Shown: piece after piece, positions 1 through 64,000 of the stretch
Position numbering within the stretch: position 1 is the stretch's first letter
Layout of the letters: each line of letters begins with the position of its first letter
Assembly (NCBI RefSeq): GCF_019931275.1
Contig: NZ_JAIOTY010000001.1
Coordinates: 1,240,001 to 1,304,000 of the forward strand
DNA: 64,000 bases
DNA from: Nitratidesulfovibrio sp. SRB-5
Lineage (GTDB): Bacteria > Desulfobacterota > Desulfovibrionia > Desulfovibrionales > Desulfovibrionaceae
Direction: 5' to 3'
The notes under the pieces: model-generated
Database searches by the model: none
Told to the model about the DNA's origin: nothing
The model's input: the letters and a program-made list of their open reading frames with translations, nothing else
Made by a program: the position numbers and the translations under genes

Positions 1-1596
1 GCCCTGGTGCTGCTGGACCTGCGCGAGGGCATGCGCCTCGTGGATGCCCTTCCCCCCGACTTCGGCGCGGACCCGGTCTGGCCGCAGTTGCCGCCCCCCT
101 CGCAGCCCGGCGCCTTGAAGGCCACCCTGCTTTCGCTGTGCGACGATGCCGCCACCGGGTCCGACCCGGTGCTTACTCCGGCCCTGCGGCGCACCCTGAC
201 AGCCCTCGTGGGTGGTGGGCAGCACGCCAGCCCTTCCGCCAGACCCTCCGGCAGCCCTTCCGGCAGCGTCCCCGACAGTTCCCCCGACGCCTTGTCCGCT
301 ACCTTCGTTGACGTCCCGGAAGACGGCGTGCTCGACGCCTGCGCCCTGCTGGTGGACCTGGATTCCGGCGAGGGCGACGTGTTCCTGTACCGCCAGCGCA
401 GCGAGTCGGGGGATGGCCCCGGCGAGGCCGACGGTCCCGGCGAACCCGACGAGCTTTCCGCATGGCCCCTGCCCGCATCCCTGCGCGGCAACCGGACGGA
501 AGAGGTGCACGAATCCGCGCTGGATGCCGCCGCCATCCTGGGCGAGGCCGCCGCGTTCACCGGGCTTGCCGATGCCGCGCGCACGGATGCCGCCGCCCCG
601 TTCAAGGCCGAAGCCAGGCGGCTGCGCCGCCTGCTGGCCAAACTGGACGACGAGGAGCGCCGCCTGCGCGCCCTGCTGGACCAGCGGGCCGATGGCGTGG
701 CCCTGCAAGCGGTGCTCTACCAGTACCCGCCGGATGCCCGCCTGCCGGAAGTGGTGGTGCCCGATGAGGCCTTGCCCGTGTCGGCATGGCCGGAAGGCGC
801 GGGCGACGGGCCATCGTCCCCGGAGGGCACCCTCGGCGCAGGTCCCGCAGGCCGCACCATCCGTCTCGACCCGCTGCTGACCGTGCGCGAGAACATGGCC
901 GCCATGTTCCACCGGTCCGACCGGGGCGCGCGCGGACTCGCCATTCTCGAACGCCGCCGGGCGGAAGTGGCCCGCGACCTTGCCGCCGCCGAGCAGGGCG
1001 CAGCCATGCCCCCAGGCGGCGGATTGCCCCCGGTGCAGGCCCGGTTCACTCCCGCCTCCCCGGTCAGGCTGGGCAAGGGCGGCAAGGCCACCTCGGATTC
1101 GCGCAGGCAGCCCCGCGACGCCGGAACCGGCAGCGACGTGCAGCGCTTTCGCAGTTCCGACGGCTTCCTGCTGTTGCGGGGGCGGTGCGCCGAGGGCAAC
1201 GCGGAACTGCTGCGCATCGCCTCGCCCTTCGACTGGTGGCTGCACGCGGAGGACGGCCCCAGCGCGCACCTGATCATCCGGCGCGACCACCCGGCGCATC
1301 AGGTGCCGGAACGCACCCTGGCCGAGGCCGCCGCGCTTGTGGCGGTGAAAAGCTGGCAGCGCAACGCCGCCCGCGCCCGGATCATGGTGGCCCTGGTGCG
1401 CGACGTGCGTGCCGTGAAGGGTGCCGCCCCCGGCGCCGTGCGGGTGGATGCGGTGTCCCGGTCCCTTTCCGTGGCGCCCGACGCCACGTTGGAAGGCGCC
1501 CTGCGCCTGGACAATGGTCCGGACGCCACCGTCCCGCTACCCGCTGCAAAGCCCGCCCGCGCCACCACCGGCAAGGGGCGCGGCGGACGGCGCTGA
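1..1596 (+). CDS. NFACT family protein (RqcH/FbpA-like), 5' end outside window
   Basis: The reading frame is open from the first base, so the gene starts upstream and 532 codons are visible. The C-terminal part carries the NFACT-R domain: a phenylalanine-arginine-serine-serine-aspartate-glycine start near nt 1150, then FDWWLHAEDGPSAH and an AVKSWQRNAARARIMV helix. The middle has charged helices (nt 600-700 and 950-1000) as expected for the family's coiled-coil arms. NFACT proteins of the RqcH type bind stalled 50S subunits with peptidyl-tRNA and add C-terminal tails during ribosome quality control; this role is family knowledge. Low-complexity Ser/Pro/Gly insertions (nt 225-300 and 400-450) lengthen it compared with Firmicutes homologues. 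The N-terminal NFACT-N catalytic-like residues lie outside the window, so whether the tRNA-binding motif is intact cannot be judged. Confidence 0.8.
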   Translation, partial: ALVLLDLREGMRLVDALPPDFGADPVWPQLPPPSQPGALKATLLSLCDDAATGSDPVLTPALRRTLTALVGGGQHASPSARPSGSPSGSVPDSSPDALSATFVDVPEDGVLDACALLVDLDSGEGDVFLYRQRSESGDGPGEADGPGEPDELSAWPLPASLRGNRTEEVHESALDAAAILGEAAAFTGLADAARTDAAAPFKAEARRLRRLLAKLDDEERRLRALLDQRADGVALQAVLYQYPPDARLPEVVVPDEALPVSAWPEGAGDGPSSPEGTLGAGPAGRTIRLDPLLTVRENMAAMFHRSDRGARGLAILERRRAEVARDLAAAEQGAAMPPGGGLPPVQARFTPASPVRLGKGGKATSDSRRQPRDAGTGSDVQRFRSSDGFLLLRGRCAEGNAELLRIASPFDWWLHAEDGPSAHLIIRRDHPAHQVPERTLAEAAALVAVKSWQRNAARARIMVALVRDVRAVKGAAPGAVRVDAVSRSLSVAPDATLEGALRLDNGPDATVPLPAAKPARATTGKGRGGRR

Positions 1597-1644
1597 GTAG
1601 CCAGCCCTCGTTTCCCTTGCACTCCCGCGGATTGTGTCGGCGTG

Positions 1645-1673
1645 TTGACCGACGTGCGGCATACCGCATACAG
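1645..1673 (+). promoter_or_regulatory. Candidate sigma-70 promoter for the EAL-HDOD gene
   Basis: TTGACC and ATACAG are separated by 17 bases, about 85 bases before the chosen ATG. A possible GTG start at 1642 would lie inside this element, which argues for the downstream ATG at 1759. Confidence 0.35.
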
Positions 1674-1758
1674 TCCGCCACAACCTTGCGGAGGCCCGCA
1701 GGGAACTGCGCCGCTGGCGCGGGATTGTGGGAACATCGGGGGGGAAGGGATTTCGCAC

Positions 1759-3222
1759 ATGCTCAGGCGCATGCGGTCTTTGCTCGGCCTTGCGGATGAC
1801 GACGACCACCCTGCCCGCACCCCTTCCGCCACCAGCGGTCAGGAGGCGGGAAAGGCGGCTCCGTCTTCCGGCGCGCGCATCGTCCCGCCGACCGTTCAGG
1901 ACGGCACGGCCTGCGGCCCGGTGTTGCTGGTGGCCCGGCAGCCGGTGTTCGACGCCTCGGGAGAGGTGTGGGGCTACGAACTGCTGTTTCGCCATCCCGA
2001 TTCCCCCGAATGTTGCAGCGGCGATGTGGACGCCAGCGTGGCCACCGCGTCGGTCATTGCCGATGGCTTCGCCATGGCCCGTCCGGCCCTTGGGCAGGGG
2101 CAGCGGCTGCTGGTGAACTTCGCGGAGGACATGTTGCTGGAGGGCACGCCGCGCATCCTGCCCCCCGACGTGTGCGGGGTGGAGGTGCTGGAAACGGTGC
2201 CCGCCACCGAGGCCGTGCTGCTGGCGCTTTCCGCCCTCAAGGCCGAGGGCTACCTGATCGTGGTGGACGACTACGCGGGGCAGCCCGGCATGGATGCGCT
2301 GCTGGACCTGGCGGATATCGTCAAGATCGACGTGCTGGGCCGCCCGCTGACGGACCTGGCCCGCGACGTGGCTGGTCTGCGCTCCCGCCAGTGCCAGTTG
2401 CTGGCGGAAAAAGTGGAAGACCTCGCCACGCACAGGCAGTGCGAGGCCCTGGGTTTTTCGCTGTTCCAGGGGTTCTTCTTCAGCAGGCCGGAACTGGTGC
2501 ACGGCAGGCGGCTGGACAGTTCGCAGGCGGCCAAGATGCGCCTTTTGGCCACCCTGGCCCGCGAGGACGTGAACATCAAGGCCGCCACCGAGGTGGTGCG
2601 GTCCGACGCGGCCCTTTCGTACAAGCTGCTGCGGTACATCAATTCCGTGCATTTCGGGCTGCCGGTCAAGGTCACGTCCATCCAGCACGGCATCTCGCTG
2701 CTGGGCACGCGCAATCTGGTGCAGTGGCTGTGCGTCACCGTGCTTTCCGAATTCGACACCGGGCCCATGGCGCGCGAACTCATCGCGGTTTCCGCCCTGC
2801 GCGCCAAGTTTCTGGAATTGTGCGCATCCCGCGCCACGTCGCGGGCCAGACAAATGGACGCCGGACAGGTGGACGCCGGACACATGGAAGCCGGACACGC
2901 GGGTACTGGACAGGCCCGGCCCGCTCCGCAGTCGGGGGCGATGTTCATGCTCGGGCTGTTCTCGCTGCTGGAACCACTGCTGTGTCTGCCGCTGGCGGAA
3001 CTGTTGCGTTCCCTGCCGTTGGCGGATGAGCTGACCGAGGCCCTTGCCGCGCACACCGGCCCCTACGCGCCGTGGCTGGAACTGCTGGAGCACTACGAAC
3101 GGGGCCGCTGGGACGAAGTGCTGGCCAGCGGCGAAGCCATGGGGCTTACCCAGGCGGACCTGGCCATGGCCTACGCGGGCGCGCTGGAATGGAGCGCCTT
3201 CTTTCACGACAGGCGGGAGTAA
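1759..3222 (+). CDS. EAL-HDOD (YuxH-type) signalling protein
   Basis: 487 residues. A variable N-terminus is followed by a degenerate EAL domain (ARQPVFD, GYELLFRHP, LVNFAEDML, VDDYAG, VKIDVLG, EKVED, FQGFFFSRP). A HDOD domain then runs from about residue 260 (SYKLLRYINS, ISLLGTRNLVQWL). EAL-HDOD proteins are usually catalytically inactive relatives of c-di-GMP phosphodiesterases that act through protein or nucleotide binding. Here the signature EAL glutamate position reads ELLF and several metal ligands are not obvious, so hydrolysis is doubtful. ATG 1759 was chosen because a GGGGGGAAGGGA purine run lies just upstream. A short repeat (QMDAGQVDAGHMEAGHAGTGQ-like, nt 2850-2910) interrupts the HDOD domain. 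The stop is 2 bases before sdaA, so translational coupling is likely. Confidence 0.8.
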   Translation: MLRRMRSLLGLADDDDHPARTPSATSGQEAGKAAPSSGARIVPPTVQDGTACGPVLLVARQPVFDASGEVWGYELLFRHPDSPECCSGDVDASVATASVIADGFAMARPALGQGQRLLVNFAEDMLLEGTPRILPPDVCGVEVLETVPATEAVLLALSALKAEGYLIVVDDYAGQPGMDALLDLADIVKIDVLGRPLTDLARDVAGLRSRQCQLLAEKVEDLATHRQCEALGFSLFQGFFFSRPELVHGRRLDSSQAAKMRLLATLAREDVNIKAATEVVRSDAALSYKLLRYINSVHFGLPVKVTSIQHGISLLGTRNLVQWLCVTVLSEFDTGPMARELIAVSALRAKFLELCASRATSRARQMDAGQVDAGHMEAGHAGTGQARPAPQSGAMFMLGLFSLLEPLLCLPLAELLRSLPLADELTEALAAHTGPYAPWLELLEHYERGRWDEVLASGEAMGLTQADLAMAYAGALEWSAFFHDRRE

Positions 3223-3224
3223 GA

Positions 3225-4604
3225 ATGCAGCCTCTGGTCGCCACCATAGAAACGTCGCTGTTCGACATGTTCGAGGCCGGTCCCGGCCCGTCCAGTTCCC
3301 ATACCATCGGTCCCATGAAGGCCGGGCACGACTTCCGCACCCTGTGCGCGGCCCTGCCGCCAGAGGTGCTGGCCTGCGCGGCTGACATCCGGGTGCGCCT
3401 GTTCGGCTCGCTGAGCGCCACCGGCGTAGGCCACGGCACCACCGGCGCGGTGCTGGCCGGGCTGCTGGGGCACCGTCCCGCCACCTGCCCGCCGGGGCTG
3501 CTGGAATCGCTGCCCGCGCTGCCGGAAGGGGAACGCACCCTGCGCCTGGGCCCGGCGGCCCTGGTGCTGGCCGAAGGTACGGTGCGGCGCGATGCGGTGC
3601 AGCACGCCTACCCCTTCAGCAACACGCTGGTCATGGAACTGCTGGATGCGCACGGCGTGGTGCTGTGCGGGCGCGAGTACTATTCAGTGGGCGGCGGTTT
3701 CATCCAGTGGAAGGGCTGGCAGCCCGAAGAACGAGGCAAGCCCGCGCACCCGTACCGCAGCATGGCGCAACTGCGCGCGCGGCTGGTGGAAACCGGGCTG
3801 ACCATCCATGAACTGATCCTGGAAAACGAAATGGCAGTTACCGGCATGGGCCGTGCCGCCATTCTGGACCGGCTGGCCGCCATCATCGAACTGATGGAAG
3901 CCAGCGTGCGGCGCGGCATTGAGGACGGCGGCCCGCTGCCCGGCACCCTGGGGGTGCACCGCAAGGCCCGCGTGCTGCTGATGCGTGCCCAGCGCCTGCC
4001 CAACGAGGTGGATGTCTTTCTGGGGCGACTGAACGCCTACGCCTTTGCCGCCGCCGAGGAAAACGCGGCGGGCGGGGTCATCGTCACCGCGCCTACCTGC
4101 GGCGCGGCGGGGGTGATGCCCGCGCTGCTCTACGCCATGCGCCACGACCTTGCCATCGGCGACCGGGCCGTGCGCGAGGGGGTGCTGGCATCGGCGGCGG
4201 TGGGCTTTCTGGCCAAGCACAACGCGGGCATCGCCGGGGCCGAGGTGGGCTGCCAGGGCGAGGTGGGCGTGGCTTCCGCCATGGCCGCCGCCATGCTGGC
4301 CCACGCGCGCGGCAACCCGGTGCACGTGGTGGAGAACGCGGCGGAAATCGCCTTGGAACACCACCTGGGCCTGACCTGCGACCCGGTGGGCGGCTACGTG
4401 CAGATTCCGTGCATCGAGCGCAACGCCGTGGGCGCGGTGAAGGCCTACAACGCCTGCCTGTTGGCCACCTGCGAAGACCCGCGCCACCACCGGGTGGCGC
4501 TGGACAGCGTCATCGCGGCCATGGCCGAGATAGGGCGCGACATGAACGCCAAGTTCAAGGAAACGTCGTCCGGCGGGCTTGCGGTCAGCGTGGTGGAGTG
4601 CTGA
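3225..4604 (+). CDS. sdaA: L-serine ammonia-lyase (L-serine dehydratase), single chain
   Basis: 459 residues, the normal length for the fused alpha/beta iron-sulfur type. It converts L-serine to pyruvate and ammonia using a [4Fe-4S] cluster. Signatures: GPSSSHTIGPMKAG near residue 22, ENEMAVTGMG, TAPTCGAAGVMPALL, KHNAGIAGAEVGCQGEVG, and GLTCDPVGGYVQIPCIERNA, which holds two of the conserved cluster cysteines. ATG 3225 directly follows the stop of the EAL-HDOD gene; AGGCGGGAG at the end of that gene serves as ribosome-binding site. Pyruvate from serine feeds fermentative or sulfate-reducing metabolism in this group. An intrinsic terminator follows at 4791. Confidence 0.95.
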   Translation: MQPLVATIETSLFDMFEAGPGPSSSHTIGPMKAGHDFRTLCAALPPEVLACAADIRVRLFGSLSATGVGHGTTGAVLAGLLGHRPATCPPGLLESLPALPEGERTLRLGPAALVLAEGTVRRDAVQHAYPFSNTLVMELLDAHGVVLCGREYYSVGGGFIQWKGWQPEERGKPAHPYRSMAQLRARLVETGLTIHELILENEMAVTGMGRAAILDRLAAIIELMEASVRRGIEDGGPLPGTLGVHRKARVLLMRAQRLPNEVDVFLGRLNAYAFAAAEENAAGGVIVTAPTCGAAGVMPALLYAMRHDLAIGDRAVREGVLASAAVGFLAKHNAGIAGAEVGCQGEVGVASAMAAAMLAHARGNPVHVVENAAEIALEHHLGLTCDPVGGYVQIPCIERNAVGAVKAYNACLLATCEDPRHHRVALDSVIAAMAEIGRDMNAKFKETSSGGLAVSVVEC

Positions 4605-4638
4605 CCGGTTAGTTGCCTTCCGGTACCCGAAAAGAGAG

Positions 4639-4669
4639 CGGCGTCCACCCCGTATGGGGATGGGCGCCG
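4639..4669 (+). other. Hairpin after sdaA, similar to the gap terminator
   Basis: CGGCGTCCACCCC and GGGGATGGGCGCCG pair around a GTAT loop. The left arm is nearly the same as the hairpin at 4867-4898. No T-run follows on the plus strand, so it may be a processing or weak termination structure, or one copy of a short intergenic repeat. Confidence 0.5.
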
Positions 4670-4790
4670 TCATTGTTGCTGGCAACGTCTGCTTTTGGAC
4701 GCCTCCGGCGGCCAAGGGGCATCCGTCCCTTGGAACCCCATATTTCATGCTCTCATAATATGCTGGGAACACAGAAGAAGTTTTCGGGGC

Positions 4791-4818
4791 GAGGGGCTGG
4801 GAGAGCCCCCTCTTTTTT
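4791..4818 (+). terminator. Intrinsic terminator of sdaA
   Basis: GAGGGGCT pairs with AGCCCCCTC (one extra C) around GGGAG and is followed by six T. It resembles the G-rich hairpin region between argG and argH (63330-63390) in layout. Confidence 0.8.
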
Positions 4819-4860
4819 AGAAGGGGCTCTTCACCCGGAGGAGTTGGGATTTGTCAGCAG

Positions 4861-4898
4861 TCAGAAACGGCGTCCACCCCGAGCGGGATGGACGCCGT
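4861..4898 (-). terminator. Terminator of the fba-gap operon
   Basis: A 10-bp perfect stem (ACGGCGTCCA/TGGACGCCGT) with further inner pairing, read on the minus strand and followed by TTTCTG. It sits 29 bases past the gap stop codon. Confidence 0.7.
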
Positions 4899-4927
4899 CT
4901 GCGTTCATTGGCGGTGCGGCGGTGGAC

Positions 4928-5926
4928 CTACAGGCCCTTGCCGACCATGCGCAGCAGCCGGACGAGCTGGTTGGTGAAGCCCGCCTCGTTGTCGTACCAG
5001 ATGATCAGCTTCAGCATGGTGCCATCAATGACGCTGGTGCACAGCGCGTCCACCACGCCGCCGTAGATGGAGCCCATGTAGTCCACGGACACCAGCGGCT
5101 CTTCGGTGTAGCCCATGTTGCCCAGCAGCGGTCCCTCGGCCGCGGCCTTCAGCAGGGCGTTCACCTCTTCCACGCTGGTGGGGCGTTCCAGTTCGCAGGT
5201 CAGGTCCACCAGCGACACGTTGGGGGTGGGCACGCGCACGGCCATGCCGTCCAGCTTGCCCGCCAGCGCGGGAATGACCAGCGTGGTGGCCTTGGCCGCC
5301 CCGGTGGTGGTGGGGATCATGGACAGGGCGGCGGCGCGGGCGCGGCGCGGGTCCTTGTGCGAACCGTCCAGGATGCGCTGGCTCATGGTGTACGAGTGCA
5401 CCGTGGTCATCAGGCCGTGCCTGATTCCGAACGCCTCGTGGATGGTCTTGGCGGCGGGGGCCAGACAGTTGGTGGTGCACGAGGCGGCGGAAATCACGTC
5501 GTGCTTCGCCGGGTCGTAGTCGCCATGGTTCACGCCCATGACCACGGTGACGTCGGCGTCCTTGGCCGGGGCGCTGATGACGGACTTCTTCGCGCCGCAG
5601 GCCAGGTGCTGCGCAAGGCCCGCGCGGTCCTTGATGGTGCCGGTGGTTTCCACCGAGATGTCGATGCCGAGGTCCTTCCACTTCCATTCGCCCGCGCGTT
5701 CGCGGGTGACGGCAATGTGGCGGCCATTGACGATGAGCCCGGCATCGTCGTGCGCCACTTCGCCCCGGAAGGTGCCGTGGCACGAATCGTACTTGAACAG
5801 GCGGGCCAGAGAGGCGTTGTCGGCGCGGGCGTTGATGGCAACCACGCCAAGGTCGTCGGTATCGGCCAGCAGTCTGACGAGGTAGCGGCCAATGCGGCCG
5901 AACCCGTTCATCCCAAGCTTGATCAT
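4928..5926 (-). CDS. gap: Glyceraldehyde-3-phosphate dehydrogenase, type I
   Basis: 332 residues, full length. It oxidises glyceraldehyde 3-phosphate to 1,3-bisphosphoglycerate, or runs in reverse. The Rossmann start MIKLGMNGFGRIGR is present. The active-site SAASCTTNCLAP places the nucleophile at Cys150, with the general base His177 in TTVHSYT. The cofactor pocket is unusual. The acidic residue that normally ends beta-2 in NAD-specific enzymes (IND) is Ala33 here (INA), and the usual Leu-Pro before HKD is Gly188-Ser189. Both changes occur in NADP-accepting GAPDHs, so dual or NADP specificity is possible; this is inference. It lies 21 bases downstream of fba in one operon and ends at the terminator at 4861-4898. 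Confidence 0.95.
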   Translation of the reverse strand: MIKLGMNGFGRIGRYLVRLLADTDDLGVVAINARADNASLARLFKYDSCHGTFRGEVAHDDAGLIVNGRHIAVTRERAGEWKWKDLGIDISVETTGTIKDRAGLAQHLACGAKKSVISAPAKDADVTVVMGVNHGDYDPAKHDVISAASCTTNCLAPAAKTIHEAFGIRHGLMTTVHSYTMSQRILDGSHKDPRRARAAALSMIPTTTGAAKATTLVIPALAGKLDGMAVRVPTPNVSLVDLTCELERPTSVEEVNALLKAAAEGPLLGNMGYTEEPLVSVDYMGSIYGGVVDALCTSVIDGTMLKLIIWYDNEAGFTNQLVRLLRMVGKGL

Positions 5927-5947
5927 GATTCCGTTCCCCTGAGACGG

Positions 5948-6871
5948 TTAGATCTTGTTCGAGCAGCCAAGCACGTTGCGGATCTTGTGCTGCACCATGT
6001 TCTTCACGGCGTCGCGCGCGGGCTTGAGGTACGCGCGCGGGTCGAAATCTGCCGGTTTTTCCATGAAATGCTTGCGGATGGTGGCGGTCATGGCCAGGCG
6101 GATGTCGGTGTCGATGTTGATCTTGCACACGCCGTAGGTGGCCGCCTTGCGCAGCAGGTCCTCGGGCACGCCCTTGGCGCTGCCCACCTTGCCGCCGTAG
6201 GTGTTGGCCATGTCCACGAATTCCTGGGGCACGCTGGACGCGCCATGCAGCACCAGCGGGTAGCCGGGCAGCATGCTGGTGATCTTTTCCAGCCGCGCGA
6301 AGTCCAGCTTGGCCTCGCCGGTGAACTTGTAGGCCCCGTGGCTGGTGCCGATGGCGATGGCCAGCGAATCGCAGCCGGTGCGCTTCACGAAGTCCACGGC
6401 CTGGTCGGGGTCGGTGTACACCGAATGTTCCGCCGAAACCTCGTCCTCGACGCCCGCCAACTGGCCCAGTTCAGCTTCCACCCACACGCCGCGCGCGTGG
6501 GCGTATTCCACCACCTGTCTGGTGACGGCGATGTTTTCTTCGTACGGCAGGTGCGAGCCGTCGTACATGACCGAGGTGAAGCCGCCGTCGATGCAGTCCT
6601 TGCAGATGTTGAAGTCCTGACCGTGGTCCAGGTGCAGCACCACCGGCAGGTCGGTGTCCATCAGGGCCGCCTCGATGAGCTTCACGATGTAGTTCTGCCC
6701 GGCGTACTTGCGGGCGCCGGCGGAAACCTGAAGGATCAGCGGGGCCTGCTCTTCGCCGGCCGCCTGCATGATGCCCTGGATGATTTCCATGTTGTTCACG
6801 TTGAAGGCGCCGATGGCGTACCCTTCCTTGTAGGCCCGCTCGAACATCTGCTTGGGACCGGTCAGCGGCAT
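5948..6871 (-). CDS. fba: Fructose-bisphosphate aldolase, class II
   Basis: 307 residues. This zinc-dependent aldolase splits fructose 1,6-bisphosphate into glyceraldehyde 3-phosphate and dihydroxyacetone phosphate, or condenses them in gluconeogenesis. Motifs: VVLHLDHGQD (His83 metal ligand), GTSHGAYKF (His178), LVLHGASSVP (His209) and KINIDTDIR for phosphate binding. The start at 6871 is supported by CAGGAGGAAT six bases upstream; longer upstream reading lacks coding character. It is the first gene of the fba-gap pair, so the two enzymes that bracket triose phosphates are made together. Confidence 0.95.
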   Translation of the reverse strand: MPLTGPKQMFERAYKEGYAIGAFNVNNMEIIQGIMQAAGEEQAPLILQVSAGARKYAGQNYIVKLIEAALMDTDLPVVLHLDHGQDFNICKDCIDGGFTSVMYDGSHLPYEENIAVTRQVVEYAHARGVWVEAELGQLAGVEDEVSAEHSVYTDPDQAVDFVKRTGCDSLAIAIGTSHGAYKFTGEAKLDFARLEKITSMLPGYPLVLHGASSVPQEFVDMANTYGGKVGSAKGVPEDLLRKAATYGVCKINIDTDIRLAMTATIRKHFMEKPADFDPRAYLKPARDAVKNMVQHKIRNVLGCSNKI

Positions 6872-7127
6872 GGATTCCTCCTGCTGCGCCGGACGGGCGT
6901 GATGCCTGCTGGTCCGGCGGTGGAAATGAGTTCGTCGGTCGCGCCCCGACGGCGGGTTCCCGCAGGGTGGCGCGCGCGATCCGCGCATGCCTCCGGAAGG
7001 TCCGTCCGCGATGTCCCGTCCGTGGTTTCCGGTGGCGTGTCCGTGCAGGCGCAGCCGCGCGGGATGCCATGGCGCAGGGGTGGGTATGACCTCTCGACGA
7101 AGGCGCGGGAAAGATACCCGAATCCGT

Positions 7128-7164
7128 GGAAAAAATAAAGATGGGCCGCGCAAGGCGGCCCATC
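7128..7164 (-). terminator. Intrinsic terminator in the fba upstream region (leader or sRNA end)
   Basis: GATGGGCCGC and GCGGCCCATC form a perfect 10-bp stem around CTTGC. It is followed on the minus strand by TTTATTTTTT. No minus-strand gene lies upstream, so it ends either an untranslated leader of fba (attenuation) or a small RNA. Confidence 0.75.
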
Positions 7165-7289
7165 CTTCGCGCAAAAGGGGTCACAAGGGCGTATGGGGCG
7201 GGGAAGGGGCCGCAAGCGGGTGGAGAGGACCGAAGCCCTGCTTTCCGGAAATGTCCGTTGTACCCATGTGCCCCACCGGGGCGCCCCGG

Positions 7290-7310
7290 CATCGGCAAAT
7301 TATGCCGATG
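7290..7310. promoter_or_regulatory. 21-bp palindrome, possible operator
   Basis: CATCGGCA and TGCCGATG are perfect arms around AATTA. On the minus strand the centre contains CATAAT, which could be a -10 box, so a repressor here could block leftward transcription toward fba. Which protein binds is unknown. Confidence 0.4.
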
Positions 7311-7525
7311 TGGCATGCGTGCGACCGGGACTTTTTTCGTATGCACAGGTCGGTTCCCGTGGCACGGGGAACGGGCCGACAATATGTGGTCGTGGAATGA
7401 AATTTGCTGGATTATGCCGGGGCGGGTCAGGTTTTGTTAGGTCACGTCAAGATCATGACGACTCTGACCGGGGCACATGCCGTGCAGGCTGGGGCAACGT
7501 CGACGAACATGGTACGGGGCACGTA

Positions 7526-9970
7526 GTGAGCTATCGTGAAGAAACAAGGGGCGGTGTACTGCCGTTCACTTCCAAGGCCGACACCCTGGAGTGGCTTTCC
7601 GCGTACGATGATCTGCACATACCGCCCCTGCGCTCCTTTCGCGTGGGCGAGTGGCTGACAGCGCGGGATGCAACACTTGCCTCGCTGGCGCGGGCCTTTC
7701 CCGGCGCCATGCTTGCCGTGCGCAGTTCGTGCCGCCGCGAGGATGGCCGGGAAAGCTCCGGTGCGGGGGCCTTCACGTCCGTGCTCGACGTTCCGGCCAA
7801 TGACCGGGATGCCCTTGCCGCTGCCGTGGAGACCGTCATTGCTTCCTATGGTGCCCCCGGCCTCTCCGATTCCCCCGGCCCCGCCAATCCCGCGGACCCT
7901 GACGATCAGGTGCTGGTGCAACCCATGGTCGAAGGCATTGTCGTCAGCGGCGTCATGATGACGCGCGTGCATGCCGACGGCGCGCCATACTACGTGGTCA
8001 ACTACGACGAATCGGGCCAGGCCGACGCCATCACGGGCGGGCGCAACGCCAGCAAGACGGTGTTCGTCTTTCACGATGCGGAAGACGAACACTGGGATTC
8101 GCGCAGGCTGCGTTCGTTCATCGCGCTGGCGCGCAGGGTGGAGGCCCTGTGCGGGCACGATGAACTGGACATGGAATTCTGCCTTGACGGGGCGGGGGTG
8201 CTGCACCTGTTGCAAGTGCGGCCAATCTGCACGCAGGCCCGCTGGATAGCCGGTGCCGACGGGCAGGTGCGCGCCAAGATAGGCTTTGTGGTGGACTTCA
8301 TTTCGGAAAGGGTGGGGCAGTGGCCGGGCCTTTTCGGGCAGCGCACCATTCTGGGCGTGATGCCCGACTGGAACCCGGCGGAAATGATTGGCGTCACCCC
8401 CCGCCTGCTGGCAAGCTCGCTGTACCGAGAACTCATCACCCGCAGGGTGTGGAGCCAGGCCCGCGAATTCATGGGGTACCGCCAGATGCCCCCCGAAGAG
8501 CTGATGCTCATGGTGGCGGGGCGCCCGTTCATCGACGTGCGCGTCAGCTTCAATTCCTTCCTGCCTGCCGGGCTCGACGGGGTCACCGCAGAAACCCTGG
8601 TGGGGGCATGGCTGGACAGGCTGGACACCCACCCGCAATTCCACGACAAGGTGGAGTTTCAGGTGGCCCAGACCGCGCTGGATTTCTGCTTCGACAAACA
8701 TCTGGACGAACGTTATCCGGGGCTGCTGACCCGCGCCCGGCGCGAGGACTTTCGCGCGGCGCTGCACGGGCTGACGGCACGCTGCCTGGAGTCGGGCCAA
8801 CGGTCATCGATGGATTGGGCGTACGAGGCGGTCACGGAACTGCGCAACAGGCAGGCCGCGCGCGGCAGGATATCGGTGGACGCCCTTGCGCAGGGCATGA
8901 AGCCGTTGCCCCAGTTGGTGCTGCTGGCCGAGGATTGCCGCCTGTTCGGCACGTTGCCGTTTTCCATCCTGGCCCGGCATGCGTTTATTGCCGAATCTTT
9001 GCTGCGCTCCACAGTGGAGCGGGGCGCGCTGTCGCCCGAACGGCTGGCGGCGTTCAAGGCCACCATCCGGACCGTTTCCGGCGAGATGTCGCACGATCTC
9101 ATGTCCGTGTGCCGCAACGGCATGGACAGGGAAACGTTTCTGGCTCGCTACGGGCATCTGCGGCCTTGCAGCTACGACATCCTTTCCCCGCGTTACGCGG
9201 ACCGCGACGGGCTGTTCTCGGATTCCAGCCCCGTGTCCATGGTGGATACGGGCGTTCCGTTTGCGCTTACCCCGCAGGAATACAACAACATCGCCTCGCT
9301 CCTGCACGAGGCGCATTTCGGCAACACCCAGCCGGAGGGCCTGCTGGAGTACGCCCGCCGCAGCATCGCCGGGCGCGAACTGGCGAAGTTCATATTTACG
9401 CGCAACCTTTCGGACATGCTGGAAATGCTTGCCCTGTGGGGCGACAGGCTGGGGCTTTCGCGCGACGATCTGTCCCACCTCGAAGTGCGCGACGTCATGG
9501 AATGGGCATCGCATTCCCTGCTGCGTGACGCCCCCGGCTATTTCCGCGAACTGGCCGACAAGGGGCGCGAACTGTTCAACCTCGGGCGCAGCATCAAGCT
9601 TGGATACATCATCCGTTCCGCACGCGACGTGTACGTGGTTCCGCAGCATCGCAGCGCGCCCAACTTCATCGGGCACGGCCGCACGGAAGCGCCGCTGGCG
9701 CGCCTGTACCCCGATTCGCCCTGTTCGGTGGACATTGCCGGGCGTCTGGTATGCATCGAGAACGCGGACCCGGGCTTCGACTGGATATTCTCGCGCGGCA
9801 TCGCCGGGCTGGTGACCATGTTCGGCGGCACCAATTCGCACATGGCCATCCGCTGCGCCGAATACGGCCTGCCAGCGGCCATCGGGGTCGGCGAGTTGCT
9901 GTTCGAACAGGTTACCTCGGCCCAGTCGGCCCTGCTTGATGCTGGCGCCTGCACCCTGCAACCCCTGTGA
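7526..9970 (+). CDS. L-glutamine kinase-like, PEP-synthase-fold enzyme (Cj1418-like)
   Basis: About 814 residues from the chosen GTG. The N-terminal PEP-synthase/PPDK-type ATP-binding domain has AVRSSCRREDGRESSGAGAFTSVLDV at residues 64-89 and ELDMEFCLDG...LLQVRPI near residues 215-236. The C-terminus is the swivelling phosphohistidine domain, MFGGTNSHMAIRCAEYGLPAAIG, with the likely phosphorylated His772. The long middle part does not look like the PEP/pyruvate barrel, so it is not an ordinary PEP synthase. In C. jejuni, Cj1418 of this architecture phosphorylates the amide nitrogen of L-glutamine, the first step of cytidine diphosphoramidate synthesis. The four following genes match the rest of that pathway, which is the main support for the call. 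The start is uncertain: no strong Shine-Dalgarno lies before GTG 7526, and the frame is open upstream. Confidence 0.75.
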   Translation: MSYREETRGGVLPFTSKADTLEWLSAYDDLHIPPLRSFRVGEWLTARDATLASLARAFPGAMLAVRSSCRREDGRESSGAGAFTSVLDVPANDRDALAAAVETVIASYGAPGLSDSPGPANPADPDDQVLVQPMVEGIVVSGVMMTRVHADGAPYYVVNYDESGQADAITGGRNASKTVFVFHDAEDEHWDSRRLRSFIALARRVEALCGHDELDMEFCLDGAGVLHLLQVRPICTQARWIAGADGQVRAKIGFVVDFISERVGQWPGLFGQRTILGVMPDWNPAEMIGVTPRLLASSLYRELITRRVWSQAREFMGYRQMPPEELMLMVAGRPFIDVRVSFNSFLPAGLDGVTAETLVGAWLDRLDTHPQFHDKVEFQVAQTALDFCFDKHLDERYPGLLTRARREDFRAALHGLTARCLESGQRSSMDWAYEAVTELRNRQAARGRISVDALAQGMKPLPQLVLLAEDCRLFGTLPFSILARHAFIAESLLRSTVERGALSPERLAAFKATIRTVSGEMSHDLMSVCRNGMDRETFLARYGHLRPCSYDILSPRYADRDGLFSDSSPVSMVDTGVPFALTPQEYNNIASLLHEAHFGNTQPEGLLEYARRSIAGRELAKFIFTRNLSDMLEMLALWGDRLGLSRDDLSHLEVRDVMEWASHSLLRDAPGYFRELADKGRELFNLGRSIKLGYIIRSARDVYVVPQHRSAPNFIGHGRTEAPLARLYPDSPCSVDIAGRLVCIENADPGFDWIFSRGIAGLVTMFGGTNSHMAIRCAEYGLPAAIGVGELLFEQVTSAQSALLDAGACTLQPL

Positions 9971-9977
9971 GCCACAC

Positions 9978-10601
9978 GTGAATGCACGCCTAGCGCTGAC
10001 CATGCGCGTGACCGAGGCGCCCGGCCACGCCGAACGCCGCGATGCCCTGGCCCAGGACTGGGGGCGGTTTCTTGCCGTGGCCCTGCCGGGCGCGGGGTGG
10101 CTGCCCATGCCCAATGCGGGCGATGACGCCGTGCGTCTGGCCGATGCCTTTGCCGTCAACGGCCTTGTGCTGACCGGCGGCGATGACTGGGGCGTCTTTC
10201 CCGAGCGGGACGCCACCGAGGCGGCCCTGTTCCGCTGGGCCATGGCGCGGGATATCCCCGTTCTGGGGGTGTGCCGGGGCGCGCAGGTCATCAATCACAT
10301 GCTGGGGGGCACTACGCGCGCAACCGACGGCGCGGTGCACGCCGGAACGCGGCACCCCCTGACCGAAAGGCAGGACTGGACGCCGGAAGACGTGAATTCG
10401 TACCACCGCCTGGTGCTGGACCGCGACATGCTGGCGCCCGGGCTTGCATCCGCCGCCCTGGCCCCGGATGGCACGGTGGAGGCATTTCATCTGCCGGGGC
10501 GTCGCGTGGTCGGCGTGCTGTGGCATCCCGAACGAGAACATCCTTACGGGGCGTGCGGCGTGGCGTTGATGCAACGCCTGTTCACGCCGGAGCAGATATG
10601 A
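9978..10601 (+). CDS. Class I glutamine amidotransferase-like hydrolase (gamma-glutamyl-CDP-amidate hydrolase, Cj1417-like)
   Basis: 207 residues. It has the class I GATase fold with nucleophile Cys99 in PVLGVCRGAQ and the catalytic pair His183/Glu185 in LWHPERE. It resembles gamma-Glu-GABA hydrolases (PuuD), but its neighbours point to the C. jejuni Cj1417 reaction: removal of glutamate from CDP-L-glutamine to give cytidine diphosphoramidate. GTG 9978 was chosen because the N-terminal strand (LALTMRVTE) and the HAERRDALAQDWGRFL helix are both needed for the fold; ATG 10002 would cut the first strand. It starts 7 bases after the kinase stop and overlaps the next gene by ATGA, so it is translated from the same mRNA. 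Confidence 0.8.
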   Translation: MNARLALTMRVTEAPGHAERRDALAQDWGRFLAVALPGAGWLPMPNAGDDAVRLADAFAVNGLVLTGGDDWGVFPERDATEAALFRWAMARDIPVLGVCRGAQVINHMLGGTTRATDGAVHAGTRHPLTERQDWTPEDVNSYHRLVLDRDMLAPGLASAALAPDGTVEAFHLPGRRVVGVLWHPEREHPYGACGVALMQRLFTPEQI

Positions 10602-11389
10602 AACACGCCGTGGGCCTTATCCTGGCGGCGGGACGCGGGTCCCGCATGAAGGGGCTTACCGGGGACCGCCCCAAGTGCCTCACCGAACTCGCGGGGCGCC
10701 CCCTGCTGCACTGGCAGCTCGATGCCCTGCGCACTGGCGGGGCCGCGCCGCTGCTGGTGGTGGGCGGCTACCTGGGGCACATGCTGGAGCCGGAGACGCA
10801 AGGCATGCCCGCCGATGCCTACGCCACGCTCGAAAATCCCGCCTGGGCGCGGACCAACATGCTCTCCACCCTGCTGTGTGCCGCGCCGTGGCTGGAACGT
10901 CAGTTCGACCAGGGCGCCGGGCAGGCCGTCATCTCCTATTCGGACATCGTCTACCACCCCGGCCATGTGGCTGCCTTGCTGGCGCACCCCGACCATGTCG
11001 CCATCACCTACGACACGCTTTGGGAACCACTGTGGCGCTTGCGTTTCGGCGATCCGCTGCTGGATGCGGAAACCTTCCGGCAGGAAGGGGGGCGGCTGGC
11101 GGAGATCGGCGGCAAGCCGGGTTCGCTGGACGACATCTGCGGGCAGTACATGGGGCTCATCAAGGTCAGCCGGGAAGGCTGGCGGACGGTGACACAACGT
11201 TGCGCCCGGCTAGGCGACGCGGTGGCGCGCACGGACATGACGGCCTTTCTGCGCCTGCTGCTGGGCGACGACACCCCGGTGGGTGCCGTGCCCGTGGCGG
11301 GGCGCTGGTGCGAAACGGACAGCGGTGACGATCTTGATCGCTACCGGAGGGCGCTGGAAGCGCCCGGCTGGAGCCACGACTGGCGGTAG
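10598..11389 (+). CDS. Nucleotidyltransferase (CTP:phosphoglutamine cytidylyltransferase, Cj1416-like)
   Basis: 263 residues. N-terminal VGLILAAGRGSRMKGLTGDRPKCLTEL is the sugar-nucleotidyltransferase signature, with the glycine-rich loop at residues 10-17. YSDIVYHP supplies a metal-binding aspartate, and the C-terminal GRWCETDSGDDLDRYR is the usual second metal site. In the C. jejuni pathway the homologue joins CTP and L-glutamine phosphate into CDP-L-glutamine and pyrophosphate. Sequence alone does not prove CTP or the acceptor; gene order does most of the work. Its ATG overlaps the stop of the preceding amidotransferase by four bases. Confidence 0.8.
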   Translation: MKHAVGLILAAGRGSRMKGLTGDRPKCLTELAGRPLLHWQLDALRTGGAAPLLVVGGYLGHMLEPETQGMPADAYATLENPAWARTNMLSTLLCAAPWLERQFDQGAGQAVISYSDIVYHPGHVAALLAHPDHVAITYDTLWEPLWRLRFGDPLLDAETFRQEGGRLAEIGGKPGSLDDICGQYMGLIKVSREGWRTVTQRCARLGDAVARTDMTAFLRLLLGDDTPVGAVPVAGRWCETDSGDDLDRYRRALEAPGWSHDWR

Positions 11390-11432
11390 CGGAATTTTTT
11401 CAGGAAAGAACGTGCTTTCGAAGGAGCCAAGC

Positions 11433-12182
11433 ATGAAGACGGAATGGGATTACACGCAACTTGCGGACGCCTACCTGGAACGCCCCGAATATGCCCCCGA
11501 GGTGTTGGAACGGCTGTTCGAACTCGCGGGGCTTCGCGAGGGGGATCTTGTCTGCGACGTGGGGGCCGGTGTGGCGCACCTTACGCTGCCGCTGGCCGGC
11601 AAGGGGTACAAGGTGATCGCGGTGGAACCCAATGACGCCATGCGCGCCAACGGCCAGAAGCGCACCGCCGCCTTTGCCAACGTCCAGTGGGTGGACGCCA
11701 CCGGTGAAGATACGCAGCAGCAGTCCGGCGCGTTCGATTTCGTGTCCTTCGGTTCGTCGTTCAACGTCACGGACAGGACACTGGCGCTCAAGGAAACGTA
11801 TCGCCTGCTGAAGCCCGGACGGTGGTTTACCTGCATGTGGAACCATCGCGACCTTGACGACGCGATCCAGACCGACATCGAAGGCATCATCCGCGGGTTC
11901 ATTCCGGACTACGGCTATGGCACCCGCCGGGAAGACCAGGCCGACGTCATTGCCGGTTCCGGGCTGTTCACCAACGTTCAGGCCGTAAGCGGCGGGGTGA
12001 TGCACGTGCAGACCGTCGAAGGCGTGATCGAGGCGTGGCGTTCGCACGGCACGCTGCACCGCCAGGCGGGGGATAGGTTCGAACAGGTCATTGCCGCCAT
12101 AGCCGACTACCTGCACGCGCTGGGCGTGGAGACGATCGACATTCCCTATACCACCCGCGCGTGGATAGCCCGCAAGGCCTAG
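11433..12182 (+). CDS. Class I SAM-dependent methyltransferase (Cj1419/Cj1420-like)
   Basis: 249 residues. The Rossmann methyltransferase motif I, VCDVGAGVAHLTLPLA, lies at residues 40-55, with an acidic EPNDAM after strand 2 and FDFVSFGSSFNV as motif II. KPGRWFTCMWNHRDLDD follows as the post-motif. AAGGAG lies 7 bases before ATG 11433. In C. jejuni two related methyltransferases sit next to the phosphoramidate genes and are proposed to make the O-methyl group of O-methyl phosphoramidate. By position this one would methylate the phosphoramidate or its nucleotide-linked precursor. Only one copy is present here. Confidence 0.75.
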   Translation: MKTEWDYTQLADAYLERPEYAPEVLERLFELAGLREGDLVCDVGAGVAHLTLPLAGKGYKVIAVEPNDAMRANGQKRTAAFANVQWVDATGEDTQQQSGAFDFVSFGSSFNVTDRTLALKETYRLLKPGRWFTCMWNHRDLDDAIQTDIEGIIRGFIPDYGYGTRREDQADVIAGSGLFTNVQAVSGGVMHVQTVEGVIEAWRSHGTLHRQAGDRFEQVIAAIADYLHALGVETIDIPYTTRAWIARKA

Positions 12183-12185
12183 GCC

Positions 12186-12773
12186 ATGACGGCACGGCAC
12201 CCTAGCGGCAGGGTCATCTGGATCACCGGGTTTTCCGGCGCGGGCAAGACCACTCTGGCCAGGGTTCTCATGCCCTGCCTGGGGGAACGCGCGGTGCTGC
12301 TGGACGGCGACGAACTGCGCGAGGTGCTGGACGCGGCCCGGTGCGGCTTTGACCGGGAAAGCAGGCAGCGCCTTGCCTTCACCTATGCGCGCATGGCGCG
12401 CATGTTGGCCTTGCAAGGGTTTACCGTGGTGGTCGCAACCATCAGCCTGTTCCACGACCTGCATGCCTGGAACCGGGAACACCTGCCCGGGTATCTCGAA
12501 GTGTGGCTCGATGTGCCGGAGGAGGAACGCCGCAGGCGGGATCCCAAGGGCCTCTATGCCGCCGCTGCCAACGGTCAGGTGCGGGACATGGCCTGCGAGC
12601 GCATGGTGGAGGTGCCGCGCGAACCGCATCTGACCCTGCGTTTTGGCGAACACGGGGATGTCGGGGCCTCCGCGCGCGCGGTGCTGGAAATGTTGGATGT
12701 GCCCGGGCTGGCGGAGTCGCCGGAAAAGGGCGAGGCGTCCCTTGCCCCGGCATCCGGAACGGGGGGCGCATGA
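12186..12773 (+). CDS. APS-kinase-like P-loop kinase (cytidine diphosphoramidate kinase, Cj1415-like)
   Basis: 195 residues. P-loop GFSGAGKTT at residues 15-23, LDGDELREVLD as in APS kinases, a YLEVWLDVPEEERRRRDPKGLY segment, and a degenerate C-terminal tail. It resembles CysC, yet it stands beside no sulfate-assimilation gene (cysD, cysN, cysH), and sulfate reducers use APS directly. In C. jejuni the APS-kinase-like Cj1415 phosphorylates the 3'-hydroxyl of cytidine diphosphoramidate; that role fits this context better. ATG 12186 follows the methyltransferase stop by 3 bases. Confidence 0.75.
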   Translation: MTARHPSGRVIWITGFSGAGKTTLARVLMPCLGERAVLLDGDELREVLDAARCGFDRESRQRLAFTYARMARMLALQGFTVVVATISLFHDLHAWNREHLPGYLEVWLDVPEEERRRRDPKGLYAAAANGQVRDMACERMVEVPREPHLTLRFGEHGDVGASARAVLEMLDVPGLAESPEKGEASLAPASGTGGA

Positions 12774-12843
12774 TGGGCGGGGGATACGGGCGCCTGGAAT
12801 GGGGCAGTGCATGCCGGGGCCGCAAGACGGCGGGGAGCGTGGC

Positions 12844-14145
12844 ATGAGTCGCATTGCCGACGTGGAGGCGTTGTGCCGCCTGGGAATGTTGCACCTGCAC
12901 AAGGAGGAGCCGGACCGGGCCAAGCGCCTGTTCCTGCGGGCCTGGCAGGCCATGCCGGAGCAGACGGGCATCGCGTCGCTGCTGGCGCAGGCGCACCGGG
13001 CGGAGGCGGTCCGGCGTCATGCAGAGCACGGCTGCAACGGGCGGATGCTGTTCGTCATCCGGGGCTATTTTCTGTCGTATTTCCTGCCGGTACTGCGCCT
13101 GTTGCCCCCGGACCGCGTGGATGTGGATACCGGCGGCGACAGCTGGGGGGTGGATGGTGCCGCCCGCGCAGAGGTGCTTGCCCTGGGGTTTGGTCCCTGC
13201 GAGCACGTTCCCCGACCAGAGTGGTGGCGCTATGCCATGGTGGCTGCGGACCACGCCATCCAGATGCATTTCCCCGTCACCGGACCGGAGGATGTGCTGC
13301 CCCCCGTGGTGGCGTATCTGGCGCACAATACCACGTATGCGGGCGGAGCCGTTCATCCCTACCAGAGCCACTGCATCTATCCCTTCGAGGCATTGGCGTT
13401 GCAGCAGCGGGCCCAGGCCCCATGGCAGCAGTGCCTGTTCACCGGGCCATACCAGTTTACGGAAGAGATGCTGCGCCTGATGTTCGCGGACAGGGCCGCA
13501 CTGCGCGGACGAGCCATGCGGGAGTTGGGGCAGGAAGACCGTGGCGGGCCGCTGGTGGTCTGCTATGCCTCGGCGCTGGACAACTGCCACGAGGTGGCCG
13601 ATGGCCTGCGGGGGCTGGCCGACGCCCTGCACCCGCAGGGCGGACTGGTGGTGCTGAAACCGTTTCCGGACGACGTGGAACGCTACGCGGCGCTGGACAT
13701 GGGCCGTGCACTGGTCTGGTCGCGTTCGGGGGCGGGCGGCAACGAACTGCGCATGGCCGCAGACTGCGTACTGTGCGGCCTTGCCGGGTCCACGCTGCTT
13801 TCGGTGTTCCTGACCGGGCAGCGCGTGCTGCCCTACCACACCGAGCAGGAACGGGAATACTGCGAAGGCAGCCGGGACCGCCAGAAATTGCGCCCGCGCG
13901 GCACGGTCAGGCCCGATGCCAACCCCAGGGGGCAGGCCATCATCGCCGGGTTGGGCGGGTCATGTTCCATCGCGGATGTGCCCGCGTTGCAGCGGCATCT
14001 TGAGGCGCTGCTGGATGACGCGGAGTATCCAGCAAGGAACGAGGCCATCCGGCTGAGCGTACTGGGCCGCAGCGATGTGCGTCACGGCGCGCGACGAACG
14101 GCGGAACTGCTGCTTTCCCTGCTGGATGGCGGACGTACATTGTAG
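12844..14145 (+). CDS. Candidate CDP-phosphoramidate (CDP-glycerol-transferase-like) transferase
   Basis: 433 residues. A short helical, TPR-like N-terminus (residues 1-55) precedes a two-domain GT-B-like part. Blocks near GPLVVCYASALDNCHEV and RMAADCVLCGLAGSTLLSVFLTG resemble the nucleotide-binding half of CDP-glycerol glycerophosphotransferases and capsule phosphotransferases, which take a phosphoryl group from a CDP donor. Directly after a CDP-amidate pathway, the likely job is transfer of phosphoramidate to a glycan (the Cj1421/Cj1422 role). This is inference; no acceptor is visible. Its nearest relative in the window is the broken gene at 14281-15355. It starts 70 bases after the kinase. 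A small frame at 12770-12847 shows no clear coding signal. Confidence 0.5.
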   Translation: MSRIADVEALCRLGMLHLHKEEPDRAKRLFLRAWQAMPEQTGIASLLAQAHRAEAVRRHAEHGCNGRMLFVIRGYFLSYFLPVLRLLPPDRVDVDTGGDSWGVDGAARAEVLALGFGPCEHVPRPEWWRYAMVAADHAIQMHFPVTGPEDVLPPVVAYLAHNTTYAGGAVHPYQSHCIYPFEALALQQRAQAPWQQCLFTGPYQFTEEMLRLMFADRAALRGRAMRELGQEDRGGPLVVCYASALDNCHEVADGLRGLADALHPQGGLVVLKPFPDDVERYAALDMGRALVWSRSGAGGNELRMAADCVLCGLAGSTLLSVFLTGQRVLPYHTEQEREYCEGSRDRQKLRPRGTVRPDANPRGQAIIAGLGGSCSIADVPALQRHLEALLDDAEYPARNEAIRLSVLGRSDVRHGARRTAELLLSLLDGGRTL

Positions 14146-14192
14146 TTGTTTGTGCCATGCGGTTGCCATCCGAAAGGGTGGGGACCACGTGA

Positions 14193-14243
14193 CGAAAGAA
14201 CAGCCGGGTGACCGCAAAACGTGGTCACCCGGCTGTTCTTTCG
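14193..14243. terminator. Bidirectional terminator, 21-bp perfect inverted repeat
   Basis: Arms 14193-14213 and 14223-14243 are perfectly complementary around a 9-base loop (GCAAAACGT), with AAAG/CTTT at the base. It lies between two convergent transferase-like genes, about 45 bases from each end, and should stop transcription from both sides. Confidence 0.8.
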
Positions 14244-14280
14244 ACGCATCAATGCCGGATCAGTGTGAAGGGTGAGGACG

Positions 14281-15355
14281 CTACGCGGCGGGGCTGTCTG
14301 TATCGCCGAGCACACCGGAGAAGCGCCCTCGCCTGAATACGGAAAGCACTTCCATGGCCGTCATGGCGGGGGCGTTGACGATGTGATAGCGCCCGTAGGT
14401 TTCGTCCTGCAATGCCTTCAGTCTGTCTTTGTAGGTTTGCGAGCTCATCGTTTCCTGAAAGTTGCGCAGAAGGGCGCCGACATCTGTAATAGGGATGGAA
14501 CCCAGCCGGGCCTCAAGGTCTCGGCAACGTGGAAAGAGGGGGTGCTGAAAAACGCCGCGTTCATAGTATGTGTTTGTACGTCCGATGTCGAATTCGCGCG
14601 TTGTGTGGTATACGGTGATGTTTTGTCCAAGCATGACAGCCGTCATGAGTGCCGTTGTGGAGTATGATGTGAGGAAGCAATCTGCGGCAAGGCGCGGATC
14701 TATATGTCTGAAGTCGCGCATCCCGAACGTGGTGACACCTGCCTTGGATATTTTTTCTTGCAATTCAGTATGCCACGCATACGTCTTGACGATAAGATTC
14801 GTATGCTGTGAGATTTCTATAAGCGGTTCTACAAGTTCATGATGGTCATCCATTATTGTTGTAAAACATACGACCAGTGGAAGTGATGTATCCTTGAAAC
14901 CGTATTCTTTCAGGATAGTATCGCGCAGAATTTTCTTGTTGTTTACATACAAATTGAGAGCGTCATTGTCGAACTGAAAAAGTCCAGTGTATATTGTATT
15001 GCAGTTTTTGTTTCCGTTATGGGTGAATTTTTCACAGATAACAATTTCATGGTCGAAATCATATTGTGTAGCTTCAAGTGAGGCGTGGTCGATGAGAAGC
15101 TTCTTCTTTGGCCTTTTTGTGTCATCCACCCATTCCCACTGTTCGCTGGTGTACAGTCCCATGGCGTATGGAGAAATATCTATCTTGCGCGAAGCAGGGA
15201 TGACGCTATAGCCTTCGTGCCAAGCGCACCATGCATTCTGAAGTTTTCCCGATGGTGATTATGTCGATGAACTTGCTGGGTATGAGTTTGATTATTGGAT
15301 AATATTTGTGCAAGACTGTGGATGATACAGGCATTGCAATTTTTTCTATGGTCAT
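14281..15355 (-). pseudogene. AT-rich, frameshifted paralogue of the candidate phosphoramidate transferase
   Basis: An intact tail of 293 codons starts at ATG 15162. The protein clearly continues upstream in another frame: ATG 15355 (MTIEKIAMPVSSTVLHKYY) reads to a stop, and the two frames join at an A4 run on the minus strand (15244-15247). Removing one A gives one ~358-residue protein. The joined N-terminus aligns with 12844-14145: LHKYYPIIKLIPSKFIDIITIG matches SYFLPVLRLLPPDRVDVDTGG. Downstream, PLVVCFTTIMDDHHELVEPL matches PLVVCYASALDNCHEVADGL, and AADCFLTSYSTTALMTAVMLGQ matches AADCVLCGLAGSTLLSVFLTGQ. G+C is far lower than in its neighbours, suggesting transfer from another source. The break may be a real mutation, a phase-variable state or a sequencing error. 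Confidence 0.7.
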
Positions 15356-15635
15356 GGTGCACCTGTCCTTGAAGCATGTATTGCTTTTGGCCTTATCTGC
15401 GCCGGGGGTCAATATCAGAGCGGTCTGGGCAGCGGGCAGCCCGTGATGCGGAGTTCGTCGGGTTGTCCGGACGGCACGCGGCAGCAGGCGGGGAAACAAA
15501 GAGTTGGTGCCCCCTTCGGTTCATGGCTTTCCGCTACGACCCTTTTGATTCTCATGCTGCCGTGCGTGTGTCGCCCGCATTCGGACAGGGCCCATCCGGC
15601 GATAAGTGGCGCGGGCAACGAGGCGGCGTGCGCGG

Positions 15636-16445
15636 CTATATCTCGCCGCCGGTCTGGTCGACGGTCTGGGCGTTTGCTTGCCCACCGGCTCCGTCGCCCT
15701 GCACTCTGGCCAGCACGTCCATGGCCTCGTGGTCGGTGAAGTCGAAGCGCAGCGGGGTAAGGGTGATCCACCCTTCGGTCAGCAGGGCGCGGTCGGTGCC
15801 GGGGGCCACTGTTTCCGGCGGAATGACGCCGTTCAGCCACCAGTACGAGCCGCCGCGCGGGTCCGTGCGGTGGTCATACCAGTCCTTCCACACGGCGCGG
15901 GTCTGGGGGCAGGCGCGCACGCCCTTCACCTCGGGCATGGGCAGGGCGGGGTAGTTCAGGTTCACGACGCAGCGGGCGGGAAGGGCATTCCAGTCCAGCG
16001 TGGCCAGCAGCCCGGCGGCGTGGGCGGCCTGTCCGGAAAGGTCGGCGGGCCGGAACGAATCGTACGAAACGGCCAGGGCGGGGTAGCCCATGTGCGCCGC
16101 CTCCGTCGCGGCGGACACCGTACCGGAGTACAGGATGTCCGGCCCCACGTTGGCCCCGGCGTTGATGCCGGACACCACCACGTCGGGCTTCTTGTCCAGC
16201 AGGCACGACAGGCCCAGCTTCACGCAGTCGGTGGGGGTGCCGTACACCCCGCGCCCGCGAAAGCCGTTTTCGTGGAATTCCTTCACGCGCAGGGGCAGGC
16301 TGATGGTCACGGCGTGGCCCACGGCGGACTGTTCGGTGACCGGGGCCACCACGTGCACCTCGTGCCCGGCGTCCAGCAGGGCCTTGTACATGGCGCGCAG
16401 GCCGGGGGCCTGGATGCCGTCGTCGTTGGTCAGGGCTACGATCAT
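15636..16445 (-). CDS. surE: 5'/3'-nucleotidase SurE
   Basis: 269 residues. N-terminal MIVALTNDDGIQAPG supplies the metal-binding Asp8-Asp9; TEQSAVGHAVT and VSGINAGANVGPD are the other SurE signatures. It removes phosphate from 5'- and 3'-nucleotides with a divalent metal. The C-terminus has a Gly/Gln/Thr-rich tail of about 20 residues. GAGAGGATA lies upstream of the ATG at 16445. It diverges from the exoribonuclease gene across 366 bases. Confidence 0.93.
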   Translation of the reverse strand: MIVALTNDDGIQAPGLRAMYKALLDAGHEVHVVAPVTEQSAVGHAVTISLPLRVKEFHENGFRGRGVYGTPTDCVKLGLSCLLDKKPDVVVSGINAGANVGPDILYSGTVSAATEAAHMGYPALAVSYDSFRPADLSGQAAHAAGLLATLDWNALPARCVVNLNYPALPMPEVKGVRACPQTRAVWKDWYDHRTDPRGGSYWWLNGVIPPETVAPGTDRALLTEGWITLTPLRFDFTDHEAMDVLARVQGDGAGGQANAQTVDQTGGEI

Positions 16446-16811
16446 GGGGTATCCTCTCTCAGGGACGGCATGATGACGCGCGTCCCGTGCTGCTGTTGCG
16501 TGATGTTTCGGTGCCGTGCTGCGCAGCATGCTGCCGGGAAACGGCGACGTCGCGATGACAGGCTGGCGTCGGCCGGAAGGCGTGCGGGCGGCGGCGCGAC
16601 GATTGTCCGTCCAGGCTTCGTCACGCTTCGTGCGGGCGCGCACCTGTGGCGCGTCCGGCGTGCCGTTCGCATTGACAACGTGGTCGAAAAGCAGGCACCT
16701 TGCGGCAAATTGGCCGTCCCCGCGCGGGCATTTCTTCCGTCCGCGTCCCGGCGTTTCCGGTGTAACCGGCGCATTCAGGGCATCGGGCATGGCCGCTTCC
16801 TTACGACGCAC
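16446..16811. other. Divergent intergenic region surE / OB-HD exoribonuclease
   Basis: 366 bases without a supported gene. A TTGACA at 16673 could be a -35 box for rightward transcription, but no good -10 follows at the right distance. Nothing else stands out. Confidence 0.4.
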
Positions 16812-17897
16812 ATGGAAAAAAGACAAACCATACGAGATATCGCCGCCAATGACGAGGTGAGCGGGCTGTTCCTGCTCGGTTCGGCCACCCTGCAACAGTC
16901 GCGCAACGGCCCCTTCTGGCGGCTGGAACTGCGCGACGCCTCCGGCAGCATGGAGGCCAAGATCTGGAGCCCCCAGAGCCAGGCCTATCCGGACTTGGCC
17001 GCCGGGCAGATCGTGGACGTGGAAGGCCGCTCCGGCACGTACCGCGACAAGGTGGAGGTGACCATAGGCCGCCTGCGCGTGCTGGACGACGCCGAGCAGG
17101 CCGGGCTGGACCTTGGCCTGTTCCTGCCCGCCAGCCCGCGCCCCGCGCAGGAGATGCTGGATGAACTGATCGCCCTGTGCAAGGCGGAGTTCACCCACGC
17201 GCCGTGGCGCAAGTTCGTGCTGGCCGTGCTGCGCGACGAGGACATCGCCCCGCGCCTGCTGGCAGCGCCCGCCGCCAAGTCGGTGCACCATGCCTACGTG
17301 GGCGGCCTTGTGGAGCACATGCTGTCCGTGGTCGGGCTGGCCCTGCGCATCGCCGACCACTACCCGGAATTGGACCGCCAGGCCCTGCTGGCCGGGGCGC
17401 TGTTCCACGACATCGGCAAGGTGTGGGAGCTGACCGGCGGCCTTGCCAACGATTATTCCGACGAAGGACGCCTGCTGGGGCACATCCACATCGGGCTGGA
17501 ACGCATCGAGCCGCACCTGCGCAAGTCCGGCCTCGCGCCGGAACTGGTGACCCATTTCAAGCACCTTATCCTCAGCCACCATGGCGAGTACGAATTCGGC
17601 TCTCCCCGGCGGCCCAAGACGGCGGAAGCCATGGCCCTGCACTACGCGGACAACCTGGACGCCAAGATGGCCCAGTTCCGGGGGCTGTTCGCCAACCACG
17701 AAGAGGACGCCACCGGCTGGACGCCGTTCCAGCCCACGCTGGGGCGCTTCCTGTACCGTCCGGCCCGCTCGCCCGAGGAGCCCCGCCCGGCGCGCAAGAG
17801 CAGCCCGGCCCACAAGGGCGGCGGCAAGGCTGGCGCCGATGGCGCGGACGATGCCGCCAAGGCCGGGCCGCAGAGCGTGCAGGCATCGTTGCTGTAG
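16812..17897 (+). CDS. OB-fold/HD-domain 3'-5' exoribonuclease (YhaM-like)
   Basis: 361 residues. The N-terminal OB-fold nucleic-acid-binding domain (residues 5-95; [23 protein letters not shown]) is followed by an HD metal-hydrolase domain. That domain has [14 protein letters not shown] near residues 158-171, [11 protein letters not shown] with the HD pair at 199-200, and [17 protein letters not shown]. This order is that of YhaM, which trims RNA and single-stranded DNA from the 3' end. The C-terminus is a basic Lys/Ala/Gly tail (about 40 residues). It is first in a run with tmk, the deacylase and the LUD gene. Confidence 0.85.
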
Positions 17898-17955
17898 ACC
17901 ACGGCGGCAGTGTTCTGTCGCTCATCAACAGGCTGTATTTTTTCAGGAATCTGCA

Positions 17956-18603
17956 ATGTTCATCACCTTTGAAGGAATGGAAGGCTCCGGCAAGAGCACG
18001 GCCCTGAACCGTGTGCAGCAGGCGCTGCTTGACGCGGGGCACGGGGTGCTGCTGACGCGCGAGCCGGGCGGCAGCCGCCTGGGGCGCACGCTGCGCTCCA
18101 TCCTGCTGGACCTTTCCAACGACGACATCGTGCCCGAGGCGGAACTGTTCCTGTACCTGGCCGACCGCGCCCAGCACGTGGGGCAGGTGATCCGCCCGGC
18201 CCTGGAGGAGGGCGTGGTGGTGCTGTCCGACCGCTACGCCGACTCCACCGTGGTCTACCAGGGCTACGGGCGCGGGCTGGACCCGGAACGGCTGCGCGAA
18301 CTGAACGACATGGCCGTGGGCGGGCTGTGGCCCGACCTGACCCTGGTGTTCGACCTGCCGCCGGAAGAAGGCCTGCGCCGGGCCATGACCCGCAACCTGC
18401 GCGAGGGCACCAGCGTTTCCGAAGGGCGGTTCGAGGCGGAGCACCTTGCCTTTCACGCCCGGGTGCGCGAAGGCTATCTGACGTGGGCCGCGCTGCATCC
18501 TGCGCGGTTCCGGGTGGTGGATGCCACCCGCACGCCCGACGAGGTGTTCGAGGACGTCATGCGCGCCGTGCGGTCCGCCTTGTCGGCCCCGGCGCGTCCG
18601 TGA
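17956..18603 (+). CDS. tmk: Thymidylate kinase
   Basis: 215 residues. [15 protein letters not shown] carries the P-loop at residues 7-14. [15 protein letters not shown], the [16 protein letters not shown] dTMP site, and a C-terminal lid region follow. It phosphorylates dTMP to dTDP with ATP. The start at 17956 has AGGAAT upstream, 58 bases after the exoribonuclease stop. Confidence 0.95.
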
Positions 18604-18662
18604 CGGCGGATTGCTCATGACGGCGGACCGCGCATGACGGCGGGCCACCCGTAACGGCGGGC
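18600..18662. repeat. Four degenerate ~17-bp repeats between tmk and the deacylase
   Basis: The words TGACGGCGG, TGACGGCGG, TGACGGCGG and TAACGGCGG recur at near-regular spacing directly after the tmk stop codon. No function is evident. Confidence 0.5.
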
Positions 18663-18684
18663 AAGCCCCGCGAAGGACATTCCC

Positions 18685-20004
18685 ATGCTGGAAGCAAAGA
18701 ACCGGCTGGGCATCATCTTCTTTCCGGCCTTCGACTGGGCCATCAGCGCCACCCACCCGGAACGCGAGGAACGGCTGCTCTACACGCAGGACCAACTGCG
18801 CGAGGAAGGTCTGTTCGACATCGCGGGCATCACCGAATACAAGCCGGAAATCGCCACCCGCGAAGACGTGGAGCGCGTGCATTTCTGCATTCCCGGCGTG
18901 GAGAGCGTGTGCACCAAGTCGCACCTCATCTCCGCCGGGGGGGCCATCACCGCCGCCCGGCTGGTGATGGAGAAGGAGGAGGAAAAGGCCTTCGCGCTGG
19001 TGCGCCCGCCGGGGCACCACGCCATGAAGGTGGTGCACGGCAACCGGGGGTTCTGCAACATCAACATCGAAGCCGTGATGCTCGAACACATCCGCGAGCA
19101 CTACGGCCCGTTGCGCGTGGCCATCGTGGACACCGACTGCCACCACGGCGACGGCACGCAGGACATCTACTGGAACGACCGCGACACCCTGTTCATCTCG
19201 CTGCATCAGGATGGCCGCACCCTGTACCCCGGCACCGGCTTTCCGCACGAACTGGGCGGCCCCAACGCCATGGGCCGCACCCTGAACATTCCGCTGCCGC
19301 CCGGCACGTCGGACAAGGGGTTCCTGCATGTCATCGACAACCTGGTGCTGCCGGTGCTGGAAGACTTCAAGCCGGACCTCGTCATCAATTCCGCCGGGCA
19401 GGACAACCACTTTTCCGACCCCATCACCAACATGAACTTCTCGGCGCGGGGTTACGCCATGCTGAACAGGCGGCTGAACCCCGACATCGCCGTGCTGGAA
19501 GGCGGCTACGCCATTCAGGGCGCGCTGCCGTACGTCAATCTGGGCATCTGCCTGGCCATGGCCGGGCTGGACTTCGACGGGGTGCGCGAGCCGGAATTCG
19601 ACCCGGCGGCCATCGCCCAGTCGGACCAGGTGACCGCGTACATCGAGCGGCTGTGCGACGAGATGCTGAAGGTGTGGCGCAAGCCCCCGGCCCTGCCCAA
19701 GCAGGGCGAACGCTCCGGCGACTGGTGGGTGCGCACCAAGGACATCTACTACGATACCGATGGCATCAGCGAGAGCCAGGTGGAATCGGTGCTGCTGTGC
19801 CCGGACTGCTCGGGCACGGTGAAGATAGAAACCTGGTCCACGGTGAACCCGCTCAGCGTGGGCATCGAGATTCCCATCAGCGCCTGCGACAGGTGCGCGG
19901 GCATTGGCCGCCGCCTGCTGGAGGAAGCCCACCTGAAGGGCAACTACCGCTACGTGCAGTGCATTGATAGAAAGGCAAAGCGATACACGCGCTACGGCTT
20001 TTAG
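18685..20004 (+). CDS. Histone-deacetylase-superfamily deacylase with C-terminal four-Cys domain
   Basis: 439 residues. The deacetylase core has RPPGHHAMK (active-site histidine pair), DTDCHHGDGTQDIYW (zinc-binding Asp/His), YPGTGFPHE and EGGYAIQGALP. Such proteins remove acetyl groups from lysines or small amines (AcuC, acetylpolyamine hydrolases). Unlike AcuC it carries a C-terminal extension of about 70 residues with CPDC (nt 19799-19810) and CDRC (nt 19888-19899), which looks like a zinc ribbon. The gene is 43 bases upstream of the LUD gene. The substrate is unknown; control of a metabolic enzyme by lysine acetylation is one possibility. Confidence 0.85.
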   Translation: MLEAKNRLGIIFFPAFDWAISATHPEREERLLYTQDQLREEGLFDIAGITEYKPEIATREDVERVHFCIPGVESVCTKSHLISAGGAITAARLVMEKEEEKAFALVRPPGHHAMKVVHGNRGFCNINIEAVMLEHIREHYGPLRVAIVDTDCHHGDGTQDIYWNDRDTLFISLHQDGRTLYPGTGFPHELGGPNAMGRTLNIPLPPGTSDKGFLHVIDNLVLPVLEDFKPDLVINSAGQDNHFSDPITNMNFSARGYAMLNRRLNPDIAVLEGGYAIQGALPYVNLGICLAMAGLDFDGVREPEFDPAAIAQSDQVTAYIERLCDEMLKVWRKPPALPKQGERSGDWWVRTKDIYYDTDGISESQVESVLLCPDCSGTVKIETWSTVNPLSVGIEIPISACDRCAGIGRRLLEEAHLKGNYRYVQCIDRKAKRYTRYGF

Positions 20005-20047
20005 CCCGGTAGCGCACGAGCAAACGCACATCCTTCGGAGAAATACC

Positions 20048-20734
20048 ATGAGCAAGACCGCCACCCCGCCCGCAAATCCGCCTGCGAATCCTGTGGACAC
20101 CTTCTGGACCATCCGCCTGGCCACCACCAAGGAAGCCCTTGAAGCCAACAACTTCGAGGTGTCCATGGCCGAAAACCTGGCCGACGCGGCCCGCATCTTT
20201 CTGGAAGACATCCTGCCCGCGTCCGGCGCAAAAACCGTGTCCTTCGGCGGTTCCATGAGCATCGGCAAGAGCGGCGTGCCCGAGGCCCTGCGCGCCATGG
20301 ATGCCATCGAACTGCTGGACACCATGAACTACAAGCTGCCCGCGGCGGAAATGTACGAACTGCGCCGCCAGGCCCTGCTGGTGGACCTGTTCCTGTCCAG
20401 CACCAACGCCCTTACCGTGGACGGCAAGCTGGTGAACCTGGACATGATCGGCAACCGCGTGGGCGGCATCAACTTCGGCCCCAGGAAGGTGGTGCTGTTC
20501 GTGGGCCGCAACAAGGTGGTGGACAGCGTGGACGACGGCATGCGCCGCATCAAGGAATTCTCCGCGCCCACCAACGCCATCCGCCTGGCCAAGAAGACCC
20601 CGTGCACCAAGGTGGCGGAGTGCATGGACTGCAAGAGCCCCGACCGCATCTGTAACGTCTGGACCATCACGGAAAAGGCCTTCCCGGCCAAGCGCATCCA
20701 CGTGATTCTCATCAACGAGGACACCGGGCTGTAG
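20048..20734 (+). CDS. LUD domain protein (LutC/DUF162 family)
   Basis: 228 residues. The LUD fold runs from FWTIRLATTKEALEANNFEV through KTVSFGGSMSIGKSGVPEAL to NFGPRKVVLFVGRNKVVD. A cysteine group near the C-terminus (CTKVAECMDCKSPDRICN) suggests an extra metal or cluster site, which is common in stand-alone clostridial and Desulfovibrio LUD proteins. LutC proteins take part in lactate oxidation, but no lutA or lutB is nearby, so the exact role is open. GGAGAAATACC precedes ATG 20048. It ends the tmk operon and is followed by a terminator. Confidence 0.8.
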   Translation: MSKTATPPANPPANPVDTFWTIRLATTKEALEANNFEVSMAENLADAARIFLEDILPASGAKTVSFGGSMSIGKSGVPEALRAMDAIELLDTMNYKLPAAEMYELRRQALLVDLFLSSTNALTVDGKLVNLDMIGNRVGGINFGPRKVVLFVGRNKVVDSVDDGMRRIKEFSAPTNAIRLAKKTPCTKVAECMDCKSPDRICNVWTITEKAFPAKRIHVILINEDTGL

Positions 20735-20758
20735 CCGAACCCCGGGTTGTGCATTCAA

Positions 20759-20790
20759 GGGGGCGGAAAAACACGCCGCCCCCATTCCCT
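20759..20790 (+). terminator. Terminator of the tmk-deacylase-LUD operon
   Basis: GGGGGCGG and CCGCCCCC form an 8-bp stem around AAAAACACG, 25 bases after the LUD stop codon. The tail ATTCCCTT is only moderately T-rich. Confidence 0.6.
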
Positions 20791-20969
20791 TGCGCGTCTG
20801 TTTCCGGCATGTTGGGGCGACTCACCTCGTCGGATGACCCGGAGCGGCGCAGCCATCGGCAACGGCAGCGCGATGCGCCCCTGGCAGGGCCGACACGGGC
20901 CGGACCGGGGCGCGCGGCGTCCCCGGCAGTTGGCGGCCCGCGCACCGCACGCCGCACGCAGGGGGACGG

Positions 20970-23108
20970 ATGTTCCTGAACGAACACCAGAGCAAGAAGC
21001 TGTTCGCCGCGGCGGGGATTGCCGTCCCCGCCGGGGATTGTCTGGGGCCGGAAGACGTGGACGCGTATGCGCCGCCGTTTCCCGGCCCCTGGTACGTCAA
21101 GGCGCAGGTGCTTACCGGCGGGCGCGGCAAGGCGGGCGGCGTGCTGCGGGCCGATACGCCCGATGCGTTGCGCGCCACCGCGCGGACCATCCTGGGCATG
21201 ACCATCAAGGGCCACGCCGTGCCCTTCGTGCGGGTGGAACCGGCCACGGACATTCGCAAGGAATGCTACCTGTCGTTCATGCTTTCGCGCCAGCGGCGCG
21301 AGATGCTGCTGACCACCAGCCACCGGGGCGGCATGGAGGTGGAGGCCACGGCGGACAGCCGCAAGCCGCTGGTGCAGCGGGTGCCGCTGGACGCGGGCCT
21401 GCGCGAACACCACCTGCGGGCGGCGTTCTTCGAACTGGGGGCGGACCCGGCGGGCTGGGCGGGCTTTCGCGACCTTGCCGAGCGCCTTTTCCGGGCAGTA
21501 CGCGACGATGGCCTGCTGCTGGCGGAAATCAACCCGCTGGTATTCACCGGGGCAGGGCAGTGGGTGGCCCTGGACGGCAAGGTTGAACTGGACGACAACG
21601 TGGTGGACCTGCGGGCCGATCTGCAGGGCTACTACACGCCGGAACACCACGGCGCGGAAGAAAACGCCGCGCGCGATGCCGGGCTGAGCTACGTGGGGCT
21701 TTCCGGCTGGGTGGGCCTTTTGGTCAACGGCGCGGGCCTTGCCATGGCCACCATGGACCTGCTGAACTTTTCCGGCCTGCCCGCCGCCAACTTCATGGAC
21801 CTTGGCGGAGCGGCGGACGGCGCGCGCATGCGCCGGGCGCTGGATTTGCTGTTTGCCAATCCGCAGGTGCGGGCGGTGTTCATCAACCTGTTCGGGGGCA
21901 TCGTGTCCTGCGCCGGGGTGGCCCGCGCGCTCATGGAGGCGCTGGGCACGGAACGCGCCGTGCAACCCATAGTAATGCGTATGGCGGGGCACGAATCGGC
22001 GGAGGGCCGCGAACTGCTGCGCGCCTTCGCCCATCCGGACGTGATCATCGCCGACGAGGTGGCCGACGCGCTGGACGCCCTGCGGCGGCTGGATGAGGTG
22101 AACCGGGCCCACCGGACAGCGGGCACGGCCCCTGCCGTTCCGCCCGTTGCATACCCCCTTGCCGACGAGGCGTGGCCGCTGCCCCCCGCCGCCCGCAAGG
22201 GCTACCGGCGTTCCGGCAGGCGCGGCGTGCCGTGGCTGGGGCCGGATACCCGGGTGCTGGTGCAGGGCATCACCGGCAAGGTGGCCCAGCGCCACGTGCA
22301 GCTGATGCAGGAATACGGCACGCGCATCGTGGCCGGGGTAACCCCGTTCAAGGGCGGACAGAGCGTGCTGGGCGTGCCGGTGTACGATTCGGTGCACGAG
22401 GCATGCAGGCACCACCGCATCGACGCCTCCATCATTTTCGTGCCCGCGCCCTTCGCGCCCGATGCGGTCATGGAGGCGGCGGCGGAGGAAATCCCGTGGG
22501 CGGTGTGCATCACCGAAGGCATTCCGCAGCGGGCCATGCTTTCCGCGCTGAAGAACGTGCCGCCGTCGCCCACGCGGGTCATCGGCCCCAACACGCCGGG
22601 CATCATCGTGCCGGGGGCCACCAAGATCGGCATCATGCCGGGCTACGTGTTCACGCCGGGGCCGGTGGCCATCTTCTCGCGCTCGGGCACGCTGACCTAC
22701 GAGGCGGCGGCACGCCTGTCGGCGGCGGGCATCGGGCAGTCGTTCTGCGCCGGGGTGGGGGGCGATTCGTTCATCGGCAGCGACTTCATCTCGCTGTTCG
22801 AGTGCATCCGCGACGACGACGCCACCGAGGCCGTGCTGGTGCTGGGCGAAGTGGGCGGCACGGCGGAAGAGGACCTGGCCCGCTGGGTGACCGCCACCGG
22901 CTTCGCCAAGCCGGTGCTGGGCTTCATTGCCGCGCGCACGGCCCCGCCGGGCCGCCGCATGGGCCACGCCGGGGCCATCCTGGACGAGGCCACCGGCGGC
23001 GTGGACGGCAAGTTGCAGGCCATGCGCGACGCGGGTTTTGCCGTGTGCCCCGACCTGGCCAGCCTGCCGGAACGGGTGGCCCGCGCGCTGGGCCGGGACG
23101 CGGGCTGA
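20970..23108 (+). CDS. Fused succinyl-CoA-synthetase-type acyl-CoA ligase (beta-alpha fusion)
   Basis: 712 residues. The first ~380 match SucC: MFLNEHQSKKLFAAAGIAVP, an ATP-grasp domain, AEINPLVFT and FMDLGGAADGARM...VFINLFGGIVSCAGVA. The last ~290 match SucD: RVLVQGITGKVAQRHVQLM, GVTPFKGGQ, GPNTPGIIVPGATKIGIMPG, and the phosphohistidine loop GRRMGHAGAI. It should interconvert an acyl-CoA plus ADP (or GDP) and phosphate with the free acid, CoA and ATP. A ~30-residue basic linker joins the halves. Separate subunits are the rule, so the fusion is notable. The ThDP decarboxylase gene follows 235 bases downstream. The acyl group (acetyl, succinyl, aryl-acetyl) cannot be told from sequence. Confidence 0.88.
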   Translation: MFLNEHQSKKLFAAAGIAVPAGDCLGPEDVDAYAPPFPGPWYVKAQVLTGGRGKAGGVLRADTPDALRATARTILGMTIKGHAVPFVRVEPATDIRKECYLSFMLSRQRREMLLTTSHRGGMEVEATADSRKPLVQRVPLDAGLREHHLRAAFFELGADPAGWAGFRDLAERLFRAVRDDGLLLAEINPLVFTGAGQWVALDGKVELDDNVVDLRADLQGYYTPEHHGAEENAARDAGLSYVGLSGWVGLLVNGAGLAMATMDLLNFSGLPAANFMDLGGAADGARMRRALDLLFANPQVRAVFINLFGGIVSCAGVARALMEALGTERAVQPIVMRMAGHESAEGRELLRAFAHPDVIIADEVADALDALRRLDEVNRAHRTAGTAPAVPPVAYPLADEAWPLPPAARKGYRRSGRRGVPWLGPDTRVLVQGITGKVAQRHVQLMQEYGTRIVAGVTPFKGGQSVLGVPVYDSVHEACRHHRIDASIIFVPAPFAPDAVMEAAAEEIPWAVCITEGIPQRAMLSALKNVPPSPTRVIGPNTPGIIVPGATKIGIMPGYVFTPGPVAIFSRSGTLTYEAAARLSAAGIGQSFCAGVGGDSFIGSDFISLFECIRDDDATEAVLVLGEVGGTAEEDLARWVTATGFAKPVLGFIAARTAPPGRRMGHAGAILDEATGGVDGKLQAMRDAGFAVCPDLASLPERVARALGRDAG

Positions 23109-23343
23109 CCCGCGCCGGATCGGCGGACGTTCCCCACGGGTGCGGCGGCTTCGGCTTGCCGCGCCCCGGCTTTTGGTCTAGGTGCGGTATGCCGTCATCT
23201 GGCCGCCCGCGCGGCGGCCTTGCGGCGCGTCATCCGGCATGTCTCCAGCATATCTCCGGCACGTCACCAGTCACGTCACTCGGCACATTGTCCGGCGCAT
23301 AACCCGGCAGGTCACCGGGACCGCAAGCCTCACGAGGAAGAGC
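23109..23343. repeat. Spacer with degenerate CCGGCA/GTCAC repeats
   Basis: Between 23230 and 23320 words such as TCCGGCATGTC, TCCGGCACGTCACC, ACGTCACTCGGCAC and CCGGCAGGTCACC recur irregularly. No terminator or promoter could be defined, so the ligase and decarboxylase may be co-transcribed. Confidence 0.35.
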
Positions 23344-25062
23344 ATGAACATCACCGAAGCGCTGCTGCACGCCCTGAAGGAACGCGGCGCGCGCGAGGTC
23401 TGGGGCATTCCCGGCGACTTCGCGCTGCCGTATTTCAAGATCATCGAGCAGACCGGCATCCTGCCGCTGGTCACCCTGACGCATGAGCCGGGGCTGGGCT
23501 TTGCCGCCGACGCCGCCGCGCGCATCCGCCGGGGGCTCAGCGTGGCCGCCGTCACCTACGGGGCCGGGGCCATCAACATGCTGAACGCCGTGGCCCAGGC
23601 CTTTGCCGAAAAGTCGCCGCTGGTGGTCGTTTCCGGCGCGCCGGGCACGGCGGAGAGGGCGCGCGGCCTTCTGCTGCACCATCAGGTGAAGACCGTGGGC
23701 TCGCAGTTCCGCATGTACCAGGAAGTCACCTGCGACCAGGGCATTCTGGACGACCCGGCCACCGCCCCCGCCATCATTGAGCGGGTGCTGCGCAACTGCC
23801 TTGAGCATTCGCGCCCGGTGTACCTGGAAATTCCGCGCGACATGCCCGCCGTGGCCTGCGGCCCGGTGGCCCCGCACATGCCCACCCCCTGCGATGCAGA
23901 GGCCGTGGCCGCCTGCGCGGCGGAAGTGTTGGCCCGGCTGCGCGCCGCCAGCCGTCCGGTACTGATGGTGGGGGTGGAGGTGCGCCGCTACGGCCTTGAG
24001 GACCGTGTGGCGGAACTGGCCGACAGGCTGGGCGTGCCCGTGGTCACCAGCTTCATGGGGCGCGGGCTGCTGGCTGGCAAGGCCTGCCTGCAAGGCACCT
24101 ACATGGGCGTGGCGGGGGATGCCGCCATCACCCAGGCAGTGGAAGGCTCCGACGGCCTGTTGCTGCTGGGGGTGATCATGTCCGACACCAACTTCGGGGT
24201 GTCTGCCAGCCACATCGACCGCCGCCGCCTGATGCACGCCGAGGACCGCCAGGTGCGCATGGGCTTCCATACCTATCACGACATCCCGCTGGAAAGTCTG
24301 GTGGATGCGCTGCTGGCAGCCCTTCCTGAAGGCGGGCAGGCCTGTGCCGTTCCGGCAGGCCTGGACGGCGATGGGGGGGCGCTGGGCCGCAACGTGGTGT
24401 ATCGGCGCGGTTTCGTGGCGGACGACGCCCCGGTGACGCCCGACGACATCGCCGTGCTGCTCAACGATTTCTACGATGGCGTGTTGAACGGACCGGCGGT
24501 CAGCGCCGAGCCGGATCCGTTCCCGTGGCCCTTTGGCGGGCGCCCCTTGCCGTGGCCGCTGGCCTGCGACATCGGCGACTGCCTGTTCACCGCGCTGTCG
24601 GTGCGCCCCGTGCCCATGGTGGGGCCGGGGTACTACGCCAGCATGGGTTTTGGCGTGCCTGCGGGCATGGGCCTGCAGGTGACCACCGGGCAGCGTTCGT
24701 TGACACTGGTGGGCGACGGAGCCTTCCAGATGACCGGCATGGAGCTTGGCAACTGCGCGCGTCTCGGCATCGACCCGGTGGTCGTGGTGTTCAACAACGC
24801 CTCGTGGGAGATGCTGCGGGTGTTCCAGCCGGAAACCTCGTACAGCGCCATCAATACGCTGGACTTCGCCGCCTTTGCCGATGCGCTGGGCGGGCACGGC
24901 TACCGCGTGACCACCCGGCGCGAACTGGCGGCGGCGTTTGCCTCGGCCACCACGGAGCGCGGGCGCTTCCAACTCATCGACGTGCGGTTGGAAAAGGGCG
25001 CCATTTCCGACACACTGGCCAATTTCGTGGCCGGGGTGAAGCGGGTGTCCGGCGTGAAGTAG
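23344..25062 (+). CDS. ThDP-dependent 2-oxoacid decarboxylase (indolepyruvate/phenylpyruvate decarboxylase-like)
   Basis: 572 residues in the three-domain ThDP fold. Glu48 in LTHEPG is the cofactor-activating glutamate. The middle domain has RPVLMVGVEVRRYGLEDRVAEL. The C-terminal diphosphate site is GDGAFQMTGMELGN...VVVVFNN, the GDG-X~25-NN motif. Such enzymes decarboxylate 2-oxoacids such as indolepyruvate, phenylpyruvate or pyruvate to aldehydes. Distant alternatives are sulfopyruvate or phosphonopyruvate decarboxylase, but those are shorter or split. Next to an NDP-forming acyl-CoA ligase it suggests amino-acid (Ehrlich-type) breakdown; inference only. A GAGGAAGAGC sequence precedes ATG 23344. 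Confidence 0.8.
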   Translation: MNITEALLHALKERGAREVWGIPGDFALPYFKIIEQTGILPLVTLTHEPGLGFAADAAARIRRGLSVAAVTYGAGAINMLNAVAQAFAEKSPLVVVSGAPGTAERARGLLLHHQVKTVGSQFRMYQEVTCDQGILDDPATAPAIIERVLRNCLEHSRPVYLEIPRDMPAVACGPVAPHMPTPCDAEAVAACAAEVLARLRAASRPVLMVGVEVRRYGLEDRVAELADRLGVPVVTSFMGRGLLAGKACLQGTYMGVAGDAAITQAVEGSDGLLLLGVIMSDTNFGVSASHIDRRRLMHAEDRQVRMGFHTYHDIPLESLVDALLAALPEGGQACAVPAGLDGDGGALGRNVVYRRGFVADDAPVTPDDIAVLLNDFYDGVLNGPAVSAEPDPFPWPFGGRPLPWPLACDIGDCLFTALSVRPVPMVGPGYYASMGFGVPAGMGLQVTTGQRSLTLVGDGAFQMTGMELGNCARLGIDPVVVVFNNASWEMLRVFQPETSYSAINTLDFAAFADALGGHGYRVTTRRELAAAFASATTERGRFQLIDVRLEKGAISDTLANFVAGVKRVSGVK

Positions 25063-25129
25063 CCGGGTGTGCATTCCGATTTCTTCATGTGACAAGGCCG
25101 GGGGCTGCCCGGCAAGACGCGCAAGCGAA

Positions 25130-25160
25130 GCGGGGCGCGGTCCGGTGGACCGCGCCCCGC
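25130..25160. terminator. Strong hairpin between convergent genes
   Basis: A 14-bp perfect stem (arms 25130-25143 and 25147-25160) around GGT. No T-run follows on either strand, so termination may depend on the stem alone. It lies between the decarboxylase (+) and the coiled-coil protein (-). Confidence 0.6.
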
Positions 25161-25199
25161 ATGCGTTCGGCGTCGAATCAGGGTGCCGTTGCGGCGCCG

Positions 25200-25763
25200 C
25201 TATTTTGCCGACTTGCCGAGAGACGCGAACGACACGGCGCTGCCGCCGCCCCCGCCGGAGGCCTGCTTGGCGGCCTGGGCCTGCAATTCGTTGATCTGCT
25301 GCTGCAACTCGTTGATCTGCTGATACAGCGGGCGGGTGACCGATTCCTTCACCCCGTCGGGCGAGGAACCCTGCTCCACCTGCGAGATTTGCTGCTGCAA
25401 CTGTTCGATCTTCTTTTGCAGTTCCTCGATCTGCTTGGCCGTGGAATCGCCGCCCGAACCGCCACCATCAGCGGCGGCAGAGGCAGAGGTGGAGGAAGAG
25501 GCCGACGCGTCGGCGGTGTCTCCGTCCGTCGTGCCCGCTTCGGTCAGGGTGCCCGCCTGCTGGGCGGCGTCCGCCTCGGCCTGCTGGCGCGCGGCCAGCA
25601 TCTCGCGGGCAAGGCGCATGGCTTCCTCGGATATGGACACCCGGTCGCCGGACTGCGTGGCGGCAACACTTTGCGTGGCACGCCGGGTGTTGGAGATGCC
25701 CGAAATGTAGTCGGTGGACGACACCCCGTAGCCCTGCATCAATTCCATTGTCCAATCGCTCAT
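25200..25763 (-). CDS. Hypothetical coiled-coil protein
   Basis: 187 residues, not assigned to a named family. The N-terminus MSDWTMELMQGYGVSSTDYISGI is followed by RVSISEEAMRLAREMLAARQQAEADAAQQ. After a Ser/Ala/Gly-rich linker there are two glutamine-rich heptad helices (KQIEELQKKIEQLQQQISQVEQ and LYQQINELQQQINELQAQ). The tail is Gly-rich. This resembles the FlxA-like group in layout, but I see no decisive motif. There is no signal peptide. GGAGGGTGC lies 8 bases before ATG 25763. It is transcribed leftward after the acetyltransferase gene. Confidence 0.7.
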   Translation of the reverse strand: MSDWTMELMQGYGVSSTDYISGISNTRRATQSVAATQSGDRVSISEEAMRLAREMLAARQQAEADAAQQAGTLTEAGTTDGDTADASASSSTSASAAADGGGSGGDSTAKQIEELQKKIEQLQQQISQVEQGSSPDGVKESVTRPLYQQINELQQQINELQAQAAKQASGGGGGSAVSFASLGKSAK

Positions 25764-25964
25764 GAACGCACCCTCCATGCATGGTTGGCGGCTGTCCGCC
25801 CCGCGTCTGCGGCTGTTTCGGCTGCCACGGGGAGGGCGGGACGCGCTTGGCTCCCGGCAGGACCTGCCGCCCATTTCGGCGTGCGAGCGGGCATGCAAAA
25901 GACGTGTAAGGGGAAAAGGTTTCCCTGTGCTCCGGCAGGCGCGGATTGCCGGGTTTGCGGCGCT

Positions 25965-26591
25965 TCAGTCCGTGCCTGCGATGCGGGCAAGGCGGGCGGG
26001 AGTATAGATGATGGCGTTCATGGCGCTGTCCGGAATGCGCTGAAAGCCGAAGCCCAGATACCACTCGGTCAGCGTGCGCTGGTCCAGGCAGCCGTTGCCG
26101 TGGGCCAGGGGCAGGGCATTGGCCACAATGTGCAGTCCGTGGCGTTCGGCAATGGCCACCAGCAGGGCCATGGCCTGCGAGCCGTGCCCGGCGCGTCGGG
26201 CGTCGGAATGGATTTGCAGCAGCGACATGCGGTCCTCCCAGAAGCACACCAGCATGCGCACCGGCCCCAGTTGCCGGAAGCCGGACCGGCTGCCCGGCAC
26301 GGGCGTAGTGTGGTGCAGGTAGCACTGGCGCGCGGCCTGCGTGGCCGGGGGCAGGCCCGCCGGGGCAGCGGGTGTTGACGCCGAGGCTGCTTCCCGCGTC
26401 GGGTGGTGGGACCTGAGGGAGCCATGCAGACCGGAAGATTCCGGGACATCCGCAACGCCCGGCGCATTCCGTGCGTCCGGTGCCGCCGACAGTGCGGGAG
26501 GGGGCACCGGGGGGATCACGGAATGGGGTACGACGGCGTTGCGGGACGTGGGGGTGGTGGCGTGCGTGGATGCTTGCGCGTGGTGCGACAT
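25965..26591 (-). CDS. GNAT-family acetyltransferase-like protein
   Basis: 208 residues. The first ~85 are Ala/Pro/His-rich and probably disordered. The last ~100 look like the C-terminal half of a GNAT fold: MSLLQIHSDARRAGHGSQAMALLVAIAERHGLHIVANA has the acetyl-CoA loop (RRAGHGSQA), and WYLGFGFQRIPDSAMNAIIYTP is the usual GNAT end. The N-terminal strands are short, so it may be a reduced member. GAGGT lies upstream of ATG 26591. An intrinsic terminator sits about 60 bases upstream on the same strand, hinting at attenuation. Confidence 0.6.
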   Translation of the reverse strand: MSHHAQASTHATTPTSRNAVVPHSVIPPVPPPALSAAPDARNAPGVADVPESSGLHGSLRSHHPTREAASASTPAAPAGLPPATQAARQCYLHHTTPVPGSRSGFRQLGPVRMLVCFWEDRMSLLQIHSDARRAGHGSQAMALLVAIAERHGLHIVANALPLAHGNGCLDQRTLTEWYLGFGFQRIPDSAMNAIIYTPARLARIAGTD

Positions 26592-26652
26592 GGGGTGGTA
26601 CCTCGTGAAGGTGATGGATGCGGGGTTGAAGAGGCCGGGGAGCGGACGACGC

Positions 26653-26689
26653 AAAAGTCCCCCCTTTCCGTTGCGGAGAAAGGGGGGAC
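26653..26689 (-). terminator. Intrinsic terminator just upstream of the GNAT gene
   Basis: GTCCCCCCTTTC and GAAAGGGGGGAC form a perfect 12-bp stem; the minus strand then reads TTTT. It would stop leftward transcripts before the GNAT start codon. Confidence 0.7.
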
Positions 26690-27323
26690 GTCCGTGGCCG
26701 GAACGGCCGAGGTAATCAGGACTACCCCCCGTGCGCCTCGCGGACGGCACGGAGGAAGATGCCGCGCGGGGCGGCGGTGGAGCGGAAGCGTCCGGAACAC
26801 GCACCACGGCCATGCGCGGCGCACGGGGGCTGCGGCGCATTGACGCGTGTGAAGATGTGTTTTGTGGTGGTGTTCTGCTGCTGCATGAGGTTGGTGGAGG
26901 AATACACGTCTTGATGACGTGTGCATGATGTGTGAGTTATAGACACCATGATTACATGGATGAATGTTGAAGTCAAGCCTGTTTGCGAAAATTCATGACA
27001 CCCATGACCTGTGCGGAAAGGAAGCGCCCTGTGGTGCACTGCGTGATGTGAAATGCTTCTTATAGTCCATGGTACGTGCTTTTAAAACTGCACATTACGT
27101 TTGAAAATACTGCAAGGTGTATGCGGAACAGTATGCGATTGGCCGTGTGGTGTGGTGGCAGGGGTGGTGGCCCCTGACGTAGCGGGGGGCGTGGCGAAGG
27201 CTGGTGCAGTTGTCGGGCGGGGGCGCCTGGGCTACGCGTGGCAGGTGGCATGCCGGGCAGGCTGTAAAGGGACATGCCGGGCAGGCGGGCAGGTGCGTGG
27301 CCACATTCGTGGGCGGTTGGCGC
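26690..27323. other. AT-richer gene-free stretch, possible small RNA on the minus strand
   Basis: No convincing gene in 634 bases, and 26850-27130 is clearly richer in A+T than the surroundings. On the minus strand TTGACT (26971-26976) and TAATCA (26949-26954) are spaced by 16 bases. A transcript from about 26942 would run roughly 250-290 bases to the terminator at 26653-26689. An inverted repeat ACACGTC-N5-GACGTGT (about 26904-26922) lies near its start. A 14-base direct repeat CATGCCGGGCAGGC occurs at 27249 and 27273. Confidence 0.45.
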
Positions 27324-27665
27324 TCAGGGCCGGGCCAGGCAGCCGATGCGCCGGGCTTGGGCGCATCCTGCCGGATAGTCGCGGCAGAGGGTGGGCTTGG
27401 TCTCGTGGATGGAGCAGATGCCGTGCCCGTCCGGGGTATGGCGCAGCCACGGGCAGTGGCCGTCATCGCCGCCGCCGCTGCCCCCGCCGTCGGCACGGGG
27501 CGAAAGCCAGACCTCGTGGGTCGTGCCGTCGGGGCCACGGGTTTCGCCCACCCTGCACAGGATGTCTTCCCGCCCTTCGCGCCGCCAGCGGGCCACGTCG
27601 CCCGCGTCCACGGTCATCAGGTGCAGCAGGGCACAGCACTTTCCGCAACGCACACAGGTGGGCAT
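27324..27665 (-). CDS. YkgJ-type CxxxCxxCC cysteine-cluster protein
   Basis: 113 residues. N-terminal CVRCGKCC and later CPWL, CSIHETKPTLCRDYPAGC make the eight-cysteine pattern of the YkgJ (zinc- or iron-chelating) family. The function of the family is not settled; a role in metal or cluster handling is assumed. A Gly-rich insert (GGGSGGGDDG) sits before the second cysteine group. Confidence 0.8.
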   Translation of the reverse strand: MPTCVRCGKCCALLHLMTVDAGDVARWRREGREDILCRVGETRGPDGTTHEVWLSPRADGGGSGGGDDGHCPWLRHTPDGHGICSIHETKPTLCRDYPAGCAQARRIGCLARP

Positions 27666-27961
27666 GGGGCCTCCGGCGGGTAGGGGGTTCCGGGTTGGAC
27701 CAGTTTACCGCGTGTGCAGGCCGCCCGCCATGAGAATGCCTGCACGCGTACGGGCTGGTCAAAGATGCCGGGCGGGCGGCTTTGCGCAAAAAACACGCGC
27801 ATGGCGTGTTGCCAGCGGGGTGCGCCGGGTGTATCCGCAGGAAAGTCGGCGGCAACAACGCATGGCGGACCACATCCGCACCACGCCGCCAGATGTGGCG
27901 CACCGCCCGTGCCGCCGCCAACCATACGTAACGAAACGCATTGCCCGGAGGTATGCCTTCC
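27666..27961. other. Divergent intergenic region, ykgJ-like gene and small acidic gene
   Basis: 296 bases; no gene, terminator or convincing promoter was recognised. GGAGGT near 27947 is the ribosome-binding site of the rightward gene. Confidence 0.35.
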
Positions 27962-28237
27962 ATGTCACAACTCTCGCAGACGGATCCCGATGGCCTTGAA
28001 ATCCATGACGTTGACTTCATCCAGACCGACGGCATGACGGAAGGGACGGGGACGCTGGTCATCGAGATGACCCTCGACGACGAACGCGAGGTGACGCGCA
28101 TCCATCGGAATGTTCCCGAACACTTGTACGAGGCGTGGGAACAGCACGACTTTGGCCCCGAAATGTACGTGGCCGAGATCGAGGACGCCTTTCCCTTCGA
28201 CGAGGAAGAGGACGAAGAGGCCGACCTGGCCGATTAG
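27962..28237 (+). CDS. Small acidic hypothetical protein
   Basis: 91 residues, strongly acidic, ending in a run of Glu/Asp (EEEDEEADLAD). The central part (TGTLVIEMTLDDEREVTRIHRNVPEHLYEAWEQHDFGPEMYVAEIEDAFP) looks like a compact alpha/beta fold. I do not recognise the family. GGAGG lies 10 bases before ATG 27962; ATG 27953 would be too close to it. It is a single-gene unit followed by a strong terminator. Confidence 0.75.
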   Translation: MSQLSQTDPDGLEIHDVDFIQTDGMTEGTGTLVIEMTLDDEREVTRIHRNVPEHLYEAWEQHDFGPEMYVAEIEDAFPFDEEEDEEADLAD

Positions 28238-28280
28238 GATGCCCGGCCGCGCGGTTTCGGCGCGGCATGCCATTGTTTGC

Positions 28281-28314
28281 AACGCCCCGGCGGCCATGGT
28301 CGCCGGGGCGTTTT
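28281..28314 (+). terminator. Intrinsic terminator of the small acidic gene
   Basis: AACGCCCCGGCG and CGCCGGGGCGTT form a perfect 12-bp stem around GCCATGGT, with TTTT at its foot. Confidence 0.85.
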
Positions 28315-28514
28315 GCGTGTGCCGGGCACGGTCATGGCGATTGCCTGTCGTGGGTTGGTGCGGTTATCGTGGGTGACGGGGATTCGCGCGCGGTTTGCGC
28401 CCCCGGCGGTTTTACAGTTCCGCGTCCGGGGGGACGGGTGGGGCACGCGCACCGGTACGGGGACACCGGTACGGGCGCGTGCCGGGCGGCATGCAGGGGG
28501 GCGAGGGAGGGGGC

Positions 28515-30251
28515 ATGGCAAGCTTCGAGCGTCATCGGAACACGCCCACCATGGGGGTGCGCGGCTGGCTGTTGCTGCTCGCGCTGGTCGCCGGCCTGCC
28601 CACCACCATGTTTTCCGTGTTCGCCATGGTCGAGCACATGCGGGCACAGCAGGAGAAGACCGACGCGGAACTGCGGCGGCAGGTGCTGGCCGTGGCCCAG
28701 GCCGTTGATGCGGAACTGTCGGCCAAGGCGGCCATGCTGCACGCCCTGGCGGCCTCGCAGGATCCGGAAAGAATGGATATCGGCCAGTTGTACCGCCAGG
28801 CCAAGGGCGTGGGCAGCGTGCACCGCGAGGTGCAGTCGCTGGCGCTGGCGGGCCATGACGGCAACCAGGTTTTCAACACGTGGGAACCGCTGGGCGTTGT
28901 GCTGCCGCCCACGGGCGACTTGGCGTCCGTCCGGCGTGCCCTGGACGAGGACCGGCCCGTGGTGTCCGACCTGTTTCAGGGCAGCATCCTGCTCCAGCCG
29001 GTCACGGCGCTGGGCGTGCCGATGCAGGTGGACCGGGGGCACCGGTACGTGCTGCGCATGTACATCGGGGTGGCGGCGTACGCCCGCCTGCTGGAGGAGG
29101 AACGCCTGCCGGAGGGGTGGGCCTCCACACTGGTGGACGGGCAGGGGACCATCCTGGCCCGGACGCTGCGGCCCGAGGTGACCGTGGGGCAGGTGGTGGG
29201 GCCGCGCCTGCGCGAGATGTTTCGCTCTTCCGAAGTGATGGAAGCAGACAATCGCGAGGGGGATCCCGTGCGCTTTGCCGTGGCTCCGGTGGGGGGGTGG
29301 GGCTGGCACGCGGTGGTGCAAGTGCCCGTGGCCATGTTGCAGGCAGCCATGCGCGATTATCTGTTGCACCTGGCGGGCATTGGCGGGGCCTGCATCGTCA
29401 TGGGGTTTGCCGGGGCGTGGCTGCTGTCGCGCCGATTCGTCAGGGAGGTGGAACTGGCTGCCCGTTCGTGCCTTCTGCCGCAGGCGGAGGACGAACCGGC
29501 CCGCCGCACCATGGTGCGCGAATTGCGCCAGGTGGGTGATGAACTGGCCGCCGCCCGCGAGCGCGAGGAAATGGCCCTGCGCGACGGCCTGACCGGCCTG
29601 GCGGGACGGGCGCTGTTTCTGAGGCATGCCCGGCGCCTTCTGGAAACCAGCCGCCACGACACATCATTGCGGCTGGCCGTCATGTTCATCGATCTTGACG
29701 GGTTCAAGCAGCTCAACGACCAGTACGGCCACGCCGAAGGAGATGCGGTTCTGCTTCGCACGGCCCGGGTGCTGGAGGGCGCGGTGCGCTCGTCGGATGT
29801 CGTGGGGCGTCTGGGCGGGGACGAATTCGTGCTGTGCCTGGTCTTGCAGGCCGACACGGCCTGCGAGGTGGCCCGCGGCGTGGCCGCGCGCGTGGTATCC
29901 GGGGTGGCGCAGATAGGGCTTGGCGTCGGATGCAGCGTGGGCATCGCGCTGGGCAGGACGGGCGGATATCCCGAATTGTCGGAAGAGGACGCCCCCGCAG
30001 GGCTGCCGGACGATGGAACGGACGCCGGTCAGGCTGCCATGCGCCCGGAAGATGCTGGTGCCGGGACTGGTGGCGGAAGCGGCGGGGCGGATGGCCTTGC
30101 GGACGGCAGCCCCCATAGCGTGGGGGCAACGTTGCCCGGCGCCCCCGCCCCCCTGCGCGTTCTGCTGGAAGAGGCCGACAAGGCCATGTACGTGGCCAAG
30201 CAGGCGGGCAAGAACAGCTACCACCTGCAGGACATGTCCACCTGCGAGTGA
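28515..30251 (+). CDS. Membrane diguanylate cyclase with periplasmic sensor and interrupted GGDEF domain
   Basis: 578 residues. A transmembrane helix at about 17-40 (WLLLLALVAGLPTTMFSVFA), a ~250-residue periplasmic sensor part of the Cache type, and a second helix near 285-310 come first. The GGDEF domain follows: DGLTGLAGR, MFIDLDGFKQLND, and the catalytic GRLGGDEFVLCL, which is intact. It should make c-di-GMP from two GTP. Between the SVGIAL strand and the final LLEEADKAMYVAKQAGKN helix there is a ~65-residue Gly/Ala/Asp-rich insert (nt 29950-30150). No inhibitory RxxD site is evident before GGDEF. GGGAGGGGG precedes ATG 28515. Confidence 0.85.
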   Translation: MASFERHRNTPTMGVRGWLLLLALVAGLPTTMFSVFAMVEHMRAQQEKTDAELRRQVLAVAQAVDAELSAKAAMLHALAASQDPERMDIGQLYRQAKGVGSVHREVQSLALAGHDGNQVFNTWEPLGVVLPPTGDLASVRRALDEDRPVVSDLFQGSILLQPVTALGVPMQVDRGHRYVLRMYIGVAAYARLLEEERLPEGWASTLVDGQGTILARTLRPEVTVGQVVGPRLREMFRSSEVMEADNREGDPVRFAVAPVGGWGWHAVVQVPVAMLQAAMRDYLLHLAGIGGACIVMGFAGAWLLSRRFVREVELAARSCLLPQAEDEPARRTMVRELRQVGDELAAAREREEMALRDGLTGLAGRALFLRHARRLLETSRHDTSLRLAVMFIDLDGFKQLNDQYGHAEGDAVLLRTARVLEGAVRSSDVVGRLGGDEFVLCLVLQADTACEVARGVAARVVSGVAQIGLGVGCSVGIALGRTGGYPELSEEDAPAGLPDDGTDAGQAAMRPEDAGAGTGGGSGGADGLADGSPHSVGATLPGAPAPLRVLLEEADKAMYVAKQAGKNSYHLQDMSTCE

Positions 30252-30261
30252 GGTTGTGGCG

Positions 30262-30320
30262 CTGCCCGGCATCTTCCGGCACGGCAGGGGAAGGGCGAAA
30301 GATGCCGGCCCGGCGGGCAG
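30262..30320. terminator. Possible terminator between convergent genes
   Basis: CCGGCATCTT (30266-30275) and AAGATGCCGG (30299-30308) are perfect arms, with CTGCCC/GGGCAG-like outer pairs. The loop is long and there is no T-run, so this is tentative. Confidence 0.35.
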
Positions 30321-30374
30321 TTGCCCTCGGCATTCGGCAGCCGTCTTCCCGCGTCCCGGTTGCGGCGCGGATTA

Positions 30375-31850
30375 TCAGCCAGTCTTGCCAGCTTCGCCAG
30401 TCTTGTTGATCCCGCCAGCCTTGTTGATCCCGTCCGTTCCGCCGGTCTCATCCTGACCATCGGGTTCGCTGCCGGGGGACTGTTCGCGCAGTTTCCGGAA
30501 GATGGTTGTGCGGCTGACCTTGAACAGGCGCGCCACCTTGTTCACGGAGCCATGCCGGGTGATGGCCCGCTCCAGGATTTCGCGCTCTATTTCATCCATG
30601 ATTTCGCGCAGTGCACGCGGTTCCTGCATCTCCGGCATGGTGTAGGCTTGGCCGGGGCGGCAGGCCTCGGCCATGTGCGGGGGCAGGTCGGCACAGGTGA
30701 TGGTGGGGCGGTCTCCGGTAACCACCATGCCCTGGATGAAGTTCTGCATCTCGCGCACGTTGCCGGGCCAGCCATAGCTTTCCAGAGCGTCCAGTGTTGA
30801 TTCCGCAATTTCCATGGATCTTCGGTACTTGGATGCGTAGCGCTCCAGAAAGTGGCGGGCCAGGGGGGCGATGTCCTCGCGCCGTTCGCGTAGCGGCGGG
30901 ATTTGCAGCACCGCCACGCTCAGTCGGTAGAACAGGTCGCTGCGGAACTTGCCGGTGCGCACGTCGTCGCCCAGGTCGCGGTTGGTGGCGGCGATGATGC
31001 GCACGTCCACCTTGCGCGGCTGGGTGGCGCCCACGCGGGTTACCTCCTGGTCCTGCAGCACGCGCAACAGCTTGGTCTGCATGGACAGGGGCAGTTCGCC
31101 TATCTCGTCCAGAAACACGGTGCCGCCTTCCGCCATCTCGAAATAACCGGCCTTGCCCTTGGCGTTGGCGCCGGAAAAAGCCCCCGGCACGTACCCGAAC
31201 AGTTCCGATTCGATGAGGTTCGGGGCGATGCTGCCGCAGTCCACCTTCAGGAACATGCGTTCGCTGCGGGGGCTGTGCTCGTGCGCCAGGCGGGCCAGCA
31301 CGTCCTTGCCGACCCCGGTCTCGCCCAGCAGCAGGAGCGTGGCGTCCGTGCCCGCCACCCGTTGCAGCCGCGCCACCAGTGACCGCATGGCCTCGCTGCA
31401 AAAAATGGGGTGCGTGGGCGATGCGCTGGTCTGGATCATGCTTTCCAGACGCTCGTGAAATTCGTCGATGAGCTGTTTCTGCTGGGCGATCTGGTCGCGG
31501 AACTGGGTGATCATGGTGATGTCCCGCGCGAAGGTGACCACCAGGCACACCTCGCCCGTCTCGTCCAGCACGGGGTAGCCGCGCAGGATGATCTTCTTTT
31601 CGCCGCGCACGTTCTGCACCGAGGTGGACGGGCGTCTGGAACGCACGATCTCGGGGTTGACGATGCGGTCGAAAACCCCTTCCTCCACCAGCGTGGTGAC
31701 ATTGCGACCGCGCAGGTCCTGCTGGCGCAGGCCTGTCAGCTGCTCGTACATCCGGTTGACCAGCAGGGTGGTGCCGTCGCGGTCCGAGATGTAGATGCCG
31801 TCGCTGAAGATGTCGATGATGCTTTTGAAATGCTGGAGTATCTTTTCCAT
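30375..31850 (-). CDS. Sigma-54-dependent activator with PAS sensor, likely regulator of the sulfonate locus
   Basis: 491 residues. The N-terminal PAS domain (residues 5-120; [37 protein letters not shown]) precedes a short coiled coil and the AAA+ domain. Walker A is GETGVGKD, Walker B is [12 protein letters not shown], and the sigma-54 contact loop reads GAFSGA instead of GAFTGA. A Fis-type helix-turn-helix ends it ([21 protein letters not shown]). A short Gly/Asn/Lys repeat forms the tail. It lies downstream of islB in the same direction. Sigma-54 promoters with shared upstream palindromes sit before islA, the amidohydrolase and the binding-protein gene. It most likely senses a sulfonate or a product and activates all three. 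The sensed ligand is unknown. Confidence 0.85.
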
Positions 31851-32015
31851 GGTGCGGCCTTGGCCCCCTGGCGGGATGCGGCGATGCGCGGGCGGGAACG
31901 GAAGACGCCGCGTGCCCCATTGCCGTGTGGCGGACACCGTGGCGGGATGGGGCTGGGGCAACCGTACGGCAGGACGCGCGGGCGTGCAAGACACCGAGCC
32001 GCCGCCGGGGGGGGG

Positions 32016-32945
32016 CTAGCCCTTACCCCGACGGGCGGCCACGAGGCGCAGCAGCCCCGACATGCGCGCCTCGTCCAGCTTCACCTCGCCCATGGGCGTT
32101 TCACGTCCCAGGAAGTGGTACTTCTGGGTGCCCAGCCGGTGGTAGGGAAGCAGGCTGTATTCCACGTGAGGGTATGGCGCAAGGACGTCGAGAATGGCTG
32201 AAATGGCCGCTTCGTCGTCGTTGAACCCGGGTATGACGGGGGTGCGCACCATCACGTGCAGTTTTGGGTGATGTTCCATCACCCGAAGGAAATTTTCCAG
32301 GATCAGCGTGTTGGTCACGCCGGTTCCGGCCTCGTGCCGGGCCGGGTCCACGTGCTTCAGGTCGAAGAGCAGGGTGCGCGCCAGGCGGCAGGCCTCGTCC
32401 AGGGTTTCCCACTGCACGTGGCCGCAGGTTTCCACGGCGGTGCCGATGCGACGCCTGCGCGCCTCGCGCAGCAGGGCCAGGGCAAAGTCGCCCTGCATCA
32501 GGGGTTCGCCGCCGGAAAGGGTCATGCCGCCGCCGGATCGGGCATAGAACAGGCTGTCCTGTTCCACCGTGCGCAGTACCTCCTGCACCGTGCGCCGTAC
32601 CCCGTAGGTGATCAGGGCATTGGACGGGCAGACGGAGGTGCAGTCGCGCGTGCATTCCGCGCACAGGGCCCGGTCGATGGTGATGCGATCATCCTCCCCG
32701 CGCGATATGGCCCCGGACAGGCACATTTCCACGCAGCGCACGCATTGCGCAAGCCCGAGACACCGGCCTGTGTTGTAGGCCAGTTGAATGCGCGCGGCCT
32801 GCGATTCCGGATTGGAGCACCAGTCGCACCGCAGCGGGCACCCTTTCAGGAAGACGACGGTGCGGATGCCCGGGCCATCGTGGACGGAGTATTTCTGGAT
32901 GTTGAAGACGATGCCGTTGACGTTTGTGTCGTCCGTGGGGTTCAT
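32016..32945 (-). CDS. islB: Isethionate sulfite-lyase activating enzyme (glycyl-radical activase)
   Basis: 309 residues. It is a radical SAM enzyme: GCPLRCDWCSNPES holds the CxxxCxxC cluster. Two further cysteine sets (CLGLAQCVRCVEMC and CAECTRDCTSVC) bind the extra [4Fe-4S] clusters typical of activases of CutC- and IslA-type lyases. MTLSGGEPL is the SAM-binding GGE motif. It takes a hydrogen from the glycine of IslA to make the glycyl radical. ATG 32945 was chosen; a GTG 18 bases upstream is possible. It follows islA by 146 bases that hold a strong hairpin. Confidence 0.9.
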   Translation of the reverse strand: MNPTDDTNVNGIVFNIQKYSVHDGPGIRTVVFLKGCPLRCDWCSNPESQAARIQLAYNTGRCLGLAQCVRCVEMCLSGAISRGEDDRITIDRALCAECTRDCTSVCPSNALITYGVRRTVQEVLRTVEQDSLFYARSGGGMTLSGGEPLMQGDFALALLREARRRRIGTAVETCGHVQWETLDEACRLARTLLFDLKHVDPARHEAGTGVTNTLILENFLRVMEHHPKLHVMVRTPVIPGFNDDEAAISAILDVLAPYPHVEYSLLPYHRLGTQKYHFLGRETPMGEVKLDEARMSGLLRLVAARRGKG

Positions 32946-33021
32946 GCGAGAGTTCCGGTGCACCCGTCATACGGGGTTTACGTGTCGCAACGTGCGTGTG
33001 GCATGAAACGGCATGTCCTGT

Positions 33022-33056
33022 GGGGCGCTCCTCCCGCAGGCTCGGAGGAGCGCCCC
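33022..33056 (-). other. Intercistronic hairpin between islA and islB
   Basis: GGGGCGCTCCTCC and GGAGGAGCGCCCC form a perfect 13-bp stem around 9 bases, with no T-run. It could protect the islA mRNA end and lower islB expression, as expected when much more lyase than activase is needed. Confidence 0.6.
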
Positions 33057-33091
33057 ATGGCGCGGCGGGTCCGGCCCGCCGTCGCCCCGGA

Positions 33092-35587
33092 CTACATGGT
33101 GCCGTGTTCGGTACGGGCGATCAGGTCGTTCTGCAGGTCGGGCGACAGGTCCACGAAGTAGGCGCTGTAGCCCGCGATGCGCACGATGAGGTTGCGGTAC
33201 TTCTCGGGGTCGCGCTGGGCGGCCAGCAGGGTTTCGCGGTTGATGACGTTGAACTGCACGTGCCACAGCTTCAGGTCGCAGAAGGTGCGGATGAACGAGA
33301 CCAGCTTCTGGGTGCCGTCGTCGCCTTCCAGGCATTTGGGCGTGAACTTGATGTTCAGCATGCGCGCCGCGCGCGCCCGGTAGCCATAGTTCTTGGAGTG
33401 GAAGTTGGAGAGCATCACCGCCGTGGGGCCGTTGACGTCGGCCCCGTGCGAGGCGGACGAACCGTCGGACAGCGGGGTCCATGCCTTGCGTCCGTTGGGG
33501 GTGGCGCTGACCACCTTGCCGAACGGCACGTGCGAGGTGAAGGGCACGTAGCGCACGTCGTTGTGCATGCCGAGGTCTTTGGAGTAGCGGGCGCCGTATT
33601 CCACGGACAGCAGGTCGATGTCGCGGGCTATGGTGTCGGCGTAGTCGTCGTTGTTGCCGTAGCAGGGGGCGTTGCGGAGCATCTGGCGCACGTCCTCCCT
33701 GCCCTCGAAGTTGCATTCCAGGGCATCGATGACTTCCGCCATGGTCAGGGTCTTGTCTTCGAAGACCACCTTCTTCAGCGCCGCCAGCGAGTCCACCACG
33801 GTGCCGTAGCCGATGTACTCGAAGTAGCCGAGGTTGATGCCCTCGGGAATCTGCGGGGTGTGCAGGTCGAGGCAGTGCTTCATGCACAGGTCGTGCAGGG
33901 TGGAGCCCATGGGCTGCGCGAAGTGGCGGGCACGCAGGTTGTTGATGATGTGCTGCTGCATGAAGGCCGTCTTCAGGAACAGCTTGTGCTGCGCCACGTA
34001 GGCGTTCCACAGGTCGTCCCAGGTCTTGAATTCGCGCGGGTCGCCGGTGTGTTCGCCAAGGTCGGCCTCGCCGTACTTCTTCATGCGGCCATTGTAGAGC
34101 ACCATTTCCAGCGCGGCGGCGAAGTTGATGTAGGCGCCGCCCGAGGTGTAGGTGTCGCGGTTGGGCATGCGCGCCTCGGTGCAGCCCGACACGGCGTAGT
34201 CGTACGCTTCCTCGAAGGTGGCCCCCTTGGAGACGTAGAGGGGGATGATTTCCTCGTCGTTGATCAGCTTGGGAAAGCCCGAGCCATCCTTGATGGTTTC
34301 CGCCACTTCCCACAGGTAGCGTTCCGGCGCGCGCGAGTGGATGCGCGCCGCAAGGTCGGGGTAGTGCAGCGGGAATTCGCGCTTGGACTTCAGGAACAGA
34401 TAGGTCAGGTCGTTGGTGGCGTCACTGCCGTCGGGGGTCTGGCCGCCCACGGTCACCGCCTCCCAGTGGGCGTAGCCTTCGTTGAAGGCGCCGCCGGTGG
34501 GCGAGATGTACAGGTCGATGAACTGGGCCATGCCCACCCACATGCACTCGATGAGTTCGAGGGCGGAATCTTCGGTCAGGCGGCCTTCGGCCAGGTCCTT
34601 CTTGTAGAAGGGGTAGAAGTACTGGTCCATGCGCCCGTTGGAGACGATGGTGCCGGTCTTCTGCTCGATGCGCGAGAACATCTGGGTGAACCACTGCGAC
34701 TGCACGGCCTCGCGGAAGGTGCGGGCAGGGTGCTCGGGCACGCGTTGGCAGATGTCGGCCATGGCCAGCAGTTCGGCCTTGCGGGCGGGGCTGCTTTCCG
34801 CCGCCGCCTTTTCACGGGCCAGGGCGGCATGACGCCTGGCCCAGGTGACCATGGCGTCGCACACGATGGTCACGGCTTCCAGGAAGGGGCGCTTCTCGCA
34901 GTTGTCGGCGGGGCTCAGCGGGTCGAGGGCGGCCAGTTTGTCCAGCGCCTCCTGCTTCAGGCCGCCGAAGCCCTTTTGCAGCACCTTCTCGTAGTCGTGC
35001 ACCCATTGGATGGACGAGCGGAACGACGAGGTCTCGTTGACGATGAACCGCGAATGCAGGCCGTCGGAGTCATCGTAGGTCAGCTTGTGCACTTCCGCGG
35101 GCAGGGCCATGTTCAGGTGTTCGTGGTAGGTGCGGCCCTTCCAGTAGGGGGCGATTTCCTCCACCACCACCCGGGCGTCTTCCGGGGTGATGGTGAAGGG
35201 CGATTCGGTGCGCTTGGGCAGATCCTCTATGGCAAGGCCCAGGAAGTCGCCGTCCAGTTCCGGGTACAGGATGCCGTAGCGCCCCTGTGCGCCGGCGCGC
35301 CCCGCCAGCAGCTGGTGGTCGTCGATGTACACGGTGATGTTCTCGGCCACGTGCAGCATGGCTTTCGCCCAGCGCAACACCAGCGGCTGACCCTCGGTGA
35401 CGCGCATGGACCGGGTGAAGTACAGTGCGCGTTCCACGTCGATGCGCGGGCGCAGCCCCTCGAAGGACTCGAGGATGGTGAACACTCGCCGGTGCCCGGC
35501 GCGGAAGCGGTCCTCCTTGCCTTCCATCTTGTCGTACAGGCGCTGTTCGTGCGGGGTCATGACCTCGCAGCATTCGGGATTGCGCAT
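33092..35587 (-). CDS. islA: Isethionate sulfite-lyase (glycyl radical C-S lyase)
   Basis: 831 residues, the length of a full glycyl-radical enzyme. It cleaves isethionate to acetaldehyde and sulfite; the sulfite serves as electron acceptor in Bilophila and Desulfovibrio. The thiyl cysteine and acid/base glutamate lie in SGCTEARMP (Cys469, Glu471). The glycyl-radical loop is [10 protein letters not shown] (Gly806). Arg190 and Gln194 in FRSSIQW and Arg679 in NDVRYV sit, shifted by one, where I recall IslA having its sulfonate-binding residues (R189, Q193, C468, E470, R678, G805). That pattern separates it from choline lyase (GCVE), glycerol dehydratase and formate lyase. AGAGGTGA precedes ATG 35587. 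Transcription likely starts at a sigma-54 promoter at 35821-35837. The enzyme is oxygen-sensitive and cytoplasmic. Confidence 0.9.
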
Positions 35588-35820
35588 CTCGCTCACCTCT
35601 GATCCGTTTGATGTTGTCGCGATCGACCGTCCCCATGCGGTGGACGGCGACCGGTGGCAGAACAGGTATCCTTTGCTGAAGCCGGGCGCCACGGCCATGC
35701 ATGCGCAGGCGGGGTACGGGGCTGCGTCTTCGTACGGGCGTGTGCTGCGCTCCTGTCCGGTGGCGTCGTCGTCAGCATGGTTGCCGTCGTCAGTGTCGCC
35801 GTCAGCGTTGCCGCTCATGA

Positions 35821-35837
35821 TGCACCGACCGTGCCAA
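35821..35837 (-). promoter_or_regulatory. Sigma-54 promoter of islA
   Basis: Minus strand TTGGCACG-GTCG-GTGCA: a perfect -24 block, with one mismatch in the -12 block (TTGCA expected). GG and GC are 12 bases apart, as required. About 235 bases lie between it and the islA start codon. Confidence 0.75.
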
Positions 35838-35975
35838 GGCGGCGCAAGGGCGTGCGGAATGGCGGGGTGGAGAAAAATGAACAATGCAGCCGGTGGGTTG
35901 GGGCTGGCTGGTGTCTGTGGACGCGCCGGAGAAGGACGCGCGCGGGCCGTGGCCTGGCCGGGCGGCAGGTGCAGT

Positions 35976-35997
35976 CATGTTGCATTTCCGTAACATG
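35976..35997. promoter_or_regulatory. Palindrome CATGTTGC-N6-GTAACATG, likely activator site
   Basis: It lies between the divergent sigma-54 promoters of islA (about 140-160 bp away) and the amidohydrolase (about 170-190 bp away), in the range of enhancer sites for sigma-54 activators. The core GTTGC-N6-GTAAC recurs at 37295-37310 before the binding-protein gene. Confidence 0.55.
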
Positions 35998-36053
35998 TCC
36001 GCATCGGATGAATGGAAACAGGGGGTTGTGCGGGGGTCCGGCATGATGCATGG

Positions 36054-36103
36054 GCGCAACATGGCGCAACATGGCGCAACTTGATGCAACATGGCTCAAC
36101 ATG
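36054..36103. repeat. Five tandem 10-bp repeats, GCAACATGGC consensus
   Basis: GCAAC starts at 36056, 36066, 36076 and 36086, with TCAAC at 36096: exactly one step of 10 bp each. CAACATG is half of the palindrome at 35976-35997, so these may be phased half-sites for the same protein. Confidence 0.75.
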
Positions 36104-36166
36104 AACGCGGCATGGGTGCAGGGATGCAAGGGGCACGGGGGCACGCCGCTGCACCGCACGACCGGG

Positions 36167-36183
36167 GCGGCATGTCTCTTGCT
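36167..36183 (+). promoter_or_regulatory. Sigma-54 promoter of the amidohydrolase
   Basis: GCGGCATG-TCTC-TTGCT: GG at 36169 and GC at 36181 have the exact 12-base register. The TTGCT block is perfect and the -24 block lacks only its leading T. It sits about 35 bases before ATG 36219. Confidence 0.65.
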
Positions 36184-36218
36184 TTTCGGGGTGCACACCC
36201 CTTACCTCAGGAGTCCCC

Positions 36219-37055
36219 ATGCCTGTCATCGACTTTCGCTTCCGGCCCAATACGCCGGAAACCATCACCGGCATCGCCACCAGCAACATGTTCAAGGCTG
36301 CCTGCGCGGCCATCGGCTTCGAACGGCGCAAGCCCCAACCCCTTGAGGACATCGTGGCGGGCCTGGCGGCGCGCGGCGTCACGCGCTGCGTGATCACCGG
36401 GCGCGACAGCGAGACCACCTACGGCTCCCCGTCCAACAACGGGAGCGTGCTGGCCTTCGTGCGGGCGTATCCGGAACTGTTCACCGGTTTCTGGGGGGTG
36501 GACCCGCACAAGGGCATGGCCGCCGTGCGCGAACTGCGCCACGCCGTGGCGGAACTGGGCATGCGCGGCGCCGCCATCGACCCGTACCTGGCGCACCTGC
36601 GGCCCGACGAGGCGCGCTACTACCCGGTGTACGCGGCCTGCTGCGATCTGGGCATCCCGGTGGTGGTCACCACGGCCCCGCCGCCGCAGGTGCCCGGCGC
36701 GGTGATGGGCTACACCGACCCGCGCCACGTGGACGTGGTGGCCCGCGACTTTCCGGACCTGCGCATCGTCATGAGCCACGGCGGGTATCCCTTCGTGAAC
36801 GAGGCCATCTTCGCCTGCCTGCGCAACGCCAACGTGTACATGGACTGCTCGGAGTACGAGCTTGCGCCCATGGCCGATGCCTACGTGCAGGCCATGAACA
36901 CCCTGATCCCCGACAAGGTGGTGTTCGCCAGCGCGCATCCGTTCATCGAACAGGCGGACGCGCTGGACATCTACGCCAGCATGCCCCTTTCCGCAGAGGT
37001 GCGGGAAAAGGTGATGTACCGCAATGCGTTGCGCGTGCTGGGAGAGACGGCATGA
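36219..37055 (+). CDS. Amidohydrolase-2 family metal-dependent hydrolase
   Basis: 278 residues, TIM-barrel type (PF04909-like): MPVIDFRFRP replaces the usual HxH start, and HKGMAAVRELRHAVAELGMRGAAIDPYL, MSHGGYPFVNEAI and VVFASAHPFIEQAD mark later strands. The first strand has Asp-Phe-Arg rather than His-x-His, so the metal site differs from typical members. Relatives include decarboxylases and lactone or amide hydrolases. AGGAG lies 6 bases before ATG 36219. A sigma-54 promoter precedes it and a terminator follows, so it is a single-gene unit in the sulfonate locus; processing of another sulfonate or amide substrate is a guess. Confidence 0.75.
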   Translation: MPVIDFRFRPNTPETITGIATSNMFKAACAAIGFERRKPQPLEDIVAGLAARGVTRCVITGRDSETTYGSPSNNGSVLAFVRAYPELFTGFWGVDPHKGMAAVRELRHAVAELGMRGAAIDPYLAHLRPDEARYYPVYAACCDLGIPVVVTTAPPPQVPGAVMGYTDPRHVDVVARDFPDLRIVMSHGGYPFVNEAIFACLRNANVYMDCSEYELAPMADAYVQAMNTLIPDKVVFASAHPFIEQADALDIYASMPLSAEVREKVMYRNALRVLGETA

Positions 37056-37141
37056 GGCCGTCTGGCGGGCGGTAGTCCGGCCCGGCTGCCTTGCGGGGAC
37101 GTGGAATGAACGTTCATGCTTTCCCAATCTGACGTGTCTTG

Positions 37142-37161
37142 ATGAGTGATCGATCGCTCAT
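37142..37161. promoter_or_regulatory. 20-bp near-palindrome after the amidohydrolase
   Basis: ATGAGTGATCGATCGCTCAT is symmetric except for one pair. It lies 24 bases before the terminator at 37185, so it may be an operator or simply an RNA hairpin. Confidence 0.35.
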
Positions 37162-37184
37162 GCTCCGCCGTTGATTTCGCAATA

Positions 37185-37220
37185 GCCATCAATACTCTTG
37201 TATTGATGGCTTTTCTTTTC
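37185..37220 (+). terminator. Intrinsic terminator of the amidohydrolase gene
   Basis: GCCATCAATAC and GTATTGATGGC form a perfect 11-bp stem around TCTT, followed by TTTTCTTTTC. It separates the amidohydrolase from the transporter operon. Confidence 0.9.
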
Positions 37221-37275
37221 AAGGCCGCGTGTGGCTTGGAGGCGTCTGGCAGTGGTGCGCTTGGCGGGGCGAATG

Positions 37276-37310
37276 GTTGCATGTTTGCAACATGGTTGCA
37301 CTGTTGTAAC
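37276..37310. promoter_or_regulatory. Activator-type palindromes before the transporter operon
   Basis: CATGTT-TGC-AACATG (37280-37294) and GTTGC-N6-GTAAC (37295-37310) are adjacent. A further TGCAACATG occurs at 37388-37396. The set lies 90-200 bp before the sigma-54 promoter at 37479, matching the elements upstream of islA and the amidohydrolase. Confidence 0.55.
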
Positions 37311-37478
37311 GTATTCGCGTAATATCCTGAAAGTAAAGGAGTACCGTTGTGGCTGGCTGGTGTGATATCGGAAGGTTGGTACAAAAATGCAACATGATCC
37401 GGCTCGGATGGGCAGGCGTTTTCCATGATTGTGCCTGACGGGAACAAGGTGGGTGCGTGAAATGCGCTGCAACTCGCT

Positions 37479-37495
37479 TTGGTATCGTACTTGCT
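37479..37495 (+). promoter_or_regulatory. Sigma-54 promoter of the transporter operon
   Basis: TTGGTATCGTACTTGCT has GG (37481) and GC (37493) in the right register and a perfect TTGCT block. It differs from consensus at two positions of the -24 block. It lies about 180 bases before ATG 37673. Confidence 0.65.
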
Positions 37496-37672
37496 CTGGC
37501 CACATCAGGGTCAGCCCCCCCGCCGCACGAACGGCGCCCGCGTGAACCATGCTCTGACCAGGGGGAACCCCTGAGTTGTACCGGCAATGGAACGAAACCC
37601 GACCGGCAGCGCCTTGATGAGCCGGAGCAACCAGATCAACACAACCCGCACCCGGACCGCAGGAGAAACACG

Positions 37673-38788
37673 ATGCTAAGACCGTCATGGCGTTTCATCA
37701 CGGGCCTGACCCTGCTCACGCTGTCCCTTGCCTCCACCGCGATGGCCGAGAAATTCGTGGTGGGCTACCAGCCTTACGACACCATCTCGTACCAGGCCAT
37801 CGTCAACGCGGAACTCGGCCTGTGGAAGAAGTACGTGCCGCAGGGCACGGAAATCGAATTCCAGGGTGCGCTGCAAGGCACCGTGGTCGCCAACAACATG
37901 TTGGCCGACAAGGCGCACATCGGCTACATGAGCGTGATGCCCGCCACCATCCTGTGCTCCAAGCCCGAGCAGGCGGAGATCAAGATGGTGGCCACCCTGG
38001 GCATGTCCGAGGGCACCCGTTGCTCGCTGGTCCTGGTCCGCAAGGACGCCCCCCGCTTTGAATCCGTCGAGGCCCTGGCCCGCTGGATGGACGACAAGGT
38101 CATCGCCGCGCCCAAGGGCAGCGCGTCCGACCAGTACCTGATGCGCTTCTTCGAAAAGTACAACGTGAAGCCGAAGGAATACCTCAACCAGTCCATCGAG
38201 GTCATCGGCACCAACTTCCGCATCGGCAAGATCGACGCCGCCTCGCTGTGGGAACCCACCCTGTCGCGCATCGCCGACGACGTGGGCGAGGGCGTGGCGC
38301 ACATCGCCGCCGACGGTCGCGCCTGCGACAACCCCGATCTCGGCATCCTGGTCATGCGCAAGGACTTCATGGAGAAGCACCCCGACGTGGCCAAGGGCTA
38401 CCTGCGCGCCGAACTGGAGGCCCAGCGCTTCCTGCTGGACCCCGCCAACTGGTCCAAGGTCATCGACATGGTGTCCAAGCACGCCAGCGGCATTCCCAAG
38501 CAGGTGCTGTGGTACTCGCTGTACGGCAAGATTCCGGCCGATTCCAAGGAATCCGTGCGCGAGTGGAAGTCGTTCTACTTCAACGAGCGTGAACGCAAGA
38601 ACATCGCCGAAGTGGCGCCCTTCCTGCTGAAGGACAAGCGCATCAAGGCGCTGCCCCCCGAAGGCACCGTGGATGACGCCATGGCCCGTGCCGCGGTCAA
38701 GGAAGCCGGCATCACCCCGGTCAGCGACAGCGTGACCCTGGGCGTGATCGAAGGCGCCCCCGCCAGCGCCAGCCCGTTCAAGGAGTAA
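37673..38788 (+). CDS. Sulfonate/taurine-type ABC transporter substrate-binding protein
   Basis: 371 residues. Signal peptide at 1-23 (basic start, LTLLTLSLASTAMA, then cleavage). The mature part is a periplasmic binding protein of the SsuA/TauA/NMT1 class: FVVGYQPYDTISYQAIVNAELGLWKKY, VANNMLADKAHIGYMSVMPATI, VIAAPKGSASDQYLMRFF and KIDAASLWEP. It delivers the substrate to the two permeases encoded next. Its place beside islA suggests isethionate or another alkylsulfonate; nitrate or pyrimidine-type ligands are possible for the fold. AGGAG lies 9 bases before ATG 37673. Confidence 0.82.
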   Translation: MLRPSWRFITGLTLLTLSLASTAMAEKFVVGYQPYDTISYQAIVNAELGLWKKYVPQGTEIEFQGALQGTVVANNMLADKAHIGYMSVMPATILCSKPEQAEIKMVATLGMSEGTRCSLVLVRKDAPRFESVEALARWMDDKVIAAPKGSASDQYLMRFFEKYNVKPKEYLNQSIEVIGTNFRIGKIDAASLWEPTLSRIADDVGEGVAHIAADGRACDNPDLGILVMRKDFMEKHPDVAKGYLRAELEAQRFLLDPANWSKVIDMVSKHASGIPKQVLWYSLYGKIPADSKESVREWKSFYFNERERKNIAEVAPFLLKDKRIKALPPEGTVDDAMARAAVKEAGITPVSDSVTLGVIEGAPASASPFKE

Positions 38789-38914
38789 GGACCGACGGTC
38801 CGCCTTCCCGTGGCGGGCGCGGGACGCACATCCCGTGCCCGCCTGACGGGCCGCCCAGGCCGCTCCCCCCTCCCTCGGGGACGGGCGGGACGGCCAACCA
38901 AGCCGGAGGAATCC

Positions 38915-39790
38915 GTGAGCACCGCAAGCGCCGCCACCGCCACGCGCAACGACGCCGCACCCAGTTCCCTGGAGATGACCCTGTTCTGCCTCAGGGAGTG
39001 GTTGAAGAGCGTCGCCCCTTACCTGAACCTGCTCGGCATCGTCGGCTTCATTTTCCTGTGGTACCTGCTGACCGAAAAACTGAAGGTGCCGTGGTTCAAC
39101 AAGCTGCCGGGGCCCGTGGGGGTATATGAGGAATGGGTGTCGCAGGATCCGTCCTACGGCATCTCCCTGTACACCCCCGAATACTACCAGCACATCCTGA
39201 CCAGCATCTGGCGTGTGTTGCAGGCCTTCTTCCTGGCCACGTTCCTGGGCGTGCCCGTGGGGCTGATGATGGGCTGGAAGAAGACTTTCAAGGACTACAC
39301 CTTTCCGCTGCTGGAGACGCTGCGCCCCATCCCCATGCTGGCGTGGGTGCCGCTGTCCATCCTGATGTGGCCGGGCCGCGAGGCGTCCATCATCTTCCTG
39401 ACCTTTCTGGGCTCGTTCTTCGCCACGGTGCTGAACACCCTGCTGGGTGTGGAATCCATCGACGAGGTGTACTTCCGCGCGGCCCATTCGCTGGGTGCGA
39501 AGCCCCGCCACGTGTTCTTCAAGGTGATCCTGCCGGGCGCGTTGCCGTTCATCTTCACCGGGTTGCAGATCAGCATGGGCTTTGCCTGGTTCTCGCTGGT
39601 GGCCGGAGAGATGCTGGCCGGCGAATACGGCCTTGGCTACCTGATCTGGAACTCGTTCATCATGGTGCAGTACCCGGTCATCGTCATCGCCATGGTCACG
39701 CTGGGGGTCATCGGCTGGCTGAGCAGCGCGCTGATCCGCATGGTGGGCAACCGGCTGATGCAATGGAAGGTGAGGGAGGAAATCCGATGA
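38915..39790 (+). CDS. ABC transporter permease 1 (SsuC/TauC-like)
   Basis: 291 residues with about six transmembrane helices. The permease-ATPase coupling loop (EAA motif) reads FRAAHSLGAKPRHVFFKVILPGALPFI. GTG 38915 is preceded by GGAGGAATCC, a good ribosome-binding site. The stop overlaps the next ATG (ATGA). It is the first of two permeases in the operon; the pair are similar to each other and probably form a heterodimer. Confidence 0.85.
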   Translation: MSTASAATATRNDAAPSSLEMTLFCLREWLKSVAPYLNLLGIVGFIFLWYLLTEKLKVPWFNKLPGPVGVYEEWVSQDPSYGISLYTPEYYQHILTSIWRVLQAFFLATFLGVPVGLMMGWKKTFKDYTFPLLETLRPIPMLAWVPLSILMWPGREASIIFLTFLGSFFATVLNTLLGVESIDEVYFRAAHSLGAKPRHVFFKVILPGALPFIFTGLQISMGFAWFSLVAGEMLAGEYGLGYLIWNSFIMVQYPVIVIAMVTLGVIGWLSSALIRMVGNRLMQWKVREEIR

Positions 39791-40638
39791 ATACGGCAGA
39801 AGCGCTTTCCGTGCCCGCGCCGCGCGGGCAGATCAGCATCCGCAACGTCTCCAAGGTGTATGACCCGGACGGGGCCAAGGTGCTGGCGGTGGACAACTGC
39901 TCCATGGAGATAGCGGCGGGCGAGTTCTGCGTGGTGGTGGGGCCCTCGGGCTGCGGCAAGACCACGCTGCTCAACGCCATTGCCGGGTTTCACGGCATCA
40001 CGTCGGGCGAGATACTGCTGGACGGCAAGCTGCTGTGCGGCCCCGGCAAGACGCCGCCGCCCGGCTCCGACCGCATCGTGGTCTTCCAGAACGGGGCGCT
40101 GTTCCCCTGGTACACCGTGCTCGACAACGTGACCTTCGGCCCGGTGGTGCAAGGCGCCATGCCCGAGCGCGAGGCGCGCGACAGGGCGCGCGAACTGCTG
40201 GCGCAGATGGGGCTGGAGGGCATCGGCGGCAACTACCCCAGCGAGATATCGTCGGGCATGCGCCGCCGGGTGGAGATAGCCCGGGCCATGATGACCGACC
40301 CCAGCGTGCTGCTGCTGGACGAACCCTTCCGGGCCATGGACGCCCTGACCAAGACGGTGGTCCACCAGTTCCTGCTGGACGTGTACGACCGCAGCAACAA
40401 GACCATCTTCTTCATCACCCACGACCTGGAAGAGGCCATCTTCCTCGGCACCAAGGTGTACATCATGACCACGCGCCCGGCCCGCATCAAGACCGTGCTG
40501 GACGTGGACATCCCGAGGCCGCGCGACTTCCGCGTGCTGTCGTCGTCGAAGTACATCAAGCTGAAGAAGGAATGCATCGAGGCCGTGCACGAGGAGGCCT
40601 TGAAGGCGTTCAAGGCGGGCGAACGGGAAATGGCCTGA
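39787..40638 (+). CDS. ABC transporter ATP-binding protein 1 (SsuB/TauB-like)
   Basis: 283 residues. Walker A GPSGCGKTT, Q-loop VFQNGALFPW, Walker B VLLLDEPF and H-loop FITHDLEEAIF are present. The signature motif is EISSGMRRRVEIARA, where the usual LSGGQ/LSGGM has changed to ISSGM. The C-terminus has the RPRDFRVLSSSKYIKLKKECIEAVHEEA tail seen in this family. It overlaps permease 1 by four bases. Confidence 0.88.
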   Translation: MNTAEALSVPAPRGQISIRNVSKVYDPDGAKVLAVDNCSMEIAAGEFCVVVGPSGCGKTTLLNAIAGFHGITSGEILLDGKLLCGPGKTPPPGSDRIVVFQNGALFPWYTVLDNVTFGPVVQGAMPEREARDRARELLAQMGLEGIGGNYPSEISSGMRRRVEIARAMMTDPSVLLLDEPFRAMDALTKTVVHQFLLDVYDRSNKTIFFITHDLEEAIFLGTKVYIMTTRPARIKTVLDVDIPRPRDFRVLSSSKYIKLKKECIEAVHEEALKAFKAGEREMA

Positions 40639-40700
40639 TCTCCATCGTCTTTTCGCCCGTTGGGGTTTCCCTGAAGGGCGCGAAGCGTGGCCGTTGGGCA

Positions 40701-40789
40701 AGTTTGCGAACCCTGCGGACATCGTGCGCAACAGGGGCGAACATTGCCTGCCATGGCTTTGCCGTCCTTGCCCGCAAGGTTCGCAAGCT
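40701..40789. repeat. Distant inverted repeat between the two transporter halves
   Basis: AGTTTGCGAACC (40701-40712) and GGTTCGCAAGCT (40778-40789) are complementary with one mismatch, 65 bases apart. They lie in the 286-base gap between ATPase 1 and permease 2. No other feature was found there. Confidence 0.5.
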
Positions 40790-40924
40790 CGCCTGAAGGC
40801 TGAGGCATATTCCCGCATGGCAGGCTGGTTTTCCCCGCCGGGGAGCGAAAACCCTGCCTTGGAGACAGCCCCGGTATTCCGGACCGCCCCCCCGTACACC
40901 ACCGGACACCAGCGGAGACACATC

Positions 40925-41734
40925 ATGACTACAGCAGTACTCGCGCAAGGGTTCAACTGGACCCGATGCCGCAGGAAGATCGCCAACATATCCACGGCGC
41001 GCGGCATCGCCGCCATTGTCGTGTTCACCATTGTCTGGGAACTGTGCACCCGGCTGCACGTGCCCATCATCGGCAACGTGCCCGCGCCCTCTGCGGTGCT
41101 GGCGGCACTGGGCAAGCAACTGGTCAGCGCCGAATACTGGCTGTCCTGGCGCGACAGCTGCCTGCGCATCCTGTCCGGCTTCGTGCTGGCCCAGGTGCTG
41201 GGCATTCCGCTGGGGCTGCTGATGGGCATGAACCGCACCGCGCGCGAGATCATCTACCCGGTGTTCGAGATCATGCGCCCCATCCCGCCGCTGGCCTGGG
41301 TGCCCGCATCGGTCATCTTCTGGCCCACGTCGGAAATGTCCATGATGTTCGTTGTGTTCCTGGGCGGGTTCTTCACCGTGGTGCTGAACATCGTGGGCGG
41401 CGCGCGCAGCATCGACATCCGCTACATACGCGCGGCCCATTCGCTGGGCTCGTCGCGCTCGGACATCTTCTGGCGGGTGATGCTGCCCGCCACCCTGCCC
41501 AGCATCGTGGTGGGCATGACCGTGGGCATGGGCATCACCTGGGCGGTGGTGGTGGCGGCAGAGATGATCGCCAGCCGTTCCGGCCTGGGGTTTCTGACGT
41601 GGCGCGCCTACGTGGCGGGCGAGTATCCGCTGATCGTCATCGGCATGATGAGCATCGGCATCGCGGGCTACATGTCGTCCGCACTGATCCGCTTCATCGG
41701 CAGCAGGCTTACGCCCTGGCTGCGGGTATTCTAG
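40925..41734 (+). CDS. ABC transporter permease 2 (SsuC/TauC-like)
   Basis: 269 residues with about six transmembrane helices. The EAA loop reads IRAAHSLGSSRSDIFWRVMLPATLPSIV, and RPIPPLAWVPASVIFW matches the RPIPMLAWVPLSILMW of permease 1. The start ATG at 40925 has a weak ribosome-binding site (GGAGAC, 8-13 bases upstream). Seven bases separate it from ATPase 2. Confidence 0.85.
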   Translation: MTTAVLAQGFNWTRCRRKIANISTARGIAAIVVFTIVWELCTRLHVPIIGNVPAPSAVLAALGKQLVSAEYWLSWRDSCLRILSGFVLAQVLGIPLGLLMGMNRTAREIIYPVFEIMRPIPPLAWVPASVIFWPTSEMSMMFVVFLGGFFTVVLNIVGGARSIDIRYIRAAHSLGSSRSDIFWRVMLPATLPSIVVGMTVGMGITWAVVVAAEMIASRSGLGFLTWRAYVAGEYPLIVIGMMSIGIAGYMSSALIRFIGSRLTPWLRVF

Positions 41735-41741
41735 GAGGGCC

Positions 41742-42752
41742 ATGATGGACGCCGTGACGACGCAACTGACGCCCGGCATGGGCGCGGGTGAAATGGTGGT
41801 GGAGAACGTGGCCAAGGGCTTCGGCGTGGGGCCGCTGCGCAAACAGGTGCTGCGCAGTTGTTCCTTCGTGCTCGAAAAGGGCAAGCTCACCGTGCTCATC
41901 GGCCCTTCCGGCTGCGGCAAGAGCACCCTGGTCAACGCGCTGGCGGGTTACGAAACGCCCGATTCCGGCAAGGTGCTCATCGACGGCCAGCCCGTGACAG
42001 GGCCGGGGCCGGACCGGCTGGTGGTGTTTCAGGAAACCGCGCTGTTTCCGTGGATGACCACCTTCGAGAACGTCAGCTACGGCCCGCGCGCGCAACGCAA
42101 GCTGCCGCAGCACGAATATGCCGAAGAAACCATGAAGCTGCTGGAACTGGTGGGCCTGAAGGACTTCAAGGACAAGTATCCGGCCCAGCTTTCCGGCGGC
42201 ATGCAGCGCCGCGCCGAACTGGTGCGGGCCATGATAAACCGGCCCAAGGTCATGCTGATGGACGAACCCTTCCGGGGGCTGGACGCCATGACCCGCGCCC
42301 TGATGCAGGAATACTACGTGCGGCTGTTCGAGCAGCACCGGGGCACCAACCTGTTCGTCACATCGGAGCTGGAAGAGGCCATCTTCCTGGCCGACAACCT
42401 GCTCATCCTCACCAACCGGCCCGCCTGCGTGAAGAAGGTGATCCAGGTGAACCTGCCCCGGCCACGCACGTTCGATATGATGACCTCTGCCGAGTACCAG
42501 CGCTGCAAGTTCGAGGCGCTGGAACTGCTGCACGAGGAGGCCATGAAGTCGTTCGCCTCCGGCGGGGTGAACGCCGCAGACTTCCTTGAAGCCTGCTCCC
42601 AGATGGGGCAGGATCAGGCCCAGCCCACCTGCCTTGGCCTGGACGCCATGGCCTCGCCGGATACGCCGGTGTCGCCGGACGCCCCGGTCTCGCCGGACGC
42701 CACGAGCGGTACCGGGGAGCGAAAGGCGGACCGGGCGGTACCCGGGCAGTAG
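41742..42752 (+). CDS. ABC transporter ATP-binding protein 2, H-loop histidine replaced
   Basis: 336 residues. Walker A GPSGCGKST, Q-loop VFQETALFPW, signature QLSGGMQRRAEL and Walker B VMLMDEPFRGLDA are intact. The switch region reads LFVTSELEEAIF, so the conserved catalytic histidine (THD in ATPase 1) is Ser here. It has a ~75-residue C-terminal extension that ends in a repeat of SPDTPVSPDAPVSPDA type. Together with the changed signature of ATPase 1, this suggests an asymmetric heterodimer with one weak ATP site. It ends the transporter operon. Confidence 0.85.
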   Translation: MMDAVTTQLTPGMGAGEMVVENVAKGFGVGPLRKQVLRSCSFVLEKGKLTVLIGPSGCGKSTLVNALAGYETPDSGKVLIDGQPVTGPGPDRLVVFQETALFPWMTTFENVSYGPRAQRKLPQHEYAEETMKLLELVGLKDFKDKYPAQLSGGMQRRAELVRAMINRPKVMLMDEPFRGLDAMTRALMQEYYVRLFEQHRGTNLFVTSELEEAIFLADNLLILTNRPACVKKVIQVNLPRPRTFDMMTSAEYQRCKFEALELLHEEAMKSFASGGVNAADFLEACSQMGQDQAQPTCLGLDAMASPDTPVSPDAPVSPDATSGTGERKADRAVPGQ

Positions 42753-42817
42753 ACCGGACCCGGAGCGCCGCCGGGAGCGGACCCCGGGGGGAGCGTTGCC
42801 GCCGGGCCGTGTCCGGG

Positions 42818-42867
42818 CCACACACGCCGCGCTGCGGCGGGGCCACACACGCCGCGCTGCGGCGGGG
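42818..42867. repeat. Perfect 25-bp tandem duplication
   Basis: Units 42818-42842 and 42843-42867 are identical; each holds a GCCGC-GCT-GCGGC mini-hairpin. They lie in the 286-base spacer between ATPase 2 and the exporter gene and may act as transcription-slowing or mRNA-end structures. Confidence 0.75.
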
Positions 42868-43038
42868 CCACATTTGCCGGGCGGCAGCCGGACGGTGTCC
42901 GACTGCCGCCCCCCGGTTTCGATGTTCCCGTTCGTTCTGAACGGGCCTGGACGGAAACCCGGTCCTGCGGTAGCCCGGTCCGTCCCGCACCTCAACCGGC
43001 GCACGGTGCTTCCGCGCCATGCGCCCCCCCGGAGCCTC

Positions 43039-43776
43039 ATGACCGAAGGCCTGCTCATCGCCATGCTGGGCTGGTGGCTTGGCGGCTTCATCAACAACAT
43101 CGTGGGGTTTGGCGCTGCGCTGGTGGCCCTGCCCGTGGTGGCGCTGGGCAACGACATGGCCGTGGCGGTGCCCGGCTCGGCGCTCATCGTGCTGGCCCTC
43201 AACGTGCAAATGGCCTGGAACTACCGCCACCACCTGGAAGGCGGCATCGGCGTGTGGCCCCTGATCCTGGGCGGCTTGCCGGGTGCCCTGGTGGGGGTGC
43301 TGCTGCTGCGCCACATTCCCGATGCCGGACTGCGCCTTGGCCTTGGCGGGCTGCTCGTGGCGTATGCCCTGTGGGGGCTGCTGTGCGCAAAACCCCACCG
43401 CAGGGCGCTGCATGGCGTCTGGGGGGCCGTGGCCGGGTTCTTTTCCACCAGTCTGGGCACGGCCTACGGCATCAACGGGCCGTCGCTGGCCATCTACCTG
43501 TCGTTTCGGGGGGGCACCCCGCAGCAGACCAAGGCCGCGCTGGGCGTGTTCTTCATCGCCAGCGGCACCATCATCGTGGTCGCGCAGATACTGGCGGGCG
43601 TGCAGTCTGCGGAGACGGTGTTGCAGTTCGCCGCATCGCTGCCGTCGGTGATGCTGGGGGGATGGGCGGGTATCGCGCTTTCCCGGCGCCTGCCCGACGG
43701 GAATCTGCACGGCGCGCTGTTCGTGATGCTGCTGGTCATGGGCGCCAACCTCATCCGGCAGGCCATGGTGGGCTGA
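43039..43776 (+). CDS. TauE/SafE-family sulfite or sulfonate exporter
   Basis: 245 residues with about seven to eight transmembrane helices. The two repeats begin with GGFINNIVGFGAALVALPVVAL and GFFSTSLGTAYGINGPSLAIYLSF, the TauE/SafE signatures. The family moves sulfite, sulfoacetate or similar anions across the inner membrane. Here it could remove excess sulfite made by IslA, although sulfite is also the respiratory substrate. GGAG lies 5 bases before ATG 43039. Confidence 0.82.
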   Translation: MTEGLLIAMLGWWLGGFINNIVGFGAALVALPVVALGNDMAVAVPGSALIVLALNVQMAWNYRHHLEGGIGVWPLILGGLPGALVGVLLLRHIPDAGLRLGLGGLLVAYALWGLLCAKPHRRALHGVWGAVAGFFSTSLGTAYGINGPSLAIYLSFRGGTPQQTKAALGVFFIASGTIIVVAQILAGVQSAETVLQFAASLPSVMLGGWAGIALSRRLPDGNLHGALFVMLLVMGANLIRQAMVG

Positions 43777-44330
43777 CCCCGCGCGGCCCGATTCCGCGTG
43801 GGGGGATCGCTCGCGTCCGTCCCAGCACAGGCTGACCGCGCGCAAGCTGTCTGGGCGCAAGCTGTCTGGGCGCTGTTGGTTTCATTTCGCACCTCCTTTC
43901 CGGTCGTTGCATCCCGCAGGCCGTGCTGTTCCGCCCCCGCCGCATTCCATGGGGGCAACCCGGCGTTTCGCCACCCCTCCGCCTTGCCGCATTGCGGCAT
44001 TTCATCCCTCCATCATCGACCATGCTCGCGAGCACCCGGAGTTTTTCGCGTGCGTCGTCTCTTGTCGTGCCGAAGTGTGCATGTCCGTGTTGCGCATGGC
44101 AACGGGATGCGATGATGTGGATTCTGAATGTGCTTTGTTTGACATGATTTACATGCTGGAATGCTACAGTTCTGGATGGAGATGCATCTGTTGGGCGGCC
44201 ATGATCGCCGTGCTCCATTTTTCCTGCGCGACGGCATGTTCGAGAATCTAATTGCCCGAAGCCAACGGCGCGTGGATACTATAGGCAGAGTCATCCTTGT
44301 CCCATCTTTTCGCGGAAAAGAGGAAAGCCC
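43777..44330. other. Intergenic region before the RND efflux operon
   Basis: 554 bases. It contains a 15-base tandem repeat GCGCAAGCTGTCTGG (43840-43869). A minus-strand frame of 44 codons starts at 43885 with a good AAAGGAGGTG ribosome-binding site (not called as a gene). The A+T-richer promoter area is at 44130-44200. Confidence 0.4.
44139..44167 (+). promoter_or_regulatory. Candidate sigma-70 promoter of the RND operon
   Basis: TTGACA (44139-44144) and TGCTAC (44162-44167) are 17 bases apart in the most A+T-rich part of the spacer. CATG-ATTTA-CATG just after the -35 could be an operator. Confidence 0.45.
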
Positions 44331-45947
44331 ATGACGCTGCCTGCCCGCTCTTTCGCACTGGGGACACAGGCCCCCGCCGTGACCGATGCTTCCCGCTGTC
44401 TGTCGCTTCTGCTGCTCCTGCTGTTCATGCTTTCCGCATGCGCCAAGGTGGGGCCTGATTTCAGCGCGCCGGACACCGCCATGCCGACCGGATGGCAGGA
44501 TGCCGTCGTACTGGGCGCCACCGCCACCCGCGAGGTGAGCGAGGAGTGGTGGCGCACCTTCGACGACGCCACCCTGAACGGGCTGCTGGCCGAGGCGCGC
44601 GGCGGCAATCTTTCGTTGCAGGTGGCCGCCCTGCGGGTACTGGAAGCCCGCGCCCGCCTTGGCGTTGCCGTGGGCAACCTGTACCCGCAACGGCAGCAGG
44701 CCACCGGCGGCCTGACCTGGACCCATCCCAGCGACCGCACGCCCACCGCCCCCCAGCCCGGCACGGGCCGGGGCAACCCCGACTACGTGCAGACCAGCGT
44801 TGGCCTGGACGCCGCGTGGGAACTGGACTTCTGGGGCAAGTACCGGCGCGGCGTGGAAGCCGCCGACGCCGACCTGCGCGCCGCCGCGGCCGACTACGAG
44901 GCTGCCATGGTGGCGGTAACGGCGGATGTGGCGCAGTCGTACGTGCTGTACCGCACCCTGCAACAGCAACTGGCCATCGCCGACAACAACGTGGCCATCC
45001 AGCGCGAAAGCCTGCGCATCGCCACGGCGCGCTTCAACTACGGGGCCACCAGCGAGCGCGACATGCGCCAGGCCCTTTCCCTGCTGCGCGATACGGAAGC
45101 CAGCATCCCCAGCCTGGCCCATTCCCTGCGCGAGGCCCGCAACGCACTGTGCGTGCTGCTGGGCAAGCCGCCGCAGGACATAGCCGCCATGCTCGGCACG
45201 GCCCCCATTCCCACGGCCCCGCCCGGTCTGGCCCTGGGCATTCCCGCCGACCTGCTGCGCCGCCGCCCCGACGTGCGCAAGGCCGAATACGCCGCCGCCG
45301 GGCAGTGCGCCCGGCTGGGCGTGGCCAAGGCCGACTTCTACCCGTCCGTCTCGCTGGGCGGCTTCGTGGGGTTTACCGCCAGCAACGTGGGGGCCTTCAG
45401 CACGGGCGACACCTTCTCGCACGGGTTCACGGCCTACGGCGGCCCCGGCCTGACCCTGCCGCTGTTCAACTACGGGCGCATCGCGAACAACGTGCGGGCG
45501 CAGGACGCCCGGTTCCAACAGGCCCTGACGGCCTACCGCGAAACGGTGCTGTCCGCCCTGCGCGAAACGGAGGACGGAATCGACCGCTACCTCAACGCGC
45601 AGGGCAGGGCGGCCCTGCTGGCCGAAAGCGCCGCCGACGCCGCCCGGTCGCTGGAACTGGCCATGGTCCAGTACCAGGAAGGCTCCACCGACTTCACCAC
45701 GGTGCTCACCGCCGCGCGCGACCTTTCCACGCGCCAGGATGCGCTGGCCCAGGCCAGCGGCGAGATCAGCCAGAGCCTCGTGGCCGTGTTCAAGGCGCTG
45801 GGGGGCGGCTGGCGCACCTTGCCCGAAAACGGGCCCATCCCGCTCGAAACGCTGCGCGAGATGCGTGCGCGCACCGACTGGGGCGCGCTGCCCGAAGAGC
45901 ACGGCGCCGTGCCGACCGGTGGCGACGTGCGCCCCCCCGACATCTAG
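44331..45947 (+). CDS. RND efflux outer-membrane channel lipoprotein (NodT/OprM family)
   Basis: 538 residues. The lipoprotein signal ends in LLFMLSAC (Cys37 lipidated). VGPDFSAPD, EEWWRTFDDATLNGLL and the paired TolC-type helical repeats (VAADADLRAAAADYEAAMVAVTADVAQSYVLYR; RAQDARFQQALTAYRETVLSALRETEDGI) identify it. It forms the outer-membrane duct of a tripartite pump. GAGGAAAG precedes ATG 44331. The adaptor and pump follow in the same direction. Confidence 0.9.
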   Translation: MTLPARSFALGTQAPAVTDASRCLSLLLLLLFMLSACAKVGPDFSAPDTAMPTGWQDAVVLGATATREVSEEWWRTFDDATLNGLLAEARGGNLSLQVAALRVLEARARLGVAVGNLYPQRQQATGGLTWTHPSDRTPTAPQPGTGRGNPDYVQTSVGLDAAWELDFWGKYRRGVEAADADLRAAAADYEAAMVAVTADVAQSYVLYRTLQQQLAIADNNVAIQRESLRIATARFNYGATSERDMRQALSLLRDTEASIPSLAHSLREARNALCVLLGKPPQDIAAMLGTAPIPTAPPGLALGIPADLLRRRPDVRKAEYAAAGQCARLGVAKADFYPSVSLGGFVGFTASNVGAFSTGDTFSHGFTAYGGPGLTLPLFNYGRIANNVRAQDARFQQALTAYRETVLSALRETEDGIDRYLNAQGRAALLAESAADAARSLELAMVQYQEGSTDFTTVLTAARDLSTRQDALAQASGEISQSLVAVFKALGGGWRTLPENGPIPLETLREMRARTDWGALPEEHGAVPTGGDVRPPDI

Positions 45948-45985
45948 AAGCCCCCGGAACACACCCCGTTCGCATGGAGATTCCG

Positions 45986-47212
45986 ATGACGCGCCACCCC
46001 ATCGTTTTTCAGGTTCTCCGCCCGGCGTTTCTGGTCCTGCTTTCCGCCCTGGCCCTTCCTGTGCTTGCCGGGTGCGATTCGCGCAACGCCTTCGTGCCGC
46101 CCCCGCCGCCCAAGGTCACGGTGGCGCCGCCCAGGGTGGGGCCGGTGGTCGAATACATGGAGTTCACCGGCACCATCGCCCCGGTGGAGTCGGTGGACAT
46201 CACCGCCCGGGTCACCGGGGTGTTGCGCAGCGCGCAGTTCCGCGACGGGGCCATGGTCCGCAAGGGCGACCCGCTGTTCCTCATCGAGCCGGAACCGTTC
46301 CAGGCGGCCCTGCAACGGGCAGAGGCGGAACTGGAAGTGCAGCGCGCCTCCCTGGACCGGGCCGAGACGGAACTGGCCCGCAGCCGCAAGCTGCTGTCCG
46401 AAAAGGCCGGGTCCGAGGCGGACGTGGTGCGCTGGCAGCAGCAGCGCGACAGCTCCAAGGCGGGCATCAGCCGGGCCAGCGCCCAGATCGAAACGGCCCG
46501 CATCGACCTTGGCTACACGCGCATCGTCGCCCCCTTCGACGGCCAGATGACCCGCCGCCTGGTGGACCCCGGCAACGTGGTGGGCCCCGGCGCGGTGACC
46601 AAGCTTGCCACCATCGTGCGCCGCGATCAGGTGCACGTGTATTTCAGCATCAACGAACGCGACCTGCTGCGGCTGATGGGCGACAAGCCCAGGAACGGCA
46701 AGAACGGCACGCCGCCGGAACTGCCCCTTGAACTGGCCCTGGCCGACGAGGACGCCTTTCCCCACGCGGGCAAGCTGGAATACGCCGACCCCACGGTGGA
46801 CCCTTCCACCGGCACGCTGCTGTTGCGGGGCATCTTTCCCAACACCGGCGGGCGGCTGGTGCCCGGGCTGTACGCGCGCATCCGGGTGGCCATGGGCAGG
46901 CGCGATGCGGCGCTGCTGGTGCCGGAACGCGCCCTGGGGCAGGACCAGTCGGGGTCGTACGTCATGGTCGTCAACGCGCAGAACGTGGCCGAGCAGCGCC
47001 CGGTGAAGCTGGGGGCGCTGCACGAAGGCTGGCAGGTGGTGGAAAAGGGGCTGGAGGCCGGGGACCGCGTGGTGGTCAACGGCATGCAGCGCGCCCGGCC
47101 CGGCAGCCCGGTGGACCCGGTGGCGGCAGACGCGGCGGCCCCCGGAGCGGGCCAAGGCGGCAAGGGAGACGGCAAGGGAGACGGCAAGCCCGCCGCCAAA
47201 CCCGCCGGCTAG
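45986..47212 (+). CDS. RND efflux periplasmic adaptor (membrane fusion protein)
   Basis: 408 residues. Signal with lipobox LPVLAGC. PVESVDITARVTGVLRSAQFRDGAMVRKGDPLFLIEP is the lipoyl/biotinyl half-motif, followed by an alpha-hairpin (residues 100-165), IDLGYTRIVAPFDGQMTRRLVDPGNVV as the second half, and beta-barrel domains. It links the pump to the outer-membrane channel. ATG 45986 was chosen since GGAGA lies 7 bases upstream; ATG 45974 is possible. The C-terminus ends in Lys/Gly/Asp repeats (GGKGDGKGDGK). Confidence 0.9.
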   Translation: MTRHPIVFQVLRPAFLVLLSALALPVLAGCDSRNAFVPPPPPKVTVAPPRVGPVVEYMEFTGTIAPVESVDITARVTGVLRSAQFRDGAMVRKGDPLFLIEPEPFQAALQRAEAELEVQRASLDRAETELARSRKLLSEKAGSEADVVRWQQQRDSSKAGISRASAQIETARIDLGYTRIVAPFDGQMTRRLVDPGNVVGPGAVTKLATIVRRDQVHVYFSINERDLLRLMGDKPRNGKNGTPPELPLELALADEDAFPHAGKLEYADPTVDPSTGTLLLRGIFPNTGGRLVPGLYARIRVAMGRRDAALLVPERALGQDQSGSYVMVVNAQNVAEQRPVKLGALHEGWQVVEKGLEAGDRVVVNGMQRARPGSPVDPVAADAAAPGAGQGGKGDGKGDGKPAAKPAG

Positions 47213-47242
47213 CGGCACCACATTCCCACCTGCGAGGCCGCC

Positions 47243-50200
47243 ATGTTCGCCAAGTTCTTCATCGACCGCCCCATCCTCTCCAACGTCATCGGCATCGTGC
47301 TGATTCTCATCGGCGTCGTGTCGCTGATCATGCTGCCCATTTCGCAGTACCCGGACATCACCCCGCCCACGGTGGAGGTGAAGGCCATCTACCCCGGCTC
47401 CAACTCGCTGGTGCTGGCCGACGTGGTGGGCGCGCCCATAGAGCAGGAGGTGAACGGCGTCGAAGACATGCTGTACATGTCCTCCAAGAGCGCCAACGAC
47501 GGCACGTACAGCCTCACCATCACCTTTGCGCTGGGCACCAACATCGACATGGCCACGGTGCTGGTCCAGAACCGCGTCAACGTGGCCATGGCCCGCCTGC
47601 CCGACGAGGTGAAGCGGCAGGGCGTGACGGTGAAGAAGAAGTCCACCGCCATCCTCCAGGTGGTCACGCTTACCTCTCCCGACGGCAGCCATGACGACCT
47701 GTACCTGAGCAACTTCGCCTCGCTGCGCGTGCGCGACGAACTGGCGCGCATTCCCGGCGTGGGCGAGGCCATGGTGTTCGGCGCGGCCAGCTATTCCATG
47801 CGCGTGTGGCTGGACGCCCCGCGCCTGAAAAGCCTGGGCCTGACCACCAAGGACGTGGTCAACGCCATCAGCGAACAGAACGTGCAGGTAGCCGCCGGCC
47901 AGATCGGCGCGCAGCCCGCGCCGGACACCCAGAACTTCCAGTTCACCGTGCAGACGCAGGGGCGGCTTTCCGAGGTTTCGGAATTCGAGGACATCATCAT
48001 CCGCACCGCCACGGGCGGCCCCACCGGGCGCACCGTCCGGGTGCGGGACGTGGCCCGGGTGGAACTGGGCGGCCAGACCTACGACCTGTACGCCCAGAAG
48101 AACGGCAAGCCAGCCTCGCTGGTGATCATCTACCAGTTGCCGGGGGCCAACGCGCTGGACGTGGCGCAGAAGGTCACCGCCACCATGCAGCGCATCGGCA
48201 AGGACTTTCCGGCCGGCGTGGCCTGGGACATTCCCTACGACACCACCCGCTTCGTCGAGGCGGCCATCGAGCAGGTGTACCACACCCTGTTCGAGGCAGC
48301 CGTGCTGGTGCTGGCGGTGATCCTGATCTTCCTGCAGGACTGGCGGGCCACGCTGGTGCCCGCCACGGTGGTGCCCATCACCATCCTGGGCGGGTTCATG
48401 GCCATGATGGCCCTGGGCTTCTCGGTGAACCTGGTCACCCTGTTCGGCATCATCCTGGCCATCGGCATCGTGGTGGACGACGCCATCATCGTGGTGGAAG
48501 GGGCGGCGCACCACATGGAACACGGCGATTCGGCGCGCGACGCCACCGTGAAGGCCATGGTGCAGCTGTTCGGCCCCATCATCGGCATCACCCTGGTGCT
48601 GTCGTGCGTGTTCCTGCCCGCGTCGTTCATGTCGGGCATCACCGGGCAGCTGTACCGCCAGTTCGCGCTGGTCATCGCCTCCACGGCGCTGGTCAGCGCG
48701 CTGCTGGCCGCCACCATGACCCCCGCCCAGTGCGCCCTGTTCCTGAAGCCCATCGTGCCGGGGCGCAACGCCTTCTACCGCGGCTTCAACAAGGCGTACG
48801 ACGCGGTGGAGCGGTTCTTCGTGGCGCTGCTGACCACCATGGTGCACCACGCCTGGACCACCATGCTGGTCTTCGTGGGGCTGATCTCGGCCACCTTCTG
48901 GTTCTTCTCCACGCTGCCCACGGGCTTTCTGCCCGACGAGGACCAGGGCTACGCGCTGGTGGCGGTGCAGTTGCCGGGCGCGTCGTCGCAGTCGCGCACC
49001 CGCGAGGTGACGGCAAGGCTTGATGCCATCCTTGCCGAAACACCGGGCGTGGCCAACTGGATCACCTTCGGCGGCATGTCCATCCTGAACAACGCCAATA
49101 CCCCCAACTCGGCCACGATCTTCGTCATGTACAAGGACTGGTCCGAGCGGGGAGACCTGACCCAGGACAAGCTGGTGGCCAACTTGCGCCGCAAGACCGG
49201 GGCCATCCAGGAGGGCATGGTGCTGGTGGTCACGCCGCCGCCCATCCAGGGGCTGGGCAACGCGGGCGGCTTCGAGATGATGGTGCAGGACCGTGCCGCC
49301 ACCGGGGCGCAGGCGCTGGAAAACGCCGCCTACCAGATGATGGGGGCGGGCGGGGGGCAGTCGGGCCTTTCCGGGGTGGCAACCACCTACACCGCCCGCA
49401 CGCCGCAGCTGTACGTGGATGTGGACCGCACCAAGGTCAAGGACCACGGGGTGCAGCTGAGCGACGTGTTCAGCTCCATGCAGGCCTATCTTGGATCATC
49501 GTACGTCAACGACTTCAACAAGTTCGGCAAGGCGTACCAGGTGCGCGTGCAGGCCGACAGCCGCTACCGGCTGGAGGCCGGGGACATCGGCCAGCTGGAG
49601 GTGCGCAACGCCGATGGCCGCATGGTGCCCCTGGGCGCCATGACCAGCGTGCGCGACGTGGTGGGCCCCGACGTGGTGACCCGCTACAACCTGTACCCGG
49701 CGGCATCGCTGATCGGCTCCGCCGCACCGGGCTTCAGTTCCGGCCAGGCGCTGGCCCTGATGGAGGACATGGCCCGGCGCACCCTGCCGTCGACCATGGG
49801 CTTCGAGTGGACCACCATGGCCTACCAGGAAAAGGCCACCGGCAACGAGGCCTTCGCGGTGTTCGGGCTGGCGGTGCTGCTGGTGTTCCTGGTGCTGGCC
49901 GCCCAGTACGAAAGCTGGTCGGCCCCGGCGGCCATCATCCTGGTGGTGCCGCTGGCCCTGCTGGGCACCTGCATCGCCGTTTCCGTCCGTGGCATGGACA
50001 ACAACGTCTACACCCAGATCGGCATCGTGCTGCTCATCGCGCTGGCCAGCAAGAACGCCATCCTCATCGTGGAGTTCGCGCGGGAATTGCGCATGCACAA
50101 GGGCATGTCCATCCCCGAGGCCGCCGTGGAAGGCGCCCGCGCCCGGTTGCGGCCCATCCTGATGACCTCGTTCGCGTTCATCCTGGGCGTGGTGCCGCTG

Positions 50201-50389
50201 CTCACCGCCTCGGGCGCAGGTTCGGCCAGCCAGCGTGCCCTGGGCACGGCGGTGTTCGGGGGCATGCTGGCCTCCACCTTCCTTGCCGTCATGTTCGTGC
50301 CGGTCTTCTTCACCGTCATCCAACGCCTGAGCGAACGCGGCACGCCGCAACGCGCCACGGCGCAACCCGAAAACGATCACCAGAGGTAG
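47243..50389 (+). CDS. RND efflux inner-membrane pump, HAE1 family
   Basis: 1048 residues, full length. MFAKFFIDRPILSNVIGIVLILIG starts it. Twelve transmembrane helices flank two large periplasmic loops. GIILAIGIVVDDAIIVVE contains the proton-relay Asp pair of helix 4. The PPIQGLGNAGGFEMMVQD porter segment and KNAILIVEFARELR in helix 10 supply the partner lysine region. It is closest to AcrB/MexB-type hydrophobe/amphiphile exporters, so drugs, dyes, bile acids or solvents are likely substrates rather than metal ions. Specific substrates cannot be read from sequence. Confidence 0.93.
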   Translation: MFAKFFIDRPILSNVIGIVLILIGVVSLIMLPISQYPDITPPTVEVKAIYPGSNSLVLADVVGAPIEQEVNGVEDMLYMSSKSANDGTYSLTITFALGTNIDMATVLVQNRVNVAMARLPDEVKRQGVTVKKKSTAILQVVTLTSPDGSHDDLYLSNFASLRVRDELARIPGVGEAMVFGAASYSMRVWLDAPRLKSLGLTTKDVVNAISEQNVQVAAGQIGAQPAPDTQNFQFTVQTQGRLSEVSEFEDIIIRTATGGPTGRTVRVRDVARVELGGQTYDLYAQKNGKPASLVIIYQLPGANALDVAQKVTATMQRIGKDFPAGVAWDIPYDTTRFVEAAIEQVYHTLFEAAVLVLAVILIFLQDWRATLVPATVVPITILGGFMAMMALGFSVNLVTLFGIILAIGIVVDDAIIVVEGAAHHMEHGDSARDATVKAMVQLFGPIIGITLVLSCVFLPASFMSGITGQLYRQFALVIASTALVSALLAATMTPAQCALFLKPIVPGRNAFYRGFNKAYDAVERFFVALLTTMVHHAWTTMLVFVGLISATFWFFSTLPTGFLPDEDQGYALVAVQLPGASSQSRTREVTARLDAILAETPGVANWITFGGMSILNNANTPNSATIFVMYKDWSERGDLTQDKLVANLRRKTGAIQEGMVLVVTPPPIQGLGNAGGFEMMVQDRAATGAQALENAAYQMMGAGGGQSGLSGVATTYTARTPQLYVDVDRTKVKDHGVQLSDVFSSMQAYLGSSYVNDFNKFGKAYQVRVQADSRYRLEAGDIGQLEVRNADGRMVPLGAMTSVRDVVGPDVVTRYNLYPAASLIGSAAPGFSSGQALALMEDMARRTLPSTMGFEWTTMAYQEKATGNEAFAVFGLAVLLVFLVLAAQYESWSAPAAIILVVPLALLGTCIAVSVRGMDNNVYTQIGIVLLIALASKNAILIVEFARELRMHKGMSIPEAAVEGARARLRPILMTSFAFILGVVPLLTASGAGSASQRALGTAVFGGMLASTFLAVMFVPVFFTVIQRLSERGTPQRATAQPENDHQR

Positions 50390-50391
50390 CC

Positions 50392-51072
50392 ATGACCAGC
50401 ATTTCCCGCGTCACGTCGTGCATCGCCCTGGCCCTGCTGCTTGCGGTAACCGGCTGCGCAGCACATCAGATGGAGGCAAAACCTTCGGGTTTCCTAAAGG
50501 ACTACGGCAAGCTGAAGAAAGGGCGCGATGATCAGGCCGGGCTGATCTGGATCAAGTCCGGCATCAGCGCCAAGGACTACGACGCCGTGGTCATCGACCG
50601 GCCCAAGGCCTGGATCAAGGCCGATGCGCCCTTCAAGGGAGTGGACGCCAAGGAACTGGATGAAGTTCTGAGCTTCTTCGGCGATGCCCTGGTGCGCGAG
50701 GCGGGCAAGAGCTACCGCGTGGTGGGCGAACCCGGCCCGCGCGTGCTGGTGCTGCGCGCCGCCCTGACCGACCTTGTGCCCGGCGAGCCCGTGAGCGGCA
50801 CGCTGACCTCCATCGTGCCCATCGGCATCGCGGTGTCCGGCGCCAGCCGGGCCGTGGGCGGCGAGCACATCGGCACCGGCGAGGCGGCGGTGGAAATGGA
50901 ACTGCTGGACGGCGGCACCGGCGCCCAACTGGCCGCGGCGGTGGACCGCCGCAGCGGCACCAAGGCCCCCCTGCGCGGTTCCATGCAGGACGCCAGGGAC
51001 GCTTGCGAGTACTGGGCGAAGTTGTTGGGCAAGCGGCTGGCGGAATTCAAGGCGGGCAACCTGCGCCCGTAG
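50392..51072 (+). CDS. DUF3313-family lipoprotein
   Basis: 226 residues. Signal with lipobox LLAVTGC. The DUF3313 part runs from SGFLKDYGKLKKGRDDQAGLIWIKSGI through VVIDRPKAWI to LLDGGTGAQLAAAVDRR. Function is not established; the family is often encoded beside envelope transport genes. The ATG follows the pump stop by 2 bases, so it belongs to the RND operon and may be an accessory envelope factor. Confidence 0.8.
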   Translation: MTSISRVTSCIALALLLAVTGCAAHQMEAKPSGFLKDYGKLKKGRDDQAGLIWIKSGISAKDYDAVVIDRPKAWIKADAPFKGVDAKELDEVLSFFGDALVREAGKSYRVVGEPGPRVLVLRAALTDLVPGEPVSGTLTSIVPIGIAVSGASRAVGGEHIGTGEAAVEMELLDGGTGAQLAAAVDRRSGTKAPLRGSMQDARDACEYWAKLLGKRLAEFKAGNLRP

Positions 51073-51198
51073 GTCCGCAAGGGCAACGGACAGGAACCCG
51101 ACGGGCCGGGATGGAACGGCCCGGATGATCGCGCGGGCGGCAGGCTGGGCCGCCCGCGTGCAGACTGCCAGCCCGCCGCAACACATACCGGACACTGC

Positions 51199-52344
51199 AT
51201 GCCACACCCCGCCACACTTACCGTCACCAGTGCCGGAACGCAGGGGGCAACCAGCCTGCGACTGGCCGTGAGCGGCGCATGGAACCTGGACGCCCCGCCG
51301 GACGGCGCGGCCCGTACTTCGGCCATGGCGCGGCTGCGCGAGCCGGGTGTTGCGGGCGTGACCCTGGTGGCGGAGGGACTGGGCGACTGGGACAGCAGCC
51401 TGGCCATTTTCGTGGCCGGGGTTGTCCGCGCCTGCCGCGAACGCAACCTTTCCGTGGACACCAGCGGCCTGCCCGCCGGGCTGACCCGGCTGGTGGACCT
51501 GTCCTTTGCCGTGCCGGAGCGTGCCGGGGCCGCCCGTGGCGATGCGCGGTCGGGCCTGCTGGAGCGCATCGGTGAAGCGGTGCTGGCCCTGCCCAGGCCG
51601 GTGGGGTCCACCCTGGACTTCATCGGCGAGGTGGCCTTCGCCCTGTACCGGCTTGCGCGCGGCAAGGCGGACATGCGGCGGCGCGACCTGTTGCAGTTCA
51701 TGTCCGAAAGCGGTTCCGCAGCGCTGCCCATCGTCTCGCTGATCAGCATGCTGGTGGGGCTCATCCTGGCCTTCGTGGGCGCGGTGCAATTGCGGGTGTT
51801 CGGCGCGCAGATCTACGTGGCCAGCCTGGTGGCCATCGCCATGGTGCGGGTGATGGGGGCCATCATGACCGGCATCACCATGGCCGGCCGCACAGGGGCC
51901 TCCTATGCGGCCATCCTGGGCACCATGCAGGTCAACGAGGAAGTGGACGCACTGGCCACCATGGGCCTGCGCCCGGTGGAGCAGCTGGTGCTGCCGCGCC
52001 TGCTGGCCCTGGTGGTGATGCTGCCCCTGCTGACCATCTACGCGGACCTCATGGGCATGCTTGGCGGATTCATCGTGGGGGTGTTCATGCTGGACCTGAA
52101 CCCCATGGAATACCTGAACGCCACGCGCGAGGCGCTGTCGCTGGCCAACCTGTGGATAGGCATCACCCACGGGGCGGTATTCGGCGTGGTGGTGGCGCTG
52201 TGCGGCTGCTACCACGGCATGCGCTGCGGCCGCAGCGCCTCGGCGGTGGGCGCGGCCACCACGGCGGCGGTGGTCAGCGGCATCGTGTCCATCATCGTGT
52301 GCACCGCGTTCATCACCGTGGCCTGCGAGGTGCTGGGCATATGA
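51199..52344 (+). CDS. MlaE-type ABC permease with N-terminal STAS-like domain
   Basis: 381 residues. The first ~110 are soluble and STAS-like (RLAVSGAWNLDAP, VTLVAEGLGDWDSSLAIFVAGVVRAC), a fusion common in deltaproteobacteria. The rest is the MlaE permease: LIVGLILAFVGAVQLRVFGA-like helix, MVRVMGAIMTGITMAGRTGASYAA, and VDALATMGLRPVEQLVLPR. It carries lipids between inner and outer membrane together with MlaF and the MCE protein. Its stop overlaps the next ATG. Confidence 0.88.
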   Translation: MPHPATLTVTSAGTQGATSLRLAVSGAWNLDAPPDGAARTSAMARLREPGVAGVTLVAEGLGDWDSSLAIFVAGVVRACRERNLSVDTSGLPAGLTRLVDLSFAVPERAGAARGDARSGLLERIGEAVLALPRPVGSTLDFIGEVAFALYRLARGKADMRRRDLLQFMSESGSAALPIVSLISMLVGLILAFVGAVQLRVFGAQIYVASLVAIAMVRVMGAIMTGITMAGRTGASYAAILGTMQVNEEVDALATMGLRPVEQLVLPRLLALVVMLPLLTIYADLMGMLGGFIVGVFMLDLNPMEYLNATREALSLANLWIGITHGAVFGVVVALCGCYHGMRCGRSASAVGAATTAAVVSGIVSIIVCTAFITVACEVLGI

Positions 52345-53249
52345 GCCATACGGGTCAGACCACGGAATCGTCCGCCATCTCGCCACCCGCGCCGCACATC
52401 CGGGTGCGCGACATGACCGTGTCGTACGGCACGTTCGTGCTCATGCGCGGGTTGAACTTCGACATCCGGCGCGGCGACATCTTCATCATCATGGGCGGCA
52501 GCGGCTGCGGCAAGTCCACCCTGCTCAAGGTGCTGGTGGGGCTGAAGCAACCCGCCTCCGGCACCGTGCATTACGGCGGCACCGACTTCTGGGGCGGCGC
52601 CCCGGAAGTGCGCGATGCGGTGATGCGCCGCGCGGGCATCCTGTACCAGAGCGGCGCGCTGTGGAGTTCCATGACCCTGGCCGAGAACGTGGCCCTGCCG
52701 CTGGAGCAGTACACCAGGCTGTCGCGCGCCGAGATCGCGGATATCGTGTCCTTCAAGCTGGCCCTGGTGGGGCTGGCGGGCTTCGAGCGGTTCTACCCTT
52801 CGGAGATCAGCGGCGGCATGCGCAAGCGGGCCGGGCTGGCCCGGGCGCTTGCGCTGGACCCGGAGATCGTCTTCTTCGACGAGCCGTCGGCAGGGCTGGA
52901 CCCGGTGAGCGCCCGGCTGCTGGACGACCTGATCCTGGAACTGCGCGAAAGCCTGGGCACCACCATCGTGGTGGTCACGCACGAACTGGCGTCCATTTTC
53001 GCCATCGGCACCAATTCGGTGTTCCTGGACGTGGAAACACGCACCATGACCGCCAGCGGCAATCCCAACGACATCTTGCGCGAGGCGCGCGACCCCAAGG
53101 CCGTGTGCTTCCTGACCCGGGGCGAATCGTCCATGGGCGCGGCACGCAGGCCCGAACCGCGCGAGGCGCCACCGGGGTGCGTGACGCACTCTGCGGACGA
53201 AGCCGGAACAGGGTCCGATGCACCATTCTGCTGCAAGGAGGAACGGTAA
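52341..53249 (+). CDS. MlaF-type ABC ATPase
   Basis: 302 residues. Walker A MGGSGCGKST, Q-loop ILYQSGALWSS, signature EISGGMRKRAGLARA, Walker B IVFFDEPSAGLDP and H-loop VTHELASIF are all intact. The MlaF-type ordering is clear. The C-terminal ~40 residues are an extra Pro/Ala-rich tail. It overlaps the permease by four bases and the MCE gene by one (TAATG). Confidence 0.9.
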   Translation: MSHTGQTTESSAISPPAPHIRVRDMTVSYGTFVLMRGLNFDIRRGDIFIIMGGSGCGKSTLLKVLVGLKQPASGTVHYGGTDFWGGAPEVRDAVMRRAGILYQSGALWSSMTLAENVALPLEQYTRLSRAEIADIVSFKLALVGLAGFERFYPSEISGGMRKRAGLARALALDPEIVFFDEPSAGLDPVSARLLDDLILELRESLGTTIVVVTHELASIFAIGTNSVFLDVETRTMTASGNPNDILREARDPKAVCFLTRGESSMGAARRPEPREAPPGCVTHSADEAGTGSDAPFCCKEER

Positions 53250-54232
53250 TGGCACGCGCAGCCAACAAGGCCATGCTCGGCGCATTCGTGGTGGGGGCGC
53301 TGGCGCTGCTGGCGGCGGCGGTGCTGTTGTTCGGTTCCGGCAGGTTCATGAAGGACCGGCCCCAACTGGTGCTCTATTTCAAGGGGTCGGTGCGCGGGCT
53401 GAACATCGGTGCGCCGGTGGTCTTCCGGGGGGTGCCCATCGGCAGCGTGTCCGAAATACGCCTGATTCACAACACCGACACGCTGGAATTCTTCATACCG
53501 GTGTTCATCGCGTTCGAGCCGGAGCGCATCCTGAACATGAAGGACGGCGGCGTGGTCGAACGGCAGGGGGACTACCGGGTGCTCCAGCAGTTGATCGACA
53601 GGGGGTTGCGGGCACGGCTGGCCTTGCAGAGCTTTGTCACCGGGCAACTGATGATCGAGGTGGATTTCGAACCCGGCAGCCCGCTGGTGCTGCGCGGCGA
53701 CGGCAAGACGCCGGAACTGCCCACGCTTCCCTCGCCCATGGAGGAACTGACCCGCACTCTCCAGAACCTGCCCATCGAGAACATCATGGCACAGCTGAAC
53801 GAGGCCGTGGCCGGGCTGAACAGGATCGTCAATTCGCCCGTGGTGGCCGACACCGCGTCCAGCCTCAACGACACGCTGAAGGATGTGCGGCAGCTGGTGG
53901 CCTCGGTGAACGGGCAGGTGGGCCCCGTTGGCCAGTCGCTGGCCGGGGCCGCGCAACGCTACGGTGCGCTGGCCGACAAGCTGGACCGCCAGTTGCCGGA
54001 CGCCCTGGCCCAGACCACCCAGACGCTGAAATCGCTGGCCGCGGCATCCACGCGGGCCGAGGCGGCGCTGTCCGCCGCCCACTCCACCATCCGCGACGAT
54101 TCGCGCACCATGACCGAAGTGCAACAGGCCCTGCGCGAAATGGGGGCCGCCGCCCGCTCGCTGCGGACCCTTGCCGAGTATCTGGAACGCCACCCCGAGG
54201 CCTTGCTGCGAGGCAAAGGAGACTACCGCTGA
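53249..54232 (+). CDS. MCE-domain protein (MlaD-like)
   Basis: 327 residues. One N-terminal membrane helix (residues 9-30; MLGAFVVGALALLAAAVLLFG), then the MCE domain (LVLYFKGSVRGLNIGAPVVFRGVPIGSVSEIRL). A long helical periplasmic part follows, in which amphipathic repeats (LNEAVAGLNRIVNS, LADKLDRQLPDALAQTTQTL) resemble the tunnel or needle helices of MCE proteins. It binds and passes lipids in the periplasm. It overlaps its neighbours on both sides by one base, so translation is tightly coupled. Confidence 0.9.
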   Translation: MARAANKAMLGAFVVGALALLAAAVLLFGSGRFMKDRPQLVLYFKGSVRGLNIGAPVVFRGVPIGSVSEIRLIHNTDTLEFFIPVFIAFEPERILNMKDGGVVERQGDYRVLQQLIDRGLRARLALQSFVTGQLMIEVDFEPGSPLVLRGDGKTPELPTLPSPMEELTRTLQNLPIENIMAQLNEAVAGLNRIVNSPVVADTASSLNDTLKDVRQLVASVNGQVGPVGQSLAGAAQRYGALADKLDRQLPDALAQTTQTLKSLAAASTRAEAALSAAHSTIRDDSRTMTEVQQALREMGAAARSLRTLAEYLERHPEALLRGKGDYR

Positions 54233-54987
54233 TGAACGCCCTGCATCGCCAACGCCACGCAGTGTGCCCCGCATCCCGTTCCGGCTCGCCAGCCGCGTCC
54301 GCCACGTCCGGCGCAGGCATCGCGTCCGGCGCATGTTTTTCATCCGGCGCATGCTTTTTGTCAGGCGCACGCTTTTTATCCGGCGCACGCGCCATGTCCG
54401 GCGTGGTCGTCCTGCTGCTGGCGTGCCTGCTGTTGTCAGGCTGTGCGGGCAGCAGCGCCGCCACACGCTTCTATCTGCTTTCGCCCCCTGCGCCGGGGGG
54501 CATCCGCAGCGTGCCCGGTGCGCCGCAGGCGAGAGTGGCGGTGGGGCCTGTCAGCGTGCCTTCGTATCTGGACCGTCCGCAGATCGTCATCCGCGAGGGC
54601 GACGGGGTGCGTCTGGCCCTGGCGGAGTTCGACCGCTGGGCCGAACCGCTGGCCGAAAGCCTGCCCCGCGTGCTGGCAGAGGACATCTCTCGCGCGCTGG
54701 GTGGCGGGCACGTTCTGGTGTTTCCCGGCGCCAGTGCCGACGATGCCGACATCCGGGTGGCCGTGGACGTGAACAGGCTGGACGGCAGCCTGGGCGGAAC
54801 GGTGGTGCTGGATGCCTGGTGGGCCCTGCTGGACCGTTCCGGGGCCACGCTGCGCCGGGGACGGATGGTCGAGCGGCGGCCCGCCGGTGGCGACCATGCC
54901 GCCATGGTCACCGCGCAGGGCGTGCTGGCGGCGGCGCTGGGCGATACCGTGGCGGCTGCCGTGCGCGAGGTGCTGCCCAGGCCCTGA
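54232..54987 (+). CDS. ABC-type transport auxiliary lipoprotein (PqiC/MlaB-partner type)
   Basis: 251 residues from ATG 54232. The domain TRFYLLSPPAP...VGPVSVPSYLDRPQIVIREGDGVRLALAEFDRWAEPLAESLPRVLAEDI is the ABC_trans_aux family that accompanies MCE transporters. The lipobox LLLSGC comes unusually late because ~55 residues precede it, with SGACF/SGARF-type repeats from ~18-bp DNA repeats (nt 54290-54395). The true start may be ATG 54391, just before the signal peptide; the overlapping TGATG favours the first ATG. It is last in the Mla operon. Confidence 0.82.
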   Translation: MNALHRQRHAVCPASRSGSPAASATSGAGIASGACFSSGACFLSGARFLSGARAMSGVVVLLLACLLLSGCAGSSAATRFYLLSPPAPGGIRSVPGAPQARVAVGPVSVPSYLDRPQIVIREGDGVRLALAEFDRWAEPLAESLPRVLAEDISRALGGGHVLVFPGASADDADIRVAVDVNRLDGSLGGTVVLDAWWALLDRSGATLRRGRMVERRPAGGDHAAMVTAQGVLAAALGDTVAAAVREVLPRP

Positions 54988-55073
54988 CGCGTTCCGGGCC
55001 GGAACCGCTCCACCTTGCCCTGACAACCTGCCCTAAGGGGGCGGGTATGGCGCCAACCCAAGGGGGATGACCC

Positions 55074-56222
55074 ATGGCCTCCCTGTCCATGGCACTTTGC
55101 GTGCTCTGCGCCGTCACCGTGGGGCTGCTGCTTGTGCACGGCCATCTGGATGGCGACCGGCACGACCTGCGGCTGCTGGCATGGGGCAAGGGCATGCAGG
55201 CCGCGGGTTGGCTGGGCTTCGGCCTTGCTTCCACGGTTTCAGACGTATTGCCGCCGTTCCGCTACCTGCTGCTGGTGGGGCTGGGCATGGAGGCGCTGGC
55301 CATGCTGCGGGTGCGCACCGGTCGTCCGGTGCGGGTGTTGCCCTGGCTGGGCGGGCTGGTGGTGCTGCACGCGGTGCTGGCGGTGGCCGTGGCCGAACGG
55401 CCTTTCGAGGTGCGGGCCTTCGTCCAGACGCTGGCGGCGGCTCTGCTGTTTCTGCCTTGCGGAGCACTGCTGCTTGCCGCGCGCGACGTGAGGTCGCAAC
55501 GCCTCTACCGGGTGACCGGCGGCGCGTACCTGCTGGTGGCGATGTTCGCGCTGGCCAGGGGAGGGTACATGCTGGCCCGGCACGAGGGGGCGGACCTTCC
55601 CGCCGTGCCGCACATGGAGATGGTGGGGCTGCTGCTGTTGCAGGCCCTGGCGTTCATCGGGTGCGTGTGGTTCGTGGTGGTGCTGCGCGAACGGTACGAG
55701 GCGCACATCCACCGGCTGGCCACCACCGACGCCCTGACAGGGCTGCACAACCGCCGCCATTTCCTGTCCGCCGCGGAACCAGCGTTGGCCCTTGCCGCGC
55801 GCAAGGGTACTCCGGTGGGCGTGCTGATCTTCGACGTGGACCACTTCAAGCGGGTCAACGATACCCACGGCCACTCCGTGGGCGATGCGGTGCTGCGCTG
55901 CATCGGCGAGGTGCTGCCCTCGCTGGTGCGTGGCTATGACGCCACCTGCCGCTACGGCGGCGAGGAGTTCGCGGCGCTGCTGCCGGACGCCGACGGCCCG
56001 GTGACCGACATCGTGGGCGAGCGCATCCGGCAGGGGCTGGAGCAGGCCGGGCGTCAGGCGGCGGAAGATGGCAGGGCCGTGGTGTTTACCGCGAGCGTGG
56101 GCGGCAGCTGCCGCGTGCCTGCCGGACCGCAGGATCTGGACGCCCTGCTGGCCGAGGCGGACGCGGCCCTGTACGAAGCAAAGCGCGGGGGCCGCAATGC
56201 CTACCGGCGGCATGAGGCCTGA
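55074..56222 (+). CDS. Membrane diguanylate cyclase (GGEEF)
   Basis: 382 residues. Six or so N-terminal transmembrane helices (residues 1-210) form a membrane sensor; the GGDEF domain (residues 220-380) has DALTGLHNRRHF, VGVLIFDVDHFKRVNDTHGH and the catalytic CRYGGEEFAALL. It should synthesise c-di-GMP. AGGGGGATGACCC precedes ATG 55074. It is followed by a terminator shared with the opposing tRNA gene. Confidence 0.9.
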   Translation: MASLSMALCVLCAVTVGLLLVHGHLDGDRHDLRLLAWGKGMQAAGWLGFGLASTVSDVLPPFRYLLLVGLGMEALAMLRVRTGRPVRVLPWLGGLVVLHAVLAVAVAERPFEVRAFVQTLAAALLFLPCGALLLAARDVRSQRLYRVTGGAYLLVAMFALARGGYMLARHEGADLPAVPHMEMVGLLLLQALAFIGCVWFVVVLRERYEAHIHRLATTDALTGLHNRRHFLSAAEPALALAARKGTPVGVLIFDVDHFKRVNDTHGHSVGDAVLRCIGEVLPSLVRGYDATCRYGGEEFAALLPDADGPVTDIVGERIRQGLEQAGRQAAEDGRAVVFTASVGGSCRVPAGPQDLDALLAEADAALYEAKRGGRNAYRRHEA

Positions 56223-56248
56223 CGGCGAAGTTACAGCGCATGAAAAGA

Positions 56249-56280
56249 GGGGTTAGGCTGATGCCTAACCCCTTGCTTTT
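56249..56280. terminator. Bidirectional terminator between diguanylate cyclase and tRNA-Thr
   Basis: GGGGTTAGGC and GCCTAACCCC form a 10-bp stem around TGAT. The plus strand continues TTGCTTTTGTT and the minus strand TCTTTTC. Confidence 0.85.
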
Positions 56281-56284
56281 GTTC

Positions 56285-56360
56285 TGGAGCCGGAGATGAG
56301 ACTTGAACTCACGACTTGCTGATTACGAATCAGCTACTCTACCAACTGAGTTACTCCGGC
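56285..56360 (-). tRNA. tRNA-Thr (anticodon CGT)
   Basis: 76 bases with encoded CCA. The acceptor stem is GCCGGAG/CTCCGGC. The D-arm contains AACTCAGTTGGTAGAGT. The anticodon stem GCTGA/TCAGC encloses TTCGTAA (anticodon CGT, reading ACG), and the T-loop is TTCAAGT. No CDS overlaps it. Confidence 0.95.
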
Positions 56361-56436
56361 AGTTACGCACAGTCCGCGCCATTGCCCGGTCTGCACGCGT
56401 GCTTGCGGCGGTTACCTCCGCAGAAGCGAGATGTGC

Positions 56437-56465
56437 TAGTTATTGAAGTTGGCAAGGGAAGTCAA
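56437..56465 (-). promoter_or_regulatory. Promoter of tRNA-Thr
   Basis: Minus strand TTGACT and TAACTA with exactly 17 bases between them, about 75 bases before the tRNA 5' end. Confidence 0.7.
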
Positions 56466-56909
56466 GCGGGTTGTGGGGCGGCTGCGGGTGCCATGCTGCG
56501 GGTGGACAGGGACTCGGCACGCACGAGGGCAGCTCTCGCCGACAGCAGGTCTTCGTTGCCCAGTGGGCAACCCGGCCACGTACCCCCGTATGTTCCATGT
56601 CTGAAGGTGGGGCACGGCGCTCCTGTTCGGGGCATTATTCTGCCGCCGCCATCCGGCCTGACGGGCACCCAGCCATTTACCTTGCTTGCAAGCCTGTCAG
56701 GATTTGCGCAGGGCACGGCACTGCCCATCTTGCGGTGGTACTCTGCATCTCGGCGTCGTGCCCGAGCATTGCGCCATCAGGCCGCGAGGGACTGTGCCAA
56801 TGCCCGAAGGTTGTTGGACAATTTTCTAGACAATATTTTTATGCGGATTTCTTGACAAAATGCTCCTGGACGCGCAACTGTGCAACAACAAGAACTGGAG
56901 CACCTCCCC
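56466..56909. other. Upstream region of the MerR-like gene
   Basis: No gene in 444 bases. Near the end GACAA occurs three times (56817, 56829, 56854; spacings 12 and 25) in an A+T-rich block (TTGGACAATTTTCTAGACAA). It may hold the promoter and operator, including TTGACA at 56853. It could be an autoregulatory site. Confidence 0.4.
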
Positions 56910-58457
56910 ATGATCCGCGAACTGCTGACCCTCCGCGAAATCGCCCGCCGCCTCGACGTGCCCCCCTCCAGTATCGCCTATTACAAGGACAGGTTCGCGC
57001 GCTTCCTGCCCGCCGGAGAAGGGCGGGGCAGGCGGCTGCGCTATCCCGTGCATGTGCTGGACATCTTCAGGGAGATCAGGAGCATGTACACGCGCAACGT
57101 GGCGGCGGAGCAGATCGAGGAACGGCTGGAGCAACTGGTGGCCGCGCTGTATGCCCCCGTGGGCCAGCCGGGGGACGCGGTCCGGTCCGGCCTTCATGGG
57201 GGGCTTTCGGGTGGGCAATCGGGCGCCAGGGCGGGCGCACGGGCATCCGGCACCGGGGTGGAACCGCACCTGCGGGACAGGTTCCGCGCATCCGATGCCA
57301 TGCCGGATCCAGACTGCTCGTCAGCGCACTCGCTGGCGCACTCGCTGGCGCACTCGCCGGACCACTTGCCGGACCAACTGCCGAACGCTCTACCGCACAC
57401 GGCGGCCTCTGCCCCTGCGGACCCTGCCGTGGAAGGCCTGCCCGGCCTGCTCGACCGTATGGCCGCGCTGCTTCAGGTGCAAGGGCACATGCTGGAAGAG
57501 CTATCCAGCCTGCGTCGTCAGGTGGAGGAACTGCGTGCCGACCGCGACATGCTGCTGGCCGCCTTTGACGAGCGTGCGGCCCGGCTGGACGAGGCGCTGG
57601 AACTGCTGCGCCGCGAACGCACCGAAGCGGTAACCCGCCTCGTGGACGACTATTATGCTGTGGTGTCTGGTCCTGCGGGTGCCGGTTCATCGGAGGCCGG
57701 GCCATCGGAAGCCGGACGGAGGGATGCCGAACCAGCGGAAGCTGGAACAAACGGCACCAAGACCGACGGGGGCAACGCAGGCGGGGCAGAAAACGCTGCT
57801 GGCGACGGTGCGCGCGTCGATGCTGCCGGGGCCAGCCGGAACGCTTCCGGCCAAACTTCTCCCGGCCAAGCTGCTTCCGATCAGGACGCTTTCGGCCAGA
57901 CGGCTTCCGGTCAAAGCACATCCCACCAGGGCGCATCCCGTAACGAGACATCCGGTCAAGCCACATCCGGCGCCGACGCGCGGGACGACGGCCCTTCGGC
58001 CAGCGGCGCTTCCGGTTCCGCCTCGCAGGCGGATGCGGGCCATGACCGGGCCACTTCCGGCAAGGATTCCGCCACCACGCCGCCCGCAACCCTGTTCGAC
58101 AGGCCGCTGGTCATCCGGCGCAACGGCGAATACCTGGGCGTGTCAGGCCGCGACAAGGCCTTCACCCTGCGAGAACTGCTGGCGCTGGTGGAGCGTCACG
58201 CCGCCCGGCGGCATCGCGTGACCATGGGCTGGACCCGGTCCGGTTCTGCGTGGGTGCTGCGCCTGACCACCGACGAATCCGCCAGCGGCAGGCAGGGCGG
58301 CAGCCGCACTCACGAACTGACCTTGCAGCCGGTCACCACGCCCAGCGGCAACCACGTCACCCGGCTTTCCCGCCTTGCCATCAACAGCGACACGGTGCCG
58401 GATCGCTTCCTGCTGGAATTGTTCCGGAATATCAAGGAAAGCTACGAATTTCGGTAG
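56910..58457 (+). CDS. MerR-type HTH protein with long repetitive linker
   Basis: 515 residues. An N-terminal MerR-like winged helix (LTLREIARRLDVPPSSIAYYKDRFARFLP, RYPVHVLDIFREIRSMYTRNVAAEQIEERL) is followed by a linker, a coiled coil at about residues 180-250 (LLDRMAALLQVQGHMLEELSSLRRQVEELRADRD), then a ~140-residue low-complexity linker of SGQ/ASG/QTA repeats. The C-terminal ~110 residues form a beta-rich domain (PLVIRRNGEYLGVSGRDKAF, WTRSGSAWVLRLTTDESAS) that I cannot name. ATG 56910 was chosen; GTG 56880 is possible. DNA-binding regulation is likely, the signal unknown. Confidence 0.7.
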   Translation: MIRELLTLREIARRLDVPPSSIAYYKDRFARFLPAGEGRGRRLRYPVHVLDIFREIRSMYTRNVAAEQIEERLEQLVAALYAPVGQPGDAVRSGLHGGLSGGQSGARAGARASGTGVEPHLRDRFRASDAMPDPDCSSAHSLAHSLAHSPDHLPDQLPNALPHTAASAPADPAVEGLPGLLDRMAALLQVQGHMLEELSSLRRQVEELRADRDMLLAAFDERAARLDEALELLRRERTEAVTRLVDDYYAVVSGPAGAGSSEAGPSEAGRRDAEPAEAGTNGTKTDGGNAGGAENAAGDGARVDAAGASRNASGQTSPGQAASDQDAFGQTASGQSTSHQGASRNETSGQATSGADARDDGPSASGASGSASQADAGHDRATSGKDSATTPPATLFDRPLVIRRNGEYLGVSGRDKAFTLRELLALVERHAARRHRVTMGWTRSGSAWVLRLTTDESASGRQGGSRTHELTLQPVTTPSGNHVTRLSRLAINSDTVPDRFLLELFRNIKESYEFR

Positions 58458-58565
58458 GGGGGCGGCGCGCCTCGTCTCCCGTCCGGTATCCCCGGCGTCT
58501 CCGGAGTTCCGGCCTCTCCCGTGTCCCCTGTGTTCACGCTCGCCAAGGGCCTTGCGTGGTGCAGG

Positions 58566-59417
58566 TCATGCCACGGCCAGTTCCATGTTCCCCCAAATCC
58601 CCACGCGCCCGCCGCACTGGGCGTACACGCCCTCTATGCCCAGATGGGCCATGGCGGCGGCGCGTTCGGTCACGCGGGCCACGTCGTCCGGCCCTTGCAG
58701 CATGTTGCCGAACAGGGTGGCCGCCGCGTCGGCCAGACTGGCGTCGCGCGCCCGCACCGCCGCGATGTCGCCCACGCCAAGGCTCAGCGAATGGCCGATG
58801 GTGGCCGACGACGAGCACAGCGAGACCGGGCAGTCCGAGGCCTTCACCACCACGCCGATCATCTCGCCGCTGGCCGGATCGGGCAGCAGGCCCACCACCC
58901 GGTCGCGTTGCGAGCAGATGTAGATGTCCCCGCCGTTCTCCACGATGATGTCCGGCGACACCGGGGCAAAGCGTTCCGCCACCATCTGGGCCACGGTGCC
59001 CGCCACGGCGGCAAAGGGGCCCACCCCGGCGATGTCGGCCCCGTGAGCCATGCGCCGGGCCACTTCCGGGGCGCTGGCGGGCGTGGGCACGGGCACGAGG
59101 CTGGTGCGAAAGTCGGGCGCCAGCAGCATCCACGCCTTGATCTGGCCACGCAGTTCGGTGACGTAGGCGGCGATGCGGTCCGGCAGGTCGGGCTGTACGG
59201 GCTGGCCGGGCTGGCCGGGCTGGCCCGACAGGCCCGACAGGCCCGCCCGTGCGGTCACCCACAGGTCGGTTTCCTCCACCACCACCTGAAAGACCACCTC
59301 GTCCGGGTGGCGGGCGGTGCGCTTGCGGTAGCCGCGCACATGGTCGGTGTGCACGGTGGGGGCATCCGGGGTGGAGGGTGCGGGGCGCTTGCCGGTGTCG
59401 TTGCGTCTGGTGCTCAT
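58566..59417 (-). CDS. UPF0280 family protein (ApbE-like fold)
   Basis: 283 residues. Matches the UPF0280 group found in sulfate reducers and methanogens: [42 protein letters not shown], and [21 protein letters not shown] are the signatures. The fold is related to the FAD:protein FMN transferase ApbE, but the biochemical role is not settled. A tandem [15 protein letters not shown] stretch (nt 59190-59240) inserts a short linker. It faces away from the secreted nuclease gene. Confidence 0.85.
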
Positions 59418-59578
59418 GGGGCGGTTTCACCACAGGGGCGGGCGGGCGTCAATCATGGGGGCATGGGGGCATGGGGGCATAGGGCCAGGGGCGTGGGAGA
59501 GCGGGCGGCGCTTTTCCTCCATCGGGTGCGGGCGTATGGTGTGCGCCGCCGTGCCCGTGGCCCGGCAGGAGGCTGCCG

Positions 59579-60823
59579 ATGTTCCGCCCGCGTGGTTGCA
59601 TGATGTTCCCCCTGCGTCCGCTCCGTATGTTGCGATTCCGCCTGCCTTTGCTCCGCCTCTGTCTGGGATGCGTGTTCCTGTGCGCGCTGCTGTCCGCTCC
59701 CGCCATGCCCTTCGCCCGTGCGGCGGCCCCCGCCGTCGGCGCTGCCTCCGGTTGTGCCGCCCCAGCCGCTGCCGTCCCGACCGACCCGGCTTTCGGCTGC
59801 GCAGCCGTGATCCGGGTGGGCGCCTGGAACATCGAATGGCTGGGCACGCCCGACCGGCGCACCGTGGGCGGACTGCAAACAGCGGACGACATCGCCGCCG
59901 CCATCGGGGCCAGCGGCGTGCACCTGTTGGCGCTGGAAGAAGCGGCAGTGACCGACGGCGGCGCAGACATGCGCAACGCCGTGCTGGATGGCGCCTTTGC
60001 CCGGCTCAACGCGGGGGGCGCGCAGTGGTCGTACCTGCTGTTTCCGGCGCGGGTGCCGCCGCATTCCAGGCCCACGGTGCGTACCTCCACGCAGTGCGTG
60101 GGCGTGGCTTGGGACGGTCGGACATTGCGGTTGAAGCGCCCCCCGCAGGCCATCACGGCCACGGTGGATCTGGCGGCGGAAAAGGATCTGGACCAGCGCA
60201 TGCGCCAGGCGGCGGGACCGGATCAGGGCATGAAGCTGCTGGCCCGCTGGCCGCACCTGACCGTATTCGACGCCGGACCGGGCACCCGCGAGTTCGGCGT
60301 GGTGGTGCTGCACCTGAAGGCCAGCAAGGGCGTCACCTCGCTGCCCATGCAGGCCCGCGCCATGGAAGGCGACCTGCTGCTGCCCGGCCTGCGGAAGCTG
60401 GCGGCCAGCGATGGCCTGCGCGACGTGCTGGTGCTGGGCGACCTGAACACCCGGGATCACACCGAACCGGCATTGCAGGCGCTGGCGGGCGAGGGCTTCA
60501 TCGACTGCAACCCCGGCGACCTGCCGACCTTCTTCGGTCCGCACGGCAAGACGCGCAAGCCGTACGACCGCATCCTGCTGCGCGGCGACGGAGACGCCTT
60601 CGCCGCCGCATGTGCCGATGCTGCGGGTGCGCTGGGTCAGGCGGGTCCGGTGGGTCAGGCGGGCGCGGACAGGGCAGGCGGCAGCCCCGGACTGCCGGGT
60701 TTTTCCGTGCTGCAACCCGCCGACCTCGAGGCCGGGCTGACCCATGCCGAATACGTGCGGCGCTTTTCGGACCATGCCCTTGTGCGGGCATCCATCTGCG
60801 TGGGCAGGGCGGCGGGGAAGTAG
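59579..60823 (+). CDS. Secreted endonuclease/exonuclease/phosphatase (EEP) family protein
   Basis: 414 residues. A signal peptide (basic start, LCLGCVFLCALLSAPAMPFARA) precedes the EEP fold: VGAWNIEWLG, LLALEEAAV (metal Glu), VVVLHLKASKG, VLGDLNTRD and a C-terminal FSDHALVRAS supply the metal and catalytic Asp/Asn/His residues. It is expected to cut nucleic acid or phosphodiesters in the periplasm or outside. AGGAGG lies 6 bases before ATG 59579. A Gly/Ala insert (GQAGPVGQAGADRAGG) lies before the last block. Confidence 0.82.
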   Translation: MFRPRGCMMFPLRPLRMLRFRLPLLRLCLGCVFLCALLSAPAMPFARAAAPAVGAASGCAAPAAAVPTDPAFGCAAVIRVGAWNIEWLGTPDRRTVGGLQTADDIAAAIGASGVHLLALEEAAVTDGGADMRNAVLDGAFARLNAGGAQWSYLLFPARVPPHSRPTVRTSTQCVGVAWDGRTLRLKRPPQAITATVDLAAEKDLDQRMRQAAGPDQGMKLLARWPHLTVFDAGPGTREFGVVVLHLKASKGVTSLPMQARAMEGDLLLPGLRKLAASDGLRDVLVLGDLNTRDHTEPALQALAGEGFIDCNPGDLPTFFGPHGKTRKPYDRILLRGDGDAFAAACADAAGALGQAGPVGQAGADRAGGSPGLPGFSVLQPADLEAGLTHAEYVRRFSDHALVRASICVGRAAGK

Positions 60824-61090
60824 ATCGCGATCCGGCCCGTGCCGCGCTCGTGGCAAGCCTGTCTTCGTGGCAAGCCTTCCTCCGCTCCATGGTGTTCACG
60901 ACACCATACGCTCTGCACCGCGCACCTTCTCCGACCCGTCCTGCCGGATCGTCCCTCCCGCGTCTTCTCCGGTCCGTTATCCATCCTCCCGGCCCACGCC
61001 GGGCCGCATTCTTTACAAGCGGCGGGCTTTGAGGCTAGGAAACCCTTTTCCGCATCACGTCTCGCAGTGCCGCAACACAAGGATGGAGCC
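60824..61090. other. Spacer upstream of argF
   Basis: 267 bases. The only structure noticed is a direct repeat CGTGGCAAGCCT near 60849 and 60867. No promoter or ARG-box-like operator was recognised. Confidence 0.35.
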
Positions 61091-61993
61091 ATGCCCAGAC
61101 ATTTCACGCGAATCAGGGACCTCGGCTACGAGGGCGCCTGGAAGCTGCTGCAACGCGCCAAGGAAATGAAGGACACCGCCCACCGGGGCAAGATCATGGA
61201 AGGCAAGACCGCCATCCTCATCTTCGAAAAGGCGTCCACCCGCACGCGCGTGTCGTTCGAGATGGCGGTGCGCCACCTTGGCGGCTCCACCATCTTCATG
61301 ACCCCGGCGGAAAGCCAGCTGGGCCGCTCCGAACCCCTGCGCGACACCGCCCGCGTGCTTTCGCGCTATGCGGACTGCATGGTGGTGCGCACCTTCGGGC
61401 AGTCGAAGATCACCGAACTGGTCGAATACGGCTCCATCCCGGTCATCAACGCCCTGACGGACGAAGGGCACCCCTGCCAGATCATGGGCGACGTGCTGAC
61501 CATGTACGAGCGCACCCCCGACCTGTCCACGGTGCGCGTGGCCTGGGTGGGTGACGGCAACAACATGGCCAATTCGTGGATCGAGGCAGCCGTCTACTTT
61601 CCGTTCGAGCTGTTCATGGCCTTCCCCGAAGGCTACGAGCCCGACCGCGACCTGCTGGGCTACGCCCTGAACGCCGGGGCCAAGATATTCCTGACGCACG
61701 ACCCGCGCATGGCGGTAGAGGGCGCGCACTACGTGAACACCGACGTGTGGGCCTCCATGGGCCAGGAAGAAGAGCAGAAGAAGCGCGAGGCCGCCTTCAA
61801 GGGCTACTGCATCGACACCGAAATGATGGCCCTTGCCGCGCCCGACGCCAAGTTCATGCACTGCCTGCCCGCCCACCGGGGCGAGGAAGTGACCGACGAG
61901 GTCATGGAAAGCCCGGCCTCCATCATTTTCGACCAGGCAGAAAACCGCCTGCACATCCAGAAGGCCATTCTGGAATGGGCGCTTTCGGAATAA
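61091..61993 (+). CDS. argF: Ornithine carbamoyltransferase
   Basis: 300 residues. Carbamoyl-phosphate loop FEKASTRTRVSFE (residues 48-60), and the ornithine loop FMHCLPAHRGEEVTDEV with the HCLP signature. It makes citrulline from ornithine and carbamoyl phosphate. GATGGAGCC precedes ATG 61091. It is 68 bases upstream of argG. Confidence 0.95.
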   Translation: MPRHFTRIRDLGYEGAWKLLQRAKEMKDTAHRGKIMEGKTAILIFEKASTRTRVSFEMAVRHLGGSTIFMTPAESQLGRSEPLRDTARVLSRYADCMVVRTFGQSKITELVEYGSIPVINALTDEGHPCQIMGDVLTMYERTPDLSTVRVAWVGDGNNMANSWIEAAVYFPFELFMAFPEGYEPDRDLLGYALNAGAKIFLTHDPRMAVEGAHYVNTDVWASMGQEEEQKKREAAFKGYCIDTEMMALAAPDAKFMHCLPAHRGEEVTDEVMESPASIIFDQAENRLHIQKAILEWALSE

Positions 61994-62061
61994 CTCCGCG
62001 CCACGGCACACGCCGCGCGACGCATACCGCACAACATATCGCATAACGGGGCTGAAACGAC

Positions 62062-63267
<1,206 letters not shown>

Positions 63268-63348
63268 GCGACGCCGCTAGCGAGGGGGGACACGGTCCCC
63301 ACCCCGAGCCTGCACGCCCCGTAATGAAAAGTTTGGGGGGATGGGGGC

Positions 63349-63389
63349 CCGGGGGAAGGCGACCCTTTTCAAAGGGTCCCTTCCCCCGG
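63349..63389 (+). terminator. Long hairpin between argG and argH
   Basis: CCGGGGGAAGG-GACCCTT pairs with AAGGGTC-CCTTCCCCCGG with one bulged C, a stem of about 18 bp. No T-run follows directly, so it may attenuate or be bypassed. The segment upstream (AAAAGTTTGGGGGG) resembles 4780-4800. Confidence 0.55.
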
Positions 63390-63429
63390 TACCTCTTCCC
63401 CCTCATCTCTAAACAAGGGTCTCCCAGCA

Positions 63430-64000
63430 ATGGCCGAAAAGAAGATGTGGGGGGGGCGGTTCCGTCAGGCCACCGCCGCCCTGGTCGAGGAATACACCCA
63501 GTCCGTGTCGTTCGACCGCGCCCTGTACGCGCAGGACATCGCGGGTTCCAAGGCGCATGCGCGCATGCTGGCGAAGCAGGGCGTGCTGACGGCGGACGAG
63601 GCCGCACGCATCGTCGAAGGTCTGGACATGGTGCTGGCCGAGATAGAGGGCGGCACCTTTGTCTGGCGGCGCGAGCTGGAAGACGTGCACATGAACATCG
63701 AAAGCCGCCTCACCGAACTGGTGGGCGACGTGGGCAAGAAGCTGCACACGGGCCGCAGCCGCAACGACCAGGTGGCGCTGGACTTCCGCCTGTTCGTGTC
63801 CGACCGCATCCGCGCCTGGCGCGGCCTTGCGCGCGACCTGGTGGCCGTGCTGGCCGAGCGCGCGGGCGAGCACGCCAACACGCTGCTGCCCGGCTGCACC
63901 CACATGCAGCCCGCCCAACCGGTAAGCCTTGGCCACCACCTGCTGGCCTATGCATGGATGCTGCGCCGCGACGCCGAACGCCTGGCCGACTGCGACCGCC
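63430..64000 (+). CDS. argH: Argininosuccinate lyase, 3' end outside window
   Basis: 190 codons are visible. [60 protein letters not shown] and [24 protein letters not shown] are argininosuccinate-lyase signatures; the His in HTGRSRND contacts substrate. The signature GSSxMPxK loop lies beyond the end. It completes the citrulline-to-arginine branch with argF and argG. Confidence 0.95.

Follow-up and report, generated by a model that had tools for sequence, protein, structure and literature searches.

A movable gene block in a sulfate reducer very probably encodes an activated phosphorus-nitrogen group for cell-surface decoration

What is a kinase with the fold of PEP synthase doing in a sulfate reducer, next to an amidotransferase, a nucleotidyltransferase, a SAM methyltransferase and an APS-kinase-like protein (APSK)? 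The five genes lie in Nitratidesulfovibrio sp. SRB-5, within the 64,000-nucleotide stretch of DNA analysed here (the window), and a sequence-only reading had taken them for a phosphoramidate-donor pathway like that of Campylobacter jejuni (PMC11800397, available in part). From the genes themselves and by analogy with that system, we suggest that a movable block of this organism very probably directs the synthesis of an activated phosphorus-nitrogen group, for decoration of the cell surface.

All five gene types claimed for 7526-12773 are indeed present there, in the stated order and on the + strand, as judged from open reading frames and from Pfam content (PPDK_N plus PEP-utilizers; Peptidase_C26/GATase; NTP_transf_3; Methyltransf_25/11; APS_kinase), with start codons chosen among the possible ones. 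The same reading drew its segment to 14145 and so took in a further gene (12844-14145), a member of the island outside the five; one more island gene occupies 14281-15162 on the opposite strand (Table 1).

Table 1. Features of the island and their positions in the window.
Feature	Position	Strand	Basis or remark
Accessory island	7190..15690 (~8.5 kb)	.	approximate ends; between fructose-bisphosphate aldolase gene and surE-like region
Predicted L-glutamine kinase	7526..9970	+	PEP-synthase fold, GTG start, swivel His772; NF004508
Predicted gamma-glutamyl-CDP-amidate hydrolase	9978..10601	+	class I amidotransferase, GTG start, Cys99/His183/Glu185
Predicted CTP:phosphoglutamine cytidylyltransferase	10598..11389	+	ATG overlaps amidotransferase stop; NTP_transf_3
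SAM methyltransferase, candidate phosphoramidate O-methyltransferase	11433..12182	+	family A5; Methyltransf_25/11
Predicted CDP-amidate 3'-kinase	12186..12773	+	APS-kinase-like, PRK05541 subfamily; NF004041
GT-B-like protein, helical N-terminus; candidate phosphoramidate transferase	12844..14145	+	profile match, predicted structure
Perfect 21-base inverted repeat, 9-base loop	14193..14243	.	between two convergent genes
Paralogue of 12844-14145 protein; second candidate transferase	14281..15162	-	sequence identity, composition

The gene block is an accessory island, a result new in this analysis. Genome alignment shows it to be absent from five of the eight genomes of the genus and present in two sister genomes. 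In the five island-free genomes the left and right flanks are only 62-137 bases apart, with long flank pieces aligning at 92-96% and the short end pieces of one genome (G002) at 88-89%. Both flanking markers, the aldolase gene and the surE-like region, were named by eye. No polysaccharide or glycan gene was recognised adjoining the island in the window, and Pfam assigns no exporter family to any of its seven proteins.

The kinase scores 975.1 bits on NF004508 (NCBIfam cut-off 501), a family to which we take Cj1418 to belong, on which Escherichia coli PpsA reaches 67.1 bits, and whose cut-off is passed by none of 14 control genomes; the best PEP synthase model gives it 49.7 bits where 883 are required, which places it outside the PEP synthases. 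Its swivel histidine, described as intact in the sequence-only reading, is kept in every one of the 96 aligned kinases without a gap at that position. The APSK likewise passes NF004041 (148.5 bits, cut-off 127), which presumably includes Cj1415, and stays under the canonical APS kinase cut-offs (TIGR00455, 93.4 vs 138.7; PRK03846, 74.9 vs 163), while E. coli CysC shows the reverse pattern, over the canonical cut-offs and under that of NF004041. A genome-wide search finds no other APSK, and the absence of a nearby sulfate-assimilation gene, remarked on earlier, was borne out, none being recognised beside it.

The amidotransferase is nearest to NF045546, the model for gamma-glutamyl-CDP-amidate hydrolase, with 87.5 bits under a curated cut-off of 250; the next family gives 39.2. 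E. coli PuuD scores 29 bits on NF045546, and the island protein scores 32.3 on the PuuD model (cut-off 266), outside PuuD membership. All 65 scanned amidotransferases (89 were found) match NF045546 at E < 1e-10, and the next family matches 39; the corresponding alignment (A2) holds 65 of the 89, excluding long, fused, partial or near-duplicate proteins. Numbering from the GTG start reproduces the catalytic triad proposed from the sequence, and the triad is invariant among aligned relatives (Cys 87/87, His 86/86, Glu 86/86). In 70 loci the gene lies a median of 29 bases from the kinase gene, which together with the triad fits a gamma-glutamyl intermediate. The nucleotidyltransferase matches NTP_transf_3 with 56.9 bits; no NCBIfam equivalog model fits to name it, and its second-best match among solved structures is 1jyk, a CTP:phosphocholine cytidylyltransferase. 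Lys26 is kept in 81 and Asp116 in 84 of 86 relatives (numbering moved by 5 to fit the ATG at 10598). Among the solved-structure matches listed, none is named as a Cj1415-1418 protein.

The kinase, amidotransferase, nucleotidyltransferase and APSK genes form an adjacent and co-inherited module. Of 41 relatives whose flanks extend at least 7 kb to either side, 35 carry all four; the 41 are not an unbiased sample, having been drawn from the 80 loci that lay nearest to a single query. Among all 79 loci counted from those 80, the figure is 57 (the census omits L098, a copy of L063). Across 395 genomes of the phylum the kinase exceeds its cut-off in 7, and the amidotransferase family (E < 1e-30) is found in 8, namely those 7 and one with a kinase remnant, always beside the kinase or the remnant. 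The same gene set is carried on plasmids of Smac51 and Azospirillum. Families neighbouring the relatives include NeuB (12 loci), a cytidylyltransferase (12), UDP-GlcNAc epimerase (10), DegT (26), flagellin (6) and glycerophosphotransferase-like proteins. Agrobacterium vitis has a different arrangement: after kinase, amidotransferase and nucleotidyltransferase come genes for a LysE exporter and a CDP-alcohol phosphatidyltransferase, and the 20 kb that were read revealed no APSK. The best 80 relatives of the contig scan include no Campylobacter locus, and 19 pattern stretches on viral contigs include no relative.

In the 395 phylum genomes the methyltransferase family exceeds 300 bits in 5, all kinase carriers, with a next best score of 130.1, and scores above 131 bits occur in kinase carriers only, a specificity that is partly by construction, the linkage families having been assembled out of cluster proteins. 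The genomes matched with alignments A5 and A4 already had their own loci in them, and the same holds for at least some of the A2 matches; at most 6 (A5), 4 (A4) and 7 (A2) candidates were scored per genome, and A5 comprises 20 of 23 methyltransferases plus four from other genomes, with L098, L035 and L108 left out. In two sister genomes the methyltransferase gene has been swapped for one of 37% identity, with the island otherwise retained.

The two remaining island proteins are candidate transferases, remotely related to CDP-glycerol glycerophosphotransferases by profile and predicted fold. Neither reaches a Pfam cut-off, including that of PF04464 (the 12844-14145 protein gives TPR_2 at 15.3 bits, below the cut-off of 27), and they are 27% identical to each other over 236 columns (E 1e-24), the gene on the opposite strand having a G+C of 48% vs 67% for the window. 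The inverted repeat between them is a probable terminator serving both genes. Their family gives a 97.7% profile match to cluster-borne glycerophosphotransferase-like proteins, although both carry another residue in place of a His conserved in those members. The 12844-14145 protein, modelled from 22 sequences (pLDDT 79.7), has TagF among its best TM-scores, a fold match that is not independent of the glycerophosphotransferase-like rows in that alignment; an earlier six-sequence model was poor (pLDDT 49.5) and is superseded. PF04464 is the second most frequent family around the relatives, with 11 members among 136 neighbour proteins (alignment A6, 136 of 155; 13 long or already-known proteins were dropped and 6 not listed). 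A family grown from a Vibrio PF04464 protein has 2 members (L065, L081), and the alignment of this pair does not match the window's proteins (0.1%); the larger PF04464-like group did match. Alignment A7 holds 20 of 26 entries, L012 and L165 being one gene. A transferase of sulfotransferase fold was also considered, with three PF00685 and two PF13469 proteins among the 136 neighbours, but was set aside, as none of the seven island proteins matches either family.

We consider it likely that the island's proteins make an activated phosphoramidate and put it to use, with a surface glycan as the proposed target. The predicted kinase would form phosphoglutamine, which the nucleotidyltransferase would couple to CMP drawn from CTP; the amidotransferase would then remove glutamate to leave CDP-amidate, whose 3'-hydroxyl the APS-kinase-like enzyme would phosphorylate. 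Family scores, the conserved gene set and analogy with C. jejuni point to these four steps. Gene linkage and fold suggest the remaining two, in which the GT-B-like proteins would move phosphoramidate from the CDP donor onto surface-glycan hydroxyls and the methyltransferase would form O-methyl phosphoramidate or else methylate the acceptor. The choice of a surface glycan would follow the gene context in other genomes. The donor pathway of the sequence-only reading holds up for the co-inherited module, for the kinase and APSK over their cut-offs and for the nearest family of the amidotransferase, and falls short at the score of the latter.

The Pfam domains are generic, and an ordinary PEP synthase, a PuuD-like hydrolase and a sulfate-assimilation APS kinase that are neighbours by chance would produce them too; this is very improbable, being contradicted by the conserved module, by the APSK being the genome's sole one and by the NCBIfam scores with their E. 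coli controls, in which none of the three ordinary enzymes named in advance as a refutation fits. More plausibly, though still quite unlikely in our estimate, the kinase might act on another amine or amide, or the nucleotidyltransferase on another nucleotide, to give a similar NDP-activated product that lacks a free P-N bond. The amidotransferase score under the curated cut-off would suit this, as would the several substrates of related cytidylyltransferases (PMC12275187, available in part), whereas the invariant triad and the closeness of the gene to that of the kinase speak against it.

It is also unlikely, if somewhat less so, that the product is a small metabolite, a phosphoramidate or a phosphorylated amide, which is exported or used within the cell instead of decorating a glycan. 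The exporter-bearing, apparently APSK-free A. vitis locus and the lack of a recognised adjoining glycan gene in the window favour such a product; the island's APSK, its two GT-B-like proteins, the want of an exporter match and the NeuB, cytidylyltransferase, UDP-GlcNAc epimerase, DegT, flagellin and glycerophosphotransferase-like neighbours of the relatives speak against it.

Claims of novelty need care because a cluster on Borg extrachromosomal elements has been assigned to O-methyl phosphoramidate in a 2025 paper (PMC12660748), the one other non-Campylobacter report of the pathway that our literature search found; this and the following sources were available in part. Xanthomonas LPS bears phosphoramide, with no pathway named in the text available (PMC8042644). 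A 2022 review calls glutamine kinase C. jejuni-specific (PMC9561416) and a 2019 review describes the modification as so far identified in Campylobacter only (PMC6429109), while Cj1419 and Cj1420 stand without assignment (PMC11800397) and methyl phosphoramidate decoration pathways are treated as still to be elucidated (PMC12409886). If many phyla carry a conserved module, P-N chemistry would become a common trait, and the island's methyltransferase and GT-B-like proteins are candidates for steps without assignment in Campylobacter; as they come from a Nitratidesulfovibrio relative, these proposals are testable without a pathogen. It is tempting to go further, though we hold the combined proposal tentatively and at less than an even chance: O-methyl phosphoramidate may be a widespread bacterial envelope decoration, partly on mobile islands; the cluster methyltransferase family may be the phosphoramidate O-methyltransferase that still lacks an assignment, with TagF-like GT-B enzymes acting as transferases; and strains may trade the methyltransferase gene at its site while keeping the remaining island genes, so as to vary a surface epitope, for example against phages.

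Among known systems, the Borg cluster shares a non-Campylobacter setting and an assignment to O-methyl phosphoramidate, made there by structural analysis; it belongs to an archaeal element and is likened here by its description in the available text (PMC12660748). TagF and other PF04464 enzymes have a GT-B-like fold in common with the window proteins, and the chemistry would be shared too, with a phospho-group passed on from a CDP donor; the window proteins differ in scoring below PF04464 and in lacking the His of the cluster-borne members. With CysC the APSK shares the fold family, P-loop, DGD motif and Arg60, but it falls in the PRK05541 subfamily and has Phe89 (63 of 65 in the APSK alignment) and Asn96 (58 of 65) where the aligned E. 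coli CysC has other residues; alignment A3 holds 44 of 66 APSKs plus that CysC. The closest parallel is the O-methyl phosphoramidate pathway of C. jejuni (Cj1415-Cj1418, with Cj1421 and Cj1422), with which the island shares four enzyme types, a likeness by type, and a methyltransferase gene in the cluster. To its two transferases (PMC3907429, PMC11800397, both available in part) correspond two candidate genes here. No capsule genes were seen beside the island, and its methyltransferase lies between nucleotidyltransferase and APSK; with that gene inserted, the order kinase, hydrolase, nucleotidyltransferase, APSK follows the locus numbers from Cj1418 to Cj1415.

On the NCBIfam model NF004508, whose cut-off is 501, the island kinase scores 975.1 bits; no PEP synthase model gives it more than 49.7 bits. 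The control, E. coli PpsA, reaches 1317 with its own model and 67.1 with NF004508. The amidotransferase scores 87.5 bits on NF045546 (gamma-glutamyl-CDP-amidate hydrolase), below the curated cut-off of 250; its next-best family lies at 39.2 bits, less than half that score, and for the control E. coli PuuD the scores are 574 (own model) and 29 (NF045546). The APS-kinase-like protein (APSK) scores 148.5 bits on NF004041 (cut-off 127) and falls under the canonical cut-offs of TIGR00455 (93.4 against 138.7) and PRK03846 (74.9 against 163), models on which the control E. coli CysC scores 297 and 378, with 102 on NF004041. These NCBIfam scores and their E. coli controls therefore argue, as far as families go, that the three are not a genuine PEP synthase, PuuD and CysC, and the proposal from the sequence-only reading of a Campylobacter jejuni-like phosphoramidate pathway stands at that level. 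Two of its details also hold across relatives: the swivel histidine of the kinase (His772) is intact in 96/96 aligned sequences, and the catalytic Cys, His and Glu of the amidotransferase are present in 87/87, 86/86 and 86/86. The nucleotidyltransferase has Lys26 in 81 and Asp116 in 84 of 86 aligned relatives (numbered from the ATG at 10598). Within the APSK group, Phe89 is found in 63/65 and Asn96 in 58/65, E. coli CysC differing at both; the column of Leu63 in the window protein holds Asn, which we take to be a substrate contact in APS kinases, in 45/65 and in CysC, and Leu in 11/65.

Features of the island, in window coordinates
Feature	Position	Strand	Placement
Kinase	7526-9970	+	first in order
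Amidotransferase	9978-10601	+	after kinase
Nucleotidyltransferase	10598-11389	+	start overlaps amidotransferase stop
SAM methyltransferase	11433-12182	+	between nucleotidyltransferase and APSK
APS-kinase-like protein (APSK)	12186-12773	+	after methyltransferase
433-residue protein	12844-14145	+	last + strand gene of island
Convergent gene	14281-15162	-	3' of 433-residue protein gene
Perfect 21-base inverted repeat			between the genes at 12844-14145 and 14281-15162

The kinase occurs in three of the eight genomes of the genus. The other five, among them G002 with a completeness of 75%, lack the stretch from roughly 7190 to 15690, and in them the aldolase gene and surE-like region (both identified by eye) adjoin, 62 to 137 bases apart. 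The 4.12 Mb genome carrying the window has its sole APSK in the island; island-free genomes G001 and G004 hold higher-scoring APSKs (204 and 185 bits), and a genome search found none in island-free G002, G005 and G007. Among the best 80 of at least 580 stretches, the nearest named relative at the island place is Nitratidesulfovibrio liaohensis XJ01 (L108), and it is from kinship with XJ01 that the organism is considered a sulfate reducer. The convergent gene has a G+C of 48% (55% at third positions) against 67% for the window, and from this composition looks as if it had been separately acquired.

Across the phylum set the kinase exceeds its cut-off in 7/395 genomes, and the amidotransferase family (E below 1e-30) is present in eight, the seven kinase carriers and G294. 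The latter, from another genus of the family, has a short piece of the kinase flanked by an amidotransferase and an APSK and no full kinase, and is a remnant, a decayed copy of the module. One pattern scan of named genomes returned at least 590 stretches, at least 580 of them encoding relatives (two patterns were used, so that a single gene may count twice); the best 80 were kept, which are those closest to one query and hence no unbiased sample. Names in the record titles include Desulfovibrio, Brumimicrobium, Rhodospirillaceae, Pseudomonas, Verrucomicrobia, Omnitrophota, Planctomycetota and Prochlorococcus. Over 79 of the kept loci the amidotransferase was found in 70, the nucleotidyltransferase in 74, APSK in 61 and the methyltransferase family in 18; restricted to the 41 that extend 7 kb or more to either side, the counts are 38, 40, 37 and 7, with the first three genes jointly present in 35. 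Kinase relatives also lie in 14 plasmid records, with the module or parts of it on plasmids of Smac51, Azospirillum, Vibrio alfacsensis, Pseudohalocynthiibacter and Agrobacterium vitis. On the A. vitis plasmid (L068 8938-14027), the genes that come after kinase, amidotransferase and nucleotidyltransferase encode a LysE exporter and a CDP-alcohol phosphatidyltransferase, and APSK was not found in the 20 kb read; the set perhaps makes a small-molecule or lipid phosphoramidate. An unverified, unannotated record from human faeces labelled Bacteriophage sp. (L069 676-2988) encodes a member of the kinase family (739 bits). At L065 (7434-7980) the kinase model match starts only at residue 182 of 966, and the kinase reading frames of L036, L037 and L066 are about as long.

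The methyltransferase family exceeds 300 bits in 5/395 genomes, all kinase carriers and all within the cluster, with the next-best match at 130.1 bits. All five are represented in the search alignment, which leaves the lack of matches in other genomes as the informative result; kinase carriers G055 and G247 (2/7) gave no family match. A tree of 25 sequences has two groups separated by a long branch (support 1.0). The methyltransferases of the window and G429 share 73% identity, and so do their kinases. In the sister genome G003 the other island genes retain 88-96% DNA identity to the window, and the methyltransferase has 55% DNA and 37% protein identity, with the same low protein identity in the second sister, G006. 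The swap is in place (window 11391-12146 against L166 7788-8586, the 37%-identical version being that of the two sisters), and identity between window and sister resumes over the last dozen codons. On the simplest reading, one gene would have been replaced in place by recombination. An uncultured Desulfovibrio contig (L082 9627-11472) has two methyltransferases of the family adjoining.

The 433-residue protein and the convergent-gene product are paralogues (27% identity, E 1e-24), neither with a Pfam family above cut-off; their family is matched in 2/395 genomes, both kinase carriers and both also in the search alignment. Relatives of the pair adjoin the module in ZJ369 (after APSK) and Smac51 (twice). 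A separate protein group is encoded close to the module in 25 genomes or records (26 entries, with a single gene appearing twice), and PF04464 (CDP-glycerol glycerophosphotransferase) is above cut-off in 9/9 scanned members; PF04464 ranks second among 136 immediate neighbours (11 members), after a formyltransferase family (21). Profile comparison matches the paralogue family to this group with 97.7% probability (E 2.4e-12, 318 columns). An initial run gave 93.5-95.2% for four seeds of the group and no more than 0.2% for nine further neighbour families, one of them made up of two different PF04464 members (L065, L081). A structure model of residues 65-433 of the 433-residue protein (pLDDT 79.7) has a two-domain GT-B fold, with best TM-scores, among 50 matches shown, of 0.57 to UDP-GlcNAc 2-epimerase (rank 1) and TagF with CDP-glycerol (rank 39). 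A predicted glycerophosphotransferase-like enzyme would perform the chemistry required for transfer from a CDP donor. Against a transferase role, however, both window proteins have another residue in place of the His common to the PF04464-like group, and in the 18 kb read of G429 the five enzymes come without a paralogue-type protein. Sulfotransferase-like proteins (P-loop, by eye) adjoin the module at L160, L161 and L164, and PF00685 and PF13469 account for three and two of the 136 neighbours. Two neighbour clusters (L090 8610-9971 and L121 15095-15742; 30 and 19 loci, overlapping) share one stretch alike by eye, one having a formyltransferase domain and the other no Pfam match. After APSK in G429 (L158 12398-13228), where others have candidate transferases, the sequence resembles insertion-sequence remains by eye.

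Module neighbours in other genomes include NeuB, a cytidylyltransferase, a UDP-GlcNAc epimerase, a DegT aminotransferase and flagellin, a context that points to surface glycans as a general theme and not to their use in this strain in particular. Two reviews regard the kinase or the modification as Campylobacter-specific (PMC9561416, PMC6429109), and our search of open-licence papers found no report of the pathway in sulfate reducers; a 2025 study reads a cluster in Borg elements as one for O-methyl phosphoramidate (PMC12660748). The phosphoramidate-donor core is already known in kind, and what is undescribed in the open-licence literature found is the setting in an island, a methyltransferase that is both dedicated and swapped, and the TagF-like pair. 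According to one account (PMC11800397), C. jejuni Cj1415-1418 convert glutamine, ATP and CTP to CDP-phosphoramidate 3'-phosphate, one or the other sugar lacks the group when Cj1421 or Cj1422 is lost, and no role is assigned to Cj1419 and Cj1420 because their knockouts had no apparent effect. The window enzymes, by predicted function, match the C. jejuni donor steps one for one.
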